From NCBI GenBank assembly GCA_018969785.1, contig JAGWXR010000007.1:1-39854 (forward strand): a stretch of 39,854 nt of DNA. Direction: 5' to 3'. Position numbers and translations under genes: made by a program. This document shows, piece after piece, positions 1 to 39,854 of the stretch (the first letter of the stretch is position 1; the number at the start of each line of letters is the position of its first letter). The notes beneath the pieces were generated by a model. That model was given only the letters and a program-made list of their open reading frames with translations. It was not told where the DNA came from and made no database searches. This DNA is from Alphaproteobacteria bacterium. Lineage in GTDB: Bacteria; Pseudomonadota; Alphaproteobacteria; Micropepsales; Micropepsaceae.

Positions 1-127
1 GCCGCGAGCGCGTTTTCATCGGTCCATTTCTCGACAAAGACGAGCCTGAGCGGGTTCTCGTGGTCGACGTGGACCGCGTGGGCAGGCAATCGGGTCGGGC
101 GATGACACTGCCAAGCACGATGATCAT
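1..127 (-). pseudogene. Broken antibiotic-biosynthesis-monooxygenase (ABM) domain gene, runs off left edge
   Basis: Reading leftwards from an ATG at 127 gives MIIVLGSVIARPD, the usual first strand of small ABM/YgiN-type quinol monooxygenases. The next recognisable family block, HAVHVDHENPLRLVFVEKW followed by TDENALA, lies only a few codons on and in a different frame. Relatives have roughly twenty residues between these two blocks (a helix ending near a Gly-Cys), so an internal deletion with a change of frame has occurred. The gene then leaves the window at base 1. It is divergent from the amidohydrolase. Both blocks are read directly; the family match is from memory of the family pattern. 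As it stands the gene cannot make a normal ABM fold. Confidence 0.6.
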
Positions 128-300
128 TGAACATCCCAAGGTCCGGCGAGAGAGGCTGCGCCTTGAGACTAGCGGCCCCTGCGCCTGGATGCCACCTGGC
201 CTTGGGCGGTAGAGGCAGCCCCGCGCGCCGCACGCCTTTCCCGGCATGCACGAGGGGTATAGAACGGACGGTGCCACCTTCACGCACGGGAGTGACATCC

Positions 301-1341
301 TTGAGCGAGCCGATCCTCGAGCCAGACCTTCCCATCATCGATGCCCATCATCACCTGTGGGACCGGCCGCAGGCCATGCTTTCCAGCCTGCCGCCATCGA
401 CGCACGGGTTCATGGACGTCCTGCGCAGCACGCCGCGCTACCTGCTGGACGAGATCCTCGCGGACCTGCGCAGCGGGCACAATATCCGCGCCACGGTCTA
501 CATGGAGTGCGGGGCGATGTACCGGGCCGATGGCCCGGTCGCGATGCGCTGCGTGGGCGAGACCGAGTTCGTCAATGGCATCGCAGCCATGACGGCCAGC
601 GGCACCTATGGCGACGTGCGCGTGGCGGCGGGCATTGTCGGCCATGTCGACCTGACCATCGGCGAGGCGGCGCGGGACGTGCTGCAGGCACATGTTGCCG
701 CCGGCAATGGACGGTTCCGCGGCATTCGCCACCAGGGCGCGCATGACGAGGATCCTGCCGTGCTCGGACCGCTGCACGGGCGCCAGCCGGCCGGCCTCTA
801 TCGCGATGCGGCCTTCCGAAAGGGGTTCAGCCAGCTGGCACCGCTCGGCCTTTCCTTCGATGCGTGGCTGCTTGAGCCTCAGATCCCGGACGTCATCGAT
901 CTTGCGCGCGCCTTTCCCGGGACGACGATGATCCTCGACCACGTGGGAACACCGCTTGGCATCGGGCGGTACGCGGGCAAGCGGGAGGCGCGCTTCGATA
1001 CCTGGCGGACGAATATCCGCGCGCTTGCGGCCTGCCCCAACGTGCATGTGAAGATCGGCGGATTGCCCATGCCGTTCTGCGGCTTCAGGGATCGCATGGC
1101 CGGGCCCGATGAAGCGTCGGCCACGCTGGCCCAGCAATGGAAGCCCTATGTCGAGACATGCATCGAGGCGTTCGGCGCAAAACGCGCGATGTTCGAAAGC
1201 AATTTTCCCGTCGACCGCTTTGGCGCCAGCTATGTCGCGCTCTGGAACGCATTCAAGCGCCTGGCGGCCGGCTGTTCGGCCGACGAGAAGACGGCGCTGT
1301 TCAGCGGAACGGCGGCGCGGGTCTACCGGATCGCTGCCTGA
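301..1341 (+). CDS. Amidohydrolase family protein (COG3618-type TIM-barrel metal-dependent hydrolase)
   Basis: Predicted soluble metal-dependent hydrolase of the amidohydrolase-2 family (PF04909), about 346 aa, a normal length. The N-terminal metal-binding strand reads PIIDAHHHLWD. Further family blocks are an ILDHVGTPLG strand around residue 210 and MFESNFPVDRFG near the C-terminus, where the last metal-binding Asp sits. The open frame extends up to 127, but that part has no family similarity and overlaps the divergent gene's start. The TTG at 301 puts the HxH strand about 15 residues in and has GGGAG eight bases upstream; GTG at 292 is the alternative. COG3618 members act on lactones and cyclic dicarboxylates, but the substrate cannot be told here. 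Confidence 0.85.
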   Translation: MSEPILEPDLPIIDAHHHLWDRPQAMLSSLPPSTHGFMDVLRSTPRYLLDEILADLRSGHNIRATVYMECGAMYRADGPVAMRCVGETEFVNGIAAMTASGTYGDVRVAAGIVGHVDLTIGEAARDVLQAHVAAGNGRFRGIRHQGAHDEDPAVLGPLHGRQPAGLYRDAAFRKGFSQLAPLGLSFDAWLLEPQIPDVIDLARAFPGTTMILDHVGTPLGIGRYAGKREARFDTWRTNIRALAACPNVHVKIGGLPMPFCGFRDRMAGPDEASATLAQQWKPYVETCIEAFGAKRAMFESNFPVDRFGASYVALWNAFKRLAAGCSADEKTALFSGTAARVYRIAA

Positions 1342-1425
1342 GGGCAGGCGCGCCGGTGTGATGGCCGTCGCTTGTTTCGGGCGTGGTGACGCACAAGATC
1401 ATCGGGGTCCACAGGAGGAAAACCG

Positions 1426-1872
1426 ATGAAACGAGTGATGCTGATTTCCATGGCTGTTGCCGGGCTTGCCCTGCCCGCCCATGCGGCCGGGCCCGACCTT
1501 GTGTCGGATTTCGACGTTGGCAGCGGAACCGTGATCGTGAAAAACACGGGTACGGCGCCGGCCGGGCGCAGCATCGTGACGGTCACCTGCAAGCGGCTGC
1601 GGCCTCCCGTTGCTGGCGGCGGCGGTGGCTGTCCGGAAATACCGGCCAGTTTCCGGATGAACTATACCAATCCTGCCTTTCCGAACGGGATCTTCGTGAA
1701 TGTCGGCGCGCTCGCGCCCGGTGCCACGTTCACCCACACGCTGCCGTTCTATCGCGGGCTCGTGTTCGCGTCCGGTACCTATGAGTTTGTCTCGCGTGCG
1801 GATGCGAGCCTGATGGTCGGCGAGACGAACGAGGGCAACAACCAGACTGTGCGCACGCGCGTGGCGCCGTAG
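1426..1872 (+). CDS. Small secreted protein with a CARDB-like domain
   Basis: A 148-aa exported protein. Residues 1-20 form a signal peptide (MKRVMLISMAVAGLALPAHA, cleavage after AHA). The mature part is one Ig-like beta-sandwich of the CARDB type: PDLVSDF at the start, VIVKNTGTAPAG as the second strand, and the closing ETNEGNNQTVRTRV, where the Glu-x-Asn-x-x-Asn-Asn signature is typical. Two cysteines, around residues 53 and 67, flank a PVAGGGGG loop and may form a disulfide. A strong AGGAGG lies 8-10 bases before the ATG. CARDB domains are adhesion or scaffold modules; no enzymatic role is implied. It stands alone between the amidohydrolase and a repeat-rich spacer. Confidence 0.7.
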   Translation: MKRVMLISMAVAGLALPAHAAGPDLVSDFDVGSGTVIVKNTGTAPAGRSIVTVTCKRLRPPVAGGGGGCPEIPASFRMNYTNPAFPNGIFVNVGALAPGATFTHTLPFYRGLVFASGTYEFVSRADASLMVGETNEGNNQTVRTRVAP

Positions 1873-1996
1873 GGTTGACCGGGGCTGCCAGCGCTTACGC
1901 CGCGAAGACGTGGGTGGTCTGCCTTCGCAGACCATGACCACCTTTTATTGATGCTGGTGGTGGTTCAAGAAAATGCTGCGGAGAGGAACTCCCTCC

Positions 1997-2074
1997 CCGA
2001 CGCGTGCCGCGTCGGCACTCCCTCGCAAGCGAGGGTGAGATGCGCGTTTCCTCCTCACGCCGTGAGGAGCATCT
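1997..2074. repeat. Cluster of three tight hairpins (REP-like)
   Basis: Three perfect short palindromes follow one another: 1997-2015 (arms CCGACGCG/CGCGTCGG, 3-nt loop), 2020-2035 (CCCTCGC/GCGAGGG, 2-nt loop) and 2051-2069 (CTCCTCACG/CGTGAGGAG). The last is enclosed by AGATGC (2038) and GCATCT (2069). The arrangement resembles REP/BIME-type intergenic repeats. No transposase of the REP-associated type is present in the window. Confidence 0.55.
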
Positions 2075-2139
2075 GTGTTTGAAGTCAAGGCTCTTATGGA
2101 GCTGTCGGTTGCCAGAGACGGTTTTCGCCGACCAAGGGA

Positions 2140-2164
2140 GGAAATGGGGTCGGACACCATTTCC
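2140..2164. repeat. Palindromic element with GGAAATGG / CCATTTCC arms
   Basis: Arms of 8 bp at 2140-2147 and 2157-2164 are perfectly complementary around a 9-nt GGTCGGACA centre. Palindromes of this style (…AAATGG-GTC-GAC-CCATTT…) are common in proteobacterial spacers and are often linked with Y1/REP-associated transposases. That association is from general knowledge; no transposase is seen here. Confidence 0.45.
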
Positions 2165-2205
2165 CCGTTTCTCCAGCCTGCTTGAGGCGGTTGAGGGGTT
2201 GAAAG

Positions 2206-2282
2206 AGCGGGCGGGACGCCCGCGTTCCCAGCAGGCAGAGCGCGAAGCGCCAGTTCCCGGGAGCGCGGGCGTCCCGCCCGCT
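2206..2282. repeat. 24-bp inverted repeat, strong GC hairpin
   Basis: The arms 2206-2229 and 2259-2282 match at 23 of 24 positions and enclose 29 bp. The core GCGGGCGGGACGCCCGC is itself nearly self-complementary. The structure lies 16 bp beyond the stop-codon copy in the 50-bp repeat at 2298. If the 2.3-5.8 kb segment is an insertion, this hairpin would originally have stood directly downstream of the SDR gene. There is no U-tract, so it is not a classic intrinsic terminator. Confidence 0.6.
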
Positions 2283-2297
2283 GTCCTGGTGACTTCG

Positions 2298-2347
2298 GTC
2301 AGCGCGGGGCCATGCGGATGGCGCCGTCGAGGCGGAGGCACTGGGCG
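2298..2347 (-). repeat. 50-bp direct repeat, left copy (detached 3' end of the SDR gene)
   Basis: This 50-bp stretch is identical, base for base and in the same orientation, to 5786-5835. The right copy is the last 15 codons and stop of the SDR dehydrogenase. The left copy has no dehydrogenase sequence attached: beyond 2347 the two diverge at once. It is thus an isolated gene 3' end, as left on the far side of an element inserted at that site. Confidence 0.85.
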
Positions 2348-2359
2348 ATATTCACGCGC

Positions 2360-2392
2360 CACGCACCCCATCCTTTTGCGATGGAGTGCGTG
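2360..2392. terminator. Hairpin downstream of the autotransporter gene, possible terminator
   Basis: Arms 2360-2372 and 2380-2392 pair at 12 of 13 positions around a 7-nt loop (CTTTTGC). On the plus strand the hairpin is followed by TTTT; on the minus strand, the direction of the gene ending at 2421, there is no T-run. It may be a weak bidirectional terminator. Confidence 0.35.
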
Positions 2393-2420
2393 TTTTGGCT
2401 GGTTTCTTGCGCAACCGCCA

Positions 2421-5035
2421 TCAGAAGCGCAACGATGCACCGATGGTGACGCGATGGGTCATCTCGTCATCCGTGTCGAGTTCGAAATCGGCGTCGTAAC
2501 CGGCATGCCAGAGAATGCCTCCTGCGTCCTGCTGGACGCCGAAGCCGACCGTCAGCACATCGCTGAAGCGACCCGGCATGGCGACTGCCTGGGTTGCCAT
2601 GGCGCTCGCCGCGGCCGCCAGCGATGCCCAGGCCGGGTCCTGATCGCCCGACATGTCGTTGGTGTAGTGCACATGCAGGGTCGGCCGGAAATCGACCTGC
2701 AGTGTCGCCTCGAGACCTGCTGAGGTTTCGAGGCGTTGGAAGTGGTAGGTGGCGAACGACACATTCCCGCCAGCGCCACCCGCCTCTGTGTATCCATCGA
2801 CAAGACCGCTTGCCCATGAGACGCCGAACACCGGACCGAAGTGAACCAATTCGTCCTTTACAAGGTAGCCGACCTTGGCCGCCAGGGCATGAGCCTGGCC
2901 CTCGGTATTGCCGACCGGCGACAGGCCGTAGGCGCCGGACCGGCGAATGTCTTCGAACCAGAGGCGCGTGAAGCCGTAGCTGGCCTGCGCGAAGAGGTTT
3001 TCGCCGGAGAAACCGAGATAGGCCGAACCGCCCAGTGCCGTGGCTTCGTGACCGAAACCGCCGGAGAGCCTGACATCCGCATTCGAAACGGTGAACGCGG
3101 CGCCGGCGATCGTGCCTGGTGCAATGCCTGTTTCGACACCCATCGTGCCATCGAGGGTCTGCGATACATAGCTGGCACCACTGATGACCGGATCGATGTC
3201 CTGATAGGTTCCGACCATCCACGCGCTCAAGCGGCCCTGATCTGTCATCGCCCCGAGCTGACGTGCACTGTCAACGTGTGCACTGATTGCACGGCCTGCC
3301 CCACGACCGGCGATGTCAATCGTCTCTGCAAGGGCGCCGACAACGACGGGCGTCGCTTGAATCATGGCCTGCAGGTAGAGCGGATCGACATAGGTCGGCA
3401 GGGTAAGACGGTAGACCATGAACATGTTGTCGTTCACGAAACCGCTGTTGTAGCTGTTGATTGTCGTTGTCCCGTTGGTCACGCCACCATTTATGTTGCC
3501 GTTGGTGGTCAGGAAGTCGTTGTCATTGCCCACAAAAAGGAAGACATCCTGCGGCTTTTCTTCCTCGAGTGTCGGCAGGAGACCCATGGCTTCCCACTTC
3601 TCCGACAGGGTCGTGAGGTTGGTGCCCGCGCCGGTCGCCAGGTTCAGACCGAAGCGGGTCAACTCGGTCGAATTGATCAGGTTGACGAGCTGCACCTGCT
3701 GAACGGGCACGATCGAGACGTCCAGCACGCCGGGTGCCGAGGTCACGACGCCGCCGGGCGTGGTTTCGCGCGCCGTTCCTGCGATGTTGGTGGCACCGGC
3801 CGTATCGATCAGCATGACCGACTTGAATACCGGCGGACGCCCATCGTTGCCGACGGCCGCCGTCGGGTCATTTCCCAAGCCGTTGCCATCGCGCGACAGG
3901 ACGAGAAACTGCGTGCCGTTCAGGGCGAGGATTTCGCTCTGCGCCGCGGTGCGGTTCGGTGCCTGGCCTGCCGTCACTGTTCCATTGGTATTGCCTCGGT
4001 TAAGAACCGGCAGTTCCATGACGTAGTGCGCCACGGGCGCCGTCGGGTTAGCACCTGAAATGTCGTAGCCAATCAGCCGTGTCGTGTTGCGCAGGGCGTC
4101 ATTGGACAGCGTTGAGTCCTGGAGCGTTGCGCTCTGCAACATTACCCACAGGGTCTTGCCGTCGGGTGTAATGGTCAATCCCTCGAGGCCCTGATTGAGC
4201 CTGCGGCCTGTCTGGCCGGCGACGGCATCGGCGGTGGTGAAGTTCACCACGCCGCCTACACGCGGCAGGATTGCCGGTATCGCCGGGATGTAGCCAATCA
4301 TCTGACCGGTTGCGCTGAAGCGGAAGATGCCGGTCTGGTACTCGTCGCTGACCCAGAACGTTCCATCCGGCGCCAACGCCACGGCCTCGGCATCGAGGCT
4401 GATGCGTCCTGCGCCGAGTCCCGAAGCGGGACCGCCAAAGGTAAAGCCGTTTTGCGTGAAGGTGTTCGAGCCGGGCTCAAGACCCGTGAACGGCGCTCCG
4501 GTGAAGTCGGCGAACAAGAAGCCACCGTTCGGTGACAGCGTCATCTGGTTCTGGGATGTGGTTGCCTGCGGAAGGTCGACGCCCGTGTAAGGACTGAAAG
4601 AGAAGTTCCACGCATTCAGGCGTCCGTTGTAGTTCGAAAAGAAGGTGCCAGGCTGGCCCGTTATCGCGAAATTGGGACCCCGGTCAGGCAGGGTGTACAT
4701 GCCGCCCGAATACTGGCCTGTCACGGGGTCTCTGCGCCAGGTGCTGTTAATGAAGGACATGCCTGAGAACGAGCCCAGCGTGTCGTTGTTGAAGTCACGG
4801 CCCGTCGACGTGTAGCGGCCCGCGCCAACCATGCCCTGGTTCGTGTAGGTGCGCCCGCCGAGGGCTACTGCCCCACGCCACCCGTTGTGTTGGGTCCCTG
4901 AAAGTTGGTTGACGTGGTCGGCGCGTTCGTCACCGTTATCGGCGTGGCTTGTGCCGTCGCAGCGCAGATTGCAAGGCAGGAAACGCCGGACAGGAACATG
5001 CCAGCGCGCACTCGTTTCATCGCATTCGTTTTCAT
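2421..5035 (-). CDS. Esterase-like (phytase family) autotransporter, frameshifted just after its signal peptide
   Basis: A secreted protein of about 871 aa if one frameshift is repaired. From the ATG at 5035 the frame encodes a signal peptide (MKTNAMKRVRAGMF then LSGVSCLAICAATAQA) and about 25 mature residues, ending GPNTTGGVGQ and a TAG at 4867-4865. The next frame continues the family sequence without a gap (VALGGRTYTNQGMVG) for about 815 codons. Adding one G to the G4 run at 4871-4874 joins them as GGVGAVALGG. The passenger has PF13449 features: LPDRGPNF, DEYQTGIFRF and EGLTITPDGKTLWV. The last 270 or so residues form an autotransporter beta-barrel ending RVTIGASLRF, with the terminal Phe recognised by the outer-membrane assembly machinery. 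A weak GGGG stands before the ATG. Either the gene is inactive or the base is a sequencing error. Confidence 0.75.
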
Positions 5036-5125
5036 GTTGACCCCAAGCCTCAGGGCGTCCCCCGACGCCTCTCACCCGGTGATTAACAGACATGGTTATC
5101 AGAAATATGTAGACGCTCCGGTCTG

Positions 5126-5138
5126 TGACAGAATGTCA
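5126..5138. promoter_or_regulatory. 13-bp dyad upstream of the autotransporter gene
   Basis: TGACAGAATGTCA is a perfect 5-3-5 palindrome about 90 bp upstream of the autotransporter start, within the only spacer that can hold its promoter (5036-5247). It could be an operator. A Pho box was considered because the protein is phytase-like, but the 11-bp half-site spacing does not fit. Confidence 0.25.
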
Positions 5139-5247
5139 TGAGGGTCAATACGCTGGCCGTCTCACCGACGCCACGCTTGTCCGGACGCCTTTCACGCGAA
5201 CAATGGCTTCGAGGCTTCACCCAGAGGCGAGTTCATCGCCAGCCGTG

Positions 5248-5676
5248 TCACAAACTGCTGTTATTTATGCGCTGTCGTGCGAAGCCAAGGACCTCTTTGC
5301 ACATGTTCAGGTCTGACAACACGATTTCGTCGCCATCGAAGGCCGTGCCGGTTGCTTCCAGGTTCCGACTAAATCGACCCGCGTAAGTTTCGGCGAATGC
5401 CATGATTGCCCGAGGGACCCGCTGCAACGCTTCAGGCGAATTCACATCACCCTTGCCAACGACGACCAAAGCCGCCAGCAGGAATTCGTCGGTGGCTGAC
5501 CTTGCATCACGAGCCAGATCCTGTTGCCCCGGCAGCGCCTTGTCTTCACCCATAAGCGCGTACAAACTCCGCATGAGGCCTGCGCAGCGGATGAATGGAT
5601 AGCTCATGTCGGTGGCATCTGGCGCCAATGCGAACCACGATTCCAGGCTGTCGTCCAAAAGCGACGACTCTTCCAT
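5248..5676 (-). CDS. Hypothetical protein, 142 aa, mostly helical
   Basis: I do not recognise this protein. It starts MEESSLLDDSLESWF at 5676, with GGAG eight bases upstream, and ends INNSSL. There is no signal peptide or membrane segment. The sequence looks alpha-helical with several acidic surface stretches and two cysteines (around residues 31 and 126). GC content is visibly below its neighbours (about 50-62% in 60-base lines). It lies inside the repeat-bounded segment, upstream of the autotransporter on the same strand with a 212-bp gap, so the two are probably transcribed separately. A role cannot be inferred. Confidence 0.65.
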   Translation of the reverse strand: MEESSLLDDSLESWFALAPDATDMSYPFIRCAGLMRSLYALMGEDKALPGQQDLARDARSATDEFLLAALVVVGKGDVNSPEALQRVPRAIMAFAETYAGRFSRNLEATGTAFDGDEIVLSDLNMCKEVLGFARQRINNSSL

Positions 5677-5785
5677 GAGAGGTCTCCGAGATCTTCTTGT
5701 AAACCTTAGCCAACGTGTGTGGCGCCTTTGTGAACCCTGATGACTTGCTTGCGCTCGCGTCCGGGATGACGGGGTCATTGTGCGT

Positions 5786-5835
5786 GTCAGCGCGGGGCCA
5801 TGCGGATGGCGCCGTCGAGGCGGAGGCACTGGGCG
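5786..5835 (-). repeat. 50-bp direct repeat, right copy (3' end of the SDR gene)
   Basis: This is the partner of 2298-2347. It covers the last 15 codons of the SDR gene (reading AQCLRLDGAIRMAPR) and its TGA. The copies are identical over all 50 positions and unrelated immediately outside. Confidence 0.85.
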
Positions 5836-6569
5836 TTGAAGTAGGTGTTGCGGGTGAGCTCGAGGACGAGGCTGGCGAATTCCTCGGGCTTGCCGAGGCG
5901 CTTGGGGAACGGGACGGAGGCGGCGAGGCTGTCGAGGACCTTCTGGGGCGCGCCGAGCATCAGGGGCGTTGCGAAGATGCCGGGCATGATCGAATTGACG
6001 CGGATGCCGAGATCCATCAGGTCGCGGGCGAGCGGCAGGACGAGGCCGTTCACGCCGGCCTTGGCTGAACCATAGATCACCTGCCCGATCTGGGCGTCCT
6101 GCGCGGCGACGGAGGCGGTGAGCACGATCGAGCCGCGTTCGCCGTCCTCGAGTTCCTTCAGGGTCGCCATGCCTTCGGCGGCGATCGAGGCCATGCGATA
6201 GCTGGCGACGAGGATGCCGTTCACGCCATAGGCATAGTCCTCGGTCGGGGTGCGCTTGTAGCGGCCGGCTTCCTTGTCGAAGGCGAGCGTCTTGCCGCGC
6301 TTCGAGGTCATGGCGCAGTGGACGAGAACGCGCTCCTGGCCGTGGGCGGCGCGGGCCCTTGCAAAGCCCGCGAGGGCGCTGTCCTCGCTCGTGATGTCGA
6401 CCTTGCAGAAGATGCCGCCGATTTCCTTCGCGATCGCCTCGCCCGCGGCTTCGTTGATGTCGAAGATCGCGACCTTCGCGCCCGCTGCGGCCAGGGCCTC
6501 GGCGCTTGCCTTGCCCAGACCCGACGCGCCGCCGGTGACGATGGCAGCAACCGTGTTGTCGATTTTCAT
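5787..6569 (-). CDS. SDR family NAD(P)-dependent oxidoreductase (3-hydroxyacyl-CoA dehydrogenase type II-like)
   Basis: A classical short-chain dehydrogenase of 260 aa. Residues 12-19 form the nucleotide-binding TGGASGLG turn and D37 ends beta2 (FDIN), which favours NAD over NADP. N117, S153, Y166 and K170 (YGSAK) form the catalytic tetrad. The late NSIMPGIFATPLM and closing LRLDGAIRM segments resemble HSD10/HADH2-type enzymes acting on 3-hydroxyacyl-CoA or related alcohols; the substrate remains a guess. The adjoining translational-machinery gene is on the same strand about 97 bp upstream. The final 50 bp are duplicated at 2298. Confidence 0.9.
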   Translation of the reverse strand: MKIDNTVAAIVTGGASGLGKASAEALAAAGAKVAIFDINEAAGEAIAKEIGGIFCKVDITSEDSALAGFARARAAHGQERVLVHCAMTSKRGKTLAFDKEAGRYKRTPTEDYAYGVNGILVASYRMASIAAEGMATLKELEDGERGSIVLTASVAAQDAQIGQVIYGSAKAGVNGLVLPLARDLMDLGIRVNSIMPGIFATPLMLGAPQKVLDSLAASVPFPKRLGKPEEFASLVLELTRNTYFNAQCLRLDGAIRMAPR

Positions 6570-6666
6570 TGTCTCTCATCCCCTGCTGGTGCGTGACGCG
6601 CGGCGCCTGGCGCCTGACCCTGTTTGGCGCAAACGCCGCGCGGGCGCAACGAGGAGATGATTTCCC

Positions 6667-7050
6667 TTACGCGCCAGCGGCCCGGGGCGGCGGCACGCGG
6701 TCGACCTGGTCGAAGTACTTGCGGGCCAAGGCCACGAGCTGGGCGTCCGACAGGCGCTCGGATACTTCCCAGCCCTTGATCGCCGGCATGAGCTGCGGGC
6801 GGTGCTTTTCGATGTAGTGGCGGAAGTCGGCGTGCGACTGCCGCGCGCCGGTGACGAGGATCTCGGGCACGCCCTTCAGCGCCTCGCAGACATCGGCGTA
6901 GAACTCGTGGATCGCGCGCACGTCGCTGCCGTGCTGGTGGGTAAAATGCTTGTGGTCCTTGACCCTTGTGCTCTCGACCTCGCTGGCCGAGAACTGGTGG
7001 ATGAAGGCGTTGTGGTGGTCGATCCAGACGACGGCGTGGTACTGGGACAT
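6667..7050 (-). CDS. 'Translational machinery protein'-type small protein
   Basis: A 127-aa soluble protein beginning MSQYHAVVWIDHHNAFIHQF. The AVVWIDHxxA start followed by a His-rich stretch (KDHKHFTHQHGS) is the pattern of a widespread small proteobacterial family often labelled translational machinery protein or host-attachment-like, with distant likeness to the eRF1 domain-1 fold. The middle (EALKGVPEILVTGARQSHADF) and the terminal helices (IKGWEVSERLSDAQLVALARKYFD, in two parts) fit the family. The true function is unknown. ATG 7050 is preferred over 7092 because GAAGGAGA stands just before it and the family starts here. Confidence 0.75.
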   Translation of the reverse strand: MSQYHAVVWIDHHNAFIHQFSASEVESTRVKDHKHFTHQHGSDVRAIHEFYADVCEALKGVPEILVTGARQSHADFRHYIEKHRPQLMPAIKGWEVSERLSDAQLVALARKYFDQVDRVPPPRAAGA

Positions 7051-7133
7051 GGTTCGTGTCTCCTTCGGGGTGATGCTGGAGCCAGAAGACACCGGCTGGC
7101 CGCGCCGCGCCTTGATTCAGGTCAAGTCGACCT

Positions 7134-7874
7134 TCACGAGCCGGCGCTGATGGCGGCGGCTGCGGCGATGACCGCGAGGATCGACAGGCCTGCCTGCGCC
7201 GCGGGGTCGCGGGCCCAGGCGCGCAGGCCCTGGGGCATGTCGCGACCGCCCAGCGTGCCGAGGCCCACGAGCACGAGGGAGAGCCATGCCAGCATCCATC
7301 CTGTCCCCGACAATCCGGCGCCCTCGCCTGCGGGCGCGAGGCTGAAGTGAACGGGTACGATCCCGGCTGCCATGGCGGTGAGGAGGATGCCCGCAAGCAT
7401 CACGGGCAGCGCCGGGAGGCCGGTACCGGGCGCGGCCGACTGCAGGCCCGCGCCCCAGAAGGCCATCGCCGCCATCACGGCCCAGGGCAGTCGAGGGTCC
7501 GATGGTTCCAGTGCGCCGACGAGGGCGCCTGACAGAAGTGCCACGAGCACAGCCCATGCCGCGCGCAGTGCACGGAAGGTCGGTGAGCGGGGTTGCGATA
7601 CCCCGTCCAAGGCAATGAGGAGCAGGAAGAGCAGCAGCGAGGCCTGCGCTGCGTATGGCGCTGCCGGGACGGCAAGGCCCTTCTTGCCGAGCCAGGTGCG
7701 CACCGGGTCGAGAAGATGCGCGTCGAGGGGCTGGAAGACGGTGCCGATAGCGGTCGCAAGCGATGCGCGCGCGCCTGGCAGCCAGCCGCCCTCGCCCGGC
7801 GCGCCCGTCAGGGTCGCGATGAGGGCAATGGCCAGCAGGATTGCCAGCGTCCTGATGATCCATCCGGCCCCCAT
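7134..7874 (-). CDS. Hypothetical multi-pass membrane protein
   Basis: A 246-aa inner-membrane protein with about seven hydrophobic segments: WIIRTLAILLAIALIATL at the N-terminus, then QASLLLFLLLIAL, AWAVLVALLSGALVGAL, LPWAVMAAMAFWGAGL, PVMLAGILLTAMAAGIV, WMLAWLSLVLVGLGTL and GLSILAVIAAAAAISAG. No charged catalytic motif or transporter signature is recognisable. The frame runs open to 8024, but the ATG at 7874 (MGAGW) precedes the first membrane segment directly and has GGGGGT before it. It diverges from the HIG1-type gene. I cannot assign a function. Confidence 0.6.
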   Translation of the reverse strand: MGAGWIIRTLAILLAIALIATLTGAPGEGGWLPGARASLATAIGTVFQPLDAHLLDPVRTWLGKKGLAVPAAPYAAQASLLLFLLLIALDGVSQPRSPTFRALRAAWAVLVALLSGALVGALEPSDPRLPWAVMAAMAFWGAGLQSAAPGTGLPALPVMLAGILLTAMAAGIVPVHFSLAPAGEGAGLSGTGWMLAWLSLVLVGLGTLGGRDMPQGLRAWARDPAAQAGLSILAVIAAAAAISAGS

Positions 7875-8039
7875 GCCACCCCCAATGGCTGCGCCGCCTT
7901 TCCGATACGTGACAGAATAGGAGGTCGGCCGGACGAGTTCCATAGCCGCGAGGACCCGGAGGAGATGCTGCGTTGCCTGAATGACGCAACGGATTTTCGT
8001 GTCCCCTGACCCGCGCGCAAACAACGCAATTGAAGGCCA

Positions 8040-8053
8040 AACGCATTAGCGTT
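8040..8053. promoter_or_regulatory. Perfect dyad in the divergent promoter region before the HIG1-type gene
   Basis: AACGCATTAGCGTT is a 5-4-5 perfect palindrome 12 bp before the ATG at 8066, in the 191-bp spacer between two divergent genes. A second, looser dyad (CGTTGC…GCAACG) lies just upstream near 7970-7990. They could be an operator or RNA structure in the leader. No regulator can be named. Confidence 0.3.
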
Positions 8054-8065
8054 AAGCCTTGGCCC

Positions 8066-8269
8066 ATGACTGCAGGCAGCATCGTTGTCCTGGCTTCCAC
8101 GCTGGTGGTGGCCGTCATCCTCGGGTTCGGGCTCTACAGCCTGTTCCGCGGCGGAGATTTCTCGCGCACGTGGTCGAACAAGCTGATGCGCATGCGCATC
8201 GTCGCTCAGCTTGGCGCCATCATCGTCATCCTCGCCGTGCTCTGGCTGACAGGACGCGGCCCACAATAG
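8066..8269 (+). CDS. Twin transmembrane / HIG1 domain-containing protein
   Basis: A 67-aa protein with two membrane helices (SIVVLASTLVVAVILGFGLY and IVAQLGAIIVILAVLWL) joined by a basic loop, GGDFSRTWSNKLMRMR. The SNKLMRxR loop is the hallmark of bacterial HIG1-type proteins, related to the respiratory-chain assembly factors Rcf/HIGD1. The ATG at 8066 is chosen because it starts the first helix. It is 10 bp upstream of the cob(I)alamin adenosyltransferase, and this pairing before the etf genes recurs in alphaproteobacteria. Confidence 0.8.
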   Translation: MTAGSIVVLASTLVVAVILGFGLYSLFRGGDFSRTWSNKLMRMRIVAQLGAIIVILAVLWLTGRGPQ

Positions 8270-8279
8270 GGTCATCAAC

Positions 8280-8846
8280 GTGGTCGTTCTCAACCGCATC
8301 TACACGCGTACCGGCGACAAGGGCGACACGGGCCTTGGTACGGGCAAGCGCGTGCCGAAGTTCGACCTGCGCATTGAGGCCTATGGCACGGTCGACGAGA
8401 CCAATGCGTGCATCGGCGTGGCGCGGCTATCGTCGTCGGGGGAACTCGATGCCATGCTGGCGCGGGTGCAGAATGACCTGTTCGACCTGGGGGCGGACCT
8501 CTGCATCCCCGAGGACGGGAGCGAGATCGCGCAGAAGGCCCTGCGCATGAAGGATGCGCAGGTCGAGCGGCTTGAACATGAAATCGATGCAATGAACGCC
8601 CGGCTTCAGCCGCTGACCTCGTTCGTGCTGCCCGGTGGCACGGCGACAGCCGCACACCTGCATGTTGCACGCACGGTCTGCCGTCGGGCCGAGCGGCTGA
8701 TCGTCAAGCTCGCACAGGGCGAACCGGTCGGTGCGTCTGCCGTGAAATACGCGAACCGGCTGTCGGATTTCCTGTTCGTGGCGGCGCGACTGGCCAACCT
8801 GCCGCAAGGCGACGTGCTCTGGGTGCCGGGCGCCAATCGGACCTGA
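8280..8846 (+). CDS. pduO: Cob(I)yrinic acid a,c-diamide adenosyltransferase, PduO type
   Basis: Transfers the adenosyl group of ATP to cob(I)alamin, giving adenosylcobalamin. The 188-aa protein has the PduO ATP-binding loop TRTGDKGDTGLG at residues 9-20, the YGTVDETNA segment near 36-44, and the C-terminal VCRRAERLIV helix carrying the conserved Arg-x-x-Glu contacts. The start is GTG at 8280, ten bases after the HIG1-type gene, so the two form an operon. The cofactor made here is the one needed by the class II ribonucleotide reductase at 24.6 kb and by methylmalonyl-CoA mutase-type enzymes. Confidence 0.92.
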   Translation: MVVLNRIYTRTGDKGDTGLGTGKRVPKFDLRIEAYGTVDETNACIGVARLSSSGELDAMLARVQNDLFDLGADLCIPEDGSEIAQKALRMKDAQVERLEHEIDAMNARLQPLTSFVLPGGTATAAHLHVARTVCRRAERLIVKLAQGEPVGASAVKYANRLSDFLFVAARLANLPQGDVLWVPGANRT

Positions 8847-8920
8847 ACTTTGCTTTAGTTGAAATCCGCACAGTGCCGCCTATCTTCGAGGCATCGTCAT
8901 TCCCTGCTGCGGAGACCGTC

Positions 8921-9445
8921 ATGAAGCGGCTTCAGGTGATCGGCGCGTTTGTCGCCCTGGCATTTGCGTTCCACGGCGCATCGCTTGCCGCTCAGCCAGC
9001 CGGTGCCGGAAAGGCGACGGGCGGGAGCTTTGCCAACGGCATCACGCGCCTTGAGCTGACCAAGGTGCTGACCTCGCACGGGATGACCGTGCGCGATGCG
9101 ACGCAGAACGAGGCGGACCCCTGGCTCAAGGCCAGGACGCCGAAGGGTGTCGAGTTCTACATCAACATGTACCAGTGTGCGGGCGAAGGGCCTTCGGGGC
9201 GGCGCTGCACGAACCTGCAGTTCCTGGCGCAGTGGGAGCGCAACAAGAACACGACGATCGAGGCGGCCAACGTCTATAACCAGAAATTCGTGTTCGGCCG
9301 GGCGTATCTCTCGCAGGACGGCAAGACGTTCATGTTCGACTATTCCATCAACATCCAGGACGGCGTGACGGCCGGCAACCTGCGCAAGCAGGTCGACAAC
9401 TGGCTGCGGGTGCTGGACGACGTGCGTGGACTTTTGAAGGTCTGA
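8921..9445 (+). CDS. Secreted YbjN domain-containing protein
   Basis: A 174-aa protein with a signal peptide (MKRLQVIGAFVALAFAFHG, then ASLAAQ). The mature part fits the YbjN fold: ITRLELTKVLTSHGM as the first helix, a WLKART-EFYINMYQC pair of strands, and the ending AYLSQDGKTFMFDYSIN with a helix carrying NLRKQVDNWLRVLDDV. Two cysteines (around residues 84 and 94) could pair in the periplasm. YbjN domains are putative chaperone-like or sensory folds; the role is unknown. GGAG lies before the ATG at 8921. It intervenes, with the rhomboid gene, between pduO and etfB. Confidence 0.75.
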   Translation: MKRLQVIGAFVALAFAFHGASLAAQPAGAGKATGGSFANGITRLELTKVLTSHGMTVRDATQNEADPWLKARTPKGVEFYINMYQCAGEGPSGRRCTNLQFLAQWERNKNTTIEAANVYNQKFVFGRAYLSQDGKTFMFDYSINIQDGVTAGNLRKQVDNWLRVLDDVRGLLKV

Positions 9446-9543
9446 GGGGCCCTCGGCCGGCCTGAAAAACTGGTTCCCTGCCCCACCTCCTGCATTCTAG
9501 ACTGCGCGGGCTGCGCCGGGATGGCGCGGCATGCGAGGTACCC

Positions 9544-10239
9544 ATGGTCTTCCTTCCGCTCAAAGACGACAATCCGCTGCGCGTGATCCCGTTCCAGTAC
9601 GCGACGCTGATGCTGATCGCGATCAACGTGCTGGTGTTCATCTGGCAGGACTCGCTGCCGGAGGCGGAACTCGTGAATGTCGCGATGTCGGGCGGGCTGG
9701 TGCCGAGCGTGTTCCTCGGGGATGCACGATTGCCCGCTCATTTCACGGACCTGCCGACGGAGGTGACGCTCCTGTCCTACATGTTCCTGCACGGGGACTG
9801 GTGGCACCTGATTGGCAACATGCTGTTTCTCTGGGTTTTCGGCGACAACGTCGAAGACGCGATGGGATTCTTCCGCTTCCTGTTCTTCTACCTGTTCTGC
9901 GGCGTGGTTGCGGGGCTTGCGCATACTTTTGCGCACCCGGTCTCGGAGGGGCCGCTGATCGGTGCGTCAGGCGCGATCGGTGGCGTGGTCGGCGCCTATC
10001 TTGTGCTCTATCCACGCGTGAAGATGTGGGTGCTGGCCTTCGCGCGCATCCCGCTGAAGATCCCGGCCTACCTGATGGTGGGCGCGTGGCTTGCCTTCCA
10101 GATCTTCTCCGTGCTCGTGCAGGTGGAGAGCGATACGGCCTGGTGGGCGCATCTGGGCGGCTTTGCGGCGGGCGTGGTGCTGGTTTTCATTTTCAGGCGG
10201 CCCGGGCATCCCCTGCTTGCCGGCGGGTCGCACCACTAG
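9544..10239 (+). CDS. Rhomboid family intramembrane serine protease
   Basis: A 231-aa integral membrane protease with about six helices. The catalytic Ser is in GASGAIGG (S142) and the His in WAHLGGFAAG (H203), giving the Ser-His dyad. Upstream, HGDWWHLIGNMLFLWVFGDN matches the conserved L1 loop and second-helix H-x3-N pattern. The N-terminus, starting PLKDDNP, is cytoplasmic. Substrates are unknown; bacterial rhomboids trim single-pass membrane proteins. It stands about 100 bp after the YbjN gene. Confidence 0.92.
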   Translation: MVFLPLKDDNPLRVIPFQYATLMLIAINVLVFIWQDSLPEAELVNVAMSGGLVPSVFLGDARLPAHFTDLPTEVTLLSYMFLHGDWWHLIGNMLFLWVFGDNVEDAMGFFRFLFFYLFCGVVAGLAHTFAHPVSEGPLIGASGAIGGVVGAYLVLYPRVKMWVLAFARIPLKIPAYLMVGAWLAFQIFSVLVQVESDTAWWAHLGGFAAGVVLVFIFRRPGHPLLAGGSHH

Positions 10240-10330
10240 CGTCACCTGCCCGGGATGTCAGGGCAAACGGCCATTAACCTCTGCCCTGTGGGATTTGGGG
10301 CATGGTTCAAACGTAAAATGTGGCGCTTCG

Positions 10331-10359
10331 TTGACAGGTTTATTGCTTGCCCGTAATTT
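10331..10359 (+). promoter_or_regulatory. Sigma70-type promoter for the etfB-etfA-hbd operon
   Basis: TTGACA at 10331-10336 is an exact -35 box, followed after a 17-bp spacer by TAATTT at 10354-10359 as the -10 box. Transcription would start near 10367, giving a leader of about 115 nt before the etfB ATG. It is the clearest promoter in the window. Confidence 0.65.
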
Positions 10360-10482
10360 GTGCACCGCACAATTGCATCCAGCAGCACGAGGCTCGATCG
10401 GCCAGGTCCATCGCAAAGCCGCAAGCCAGATCAGGATTTCCAGCAAACGGGGCCATGAGGCTCCAACAGAGAGATGTTCCGC

Positions 10483-11232
10483 ATGAAGGTGCTTGTTCCG
10501 ATCAAGCGCGTCGTCGACTACAACGTGAAGATCCGCGTGAAGGCGGACCAGAGCGGTGTCGACCTCGCCAACGTGAAGATGTCGATGAATCCGTTCGACG
10601 AAATCGGCGTGGAAGAGGCCATTCGCCTCAAGGAAAAGGGCGTTGCCACGGAAGTGGTGGCCGTCTCGATCGGTCCGAAGGAGACGCAGGAAACGATCCG
10701 CACGGCGCTTGCCATGGGCGCTGACCGCGGGATCCTGGTCACGGCGCCGGCTGATGTGGAACCGCTGTCGGTAGCCAAGATCCTGGCGGGCATCGCCAAG
10801 GCGGAAGGCCCGCAGCTGATCATCCTTGGCAAGCAGGCGATCGACGACGACTGCAACCAGACGGGACAGATGCTTGCCCAATTGCTGGGCTGGGCGCAGG
10901 GCACGTTTGCCTCGAAAGTCGTCATCGAGGGCGGCAAGGCGGAAGTGACGCGCGAGGTCGATGGCGGCCTGCAGACCGTGAGCCTTGCGCTGCCAGCCAT
11001 CGTGACGACGGACCTCAGGCTCAACGAGCCGCGCTATGCGTCGCTGCCCAATATCATGAAGGCCAAGAAGAAGCCGATCGACGAGAAGACGCCGCAGGAC
11101 TATGGCGTCGACGCCGCGCCGCGGCTCAAGGTGCTCAAGGTCAGCGAGCCTGCGAAGCGCAAGGGCGGCGTGAAGGTCAAGACAGTCCAGGAACTGGTCG
11201 AGAAGCTGAAGAACGAAGCGGGAGTTATCTGA
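10483..11232 (+). CDS. etfB: Electron transfer flavoprotein subunit beta
   Basis: The 249-aa small subunit of ETF carries the AMP site and part of the FAD pocket, and takes electrons from acyl-CoA dehydrogenases towards ETF-ubiquinone oxidoreductase. It opens [20 protein letters not shown], and the following [20 protein letters not shown] block is the family signature. Later [12 protein letters not shown]-type and [18 protein letters not shown] blocks fit the nucleotide-binding fold. An ATG at 10474 is also in frame, but 10483 matches the family start and has AGAGAG nine bases upstream. The stop is one base before the etfA ATG, so translation is coupled. Confidence 0.95.
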
Positions 11233-11233
11233 G

Positions 11234-12178
11234 ATGGCCGTTCTGCTGATTGCCGAGCACGACAACACATCGCTCAAGGATTCCACCGCGAAGGCCTTGT
11301 CGGCCGCGGCCGCGCTTGGCGGGCCGGTCGACATCCTGGTTGCGGGACACAATGCAAAGGGCGTTGCGGCGGCGGCTGCGAAGCTTGCCGGCGCGTCGAA
11401 GGTGCTGCTGGCTGATGATGCGCAGTATGCGCACCAGCTGGCCGAGACGATGGCGAGCCTGATCGTCGAGCTCGCGGGCAAGTATGACAGCATCGTCTCG
11501 CCGGCCTCGGTGAGCGGGAAGAACTTCATGCCGCGCGTGGCGGCGGCGCTGGACGTCGCGCAGGTGTCTGAAGTGGTCTCGGTCGATGCGGCCGACACAT
11601 TCACGCGCCCCATCTATGCGGGCAATGCCATGCAGCAGGTGCAGGTGCCGGCGGGCTCGAAGAAGGTGCTCACCGTGCGCGCGACCGCGTTCAAGGCGGC
11701 CGAGGCGAGCGGCGCGGCGCCGATCGAGACGATCGGGGCTGCGGCCAATCCGGGCGTGTCGCAGTTCGTGCGCGAGGAACTTTCGAAGTCGGAGCGGCCC
11801 GAGCTTGCGGGCGCGCGCGTCGTGGTTTCGGGTGGACGCGGCATGCAGTCGGGCGAGAATTTCCAGATGCTCGAGAAGGTTGCCGACCGCCTGAAGGCTG
11901 CCGTTGGCGCCAGCCGCGCGGCGGTGGATGCTGGCTTCGTGCCGAATGACTACCAGGTCGGGCAGACCGGCAAGGTGGTGGCGCCGGAACTCTATATCGC
12001 GGTCGGCATCTCGGGAGCGATCCAGCACCTGGCCGGCATGAAGGATTCCAAGGTCATCGTCGCGATCAACAAGGACGAGGAGGCGCCGATCTTCCAGGTG
12101 GCCGACTACGGGCTTGTCGCGGACCTGTTCAAGGCGGTTCCCGAACTTGACGACGAACTGAAAAGCAAAGGCTATTGA
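11234..12178 (+). CDS. etfA: Electron transfer flavoprotein subunit alpha
   Basis: The 314-aa large subunit holds the FAD. Its C-terminal domain shows the FAD-binding consensus in [19 protein letters not shown], continuing with [20 protein letters not shown]. The central VVSGGRGM(Q)SGENF loop also contacts the flavin. The N-terminal half begins [11 protein letters not shown]. It sits between etfB (1-bp gap) and hbd (47-bp gap), so all three share one transcript. EtfAB passes electrons from beta-oxidation dehydrogenases to the membrane quinone pool. Confidence 0.95.
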
Positions 12179-12225
12179 CCGCCCGCGGGCGGCCGCAACC
12201 GACAGGGCAGCGAGAAGAGGATCCC

Positions 12226-13101
12226 ATGGACATTCAACGGATCGGTGTCATCGGCGCCGGGCAGATGGGCAATGGCATTGCCCATGTCTGTGCGCTCGCC
12301 GGGTATGACGTGCTGCTTCACGACGTGAAGACGGAGAAGATCGACGCGGCCTTCGAGCTGATCGCGATGAACCTGTCGCGGCAGGTCGCGCGCGGCAAGA
12401 TCAGCGATGCCGACAAGGACCGCGCGATGAAGCGGCTTTCGGCGGCGCCGTCGCTCGACGCGTTCTCGAACGTGGACCTCGCGATCGAGGCGGCTACCGA
12501 AGACGAGAAGGTCAAGCGCCAGATCTTCCAGAGCCTTTGCCCGAAGCTGAACAAGGGCGCGATGATCGCGAGCAACACCTCGTCGATCTCGATCACGCGG
12601 CTGGCGTCGGTCACGGACCGGCCGGAGCGTTTCATCGGGCTGCACTTCATGAACCCGGTGCCGCTGATGCAGCTCGTCGAGCTGATCCGCGGGATTGCCA
12701 CGGAAGAGGAAACCTTCCAGGCGATGCAGGGCCTCGTAAAGCGGCTTGGAAAGACGCCGGCGAATTCGGAAGACTTCCCCGCCTTCATCGTCAACCGCAT
12801 CCTGCTGCCGATGATCAACGAGGCTGTCTATACGCTCTATGAGGGCGTGGGCACGGTCGATGCGATCGACACGGCCATGCGCCTGGGCGCGAACCATCCG
12901 ATGGGACCGCTGCAACTGGCGGACTTCATCGGGCTGGACACCTGCCTGTCGGTGATGCAGGTGCTCTACGAAGGGCTTGCGGATTCCAAGTACCGCCCCT
13001 GCCCGCTCCTGGTGAAGTATGTCGAGGCCGGCTGGCTTGGCCAGAAGACGAAGCGCGGCTTCTACGACTATCGCGGCGAGAAGCCGGTCCCCACGCGCTG
13101 A
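12226..13101 (+). CDS. hbd: 3-hydroxybutyryl-CoA dehydrogenase
   Basis: Oxidises (S)-3-hydroxybutyryl-CoA with NAD, or the reverse, in butanoate or polyhydroxybutyrate metabolism and short-chain beta-oxidation. The 291-aa protein has the Rossmann loop IGVIGAGQMGNGIA, the acidic beta2 end (HDV) typical of NAD specificity, and the catalytic His in IGLHFMNPVPLMQLVE. The C-terminal dimer domain includes NRILLPMINEAVYTLYEG. ATG 12226 follows AGAGGA. It is the last gene of the etf operon and meets the TlpA gene tail to tail with only 17 bp between. Confidence 0.93.
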   Translation: MDIQRIGVIGAGQMGNGIAHVCALAGYDVLLHDVKTEKIDAAFELIAMNLSRQVARGKISDADKDRAMKRLSAAPSLDAFSNVDLAIEAATEDEKVKRQIFQSLCPKLNKGAMIASNTSSISITRLASVTDRPERFIGLHFMNPVPLMQLVELIRGIATEEETFQAMQGLVKRLGKTPANSEDFPAFIVNRILLPMINEAVYTLYEGVGTVDAIDTAMRLGANHPMGPLQLADFIGLDTCLSVMQVLYEGLADSKYRPCPLLVKYVEAGWLGQKTKRGFYDYRGEKPVPTR

Positions 13102-13118
13102 GCGTGGCGTTCGTCCCT

Positions 13119-13706
13119 TCAGGGCGTGCGTGCGGTGTTCATCGCCGTGCGTACGAGTTCCTTTGCCTCGGGTGAATCCCACTCCATCGGGCCAATCACG
13201 CGGCCAAGTTCGGTGCCCTCGGGATCGATGAGCAGCGTCGTGGGCAGGCCGGGTGCGCGCAGGTCGGTGGTTGAGCGCATCGAGGGATCCACATAGACGC
13301 CGAGGTGCCGCACGCCGGTGCGTTCGAAGAATTCCTGCACCGCCTTGCTGCCGCCCCGGTCGATGCTGAGGGCGAGAACCACGACGCCCTCGTCGCCGAG
13401 TTCCTTCTGAAGGCGGTCGAGCATGGGCATTTCGGCCACGCAGGGCGTGCACCAGGTGGCCCAGAGGTTCAGCACCACGACCTTGCCGCGGAAGTCGGCG
13501 AGGGTGAGGCTCTTTCCCGCGGCGTCGGTGAACGCGAGCGCCGGCACGGGCCGGGCCTCGGTTGCGGGCTTGAAGGCGCTCGTGTCGCCAAAGCCCTCGG
13601 GGCGTTCACCTTCGCCTGCCGGCATGCGGGTGTAGACGACCACCGCCAGTAGCGTCACAATGGCCAAAGCAGCAGCAATGAAGAGATGTCTTCTGTTGAG
13701 TTGCAT
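13119..13706 (-). CDS. TlpA family thiol:disulfide oxidoreductase
   Basis: A 195-aa membrane-anchored periplasmic thioredoxin. Residues 9-26 are a single N-terminal hydrophobic anchor ([17 protein letters not shown]). The redox CxxC is CTPC at 86-89 in [15 protein letters not shown]. The cis-Pro loop [11 protein letters not shown] and the GRVIGP strand complete the thioredoxin fold. Proteins of this group reduce disulfides for cytochrome c or cytochrome oxidase maturation. The start is 30 bp from the argH start on the other strand, so each promoter must overlap the other gene's coding region. Confidence 0.9.
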
Positions 13707-13736
13707 CTTCCTAGGTTCCCGGGACGTCAGGACGGC

Positions 13737-15119
13737 ATGAGCAAGAACGAGATGTGGGGCGGCAGGTTCGCGCAGGGCCCCAGCGAGATCATGAAGGACA
13801 TCAATGTCTCCATCGATTTCGACCGGCGCCTGTACGCCCAGGACATTATGGCCTCGACGGCGCACGCGCGCATGCTGGCCGAGCGCGGCATTATCGCGCA
13901 AGAGGATGCCAAGGCCATCATCGCGGGGCTGGCGCAGGTCAAGGCCGAGATCGAAAGCGGGCAGTTTACCTTCTCGCGCGAGCTTGAAGACATCCACATG
14001 AATGTCGAGGAGCGGCTGAAGCAGATCATCGGCGCGCCGGCCGGCCGATTGCACACGGCGCGCTCGCGCAATGACCAGGTCGCCACGGATTTCCGGCTGT
14101 GGGTGCGCGATGCGATCGACCGGCTGGACGGAGGGCTCGTGCAGTTCCAGCGGGCGCTCGTCCGCCGGGCGGGCGAGCACGCGGCAACGGTGATGCCCGG
14201 CTTCACGCACCTGCAGACGGCGCAGCCCACGACGTTCGGGCATCACCTGATGGCCTATGTGGAGATGGCCGCGCGTGACCGGGCGCGGCTTGCGTCGGCG
14301 CGGCGGACCACGAACATGAACCCGCTGGGCTCGGCGGCGCTGGCGGGGACGTCGTTCCCGATCGACCGGGAGATGACGACGGCGAGCCTTGCGTTCAGCG
14401 AGCCGATGCGCAACTCGCTCGATGGGGTGTCGTCGCGCGACTTTGCGCTGGAGTTCCTGGGGGCCTGCGCGATCCTGGCGACGCATCTTTCGCGCCTGGC
14501 CGAGGAGATCGTGCTTTGGACATCGCCTGCCTTCGGGTTCGTGCGGCTGCCGGATGCGTGGTCGACGGGGTCCTCGATCATGCCGCAGAAGCGCAACCCG
14601 GATGCGGCTGAACTGGTCCGGGCCAAGTGCGCGCGGGTGACGGGGTCGCTGGTCACGCTGCTGGGGGTCATGAAGGCACTGCCGCTGACCTATTCGAAGG
14701 ACATGCAGGAAGACAAGCAGGCCGTGTTCGACGCGGCCGATTCGGCGGAACTCGCCCTGGCCGCGATGGCGGGGATGGTCGCCGACCTGACCGTCAACGC
14801 CGCGGCGATGCGGGCGATGGCCGGCAGCGCCTTTTCCACCGCCACCGACCTTGCGGACTTCATCGTGCGCGTGCTGGGTAAGCCCTTCCGCGAGGCCCAT
14901 CACATCACGGGCCGGATCGTGGCGCTGGCGGAAGCGCGGGGGTGCGGGCTTTGCGAGCTCTCGCTTGCAGACATGCAATCTGTTGAGCCCGGCCTCACGG
15001 CCGATGTAATGTCGGTCCTGGGCGTCGAGGCGTCGGCGGGCAGCCGCACCAGCCTTGGCGGCACGTCACCGCAACGCGTGATGGAACAGGTTCAACTGTG
15101 GCAGGAGCGACTGAAATGA
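13737..15119 (+). CDS. argH: Argininosuccinate lyase
   Basis: Last step of arginine synthesis: argininosuccinate to arginine and fumarate, cytosolic tetramer. The 460-aa sequence has [12 protein letters not shown] at the start, [20 protein letters not shown] (substrate-binding block), [17 protein letters not shown] with the catalytic His region, and the fumarase/aspartase signature [15 protein letters not shown] 13737 is used although the frame opens at 13686, because homologues start MSKNxMWGGRF. CAGGA precedes it. The stop overlaps the ATG of lptM (ATGA). Confidence 0.96.
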
Positions 15120-15229
15120 TTACGCGCGTCATCGTGGTGCTGGCCGTGATTGCCGGTCTTGGTGTTTCGGCCTGCGGAAAGCGTGGCCCGCTCGAGCCGC
15201 CCAAGCCGTCGGTTGGACAAGTCCGCTAG
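15116..15229 (+). CDS. lptM: LptM/YifL-type small lipoprotein (LPS translocon maturation chaperone)
   Basis: A 37-aa lipoprotein translated from the ATG that overlaps the argH stop. It has a short hydrophobic signal ([12 protein letters not shown]) and a lipobox VSAC giving a lipidated Cys about residue 21, followed by [12 protein letters not shown]. The C-G-x-K/R-G-P-L-x-x-P stretch after the lipid Cys is the LptM signature. In enterobacteria LptM helps the LptD-LptE translocon reach its native disulfide pattern; that function is carried over by homology. In many alphaproteobacteria this tiny gene stands between argH and lysA, as here. Confidence 0.85.
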
Positions 15230-15265
15230 GCACAACCGGCTCCCTCCCCGCGAAGGTCCCCACCC

Positions 15266-16525
15266 TTGCACCATTTTCATTACCGGAATGGCACGCTCCA
15301 CGCCGAAGACGTGGCGGTGAGCGATATCGCCGACGCCGTCGGTACGCCGTTCTACTGCTATTCGACGGCAACGCTCGAGCGCCACTACAAGGTGCTTGCG
15401 GCGGCGCTACCGGCGGGAACGCTGATCGCGTTTGCGGTGAAGGCGAATGGCAGCCTTGCGGTGATCCGTACGCTGGCACGGCTGGGCGCGGGCGCCGACA
15501 TCGTGTCGGGGGGCGAGCTGAAGCGGGCGATTGCCGGAGGTGTTCCGGCCTCGAAGATCGTGTTCTCGGGCGTTGGCAAGACGCGCGAGGAGGTCGGGCT
15601 GGCGCTTTCGCACGGCATCCTGCAGTTCAATGCCGAGAGCGAGGAAGAGCTTGCGGTGATCAGCGAGGTCGCCACCTCGCGCGGGCAGAAGGCCAGCGTG
15701 GCGCTCAGGATCAATCCGGATGTCGATGCGCGCACGCATGCCAAGATCTCGACGGGCAAGGCCGAGAACAAGTTCGGCATTGCCTGGCACCGGGCGGAAG
15801 CCGCCTATGCGCAGGCCGCAGGCCTGCCGGGCATCGATGTTGCCGGCGTCGACATGCATATCGGCAGCCAGATCACCGAGATCGAGCCGTTCCGGGAGGC
15901 CTTCGGCAAGCTGGCCGGGCTCGTGCGCCGCCTGCGGAGCCAGGGCATGCGCATCAAGCGCATCGACCTGGGCGGGGGGCTTGGCGTGCCCTACACGAAG
16001 GGCGACGAACCGCCCCTGCCGGCGTCCTATGGCGAGGTGGTGCGCGCGGTGTTCGCGGGGCTTGATGCGGACCTCATCGTGGAGCCCGGGCGCCTGATCA
16101 CGGCCAATGCCGGGATCCTTGTTTCACGCGTCGTGCATGTGAAGCGAGGGGACCAGCGCACCTTCGTGATCCTCGATGCGGGGATGAACGACCTGGTGCG
16201 GCCGGCGATGTATGACGCCCACCACGACATCATCCCTGTCCGGGAGCCGGAAAAATCAGAAAACAGGGTTTACGACGTGGTCGGGCCGGTCTGCGAAAGT
16301 GCTGACCAGTTCGCGCGAAACCTAGCGTTGCCGCCCCTTTCGGCGGATGAACTCGTGGCCATCCTTTCGGCGGGGGCCTATGGCGCGGTGCAGGCTTCAA
16401 GCTACAATGCGCGGCCGCTGGTGCCGGAGGTCCTGGTCAGTGGCCGCCATTTTGCGGTCACGCGTCCAAGGCAGACTGTCGAAGAGATGATTGCGCGGGA
16501 ACGAATGCCGGACTGGCTCGGCTGA
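15266..16525 (+). CDS. lysA: Diaminopimelate decarboxylase
   Basis: Decarboxylates meso-diaminopimelate to lysine, using PLP on an alanine-racemase-type barrel. In the 419-aa protein the PLP Lys is K59 (FAVKANGSLAV), HIGSQ and the GGGLGVPY loop bind the cofactor phosphate, GPVCESADQF carries the Cys from the partner subunit, and GAYGAVQASSYNARP holds the late Tyr. The start is TTG at 15266, with AAGG upstream; no ATG fits the family start HHFHYRNGxLHAEDV. It follows lptM by 36 bp in the argH-lptM-lysA operon. Confidence 0.95.
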   Translation: MHHFHYRNGTLHAEDVAVSDIADAVGTPFYCYSTATLERHYKVLAAALPAGTLIAFAVKANGSLAVIRTLARLGAGADIVSGGELKRAIAGGVPASKIVFSGVGKTREEVGLALSHGILQFNAESEEELAVISEVATSRGQKASVALRINPDVDARTHAKISTGKAENKFGIAWHRAEAAYAQAAGLPGIDVAGVDMHIGSQITEIEPFREAFGKLAGLVRRLRSQGMRIKRIDLGGGLGVPYTKGDEPPLPASYGEVVRAVFAGLDADLIVEPGRLITANAGILVSRVVHVKRGDQRTFVILDAGMNDLVRPAMYDAHHDIIPVREPEKSENRVYDVVGPVCESADQFARNLALPPLSADELVAILSAGAYGAVQASSYNARPLVPEVLVSGRHFAVTRPRQTVEEMIARERMPDWLG

Positions 16526-16534
16526 CGGTGTTCC

Positions 16535-16571
16535 TTCCCCGTTTGCATGCTGTCGCTGAAACAACGGGGAA
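16535..16571 (+). promoter_or_regulatory. Hairpin that covers the ribosome binding site of the TIGR02302 gene
   Basis: TTCCCCGTT (16535-16543) and AACGGGGAA (16563-16571) are perfectly complementary over 9 bp around a 19-nt loop. The right arm contains GGGGA, the only Shine-Dalgarno-like sequence before the GTG at 16575. In the mRNA, pairing would hide the site. Translation coupled to lysA, or a thermosensor-like effect, could follow; alternatively it is a weak attenuator without a T-run. Confidence 0.45.
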
Positions 16572-16574
16572 CGC

Positions 16575-19043
16575 GTGACGCCGCAGAGCAATCCACCGCA
16601 GGATGAACCGGGCCCGGGCCTGCCGCGCGAGGTGCGCCGGCATGTGCTGCTGAGCTGGCTTTCGCTTGCGGCCGAGCGGCTCTATCCGGTGGTCTGGCCC
16701 GCCGGCGGCGTCGTGGGCGCGTTCCTGGTGCTGGCGCTGTCAAACGTGTTCGTCTACCTGCCCGCCTGGCTGCACCTGCTTTTGCTTGCGGGGCTGTTCT
16801 GCGGCACGGGCTGGGCGGTGGCGTGGTCGCTGCGACAGTCGAGCATCCCGACGCATGCGCAGGCCATCAGGCACCTGGAGCTGACGAGCGGCCTCGTGCA
16901 CCGGCCGCTCAGCGCGCTGGAAGACAAGCCTGCCCTGATCGCCGACAACGACACGCGCCAGCTCTGGCGGGCGCACCAGCGCTGGGTGGTGGCGCACCTG
17001 AGCCGCCTGAAAGTTGGATGGCCGTCGCTGTCACTGACCTCGCGCGATCCGCATGCGATCCGCGTGCTGCTTGGCATTGCGATTGCCGTGCTTGGCGTGG
17101 CGAACTGGGATGAGGTGCCTTCGCGGCTGCAGACCGCGCTTTCGCCCGGCGTTGCGCAGGGACAGGTTCCCCCGACCGTCGAGGCCTGGGTCACCCCACC
17201 GGCCCATACGGGCGAGGCACCAAAGCACCTGACGGCGCTCACGCGGGGGGTGGATGACGACCGGCCGATCCGGATCCTTGCAGGCTCGGTGCTTACGGTG
17301 CGCACGCATGGCGCTGCGTCGGCGGCGCTGCGTGCGTCGGCGATCGACGGCCCCTCGCCGCGACAGCTCAGGCCGCAGTTCCTGTCGGCGGGTGGCGATG
17401 CGCGCGATGCCAAGCTCGTGATCGACGAGAGCATGACCGTCCGGCTTTCCATGAATGCAAACCTGGTCGGGATGTGGCGCTTCGAGGCTGCTGCGGATGC
17501 GGCGCCGAAGATCTCTTTCAAGTCGCCGCTGGCGGTCATGGAGGCGCAGTCGCTGCGGATCCACTACGCGGTGCAGGACGACTATGGCGTGGTCTTCGCG
17601 CAGGCGCGGGTCGAACTGGCGGAGAAAGGCTTCAAGGGAGCCACACAGCAGCCGCTGTCGCTTGACCTGCCCTTGCCGCCGGCGCCGGCGCGCAATGGCG
17701 ATGCGATGATCTTCAAGGACCTGACATCCCATCCGTGGGCGGGGCTCAAGGTCAGCGTGCAGCTGATCGCGAAGGACGAGCCGGGGCAGACGGGACGTTC
17801 ACCGGCCGTCGTGATCACGCTGCCCGAGCGGCGCTTCAGCGATCCGCTGGCGCGTGCCCTGGTCGAGCAGCGGCGCAACCTGGCGCGCGATCCGGCGAGC
17901 AGCGGCATGGTGGCTGCAGCGCTGGACGCGCTGACGCTGGCGCCGGAGCGGTTCGTGCCGGATACGCGCATCTATCTTGCCATGCGCACGGCCGCGCATG
18001 AGGTCAGGCGGATCCGCCTTGATGCCGTGCGGATCGACGAGAACCGTGTCCTTTCGGCGCAGGAACTGCTCTGGGATATCGCCGTGCGCATCGAGGAGGG
18101 TGATGTCGGGCAAGCGCAGGCCGAACTGCGCGATATCCAGCGCAAGCTGATGGACGCGCTGGCCAAGGGCGCGCCCGACGCCGAGATCGAGCGGCTCATG
18201 GCGCAGCTGAGGGCGGCGATGGAGAGGAACCTGAAGGCGCTGGCCGAGCGTGCGGGGGTCGACAACCCGGTGCTCGAGAGCCAAGGGGGACAGGTGATCC
18301 GGCCGCAGGACCTCAAGTCGATGATCGACCAGATCGAGGAGCTCGCACGGCAGGGATCGAAGGCGGCGGCCCAGCAGAAGCTGAGCGAGTTGCTGAACCT
18401 GCTTGAAAGCGTGCAGACGGCGCGCGGCGGGCGCATGTCGCCCGAGCAGCAACAGGCGGCCAAGACGCTCGAGCAGCTGGGCCAGCTTGCGGCACGGCAG
18501 CGGGAACTGATGGACCAGACCTACCAGGAGCAACAGCAGAACGAGCAATCCGGCACGCGCAAGCCATCCACGCTGAAGGGCGCGCAGGAGAAACTGAGCG
18601 ACGAGCTGTCACCGATCATCAAGCAGCTGTCGCGCAGCAAGGAGATGGCAGACGCGCTGAAGCGGGCACAGGATGCGATGGATGACGCCTCCGACGACCT
18701 GGGCGCAGGGGATCTCGGGCCTGCCGTGAAAAGCCAGCAGCGCGCGATTGAAGAATTGCGCAAGGGCGGCCGTGCCATGGCGCAGCAACTCATGCAGCAG
18801 ATGACCGGTTCCGGCGCCATGGTGCCTGGCTCGAACGGTGCCGGTGGCGGCGACAACGAGGATCCGTTCGGGCGGCCGCAGTCGGCGAGTGGCTCGACCA
18901 CGGGCAATTCGGTGAAGGTGCCGGACAAGTCGGACATCCAGAAGGCCCGCGAGATCCTGCAGGAACTGCAGCGCCGGGCGGCCGAACGTGGCCGGCCGGA
19001 TGCGGAGCTTGAATATATCGAGCGGTTGCTACGCCGGTTTTGA
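16575..19043 (+). CDS. TIGR02302 / DUF4175 family membrane protein
   Basis: An 822-aa protein of unknown function, conserved in alphaproteobacteria downstream of lysA. There are two close membrane helices near residues 45-80 (VVGAFLVLALSNVFVYL, LHLLLLAGLFCGTGWAVAW), a third about 155-170 (AIRVLLGIAIAVLGVAN), then a large presumably periplasmic part. Residues 480-780 are rich in Gln, Glu, Lys and Ala with heptad character (IEELARQGSKAAAQQKL and similar), so a long coiled coil is likely. A Gly-rich linker (NGAGGGDNEDPFG) precedes the final helix. The start is GTG 16575. The 3' end overlaps the convergent CpdR-like gene by 15 bp. Confidence 0.88.
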   Translation: MTPQSNPPQDEPGPGLPREVRRHVLLSWLSLAAERLYPVVWPAGGVVGAFLVLALSNVFVYLPAWLHLLLLAGLFCGTGWAVAWSLRQSSIPTHAQAIRHLELTSGLVHRPLSALEDKPALIADNDTRQLWRAHQRWVVAHLSRLKVGWPSLSLTSRDPHAIRVLLGIAIAVLGVANWDEVPSRLQTALSPGVAQGQVPPTVEAWVTPPAHTGEAPKHLTALTRGVDDDRPIRILAGSVLTVRTHGAASAALRASAIDGPSPRQLRPQFLSAGGDARDAKLVIDESMTVRLSMNANLVGMWRFEAAADAAPKISFKSPLAVMEAQSLRIHYAVQDDYGVVFAQARVELAEKGFKGATQQPLSLDLPLPPAPARNGDAMIFKDLTSHPWAGLKVSVQLIAKDEPGQTGRSPAVVITLPERRFSDPLARALVEQRRNLARDPASSGMVAAALDALTLAPERFVPDTRIYLAMRTAAHEVRRIRLDAVRIDENRVLSAQELLWDIAVRIEEGDVGQAQAELRDIQRKLMDALAKGAPDAEIERLMAQLRAAMERNLKALAERAGVDNPVLESQGGQVIRPQDLKSMIDQIEELARQGSKAAAQQKLSELLNLLESVQTARGGRMSPEQQQAAKTLEQLGQLAARQRELMDQTYQEQQQNEQSGTRKPSTLKGAQEKLSDELSPIIKQLSRSKEMADALKRAQDAMDDASDDLGAGDLGPAVKSQQRAIEELRKGGRAMAQQLMQQMTGSGAMVPGSNGAGGGDNEDPFGRPQSASGSTTGNSVKVPDKSDIQKAREILQELQRRAAERGRPDAELEYIERLLRRF

Positions 19044-19412
19044 TCCGGCCTTGCGGGCGGAGACGACTTCGTCGACCACCTCGCCAATGCGGGCGATCGT
19101 GAAGGGCTTGGAAATCACGCGGCAGATCACCTCGCTCAGGCCCTGCGCCCGCTCGATCTGGTGCTCGTGGCCGGACATGATGATGATCTTGAGCCTGGGG
19201 TAGTCCCGGCTGGCGGCGAGCGCGAGGGCGATGCCGTCCATGATGGGCATGTCGATGTCGGTCAGCAGCAGGTCGAACTTGCCCGTTTTCAGGAACTCAA
19301 GGGCCTCGGACCCGTCCTGGGCCTGGGTGACCTTATGGCGTCGCTGTTCGAGCCCCCGGGCGATGAATTCCCTGAGCGCATACTCGTTCTCAGCGATCAG
19401 GATCCTTGCCAT
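19029..19412 (-). CDS. Single-domain response regulator, CpdR-like
   Basis: A 127-aa stand-alone receiver domain. The phospho-acceptor is D52 (LLLTDIDMPIMDG), followed by S80 and K102 (SKPF). The acidic pocket reads A-E8-N9-E10 instead of the usual A-E-D-D, so one Mg-binding Asp is replaced by Asn. The DGIALALAASRDYP block and the short length fit CpdR, the alphaproteobacterial adaptor that, when unphosphorylated, directs ClpXP proteolysis of cell-cycle proteins. The neighbourhood (hpt, zinc-ribbon protein, ftsEX) is seen around cpdR-like genes elsewhere. A general orphan receiver cannot be excluded. Confidence 0.8.
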   Translation of the reverse strand: MARILIAENEYALREFIARGLEQRRHKVTQAQDGSEALEFLKTGKFDLLLTDIDMPIMDGIALALAASRDYPRLKIIIMSGHEHQIERAQGLSEVICRVISKPFTIARIGEVVDEVVSARKAGSKPA

Positions 19413-19431
19413 CCGTCACGTTCCAGTTCTG

Positions 19432-19965
19432 TCACTGACATAGGACAGCGATATGGGGCAGTCCACGGAATTTGTGGTCATGATCCATGCCATACCCTAC
19501 GACAAAGGCGTCCGGGCACCTAAAACCCACAAAATCCGCATGACAATGGTCCTCCCGGGCAGCCGTGGCCTTGTCGAGAAGCACGCAGATCCGCACCGAA
19601 GAGGCCCCCCGGGCCCGCAGGTGGTCCTGCGCGAAGGCCAGGGTCCGGCCGCTGTCGAGGATGTCGTCGACGACGAGAACGTCCCTGCCCCGGACGTCGA
19701 GCGCCGCGTCCCGCAGCAGGGTAACCGTGCCCGAGGATCGGGTCGAGCCGGCGTAGCTTGAGAGGATCATGAAGTCGACGGCCGGGTCGCAGCCCTCGGC
19801 GGCCAGCGCCCGGATGAGGTCGGCTGCGAACACGAAGCTTCCGGTCAGGATGGCCACCATGACGAAGCCCGGTGACATCTCACCGGCAATGTTGCCAGCC
19901 ATCTGATGCAGGCGGTCGGCAATCTCGGCGGTGGAATAGAGAGGCCTCAGTTCTGCCTCGGGCAT
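19432..19965 (-). CDS. hpt: Hypoxanthine phosphoribosyltransferase
   Basis: Purine salvage: hypoxanthine or guanine plus PRPP to IMP or GMP, cytosolic. The 177-aa protein has the PRPP-binding motif VLVVDDILDSGRTLAFA at about residues 95-111, the flexible-loop strand FMILSSYAGSTRSSG, and the base-contacting end DAFVVGYGMDHDHKFRGLP. Length and motifs are normal. Its ATG overlaps the stop of the zinc-ribbon gene by one base (ATGA), indicating coupled translation. The CpdR-like gene follows 19 bp downstream. Confidence 0.94.
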   Translation of the reverse strand: MPEAELRPLYSTAEIADRLHQMAGNIAGEMSPGFVMVAILTGSFVFAADLIRALAAEGCDPAVDFMILSSYAGSTRSSGTVTLLRDAALDVRGRDVLVVDDILDSGRTLAFAQDHLRARGASSVRICVLLDKATAAREDHCHADFVGFRCPDAFVVGYGMDHDHKFRGLPHIAVLCQ

Positions 19966-20759
19966 CAGCGTTCTTCCACCGGCTCGAGGCGGAACTCGAG
20001 ATCGAAGGACTCAGGCGGCGGGCTTTCGAGGCGGGCACTGAAGGGCGACTTGCCGCGGGGACCGACGGTGTCCTTGTCGGGCCTGACGACCCAATGGTGG
20101 AGTTCCTTGCCCTGCTTGTCGCGCACGGCAATGCGTATGCTGGGTGCAGACAGCTGGGTGTCCGTCACGTTCACCAGTTCGCCCTTGATGACGATGATGG
20201 GAATCGAGTTGGCGTAGTCGAGGCCCTGCGTTGCGACAACGTCGAAACCGGTGCGGTTCACCTCTATGCCCAGGGCGTTGTAGATGCCGACCGTGGCCGG
20301 CGCGAAATTTGCGATGTCGCGCGGCATCGAGAAGAAGATCACCAGGAACAGCGACAGGATGCTGACGCCTGCCACGAGGCCGACCATGCCGCGATACCTT
20401 GCGTTGCCCTGGTCGCGCGCGGGCCTTGGCTGGCGCGGCACGACCTGCTCGGGGGGCACGGAAAGGGGTTCGTAGGCGGGAGAGGGTCTCGGGTCGAAGG
20501 GCTGGGTGAAGGACCCGGGTTCAGGTGCGTAGTCAGGTTCAGGCGCCGGCGGGGGGCCCAACATGCGGCCGCGGTCGGTGATGGGCCCGACATGCTCGGG
20601 TTCCTCGACGGGCACGGGAATGGGTGTTGGAAGATCGGTGCTGGGTTCCTGGAACCAGGTGTGCTGGCAGCGGGCACAGCGCACGTGTCTTCCTGGGGGG
20701 CGGATATCTCCGCCTCCGAGGAAATAGCGAGTTGCGCACCGTGGGCAGGTAATTATCAT
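19965..20759 (-). CDS. MJ0042-type zinc-ribbon membrane protein
   Basis: A 264-aa protein with an N-terminal zinc ribbon: C5-P-R-C8 and C28-A-R-C31, the MJ0042 finger pattern. A Pro/Glu-rich linker follows (residues 35-120), then one membrane helix (MVGLVAGVSILSLFLVIFF). The C-terminal 115 residues form a DUF3426-like beta domain (LDYANSIPIIVIKGELVNV, VRDKQGKELHHWVV). The topology suggests a cytoplasmic finger and a periplasmic domain. Function is unknown. It heads a minus-strand unit with hpt and the regulator, divergent from ftsE. Confidence 0.85.
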   Translation of the reverse strand: MIITCPRCATRYFLGGGDIRPPGRHVRCARCQHTWFQEPSTDLPTPIPVPVEEPEHVGPITDRGRMLGPPPAPEPDYAPEPGSFTQPFDPRPSPAYEPLSVPPEQVVPRQPRPARDQGNARYRGMVGLVAGVSILSLFLVIFFSMPRDIANFAPATVGIYNALGIEVNRTGFDVVATQGLDYANSIPIIVIKGELVNVTDTQLSAPSIRIAVRDKQGKELHHWVVRPDKDTVGPRGKSPFSARLESPPPESFDLEFRLEPVEER

Positions 20760-20873
20760 TCCAGGCTAACGCCCGCGTCGATTCCGGGTTTTTCTGACAT
20801 ACCGCCTCTGCGCCCGCAAGCAGGCGCAGTCCGGGCGCCCTCTCCTAAACCATTAACCGAAAAGGATTAATCG

Positions 20874-21572
20874 GTGGTTCGATTCGAGAATGTCGGGATG
20901 CGTTATGGCCTGGGGCCAGAAGTGCTCCGCGACATTTCCTTCACATTGGAGAAAGGCACGTTTCATCTCTTAACAGGTCCTTCCGGGGCGGGGAAGTCGT
21001 CGCTGCTGAAGCTCATGTACCTTGCCGAGCGGCCCTCCCGGGGGGCGATTTCCATGTTCGGGCGCGACATTGCCAGCACCCCGCGGGAAGACCTGCCCGC
21101 CCTTCGCCGGCGGATCGGGGTGGTGTTCCAGGACTTCCGGCTGCTTGACCACCTGTCCGTGTTCGAAAACGTGTCCCTGCCCCGGCGGGTCACCGGCGAG
21201 CAGGAGGGGGCCTATCGGGCCGAGGTCGAGGAATTGCTGCAGTGGGTCGGGCTCGGCAACCGGCTGAATGCAAAGCCCGCGACACTGTCGGGCGGCGAGA
21301 AGCAGCGCGTGGCGATCGCGCGGGCTGTGGTTGCCAAGCCCGAATTGCTGCTGGCCGACGAACCTACGGGCAATGTCGACCCGGAGATCGGTGCGCGCAT
21401 CATCAGGCTATTCATCGAACTGAACCGGCTTGGCACCTGCGTGCTTATTGCCACGCATGACCAGCGCATCCTCGAGCGGCTGCCGGCAACCAGCATCTTC
21501 CGGCTCGCGGAGGGGCAACTCACGGTGACGAAGCCCCGGGACCTTCTCACGCAGGAGGCGCGCCGCGCATGA
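20874..21572 (+). CDS. ftsE: Cell division ATP-binding protein FtsE
   Basis: The ATPase of the FtsEX complex, which transmits septal signals to peptidoglycan hydrolases. The 232-aa protein has Walker A GPSGAGKSS at about residues 35-43, Q-loop VVFQDFRLL, the ABC signature LSGGEKQRVAIARA, Walker B LLLADEPTGN and the switch His in ATHDQRIL. It starts with GTG at 20874, with AAGGA upstream. The stop overlaps the ftsX ATG by four bases, so the two are made together. Confidence 0.94.
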   Translation: MVRFENVGMRYGLGPEVLRDISFTLEKGTFHLLTGPSGAGKSSLLKLMYLAERPSRGAISMFGRDIASTPREDLPALRRRIGVVFQDFRLLDHLSVFENVSLPRRVTGEQEGAYRAEVEELLQWVGLGNRLNAKPATLSGGEKQRVAIARAVVAKPELLLADEPTGNVDPEIGARIIRLFIELNRLGTCVLIATHDQRILERLPATSIFRLAEGQLTVTKPRDLLTQEARRA

Positions 21573-22462
21573 ACCGAAGGACATCCGCCGGGCTGATGCC
21601 TTCCGACAGCGCGTCAGGCGCGACACTGCACACGATTGTTGCGGTCATGAGCTTCCTTGCCTGTCTTGCGCTGGGCGGCGTGCTGACGCTGAGCCGCCTT
21701 GCGACGCAGTGGACGGAGGGGCTCTCGGGTTCGGCCACCGTGCAATTGCTCGCATCGCCCCAGATCTCGCCGGAAGACCAGGTGAAGGAGGCCCTGAGCC
21801 TTGTCACACAATGGCCCGGTGTCCTGTCGGCGCGCGCGCTGACAAGGGAGGAGGCCAATGCCCTGCTTGAGCCGTGGCTCGGCGAAGGCAAGCTTGTCGA
21901 GGAGATCCCGGCGCCGCAGCTGATCGAGGTGACACTTAGACCGGGGCAGCCGATCGAACTGGACGGGCTGGCGCGCAAGCTTGCCGACACAGTGCCCGGT
22001 GCGCAGCTTGACGACCATGGCCGCTGGAACGCCGAACTGGCGGGCTTTGCGGCCTCTTCGGCTGCCATCGGGTGGTCGATGCTGCTGCTGATCGGGCTTG
22101 CGACGCTTGCCATCATCGTCTTTGCCACGCAGGCGGGCCTTCGCACGCATCGCGAGATCGTCGAGGTGGTGCACATGATCGGGGCGCGCGACGTTTTCAT
22201 CGCCAAGGAGTTCCAGAACCATTTCCTGTGGCTGGGGATCCGCGGTGGCGCCATCGGGCTCGTCATCGCGCTGCTCACGCTTGTTGGCAGCAGCCTGCTC
22301 TGGGACAGCCGTGCCACGCCGGTTGCGGGGCAGTACCTGCCGCAGATCACGGGCTCGCCCCTGCTCTATCTCTGGCTTCTCATGGTGCCGGCAGGGCTGG
22401 GGCTGATCGCGATGATGACGGCGCGGCTGACCGTGCTGCGCGTTCTGGGCCGCATGCAATGA
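21569..22462 (+). CDS. ftsX: Cell division protein FtsX
   Basis: The membrane partner of FtsE, 297 aa, with four helices: residues 25-45 (TIVAVMSFLACLALGGVLTL), about 170-190 (AIGWSMLLLIGLATLAIIVF), 220-240 (IRGGAIGLVIALLTLVGSSL) and the C-terminal YLWLLMVPAGLGLIAMM. The loop after helix 1 (ECD1, about 120 residues with the PQISPEDQVKEAL helix) is periplasmic and contacts hydrolase activators. The block HREIVEVVHMIGARDVFIAKEFQ before helix 3 is the FtsX signature. It overlaps the next gene by four bases. Confidence 0.93.
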   Translation: MNRRTSAGLMPSDSASGATLHTIVAVMSFLACLALGGVLTLSRLATQWTEGLSGSATVQLLASPQISPEDQVKEALSLVTQWPGVLSARALTREEANALLEPWLGEGKLVEEIPAPQLIEVTLRPGQPIELDGLARKLADTVPGAQLDDHGRWNAELAGFAASSAAIGWSMLLLIGLATLAIIVFATQAGLRTHREIVEVVHMIGARDVFIAKEFQNHFLWLGIRGGAIGLVIALLTLVGSSLLWDSRATPVAGQYLPQITGSPLLYLWLLMVPAGLGLIAMMTARLTVLRVLGRMQ

Positions 22463-23007
22463 CGCGGCTGGTGCTGCTCGACCGCGACGGGGTCCTGAAC
22501 GAAGATCGCGCGGACCATGTGAAGAACCCGGGCGAACTGGTCATGATTCCGCGGGCGGCCGTGGCCTGCGCGCGGCTGAACCGGGCGGGCCTCAAGACCG
22601 CGATCGTCAGCAACCAGTCGGGCGTGGGACAGGGGCTTCTCAGCGCATCGATGCTCGAGCGGATCCACGAACGCCTGCGCGCGGCGCTGGCGGCAGAGGG
22701 CGCGCATGTCGACCTGATCCTGACCTGTCCCGAACCGCCGTGGTCGGACCATGAACGCCGCAAACCCCGGCCCGGGATGCTGCTCGAGGCGATGCGCCAC
22801 TTCCGCATTTCCCCCGGGGAAACAGTCATGATCGGCGACCAGCTGCGCGACCTTGAGGCCGCGCGCGCGGCGGGGGTCCGCCGGCTTCTGGTGCGAACGG
22901 GAAAAGGGGCGGAATTGCAGGCCCGAGGACTGCCTGACGACATTTTGCCGGTTGCCGTCTATGATGACCTCCATTCGGCGACCGACGCCCTTCTTCAGGA
23001 GACCTGA
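22459..23007 (+). CDS. HAD-IIIA phosphatase, GmhB/histidinol-phosphatase-like, lacking the zinc cysteines
   Basis: A 182-aa HAD-superfamily phosphatase. The nucleophile and acid Asp pair is D8-x-D10 in LLDRDGVLNED. Motif II is IVSNQSGVGQG, and the late acidic motif is MIGDQLRDLEAA. GmhB-type heptose bisphosphatases usually carry a zinc loop Cys-x-His…Cys-x-Cys. Here the equivalent stretch reads CPEPPWSDHERRKPRPGM, with only the first Cys, so zinc binding is probably lost. Removal of a phosphate from a heptose or other sugar phosphate is likely; the substrate is uncertain. It overlaps ftsX (ATGA) and precedes ydcF. Confidence 0.8.
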   Translation: MTRLVLLDRDGVLNEDRADHVKNPGELVMIPRAAVACARLNRAGLKTAIVSNQSGVGQGLLSASMLERIHERLRAALAAEGAHVDLILTCPEPPWSDHERRKPRPGMLLEAMRHFRISPGETVMIGDQLRDLEAARAAGVRRLLVRTGKGAELQARGLPDDILPVAVYDDLHSATDALLQET

Positions 23008-23011
23008 CGCC

Positions 23012-23701
23012 TTGTACCGCCACACTTCCGGACCGCTGGCCTGGATCGGCCTTGCCTTCCGCCTGGCGGTGGCGGCGTTCGTGGTGTGCGCGCTGGGCTT
23101 CCCGGTGTGGGTCTGGTCGCTGGAGCGGGCCTCGTCGGAGCCGGCGGATGCCGACGGCATCATCGCGCTGACGGGGGGCGAAGGGCGGCTCCAGGCTGCG
23201 ATTGCCCTGCTCGACCGGGGCAAGGGCGAGCGGCTGCTCATTTCGGGCGTTCATGCCGAGACGACGCGGGCGGACCTGTTCGATGCCGCCGGCAGTGCGC
23301 CGCGGCAGGCTGCCTGCTGCGTGGACCTGGGGCGCAGCGCCGAGAACACGATCGGCAATGCCGGCGAGGCCGCGCAGTGGATCGCGACCCACCAATACAA
23401 GCGCGTCATCGTGGTGACGGCCAGCTACCACATGCCCCGCAGCCTGCTCGAGCTGCATGCGGTCAAGCCCGAGATCGAGTTCATCTCCTACCCCGTTTTC
23501 CCGGACGACATCCGGCTCGATGACTGGTGGAAGGATCCCTACACGTCGAGCGTCCTTGCCGGCGAGTACATGAAGTTCCTCGCGGCCACGGTCCGGGTCG
23601 CGGTGGCGTCAAGCCTCTGGACCCAGGCCGCCCACCCCCCTGAACCGGCCAGCATCGAAGCCGCTCCCGCGGCCCTCACGACCCGCAGCAGCAGCAACTG
23701 A
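23012..23701 (+). CDS. YdcF family (DUF218) membrane protein
   Basis: A 229-aa protein with one N-terminal helix (IGLAFRLAVAAFVVCALGF) and a DUF218 domain, probably periplasmic. DUF218 signatures are DGIIALTGGEGRLQAAIALL, SAENTIGNAGEAAQWI and VTASYHMPRSLLELH, with the conserved Asn, Arg and Tyr-His. Relatives such as SanA and ElyC influence envelope permeability and lipid-carrier use. No ATG suits the start; TTG 23012 is preceded by AGGAGA nine bases upstream and starts five bases after the previous stop. The C-terminal 30 residues are Ala/Pro/Ser-rich and probably disordered. Confidence 0.82.
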   Translation: MYRHTSGPLAWIGLAFRLAVAAFVVCALGFPVWVWSLERASSEPADADGIIALTGGEGRLQAAIALLDRGKGERLLISGVHAETTRADLFDAAGSAPRQAACCVDLGRSAENTIGNAGEAAQWIATHQYKRVIVVTASYHMPRSLLELHAVKPEIEFISYPVFPDDIRLDDWWKDPYTSSVLAGEYMKFLAATVRVAVASSLWTQAAHPPEPASIEAAPAALTTRSSSN

Positions 23702-23726
23702 CACGTCCGGCACGCAAGAGATTCCC

Positions 23727-24464
23727 GTGACCACCATTCGCCTCATCCTGTTTCAGCTCTATTTCTGGTCCTGGTCTGCCCTGATCAACCTGGCCTACCT
23801 GCCGGCGCTCCTGATGCCCCGGCGCGTCGTGGCGCATGGCATGGAGATCTGGGCGCGCGTCTGCTTCTGGGGCCTTCGGCACATCGTGGGGCTCGACTTC
23901 GAGGTGCGTGGACGCGAGAACCTGCCTGCCGGACCGGCGATCTTCGCGGTCAAGCACATGTCGATGTGGGAGACGATCGCGCAGCACATCCTGCTGCCGG
24001 ATCCGGCGATCGTCATGAAGCGCGAATTGCTGATCCTGCCCTTCTACGGCTGGTATGCGCGCAAGTGCGAGATGATCGTGATCGATCGCGACGGCCACGC
24101 GGCGGCACTGCGCAACATGATCCGCACGGCGCGCGAACGCATTACTGCCGGCCGGCCGATCGTCATCTTCCCTGAGGGTACGCGCAAGCTGCCGGGCGAT
24201 GCTCCCGACTACAAGCCAGGCGTGGCTGCGCTCTATGGGTCGCTGCACGTTCCCTGCGTTCCGGTGGCGCTCAATTCAGGGCAGTTCTGGAGCCGCAAGG
24301 GCATCAGCCCGCGGCCGGGGCGGATCGTGCTCGAGATCCTGCCCCCGATCCAGCCGGGGCTGGCGCGCGGGCGCTTCATGGCGGACCTCGAGGCCGGCAT
24401 CGAGACGGCCACGCGGCGGCTGCTTGAAGAAGGACAAATGCAGCCGTCGACGGCGGTTGCCTGA
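23727..24464 (+). CDS. plsC: Lysophospholipid acyltransferase (PlsC family)
   Basis: Acylates 1-acyl-glycerol-3-phosphate or a related lysolipid at the inner membrane. In the 245-aa protein the catalytic motif reads KHMSMWET, an H-x4-E variant of the usual H-x4-D, as is common in this alphaproteobacterial branch. Motif II is MKRELLILPFYGWYARK, motif III IVIFPEGTRKLPG and motif IV VPCVPVALNSG. An N-terminal hydrophobic helix (LILFQLYFWSWSALINLAYL) anchors it. The start is GTG 23727. It is the last gene of the ftsE-ftsX operon. Its presence a few kb from the OlsB-like gene allows an OlsA role, which is not proven. Confidence 0.9.
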   Translation: MTTIRLILFQLYFWSWSALINLAYLPALLMPRRVVAHGMEIWARVCFWGLRHIVGLDFEVRGRENLPAGPAIFAVKHMSMWETIAQHILLPDPAIVMKRELLILPFYGWYARKCEMIVIDRDGHAAALRNMIRTARERITAGRPIVIFPEGTRKLPGDAPDYKPGVAALYGSLHVPCVPVALNSGQFWSRKGISPRPGRIVLEILPPIQPGLARGRFMADLEAGIETATRRLLEEGQMQPSTAVA

Positions 24465-24510
24465 ATTTCCGCGCGCGGCGCGGTTAATGACTGGTCGCCT
24501 GCGGCCTCAC

Positions 24511-24525
24511 GAACATAGCGCGAAC
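24511..24525 (-). promoter_or_regulatory. LexA (SOS) box in front of the ribonucleotide reductase gene
   Basis: GAACATAGCGCGAAC on the plus strand, read GTTC-GCGCTAT-GTTC on the other, is an exact GTTC-N7-GTTC match to the alphaproteobacterial LexA consensus. It lies 64 bp before the reductase ATG and 6 bp upstream of a plausible -35 box. Regulation of the reductase by DNA damage is inferred. Confidence 0.6.
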
Positions 24526-24531
24526 GCTTTA

Positions 24532-24560
24532 TTGTGACGTTCACGACCGTCATGTAAAGT
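24532..24560 (+). promoter_or_regulatory. Probable promoter of the ribonucleotide reductase gene
   Basis: TTGTGA (24532-24537) and TAAAGT (24555-24560) are separated by exactly 17 bp and give a short leader before the ATG at 24590. The LexA box ends 6 bp upstream of the -35 box. Confidence 0.45.
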
Positions 24561-24589
24561 CAGGCCTGCTGGCAGCAGGACCTTCGGCG

Positions 24590-26977
24590 ATGAATGGCCC
24601 GGGCGATATCTCGCGGCAGATCTGGGATCTGAAGTACCGTCTCAAGGGCGCTGGCACCACCAGCGAGGAGACGATCGCGGACACGTGGGCGCGGGTTGCG
24701 GGCGCGGTTGCGCTGGCCGAACGTGCCGAGACGCGCGCGCACTGGCGAGACCAGTTCCTCGGCATCCTGCAGGACTATCGTTTCCTGCCGGCCGGGCGCA
24801 TCCTTGCAGGTGCCGGGTCGGGGCGTGCGGTGACGCTGTTCAACTGCTTCGTGATGGGCACGATCCCGGACGACATGGCGGGGATCTTCGAGAGCCTGAA
24901 GGAAGCCGCGCTGACCATGCAGCAGGGCGGCGGGATCGGGCATGACTTCTCGACGCTGCGGCCGCGCGGGGCGCCGGTCAAGCGCGTGGGCGCGGACGCG
25001 TCGGGACCCGTGTCGTTCATGGATGTCTGGGATGGCATGTGCAAGACCGTCATGTCGGCCGGCGCGCGGCGCGGGGCGATGATGGCGACGCTGCGCTGCG
25101 ACCATCCGGACATCGAGGCCTTCATCGAGGCGAAGCGCGAGAAGGACAGGCTGCGGAATTTCAACCTGTCTGTGCTTGTCACGGACCGCTTCATCGAGGC
25201 CGTGCGCCAGGACGAAGCCTGGGACCTCGTGTTCGAAGGCCAGGTCTATCGCACCGTGTCGGCGCGCGGGCTGTGGGACCGCATCATGGCGTCGACCTAT
25301 GCCTATGCCGAGCCCGGGGTCATCTTCATCGACCGGATCAATGCGCGGAACAATCTCTGGTACGCCGAGCGGATCTCGGCGACGAACCCGTGCGGCGAGC
25401 AACCGCTGCCGCCCTATGGGGCGTGCCTGCTGGGGTCGCTCAACCTTGTCACGTTCGTGCGCGATCCGTTCAGCGATGCCGCGCGGCTGGACGAGGCGGC
25501 GCTGGATGCAGTCGCGCGCGTGGCCGTGCGCTTCCTCGATGACGTGGTCGACGTGTCGAACTATCCGCTGCCGCAGCAGGAGCGGGAAGCCAAGTCCAAG
25601 CGCCGGATCGGCCTTGGCGTCACGGGGCTGGCGGATGCGCTGATCATGTGCCGGGCTAGCTATGGCAGCGCGGAGTCGCTGCGACTGATCGAGCGCTGGA
25701 TGGGCTGCATCCGGCGCGCGGCCTATCTGGCGTCGTGCGAGATCGCTGCCGAGAAAGGCCCCTTCCCGCTCTTCCAGCGCGAGCCCTATCTTGACGGGGC
25801 GAGCGTGAGGGAGCTCGAGGATGACGTGCGCGCGGCCATTCGCACGCAGGGCATCCGCAACGCGCTGCTCACGTCGATCGCGCCCACGGGGACGATCTCG
25901 CTTGTGGCCGACAATGTGTCCTCGGGGATCGAGCCCGTGTTTGCCTATGCCTATCGGCGCAAGATCCTTCTGGCGTCGGGCGAAGCCCACGAGCAGGTCG
26001 TGGAGGACCACGCCTACCGCCTCTACCGCAAGCAGTTCGGCGAGGGTGCGCTGCCCGACTATTTCGTGAATGCACAGGACCTGTCGCCGGAGGCCCATAT
26101 CGCGGTACAGGCGGCCGTGCAGAAGTACGTCGACAGCTCGATTTCCAAGACCGTGAACTGCCCGGCCGACATTCCCTTCGAGCGGTTCAAGGACATCTAC
26201 CTCAAGGCGCATGACAGTGGCTGCAAGGGCTGCACCACATGGCGGCCGAACGACGTCACGGGATCGGTGCTGACCCCGGTCGAGACGCCGGCACCTGCTG
26301 CGGGCGTGCCGGAGGAAGCGGACGCAGCCGGCAGCGTTGCCGGGGCTGTGCCGGCGCGGCCGAAGCCCGTGTCGACGGAGGGCGGGGTCGTCTACATGAC
26401 GCGTCCGCTCGACCGTCCGGAGGCGCTGCCAGGGACGACCTACAAGGTGCGCTGGCCCGATTCGGACCATGCGATCTACATCACGCTCAACGACATCATC
26501 GAGGGTGGGCGGCGACGTCCGTTCGAAATCTTCATCAACTCCAAGAACATGGAGCATTACGCGTGGACGGTTGCGCTCACGCGCATGATCAGCGCGGTAT
26601 TCCGGCGCGGCGGCGACGTTTCGTTCGTCGTCGACGAGCTGAAGGCCGTGTTCGATCCGCGTGGCGGGCAGTGGGTCAACCGGCAATATGTACCCTCGCT
26701 GCTGGCGGCGATCGGCGGGGTGATCGAGGAGCACATGCTCGCGATCGGGTTCCTGACGCGCGCGACGGATGCGCCCGCCGTGCCGGCCAAGGTGGCGATG
26801 ATTTCAGATCGGCTTGCGCCTGCGCCCGAGACAGCGGGTCCGCTGGCGGGCGCGGCTCCTGACCTGCCCGCGGCGGGGCTGTCGACCAAGTTCTGCCCGC
26901 GCTGCAGCAGTCCCGGGCTGATCCGCATCGAGGGCTGCGATACCTGCCTGAACTGCGGCCACTCGCGATGCGGGTGA
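24590..26977 (+). CDS. nrdJ: Adenosylcobalamin-dependent (class II) ribonucleoside-diphosphate reductase
   Basis: Reduces ribonucleotides to deoxyribonucleotides with a thiyl radical made from adenosylcobalamin, independent of oxygen. In this 795-aa protein the redox pair is C86 (TLFNCFVMG) and C279, with the radical Cys C268 in NPCGEQPLPPYGAC; the 11-residue spacing C268-C279 matches class II enzymes, and E270 is the catalytic Glu. There is no N-terminal ATP cone. The Met-Gln-Gln-Gly-Gly-Gly-Ile-Gly loop and the PTGTISL phosphate-binding block are present. A Pro/Ala linker (around 565-600) leads to a C-terminal domain ending in a zinc ribbon, CPRC…CDTCLNCG, that re-reduces the active site. 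AdoCbl would come from the PduO enzyme. Confidence 0.95.
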   Translation: MNGPGDISRQIWDLKYRLKGAGTTSEETIADTWARVAGAVALAERAETRAHWRDQFLGILQDYRFLPAGRILAGAGSGRAVTLFNCFVMGTIPDDMAGIFESLKEAALTMQQGGGIGHDFSTLRPRGAPVKRVGADASGPVSFMDVWDGMCKTVMSAGARRGAMMATLRCDHPDIEAFIEAKREKDRLRNFNLSVLVTDRFIEAVRQDEAWDLVFEGQVYRTVSARGLWDRIMASTYAYAEPGVIFIDRINARNNLWYAERISATNPCGEQPLPPYGACLLGSLNLVTFVRDPFSDAARLDEAALDAVARVAVRFLDDVVDVSNYPLPQQEREAKSKRRIGLGVTGLADALIMCRASYGSAESLRLIERWMGCIRRAAYLASCEIAAEKGPFPLFQREPYLDGASVRELEDDVRAAIRTQGIRNALLTSIAPTGTISLVADNVSSGIEPVFAYAYRRKILLASGEAHEQVVEDHAYRLYRKQFGEGALPDYFVNAQDLSPEAHIAVQAAVQKYVDSSISKTVNCPADIPFERFKDIYLKAHDSGCKGCTTWRPNDVTGSVLTPVETPAPAAGVPEEADAAGSVAGAVPARPKPVSTEGGVVYMTRPLDRPEALPGTTYKVRWPDSDHAIYITLNDIIEGGRRRPFEIFINSKNMEHYAWTVALTRMISAVFRRGGDVSFVVDELKAVFDPRGGQWVNRQYVPSLLAAIGGVIEEHMLAIGFLTRATDAPAVPAKVAMISDRLAPAPETAGPLAGAAPDLPAAGLSTKFCPRCSSPGLIRIEGCDTCLNCGHSRCG

Positions 26978-26984
26978 GCGCCAT

Positions 26985-28130
26985 GTGCAGACGGTGACGA
27001 ACGTGCGCTTTGCCGCCAACGTGATGACACGGATGCGCGACGTCGGCGCCTGGGTCCGCCAGCAGGCCTTGCTGCGCTGGCGCAGCGTCGTGATCCTGAT
27101 CCCGGTTGCGGCCATCGCGCTGGGGCTTGCCGGCTATGGCGTGTGGTGGCGCATGCTTGCCGACCGGGTGCAGGAAACGCTGTCGGGGATCCAGGGTGAG
27201 CAGAAGGCCCTGGGACGGAACCTCGAGTGGAGTGCGCTGACGATCGGCGGGTTTCCCTACATGGTCGATGCGACGCTGAGCAAGACGCGGCTGCTTGCAC
27301 CCGACATCGGCACCGTGTGGGACGGCGAGCGCGTGGTGGTGCGGCTGCGGCCGCTCTCGCCCGGATCGATCAAGATCTCGCTCGAGGGGCCGCAGCACTT
27401 CCTGCACGTCGCCAACGGACGGTGGATCGAGGGCGATGTCGAGGCGGACAAGGCCCTCATTTCCGGGCGCAGCAAGGACACGATGCAATCCGTGTCGGCG
27501 GAGTTCGAGCGGCTGACCGGCAAGGGACGGCTGGATGCCTCGGATGTGTCCTTCATCCTCGAGCGGGGTGTTGCGGGCCTGGCGCTCAACGCGGCGCCGG
27601 GCGCGACGGACCTGCCGCGCCTCGACCTGTCGGCGCAGGTGACGAACCTTGCGCTGCAGGGACAGGTCGCGCTGCCGCTGGGTCCGGCGGTCGACAGCCT
27701 TGCCATCGACATCGGGCTTTCACTGCCGCGGACCCTGCCGGTGGCGACGGCCGATGCGGTGCTGGCGGCGTGGCGAGCGACGGCGACGCCTGTCGAGATC
27801 AGGACCTTCTCGTTCGAGTGGGGTGGCGTCTACCTTGCGGCGACGGGAAAGCTGCTGGTCAATGCGCAGGGCCTTCCGGAAGGCAACCTGAAGCTCACGA
27901 TCGGGAATCATTCGCGGATGCTCCAGGTGATGGAGGAGCTGGGCTGGATCTCGCGCGAGACGCATGCGCGCGCCAAGCCGATCCTTGATGTCATGGCCTT
28001 CGTGAGCGGCGATCCCAAGCGCAAGATCAGCGTGCCGCTGCGCTTTGCGGGGCGGGATGTCTACCTGGGGCCTGCGCGGGTGCTGACGCTGGAACCGCCG
28101 GCGCGCAACGGCGATCCTGCCCTGCCCTGA
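26985..28130 (+). CDS. DUF2125 family protein
   Basis: A 381-aa protein with one N-terminal membrane helix (VVILIPVAAIALGLAGYGVWW, in two parts) and a large periplasmic beta-rich domain. The motif LEWSALTIGGFPYMVDATLS, followed by PLSPGSIKISLEGPQH, is the DUF2125 signature; the domain recalls AsmA-like lipid-binding folds. Function is unknown. GTG 26985 is the first start, but GTG 26994 or ATG 27024 would leave the helix intact. It follows the reductase by seven bases and ends 11 bp from the convergent tyrC, a pairing seen elsewhere in the class. Confidence 0.82.
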   Translation: MQTVTNVRFAANVMTRMRDVGAWVRQQALLRWRSVVILIPVAAIALGLAGYGVWWRMLADRVQETLSGIQGEQKALGRNLEWSALTIGGFPYMVDATLSKTRLLAPDIGTVWDGERVVVRLRPLSPGSIKISLEGPQHFLHVANGRWIEGDVEADKALISGRSKDTMQSVSAEFERLTGKGRLDASDVSFILERGVAGLALNAAPGATDLPRLDLSAQVTNLALQGQVALPLGPAVDSLAIDIGLSLPRTLPVATADAVLAAWRATATPVEIRTFSFEWGGVYLAATGKLLVNAQGLPEGNLKLTIGNHSRMLQVMEELGWISRETHARAKPILDVMAFVSGDPKRKISVPLRFAGRDVYLGPARVLTLEPPARNGDPALP

Positions 28131-28141
28131 CGCGCGGCCGG

Positions 28142-29077
28142 TCAGCCCTGCTTGGTCGTGTCGCGTCCGAAATTGGCAGCGGGGGTGTCCTGTCCCGCCT
28201 CGATGACGCTGCGCCTGATGGCGCGCGTGCGGGTGAACAGGTCGAAGAGCATGTCGCCTTCGCCCCAGCGAATGGCGCGCTGGAGGCGGGAAAGGTCCTC
28301 GGAGAAGCGGCCAAGCACCTCGAGCACCGCCTCGCGGTTGTTCAGGAACACGTCGCGCCACATCGTGGGGTCGGAGGCGGCGATGCGCGTGAAGTCGCGA
28401 AAGCCGCCGGCCGAGAACTTGATGACTTCGCCCTGCGTCACCTGCTCGAGGTCGCTGGCCGTGCCGACGATGTTGTAGGCGATGAGGTGGGGAACGTGGC
28501 TCGTGATGGCGAGCACGATGTCGTGGTGCTTCGCCTCCATGAACTCGACCCGCGACCCGCAGCCGCGCCAGAACTCCGCCAGCGTGTCGACGGCCGCCTG
28601 GTCAGTGCCGGGCGGCGGGGTCAGGATGCACCAGCGGCCGTCGAAGAGTTCGGCAAAGCCCGCGTCAGGGCCCGAGTGCTCGGTGCCTGCGATCGGGTGC
28701 CCGGGAATGAAGTGGACACCCTGCGGCACGTGGGGGCCCACGTCCCTGAGGACGGCCATTTTCACCGAGCCCACGTCAGTCAGGATCGCGCCGGGGCGCA
28801 GGGCGCCGGCGATTTCCTGCGCGACGCTGCCGAAGGCGCCGACGGGCGTGCAGAGGATCACGAGGTCGGCGTCGCGCACCGCGTCGGCGGCGTTTTCATG
28901 GATGGTGTGGCAGAAGCCGCGATCGGCGGCGCGCTTCCTGATGTCGGCGGTGTGCGCGGTGCCCGCAATGTGGGCGGCGAGGCTGCCACGACGGATGGCA
29001 TAGGCGAGCGAGGACCCGATGAGGCCGACGCCGACAAGGGCGACCTTCGTGAAGATGGGGCCGGTGCGCGTGGTCAT
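28142..29077 (-). CDS. tyrC: Prephenate/arogenate dehydrogenase family protein
   Basis: Tyrosine synthesis: oxidative decarboxylation of prephenate or arogenate with NAD(P). The 311-aa protein has the Rossmann loop VALVGVGLIGSSLAYAIRR, the VILCTPVGAF strand, DVGSVK, and the substrate and catalytic block PGHPIAGTEHSGP, where the second His is catalytic. The helical dimer domain contains HVPHLIAYNIV and the GGFRDFTRIAASDP block. Its ATG overlaps the hisC stop by four bases. The TyrC label follows the usual name for the hisC-tyrC pair; prephenate versus arogenate preference cannot be read from sequence here. Confidence 0.92.
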   Translation of the reverse strand: MTTRTGPIFTKVALVGVGLIGSSLAYAIRRGSLAAHIAGTAHTADIRKRAADRGFCHTIHENAADAVRDADLVILCTPVGAFGSVAQEIAGALRPGAILTDVGSVKMAVLRDVGPHVPQGVHFIPGHPIAGTEHSGPDAGFAELFDGRWCILTPPPGTDQAAVDTLAEFWRGCGSRVEFMEAKHHDIVLAITSHVPHLIAYNIVGTASDLEQVTQGEVIKFSAGGFRDFTRIAASDPTMWRDVFLNNREAVLEVLGRFSEDLSRLQRAIRWGEGDMLFDLFTRTRAIRRSVIEAGQDTPAANFGRDTTKQG

Positions 29078-30153
29078 GCCATGAACTCCGCGAGCGCGGC
29101 GACGGCCGCGCGGTTGCCTTCCTCGGAACCGACGGAGATGCGCAGGCAGTGGGGCAAGCCGTAGGACGAGACGGCGCGCACGATCACGCCGCGGCTTGCG
29201 AGGAACTCGTCGGCGGCGGCCGCGGTGCGCGGACCCGTGCGGTCAAAATCGACGAGGATGAAATTCGCGACGCTCGGGTGGACCTTGAGGCCGAGTGCGG
29301 CGATCTCGGCTGCAAGCCAGTTGCGCCAGCGGCTGTTGTGTGCCCTGCCCGCGGCCACGTGTGCCTGGTCCCTCACGGCGGCCACGGCTGCGGCCTGGGC
29401 GGGGGCGGACACGTTGAAGGGACCGCGCACGCGCTCATAGGCGTCGACCACGCCTGCCGGTGCATAGGCCCAGCCCACGCGCAGCGCCGCGAGGCCATAG
29501 ACCTTGGAGAAGGTGCGGGTCATGACCGTGTTCGGCGTCGAGGCCACGAGGGCTGCGCCGGTCTCGTAGCCTTCGGCATCGACATACTCGGCGTAGGCGG
29601 CATCGACCACGAGGAGGCATTCCTCGGGCAGGCCCGCCCGCAGGCGGCGCAGCTCGGCTGAGGTGTTGAAGCTGCCGGTCGGGTTGTTCGGGTTGGCGAG
29701 GAACGCGATGCGCGTTCGATCGGTCGCATGCCTGAGGAAGCCGTCGACATCGGTGCGCAGGTCGGGCTCGGGCACGACGACGGGCGTTGCGCCCGCCGCG
29801 AGCGTGGCTATCGGATAGACAAGGAAGCCATGGGCGCTGAAGAGGATCTCGTCGCCGGGGCCGGCGTAGATCTGCGGCAGGAGGTGCAGGATCTCGTCGG
29901 AGCCGTTGCCGCAGATGATGCGGCCGGCCTCGAGCCCGTGTGTTTCGGCGATGGCCTGGCGCAGGGCGCGGGCGCTTCCGTCCGGATAGAGGTTCAGCCC
30001 GACGGACGCGGCGGTAAAGGCCTCGATCGCGTTCCTGCCTGCTCCAAGCGGCGTCTCGTTGGAGGAGAGCTTGTAGACGGGTCCGCGGACGGGCGCCTCG
30101 GAGCGTCCGGCGACATAAGGCGCAATGTTCAGGATTCCGGGTACGGGCTTCAT
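29074..30153 (-). CDS. hisC: Histidinol-phosphate aminotransferase
   Basis: A PLP fold-type I aminotransferase of 359 aa. Blocks are [12 protein letters not shown] at the N-terminus, [34 protein letters not shown], and the PLP Lys in [19 protein letters not shown]; the C-terminal Arg binds the substrate phosphate or carboxylate (CLRISVG). Linked with tyrC, it may serve both histidine and aromatic amino-acid synthesis, as HisC can transaminate aromatic keto acids. ATG 30153 starts the family sequence [14 protein letters not shown]; the longer frame to 30258 runs into the metX promoter. Confidence 0.93.
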
Positions 30154-30203
30154 GGGCAACTTATTAGGGTATCCAACGCGATCTGTGCAAAGAAAACGTT
30201 GAC

Positions 30204-30258
30204 TTGCGCGCAGGGCTTCCTTCAATCCCAGAAGCAACCGACGTCGATTTGCGCGCAA
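30204..30258. promoter_or_regulatory. Pair of TTGCGCGCA sites between hisC and metX
   Basis: TTGCGCGCAG at 30204-30213 and TTGCGCGCAA at 30249-30258 share nine bases, are each nearly palindromic and are 45 bp apart, about four helical turns. The second abuts the metX ATG. They sit in the 105-bp divergent spacer and could be paired operator sites. No regulator is known from the sequence. Confidence 0.3.
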
Positions 30259-31431
30259 ATGTCATCCGCCTTCCAACCCCTGTCAGCCGCATCAAGTGTC
30301 GCAGGCGAAGCTGCCGGGCAGGCCTTTACCTTTCCGCCGTCGCAATACCTGCCGCTCGATTCCGGCGAACGCCTCTCGCCCCTGTCGATTGCATGGAAGA
30401 CTTTCGGACGCCTGAATGCCGACAGGTCGAATGCCGTCCTGCTCTGCCATGCGCTGACGGGAGACCAGTATGCCGCGGAGACCCACCCGGTCACCGGCAA
30501 ACCCGGCTGGTGGTCGACCATGGTGGGGCCCGGGCTTCCGATCGACACCAACCGTTTCCATGTCATCTGCTCGAACGTGATCGGCGGGTGCATGGGATCG
30601 AGCGGGCCGCACGACATCGATCCTGCGACCGGCATGCCTTATGGACTGCAGTTCCCGGTCATCACCATCAGGGACATGGTGCGGGCGCAGGCGATGCTGC
30701 TCGACCATCTCGGCATTGCCACGCTTGCCTGCGTGGCAGGCGGGTCGATGGGCGGAATGCAGGCCCTGCAATGGGCTTCCAGCTACCCCGAACGGGTGCA
30801 TGCAGTGCTTGCGATTGCCACGGCGGCGCGCCACTCGGCGCAGAACATCGCCTTTCATGAAGTCGGGCGGCAGGCGATCCTTGCCGACCCGGAATGGAGC
30901 GAGGGCAAGTACCAGACCCTTGGCACGAACCCGCGCAAGGGGCTGGCGGTGGCGCGCATGGCGGCGCACATCACCTACCTGTCGGAGGCGGCACTGCACC
31001 GCAAGTTCGGCCGCAACCTGCAGGACCGCAACGCCCTGTCCTACCGGTTCGATGCCGATTTCCAGGTCGAGAGCTATCTGCGCTACCAGGGGGCGAGCTT
31101 CGTCGAACGCTTTGACGCGAATTCGTATCTCTACATCACGCGGGCCATGGACTATTTCGACCTGGCGGCGGACCACGGCGGCGTGCTGGCGAATGCGTTC
31201 AAGGGAACACAGACGCGCTTCTGCGTGGTGTCGTTCACCTCGGACTGGCTCTTTCCCACAGCCGAATCCAAGAAGATCGTGCATGCGCTGAATGCGGCTG
31301 GTGCCAATGTCAGCTTTGTCGAGTTCGAGACGGATCGCGGGCATGATGCGTTCCTGCTCGACGTGCCGGAGATGTTCCAGACACTGCGCGGTTTCATCGA
31401 TTCCGTTGCGCAGGCCCGGGGGATCAGGTGA
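30259..31431 (+). CDS. metX: Homoserine O-acyltransferase MetX
   Basis: Methionine synthesis: transfers an acyl group (acetyl, possibly succinyl) from CoA to homoserine. The 390-aa alpha/beta-hydrolase has the nucleophile S163 in [12 protein letters not shown], the oxyanion block LCHALTGDQ, the [13 protein letters not shown] segment, and the late Asp-His pair in SDWLFP and [13 protein letters not shown] 30259 lacks a good Shine-Dalgarno sequence; no better start is seen, although the frame is open far upstream. Its stop overlaps the metW start, the usual arrangement. Acetyl versus succinyl donor cannot be decided by eye. Confidence 0.94.
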
Positions 31432-32063
31432 TGCGGGGCGCGCTGCGGCAGGAACTGCTGCGCATTGCGGACATGGTACCGGCGGGCTCGCGGGTGCTGG
31501 ACGTGGGATGCGGGCGTGGCGAGCTGATCGGCTATCTCAAGCAGGCCAAGGGTGCGGATGCGCGCGGAATCGAGCTCAGCCAGTCGGGCGTGAATGCCTG
31601 CGTGGCGCAGGGACTGCCCGTCGTGCAGGGGGATGCCGACACGGATCTTCGTGACTACCCGCCGGGCAGCTTCGATGTCGTGATCCTGAGCCAGACGATC
31701 CAGGCCACCCGCCGGCCGAAGGACGTGCTTGACGAGCTGCTGCGCATCGGGCGCCAGGTCATCGTGTCGTTTCCGAACTTCGGCTTCTGGAAGGTTCGTA
31801 CACGGATCTTCTTCAGCGGGCGTATGCCCAAGACCGGGCTTCTCAGCCATGACTGGTACGAGACACCGAACATCCACCTGTGCACCATTGCCGATTTCGT
31901 GGCCCTGGCCGAGACGGTCGGTGCGCGGATCGAGCGGGCGCTGGCGGTCGATGACGGCGGGGACGTGCGCGAGGTCACGCGTCCGGGATACTGGGACAAC
32001 CTGATGGCGGAGTCTGCGATCTTCCAGCTTTCGCGGGGGCCTGGCCCGCAAGGACCGGCCTGA
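31431..32063 (+). CDS. metW: Methionine biosynthesis protein MetW
   Basis: A 210-aa methyltransferase-fold partner of MetX, needed for full homoserine acylation in many bacteria. The SAM-binding loop is VLDVGCGRGELIGYL; ARGIELSQSGVNACVAQGL and the family block FPNFGFWKVRTRIFFSGRMP are diagnostic. The start is the ATG of a TGATG overlap with metX; GTG 31428 is the alternative. The last 89 bp overlap the convergent methyltransferase gene. Confidence 0.93.
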   Translation: MRGALRQELLRIADMVPAGSRVLDVGCGRGELIGYLKQAKGADARGIELSQSGVNACVAQGLPVVQGDADTDLRDYPPGSFDVVILSQTIQATRRPKDVLDELLRIGRQVIVSFPNFGFWKVRTRIFFSGRMPKTGLLSHDWYETPNIHLCTIADFVALAETVGARIERALAVDDGGDVREVTRPGYWDNLMAESAIFQLSRGPGPQGPA

Positions 32064-32754
32064 AGGGCACGCGCTGCCGGTGGCCCTTGATGGGTGCAAC
32101 CGACATCACTTCCTTGGTGGCCTCCACCAGATGGACGCCAGCCAGCTTCGGCCAGAGCACCTGCCCCCATGCGTTCCATCGCGTTCCCGACTGCAGCAGC
32201 CACGACGCGCCGAAGGGCGGCATGAACAGCGTCGAGGCGATCGCCGTCGGCGTGAACAGCGCATCTGCCAGCAGGACCTGGAGCTGCGTGCGGGTGAACG
32301 GTCGGCCATGGCCGAAGGGCGTGGTCTCGAACTGGGCCCAGAGGCTGGTGCGGTTCGGCACGATGAAGATGACGCGGCCTTGCGGGGTGAGCACGCGCCA
32401 GACCTGGCGCAGGAGCGGACGCAGGGATTCCGTGTTCTCGACAAGGTGCGCCACGATGATCCGGTCCATGCTGGCGTCGGGCAGCGGGATCGCCGCCTCG
32501 TCGAACAGCGCCGTCAGGTTCGGGGCATGCGGTGGCCAGTGCTGCGCGCCCTGCTGTGCCGGCATGAGGCACAGGGTGCGGGCCGCCTCTGAACGGAACG
32601 GCCGCAGATACGGAAGCGCGTAGCCCAGGCCCACCACAGCCTCGCCGCGCACGGACGGCCAGAGTTCCCTCAGGCGGCGGCGGATGAACTTCGCCGAGGC
32701 CTGCCCGAGACGTGTCTCGTAGAAGGCCTGGAGTTCCCTCGCGTCAAGGAGCAT
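31975..32754 (-). CDS. Class I SAM-dependent methyltransferase domain protein
   Basis: A 259-aa protein opening FYETRLGQASAKFIRRRLRE, with the SAM fold in EAVVGLGYALPYLRPF, LPDASMDRIIVAHLVENTE (motif after beta4) and VWRVLTPQGRVIFIVPNR. The Gly-rich loop is reduced to GLGYALPY, so SAM binding may be weak. Relatives lie near gloB or metW in alphaproteobacteria; function is unknown. The last 25 or so residues (AGQAPAKAGRSQTPPSG…) are encoded opposite the metW 3' end and look like a tail without family likeness. Its start overlaps the acyltransferase stop by 11 bp. Confidence 0.82.
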   Translation of the reverse strand: MLLDARELQAFYETRLGQASAKFIRRRLRELWPSVRGEAVVGLGYALPYLRPFRSEAARTLCLMPAQQGAQHWPPHAPNLTALFDEAAIPLPDASMDRIIVAHLVENTESLRPLLRQVWRVLTPQGRVIFIVPNRTSLWAQFETTPFGHGRPFTRTQLQVLLADALFTPTAIASTLFMPPFGASWLLQSGTRWNAWGQVLWPKLAGVHLVEATKEVMSVAPIKGHRQRVPFRPVLAGQAPAKAGRSQTPPSGCPSIPDA

Positions 32755-33610
32755 CGCCCGTCTTGCCCGGCTTGTCGGCTGAGCTCTTGCGCCTGAGATG
32801 CGCGGCCCAGCGCGGGTTCAGGTTGGTGATCGGGAAATAGATGAAAACGTCAGTGGTGCCGAACTGGTGGTCGATCACCGCACCGTTGCCGACCTTTGCG
32901 CCCGAGCGGATGTAGCCCTTGACCAGCGGCGGAAGCGCGTGAAGGGCTGCGGCCTCATCGATCGCCTCCTTCGGCATCATGTTCATCGGGACGGCCCGAT
33001 CGGGCAGCGCGTTCACGATCTCGCCCGGTGGGGCGAGGTGGAAGTGGTAGAGGAAGGACAGTTGCAGCGCCAGCTGCGCGGGGTCTGTCCCCGGCAGGGA
33101 GGCGCAACCAAACATGAGGTCCACCTTGTGGCGCAGGAGATAGACGAAGATGCCGCGCCACAGGAGCTGCATGGTCGGCCCGGTGCGATAGTCCTTGAGC
33201 ACGCAGGACCGGCCAAGTTCGAGCAGCTTCTGCCCCTGGCGTTTCCGGAGCATTTCGCCGATGTCATATTCGCCCGCGGTGTAGAAGCCATGGGGCGACC
33301 TTGCTGCGGCCTCGCCACTTGTCAGGCGGTAGGTACCGATGATCCGGTCACCATGCGCGCGATCAACGACGAGCATGTGCCGGCAATAGGGATCGTACTG
33401 GTCGAAGTCACGGCCTTCTGCCTGCATCTCGGGCGAGGGCCTTGCGTTCATCTCGAGATAGAAGACCTCGTAGCGCAGGCGCTGGGCGGCCACGATTTCG
33501 GCTTCGGTCGTGGCGAGTCGTGCCTCAAGGGCGCCAGCCGTGTCGAGCAGGGGATCTTCATTACCGGAGAGGTCACTCGGCGCCGCGTCCTGCGCTGACA
33601 TCATATTCAT
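32744..33610 (-). CDS. olsB: OlsB-like GNAT acyltransferase (ornithine lipid synthesis)
   Basis: A 288-aa acyl-ACP-dependent N-acyltransferase of the COG3176 group, likely to make lyso-ornithine lipid from ornithine and 3-hydroxyacyl-ACP. Typical blocks are EIVAAQRLRYEVFYLEM, RDFDQYDPYCRHMLVVD, IIGTYRLTSGEAAA, LELGRSCVLKDYRTGPTMQL, FGCASLPGTDP and LPPLVKGYIRSGAKVG. Several Mets (1, 3 and 4) are possible starts. No olsA lies next to it; the PlsC at 23.7 kb might serve. Ornithine lipids replace phospholipids when phosphate is scarce. A related lyso-lipid acyltransferase of other substrate range is possible. Confidence 0.82.
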   Translation of the reverse strand: MNMMSAQDAAPSDLSGNEDPLLDTAGALEARLATTEAEIVAAQRLRYEVFYLEMNARPSPEMQAEGRDFDQYDPYCRHMLVVDRAHGDRIIGTYRLTSGEAAARSPHGFYTAGEYDIGEMLRKRQGQKLLELGRSCVLKDYRTGPTMQLLWRGIFVYLLRHKVDLMFGCASLPGTDPAQLALQLSFLYHFHLAPPGEIVNALPDRAVPMNMMPKEAIDEAAALHALPPLVKGYIRSGAKVGNGAVIDHQFGTTDVFIYFPITNLNPRWAAHLRRKSSADKPGKTGDAP

Positions 33611-33789
33611 ACATTCGTTGCGGCGAGGGCGGGTCTTCTCGCACAGGTGGTTCGAGCGTGCAGTCTAAAGGAGCGACCGGGGGCTTGGCAAAGGAATGGT
33701 TGAATACCCGCCCCTTTCCCGGTGCTGGACTTAACGATGAGAAGCGGGCAAGCCTGTCGGGACCGTCACAGATTTGCTAGGATTCGCTC

Positions 33790-35442
33790 ATGGCAGAGGT
33801 TTCCGGTCCCCCCAAGGCGCAGTCATCGAATTTACTCTTGCGTGCCGCGCATGCGCTTGGCAGCCGCAAGGCAGCAACCATGACAGCGCTCGGGTTTTCC
33901 GCGGGGCTGCCGTTTGCGCTGCTGACGGGCACGATCAATGCCTGGTTCAGCGCGGCGAATGTCGATCTTGCGACGATCGGCGTGCTGTCGTGGATCGGGC
34001 TTGCCTATGCGTTCAAGTTCCTCTGGTCGCCGGTCGTCAACATGGCGCCACCCTTCCCGTTCTCGCGCTTCGGGCGCCGCCGCGGCTGGATCCTGACCTG
34101 CCAGTGCGGGATCGCTGCCAGCATCCTCGTGATTGCGTCGAGCGATCCCTCGACCGGCCTTGCCGTCATGGCGATCGCGGCAGCTGCCGGGGCCTTTGCC
34201 TCGGCGACACAGGACATCTCCATCGATACGTGGCGTATCGAGGTTGCCGACGAGACAGCGCCCATCGACCTGCTGTCGGCGGTCTACCAGTTCGGTTACC
34301 GGGTCGCGGCGTTCATCGGCGGTGCCGGCGCCCTGTTCCTTGCGGATGCGCTGCCATGGAACATCGTGTTCGGCATCGGCGGGCTGATCATGCTTCTTGC
34401 AACGGCCGGCGCGCTGGCGGCGCCGGAGCCGGTGATCGATCGTGCGCGTGAAGCCACCAAGGCACCCGCAAGCCTTGCGTCCCCGCATCTGCGGGCATCG
34501 GTCGTGCTTGCCGTGCTTGCTGCATGGGCGTGGGCGGCGATCACCCTTGTGGCGTTCATGGCCACCGCGGTCGCCTCGGATCCTGCCCCGGACGCGAAAG
34601 GGTTCACGCAGACCTATGGGCCGCTCATCGTGATTGCGACGGTGATCTTTCCCTGCGCGCTTGCGGCTGCGATCGCACATCTTCCGGCCGGGCGCACCCT
34701 GCTTGACCGCCTGCATTATCCGCTTCGCGTCACGGCATCGACGGACCGGCTTTATGAGGCGATCGTCGAGCCCTTCGTCGAACTGATGGGCCGGCTCAAG
34801 TGGGCTGCCGTGCTGGTGCTGGCGGTGATCCTGAGCTACCGGCTCACGGATGCGGTCTGGGGGCCGTTTGCCTTTCCCTTCTATCTCAACGAACTCCAGT
34901 ACACGAAGACCGAGGTTGCGTTTGCGTCGAAGACCTTCGGCGTCGTGATGCTGATCGCCGGTGTCTCGATTGCCGCCTGGGCCATGATCCGCGTGGGGCG
35001 CATGGCCTCGATGATCACGGGTGCGATCGCGGCTGCCGTCACCAACCTGCTCTACGCGGACCTGGCGGTCGGCAGCCCGGGCATCGACAGCTTCCTGACC
35101 TTTACGGGACTGATGTCGCTTGGCGAGGGGGCCGGGGCCGATCCGCGAATGCTGCGCCTGATGACGGCCATTGCGGGCGAGAACATTGCGGCGGGGTTTG
35201 CCGGCGCGGTGTTCGTTGCCTATCTCTCATCGCTGTCGAGCCGCCTGCACGGCGCCGTCCAGTTCGCGGTATTCAGTTCGCTGACGATGCTGATCGGGAC
35301 GCTGGGACGCGGTGCGCTGGGTGACATGATCAAGACCGACGGCTATGCCAATGTCTTCATCATGACCATGTGGATCGGCGGGATCGCCGTCATTGCGTGT
35401 GCGCTCGAGTGGATCCGGCAGTCGCGGCTTCCACCCGAATAG
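33790..35442 (+). CDS. ampG: AmpG-type MFS permease
   Basis: A 550-aa inner-membrane transporter with about 14 helices. AmpG-type signatures are GFSAGLPFALLTGTINAWF, IGLAYAFKFLWSPVVNM, GRRRGWILTCQ and SATQDISIDTWRIEVA. The protein is longer than the minimal 12-helix permease, with a central insert (LLDRLHYPLRVTASTDRLYE) before the second half. AmpG takes up anhydro-muropeptides for cell-wall recycling and so affects beta-lactamase induction; the substrate is inferred from the family. AGGA lies before the ATG. The 3' end overlaps the convergent histidine kinase gene by 53 bp. Confidence 0.9.
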   Translation: MAEVSGPPKAQSSNLLLRAAHALGSRKAATMTALGFSAGLPFALLTGTINAWFSAANVDLATIGVLSWIGLAYAFKFLWSPVVNMAPPFPFSRFGRRRGWILTCQCGIAASILVIASSDPSTGLAVMAIAAAAGAFASATQDISIDTWRIEVADETAPIDLLSAVYQFGYRVAAFIGGAGALFLADALPWNIVFGIGGLIMLLATAGALAAPEPVIDRAREATKAPASLASPHLRASVVLAVLAAWAWAAITLVAFMATAVASDPAPDAKGFTQTYGPLIVIATVIFPCALAAAIAHLPAGRTLLDRLHYPLRVTASTDRLYEAIVEPFVELMGRLKWAAVLVLAVILSYRLTDAVWGPFAFPFYLNELQYTKTEVAFASKTFGVVMLIAGVSIAAWAMIRVGRMASMITGAIAAAVTNLLYADLAVGSPGIDSFLTFTGLMSLGEGAGADPRMLRLMTAIAGENIAAGFAGAVFVAYLSSLSSRLHGAVQFAVFSSLTMLIGTLGRGALGDMIKTDGYANVFIMTMWIGGIAVIACALEWIRQSRLPPE

Positions 35443-37648
35443 GCCTCTCGACCTCTGCGGGGGCGAAGCGCTGAAACACGGCTGCGAGCGCCACAGGGTC
35501 GAGCGGCTTGGCCAGGAAATCATCCATGCCCGCGTCGATGCAGACCTGGCGGTCACCCTGAAGCGTGCTTGCCGTCAATGCCACGATGGGCGTGCGCGTC
35601 TTGCGGCGGCCTGTCTTTTCGGCCTCGCGGATACGGCGCGTGGCTTCAAGGCCGTCCATCTCGGGCATGTGCACGTCCATGAGGACGATGTCGTAGGGTC
35701 GCGCGGCAAGGGCCTCGAGCGCCTCGCGTCCATTGCCGACGGTATCCACCGTATGGCCGAGCTTTCCCAGCATGGCGGTCGCCAGCATGACATTGATGCG
35801 ATTGTCCTCGGCCACGAGGACGCGCAGGGCACGCGCGGAAACGCGGACGGGGTCGCCTCCTGGCGAAAGGCGGTCATCGGCATCGACGGCGCGTTCGCCA
35901 TCAAGAACGGCGCGCACCCGGCGGACCAACGATTGCAGGCGCACGGGCTTGATCAGGTAGCCGTCGAAGCCCGAAGACTGGAATGCCGGCAAGGCGCTGC
36001 GCTCGTTGGGTGAAATCAGCACGATCGACTTCACGCCCTGCAGGCGCGCCTTGAGGCGGACGAGGACTTCGCCGGGCGGCGCGTTGCCGGCGCGTGCGTC
36101 CATGATGAGGAGATGGAACGTGCCGCCAGCCAGCGCGGTCTCGAGGGCAGCCAGTCCCTTGGCGGCGAAGGCATCCGCACCGGCATCGCACAATTGCTGC
36201 ACAAGTACCTCGGAGAGGCCCGCGAAAGCGGTGTGCACGAGGACGCGGACGCCGCTGAGCGACGGGGCTGCCTCAACCTGGGCGGGCGCGCGACGCGCGG
36301 GCAGCGTGAACCAGAACCGCGAGCCCTTGCCCAGCGTGCTCGAGACGCCGATCCTGCCGCCGAGCGCCTGGACCAGGCGCTGGGTGATGGCGAGGCCGAG
36401 GCCTGTGCCACCGTAACGCCGGGCGAGCGAGGAGTCGGCCTGCGTGAATTCGGCGAAGATGCGCGGCAACGCATCCTCGGCGATGCCGATGCCGGTGTCG
36501 GCCACCTCGAAGCGGATAAAGCCCGGGTCTTCGTCGGCCTGCATGGAGATCCGCACGCCGCCGTGGTCGGTGAACTTGACGGCGTTGCCGGCGAGGTTGA
36601 GCAGGACCTGGCGAACGCGCCCCTCGTCGGAAATGAAATTACCCGCGAAGCGCGGGTGGGCGTAGGTCACGATCTCGATGCCCTTCTCGGCGCAGCGCTG
36701 GCTCAGGAGTTCGGCCACACTCTCGATCAGGGCGCGGGGGGCGAATTCGACGTCCTCGAGCACCATGGCCCCGGATTCAATCTTCGAGAAATCGAGAATG
36801 TCGTTGATGATGCCCAGAAGGGCTTCGCCGGAGTCGCGGACGGCACTTGCATAGGAGCGCTGCTCGGGCGTGAGGGGCGTGTTCAGCAACAGGCCTGTCA
36901 TGCCGATCACCCCGTTCATGGGTGTCCGGATCTCGTGGCTCATGGTGGCGAGGAACATGGACTTGGCGCGGTTGGCGCCCTCGGCGCGGTCGCGCGCCTC
37001 GCGCAGGGCCGTCTCGAGCCGATGCCATTCGGTGACGTCGCGACCGACGCTCTGGATCTCGCAGACCCGGCCGCGGTCATCACGGATGGCATGGTCTTCC
37101 CATGTGATCCAGCGCCAGCCGCCGGCTGTCTGGACGCACTGCGTGTATTTCTGTTCGGGGTCGCCCAGCGTGCTTCTGGCGGGTCCGGGCTGCCCGCTTG
37201 TCTCGTCGGGATGAAGCCGCGCAGCGAAGATGCGCCCGAGTGCCTCTTCCCGCTTCACGCCAAAAGCCTTGCAGAAGGCGTCGTTCACCAGCGTGAGGCG
37301 GCCGTCGGGAAGCTTGCGCAGGATGATGTTGCCCTGCTGGTCCACCATCGTTCGATAGCGCCGCTCGCTGAGCTCGATTTCCTGGTTGCGGTGCTGGAGC
37401 GTGTTGATCGTGTTCTCGAGCTCGCGCTTGAGGTGGGCGAGTTCGCCCGAGCGCTCGTCAAGCTGATCGGCCCGGCGCTGGGTGACGAGAAGCAGGAACA
37501 GGAGAACCGACATGCCGGCGATCGAGACGCCGGCAATGATGAGGTGGCTTGCGTTCGGGACAGAGCCTTCCCACAGCACCATGCTGCCGGCCGCGGACAC
37601 CGCCACGGTCAGGGCGATGATGGACAGTATCTTGTGGGCAAGAGGCAC
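35390..37648 (-). CDS. Hybrid sensor histidine kinase with PAS and two receiver domains
   Basis: A 752-aa membrane kinase. Two N-terminal helices (residues 6-24 and 36-56) flank a very short loop, so sensing is probably cytoplasmic. A coiled coil (58-95) leads to a PAS domain (96-210, RTMVDQQGNIILRKLPDGR). HisKA has H238 (MSHEIRTPMNG). HATPase shows GNAVKFTD, DTGIGI and GTGLGLAIT. Receiver 1 (466-583) keeps D517 and K567 but lacks the acidic pair (VLVHTAFAG), so it is probably degenerate. Receiver 2 (607-727) is complete: AEDN, D658, K714. There is no Hpt domain. The start is GTG 37648. The signal is unknown. Confidence 0.93.
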   Translation of the reverse strand: MPLAHKILSIIALTVAVSAAGSMVLWEGSVPNASHLIIAGVSIAGMSVLLFLLLVTQRRADQLDERSGELAHLKRELENTINTLQHRNQEIELSERRYRTMVDQQGNIILRKLPDGRLTLVNDAFCKAFGVKREEALGRIFAARLHPDETSGQPGPARSTLGDPEQKYTQCVQTAGGWRWITWEDHAIRDDRGRVCEIQSVGRDVTEWHRLETALREARDRAEGANRAKSMFLATMSHEIRTPMNGVIGMTGLLLNTPLTPEQRSYASAVRDSGEALLGIINDILDFSKIESGAMVLEDVEFAPRALIESVAELLSQRCAEKGIEIVTYAHPRFAGNFISDEGRVRQVLLNLAGNAVKFTDHGGVRISMQADEDPGFIRFEVADTGIGIAEDALPRIFAEFTQADSSLARRYGGTGLGLAITQRLVQALGGRIGVSSTLGKGSRFWFTLPARRAPAQVEAAPSLSGVRVLVHTAFAGLSEVLVQQLCDAGADAFAAKGLAALETALAGGTFHLLIMDARAGNAPPGEVLVRLKARLQGVKSIVLISPNERSALPAFQSSGFDGYLIKPVRLQSLVRRVRAVLDGERAVDADDRLSPGGDPVRVSARALRVLVAEDNRINVMLATAMLGKLGHTVDTVGNGREALEALAARPYDIVLMDVHMPEMDGLEATRRIREAEKTGRRKTRTPIVALTASTLQGDRQVCIDAGMDDFLAKPLDPVALAAVFQRFAPAEVERPIRVEAATAGSTRAHTQ

Positions 37649-37735
37649 GGACCTGTTGTTCCTGCAAGGTTCGGGGACACGACCCTCGCAGGCTTGAATT
37701 TAGCTTTCCTTAATCGGCCCGGTCGTTGCGGGGGT

Positions 37736-38254
37736 TCAATTGCCCTTGCCTGACAGCAAGCCGCGGATCAGCATCGCACCGATGCCGCCGCCCGCCGCGG
37801 TCGTGCCGAATACCTGGGAAAGCGTCATCGGATCGAACATCGGCTCGCTTCCCGGCGGGAGCGAGGGGTCGCCGGTCGTGACGGCACCGGTCAGGGCCGT
37901 CATGATGGCGGTGAAGTTCAGCAGCGGGGTCGTCCCGTCGGCAATCGCGGTCCAGCCGAGGGCCTGGGTGATGGAGGTGCCGAGCGTGCCTGAGATGCCG
38001 CCGGCCACAGCGCCGGCGCCGGCGGCGGTTGCCTGGCTCGTGCCGCGGCGGGTCACCGAGTAGTACATGCCGGTCAGGGCGGCGATGAGGCCACCTGAGG
38101 CAAGCTGGCCGCTGAGGCCGTAGCTCATGATCAGGTCAGCCACGCCCGCAACATTGAACGAGTTCGCGAAGGCCAGCCCGACCTGGAGGATGGTTCCGAG
38201 AAGCCCGGTGGAAATCACGCCGGGCTGGATCAACAGGTAAAGAAAGCGCGTCAT
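37736..38254 (-). CDS. Hypothetical glycine/alanine-rich membrane protein
   Basis: A 172-aa protein I do not recognise. It has an N-terminal hydrophobic stretch (FLYLLIQPGVISTGLLGTIL), a second (LASGGLIAALTGMYYSV), a Gly/Ala-rich region (ATAAGAGAVAGGISGTLG) that could be a third, and a C-terminal GGGIGAMLIRGLLSGKGN. A Pro/Ser/Asp loop (TTGDPSLPPGSEPMFDP) lies between. An excellent GGAGGA stands eight bases before the ATG at 38254. It is 87 bp upstream of the hybrid kinase on the same strand, so co-transcription is possible, but nothing shows a shared role. Confidence 0.6.
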   Translation of the reverse strand: MTRFLYLLIQPGVISTGLLGTILQVGLAFANSFNVAGVADLIMSYGLSGQLASGGLIAALTGMYYSVTRRGTSQATAAGAGAVAGGISGTLGTSITQALGWTAIADGTTPLLNFTAIMTALTGAVTTGDPSLPPGSEPMFDPMTLSQVFGTTAAGGGIGAMLIRGLLSGKGN

Positions 38255-38423
38255 CAATTTTCCTCCATACTGCTTGCGCGGCAGGCTAGCACGTGTCGCT
38301 GATGCAAAAGCGGCGCAGTCCGGGTGATTCTGCGCCCCTCCGGCGGGCGGGAACAAGGGCCTCGATCCCCCATTCCTGCGGCGAGCGTCACAGGGGGACC
38401 ACAAAATCCGGTAGGGGCGTGGC

Positions 38424-39854
38424 TCAGGCGGCGAGCTGGAGCCTGCGGTAGGACAGTGCCTCGGCGATGTGGGGGCGCGAGACCTGCGGCCTGCCCTCGA
38501 GGTCGGCGAGCGTGCGCGCCACGCGCAGCACCCGATGGTATCCGCGGGCCGAGAGTTTCAGCGTCTCGACGGCCTTGACGAGAAGGGCCTGGCCTGCGTC
38601 GTCGGGTGCGGCCACGCGCGCGAGCATGACGCCGTCGGCCTCGGCGTTGGTGCGCACGGCCATGTCCCTGTATCTGTCGGACTGGATGGCCCGGGCGGCG
38701 CTTACCCTCAGGGCAACATCGCGCGAGCCTTCCGCGGGTGGCGGGAGCGCGAGATCCTGCGCGCTGACGGGCGAGACCTCGACATGCAGGTCGATGCGGT
38801 CGAGCAGCGGGCCCGACAGGCGCGACTGGTAGTCGGCGCCGCATTTGGGCGCGCGGCCGCAGGCGCGGTCGGCCTCGCTCATGTAGCCGCAGCGGCAGGG
38901 GTTCATGGCGGCAATGAGCTGCACGCGGCTGGGATAGCGCACATGCGCGTTGGCACGGGCGACGAGGGTTTCGCCGGTCTCGAGCGGCTGGCGCAGCGAA
39001 TCGAGGACCTGTCGCTGGAACTCGGGCAGCTCGTCGAGGAAGAGGACGCCGAGATGCGCGAGGCTGACTTCACCGGGGCGGGCGCGGATGCCGCCGCCGA
39101 CGAGAGCTGCCATGCTGGCTGAGTGGTGCGGCGCGCGGAAGGGACGCCTTCGGCCGATGGCACCGTTCTTCAATTCTCCCGCAAGGCTCTGGACCATCGA
39201 TACCTCGAGCGCCTCGCGCGGATCGAGTGCGGGAAGAAGGCCCGGCAGGCGGGCGGCGAGCATGGACTTGCCGGCGCCCGGCGGGCCGATCATGAGCAGG
39301 TTGTGGCCACCCGCGGCGGCGACCTCGAGGGCGCGCTTGGCGGTTTCCTGGCCCTTCACGTCGCGCAGGTCGGGCACGGCTACGGTGTCGTCGGCCAGTC
39401 GTGGCCTTGGCGGAGAGAGGACCTGGATGCCCTTCAGGTGATTGACGAGTGCGACCAGGCTTGGGGCGGCAATGACCTGCAAGCCCTCGGCCCATGCGGC
39501 CTCGGGGCCGGCAGATTCAGGGCAGATGAAGGTGCGGCCGAGCTCCAGCGCCTTGATCGCGGCGGGCAGGACGCCGGCAACGGGAACGATGGCACCGTCG
39601 AGCGAGAGCTCGCCCATGGCGAGGCAGCCGGCCATTTCGAGCGATGGCAGGACGCCCATGGAGGCAAGAAGACCGAGCGCGATCGGCACGTCGTAGTGAC
39701 TGCCCTCCTTTGGCAGGTCGGCGGGTGAGAGATTGACCGTGATGCGCTTGAAGGGGAGCGCGAGGCCAATCGCGTGGAGCGCGGCCTTCACCCGGTCGCG
39801 GCTTTCGGCCACGGCCTTGTCGGGCAGGCCGACGATTGTCATGCGCCCCGCGTT
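38424..39854 (-). CDS. comM: YifB/ComM family Mg-chelatase-like AAA ATPase (5' end beyond the window)
   Basis: The C-terminal 476 residues of a YifB/ComM protein, a hexameric helicase for branch migration in natural transformation. Present are the end of the Lon-like domain (FxxVGLPDKAVAESRDRVKA, here read from MTIVGLPDK), Walker A GPPGAGKSML, Walker B LFLDELPEFQRQVLDSL, and a zinc-type Cys cluster (MNPCRCGYMSEADRACG…C). The C-terminal Mg-chelatase domain includes SARGYHRVLRVARTLADLEG. An ATG lies at 39842, but the frame stays open upstream and relatives have about 35 more N-terminal residues, so the gene is cut by the window edge. Confidence 0.93.
   Translation of the reverse strand, partial: NAGRMTIVGLPDKAVAESRDRVKAALHAIGLALPFKRITVNLSPADLPKEGSHYDVPIALGLLASMGVLPSLEMAGCLAMGELSLDGAIVPVAGVLPAAIKALELGRTFICPESAGPEAAWAEGLQVIAAPSLVALVNHLKGIQVLSPPRPRLADDTVAVPDLRDVKGQETAKRALEVAAAGGHNLLMIGPPGAGKSMLAARLPGLLPALDPREALEVSMVQSLAGELKNGAIGRRRPFRAPHHSASMAALVGGGIRARPGEVSLAHLGVLFLDELPEFQRQVLDSLRQPLETGETLVARANAHVRYPSRVQLIAAMNPCRCGYMSEADRACGRAPKCGADYQSRLSGPLLDRIDLHVEVSPVSAQDLALPPPAEGSRDVALRVSAARAIQSDRYRDMAVRTNAEADGVMLARVAAPDDAGQALLVKAVETLKLSARGYHRVLRVARTLADLEGRPQVSRPHIAEALSYRRLQLAA

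Follow-up and report, generated by a model that had tools for sequence, protein, structure and literature searches.

Known SOS operators and damage-inducible reductases

The published SOS box of Caulobacter crescentus is GTTCN7GTTC (PMC12700426, PMC9578287). The operator of the C. crescentus LexA/SOS regulon and that of the lineage analyzed here share sequence and spacing, and the lineage also carries it at lexA, recA and uvrA. Compared to the C. crescentus regulon, the gene for a class II ribonucleotide reductase (nrdJ) appears as an additional target in the family of the window, which is the whole analyzed stretch of 39,854 nucleotides. In a text search, a single recent Caulobacter SOS paper (PMC12700426) gave no hits for nrd genes or ribonucleotide reductase. 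No report of a LexA-controlled class II reductase was found in the open-access literature searched; an earlier listing is possible, for example in the classic paper on the alphaproteobacterial LexA regulon (Erill 2004).

The closest described enzymes are short NrdJ proteins of the Thermotoga maritima type (TIGR02504, 1xje), which have the same core domain and active-site residues as the NrdJ of the window. Its cysteine-rich C-terminal tail resembles a zinc-finger domain that many class II enzymes are described to have (PMC5704485). Only the regulation differs from other short NrdJ proteins: a LexA operator is found in the window's family, whereas most close homologues elsewhere have none.

Damage-inducible reductase subunits are known from eukaryotes, namely p53R2 in mammals and Rnr3 in yeast. 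The likeness is one of functional analogy only, in that a second reductase component is apparently reserved for DNA damage. The regulators are unrelated, and the family of the window would use a whole B12-dependent enzyme under a bacterial repressor. The supply of dNTPs limits repair synthesis as well as translesion mutagenesis; whether a reductase is under SOS control must be established gene by gene.

The box upstream of nrdJ and its conservation

An exact LexA-type box, GAACATAGCGCGAAC, is located at positions 24511-24525 on the + strand and reads GTTCGCGCTATGTTC on the - strand. This candidate operator consists of two GAAC half-sites in direct repeat, separated by the seven bases ATAGCGC. 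The gap that holds it measures 125 bp and is flanked by an acyltransferase ORF, which ends at 24464, and by nrdJ; 64 bp separate the box from the nrdJ ATG at 24590. The first-pass annotation had described an exact box 6 bp before a plausible nrdJ promoter, and this was confirmed. The best-scoring sigma-70-type pair in a script scan comprises a -35 element TTGTGA (24532-24537, + strand), which begins 6 bp 3' of the box, and a -10 element TAAAGT (24555-24560, + strand) after a 17-bp spacer. Both elements are consensus-based predictions only. All eight genus promoters compared have TA...T at the position of the -10 element. No cobalamin riboswitch was found in the window at Rfam gathering scores.

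A box of eight fixed bases has to be weighed against chance, as the same annotation had cautioned. The window contains two matches to GTTC-N7-GTTC where 0.76 are expected, and 14 of 100 shuffles reach two, so that the window match by itself is weak evidence and only mildly unlikely. Genome-wide, 50 exact matches face 38 for the pattern written backwards, which indicates that most exact matches in the genome arise by chance. The second match in the window (37658-37672, + strand) lies within a long coding ORF and is probably such a case. By arithmetic from the genome-wide density, approximately 0.002 matches are expected in the 125-bp gap. The significance of the nrdJ box derives from its conservation across the family and not from the single match.

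For this comparison, the nrdJ search covered 40 relatives at different taxonomic ranks as well as the 96 genomes of the window's family, and the upstream DNA of nrdJ was read in 76 genomes. The exact box is present in 50 of these 76 upstream regions, with the same orientation in 49 of the 50. Within 220 bp upstream of nrdJ it occurs in 49 of 71 family members and in 9 of 10 members of the window's genus. Over 300 dinucleotide-preserving shuffles, the count corresponding to 49/71 averaged 0.46 and never exceeded 3, and permuted 4-mer half-sites were found in 0 to 5 of the 76 regions versus 50 for GAAC. A chance occurrence of the eight-base pattern could point to the genome-wide counts and to the second match inside a coding ORF. 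It is statistically refuted, since 49 orthologues out of 71 share the promoter position where 0.46 are expected; the box is also absent from the promoters of other reductases, and we regard chance as hardly credible.

The half-sites were fixed by the search, whereas the seven bases between them vary among the nrdJ boxes. Variable bases beside constant half-sites fit protein contacts rather than mere sequence relatedness. The exact box is absent from 22 of the 71 family nrdJ genes. Genomes without it mostly show no near-match either, thus the presence of the box is close to all-or-none.

Outside the family the box is rare. A wider scan detected it within 300 bp in 11 of 79 loci from named genomes or MAGs, and some of these matches are likely due to chance, judging by distance or orientation. 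The nrdJ homologues of Rhodobacterales lack the box except for one match in the opposite orientation, and most homologues of Rhodospirillales are also devoid of it. The conservation proposed as a check in the first-pass annotation is therefore seen in the window's family and in a few other families; it does not extend across alphaproteobacterial nrdJ genes. On a tree of 151 sequences, the presence of the box requires 17 changes; counted within the family, it requires nine.

Identity of the motif and its position at the promoter

The genome of the window encodes one LexA (lexA on contig C194). Two exact boxes are located 19 and 45 bp before lexA and one exact box 46 bp before uvrA. Among relatives of the same genus, 7 of 8 recA promoters read contain an exact box, about 110 to 125 bp ahead of the recA start. 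Nearer the gene, close to the recA -10 element, all genus members read (L213-L222) have a further conserved repeat, GAAC-N7-GTAC. They include the window's genome, whose own recA has only this variant and no exact box. GAAC-N7-GTAC at recA is probably a variant with a modified LexA half-site. A lexA gene was detected in 85 of the 96 family genomes. Since the motif is placed before lexA, uvrA and the recA of relatives, it can be regarded as the LexA operator of this lineage, as had been assumed from its sequence at first.

About ten further exact boxes in the same genome have a TATT-type core possibly overlapping a -10 element (L008, L014, L018, L029, L196, L197, L198, L202, L203 and L208, on contigs of this genome). 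Examples of products encoded near these boxes are an OmpA-family protein, ribosomal protein S6, a TetR regulator and a nitroreductase; several other ORFs nearby are unknown. These boxes are candidates for further SOS promoters.

The TATT-type core differs from the bases between the half-sites of the nrdJ boxes, which often read ATA or ATT after the first GAAC, and a few family genomes encode a second LexA-type DNA-binding protein. Both observations would suit a different regulator that shares GAAC half-sites, for example a LexA-like phage repressor or a factor specific for ribonucleotide reductase. However, the same eight bases with the same spacing stand before lexA, uvrA and the recA of relatives, the TATT core elsewhere can be explained by overlap with the -10 element, and a search at the short nrdJ with a rough pattern yielded no NrdR-like palindrome. 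We consider such a regulator very improbable and LexA the likely ligand of the nrdJ box.

The position of the box relative to the promoter is informative about the mode of regulation. The best -35 element sits 5 to 7 bp 3' of the box in 34 of 49 promoters. In the genus of the window, 8 of the 9 box-bearing members have a gap of exactly 6 bp and a spacer of exactly 17 bp. The box of the window lies entirely 5' of the predicted -35 element, so repression at this promoter would require a LexA footprint reaching over the -35 element. In at least five relatives the best predicted promoter puts the box over the -35 element or inside the spacer. The ninth box-bearing genus member (G001) has it between -35 and -10. 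Coverage of the -35 element by the box is seen in a group of genus g5 (G022, G092, G099, G108 and probably also G084 and G110).

The main rival to repression is an activator role, in which LexA binds the box but activates or optimizes basal nrdJ transcription, and DNA damage lowers expression or changes it only modestly. The near-fixed distance of 5 to 7 bp in 34 promoters offers a place that an activator could use. Dual activity of LexA is also reported for an alphaproteobacterium, Rhodobacter sphaeroides; LexA is named as an activator for recA of this species in the title of Tapias et al. 2002 (cited in PMC9380542 and PMC8565304). Against this, a dimer bound on the -35 element or in the spacer of several relatives would block the polymerase, and the gap is not constant but amounts to 5, 6 or 7 bp. 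Many other exact boxes of the genome have, by eye, an A+T-rich core able to overlap the -10 element, which is a repressor position. The activator role thus seems unlikely. Retention of the box despite its shift into positions that block the polymerase fits repression best. The first-pass annotation had left activation and partial repression both possible, and the overlap with the -35 element or spacer in several relatives makes the balance lean to repression.

The reductases of the family and a model for SOS control

The gene downstream of the box, nrdJ (24590-26977, + strand), codes for a class II (adenosylcobalamin-dependent) ribonucleotide reductase of the short form with 795 amino acids, a TSCPD domain and a C-terminal cysteine-rich tail (NCBIfam TIGR02504; Pfam PF02867, PF00317 and PF12637). 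Its score against TIGR02504 is 568.9 bits at a cut-off of 399.95. The active-site residues C86, N266, C268, E270 and C279, which include the motif N266-P-C268-G-E270, align with those of the Thermotoga maritima NrdJ chain 1xje. The protein is an intact class II enzyme, and its B12 dependence is expected from family membership. A DUF2125 ORF (26985-28130, + strand; Pfam PF09898) starts 8 bp after the nrdJ stop. It is probably co-transcribed with nrdJ and, if so, may be SOS-controlled too.

The genome also encodes a long NrdJ (about 1238 residues). A class I small subunit was not detected in the assembly, which is 87% complete. Upstream of the long nrdJ, the box was found in 0 of 17 genomes (that of the window and 16 relatives). 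It is likewise missing at promoter distance from the class I gene nrdA in all 36 family genomes that have this gene, with two of the upstream regions shortened by contig ends. The operator is therefore specific to the short nrdJ and not a property of reductase genes in general. It had been proposed at first that SOS control would tie the dNTP supply during repair to cobalamin. This argument turned out weaker: SOS control does not newly create such a tie, because the second reductase detected in the genome, the long NrdJ, is B12-dependent as well. The cobalamin link is real at the level of the enzyme, but it is not special to SOS since the housekeeping candidate belongs to class II as well.

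The locus is best read as that of a second class II reductase, the short NrdJ, which LexA controls directly and DNA damage induces. We assign a probability of roughly 0.86 to the claim that the box is a functional LexA operator which places this second, short reductase in the SOS regulon. From comparative sequence data we infer binding of LexA, repression rather than activation, induction by damage and the physiological role of the short NrdJ. In undamaged cells, LexA on the direct repeat adjoining the -35 element (over this element in some relatives) would exclude RNA polymerase. DNA damage would activate RecA and lead to self-cleavage of LexA and derepression of nrdJ; the cell thus probably switches on the short nrdJ upon DNA damage. 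The extra reductase could then provide more dNTPs for repair and translesion synthesis; normal replication would be served by the long NrdJ, together with NrdAB in some relatives.

A wider proposal, which we hold to be only slightly better than an even bet, is that the family keeps two complete class II reductases, a long NrdJ without LexA operator and a short NrdJ held by LexA for damage. This arrangement would be a bacterial counterpart of the eukaryotic damage-reserved subunits. Where class I NrdAB occurs, the operator would tend to be missing, as though an emergency function became dispensable once another reductase is available. Loss of the box is indeed more common in genomes with class I NrdB (15 of 26 versus 7 of 45; Fisher p 0.0004, with kinship ignored). 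Independent pairs on the tree number only two for the association and zero to two against it, so the association is not established once kinship is considered.

Other accounts of the distribution were rejected. A shift of SOS control to nrdAB in genomes that lost the nrdJ box does not agree with the 0 of 36 nrdA upstream regions. Loss of lexA as the cause of box loss is unsupported, as most family genomes without the box have lexA. The idea that the short NrdJ is under SOS control only where another reductase does the housekeeping was also discarded: 46 of 50 named genomes lie above the long-NrdJ cut-off, and most of them lack the box. Box-less Rhodobacterales and Rhodospirillales also carry both the short and the long NrdJ, therefore the box is not required for having two class II reductases.

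A conserved direct operator on a dedicated second reductase would offer a natural system with a growth isozyme and a damage isozyme in one cell, for which the relatives that lost the operator are built-in controls. Whether an SOS-induced expansion of dNTPs helps survival or mutagenesis can be tested by a change of the eight bases.

In some family genomes an in-frame insert of approximately 350 to 400 residues splits the short NrdJ near residues 263-269, at the catalytic NPCGE motif with Cys268. Such inserts were observed in G050, G055, G066, G074, G076, G078, G079, G094 and G095 (loci L262-L266 for five of them). The insert at the active site looks like an intein.
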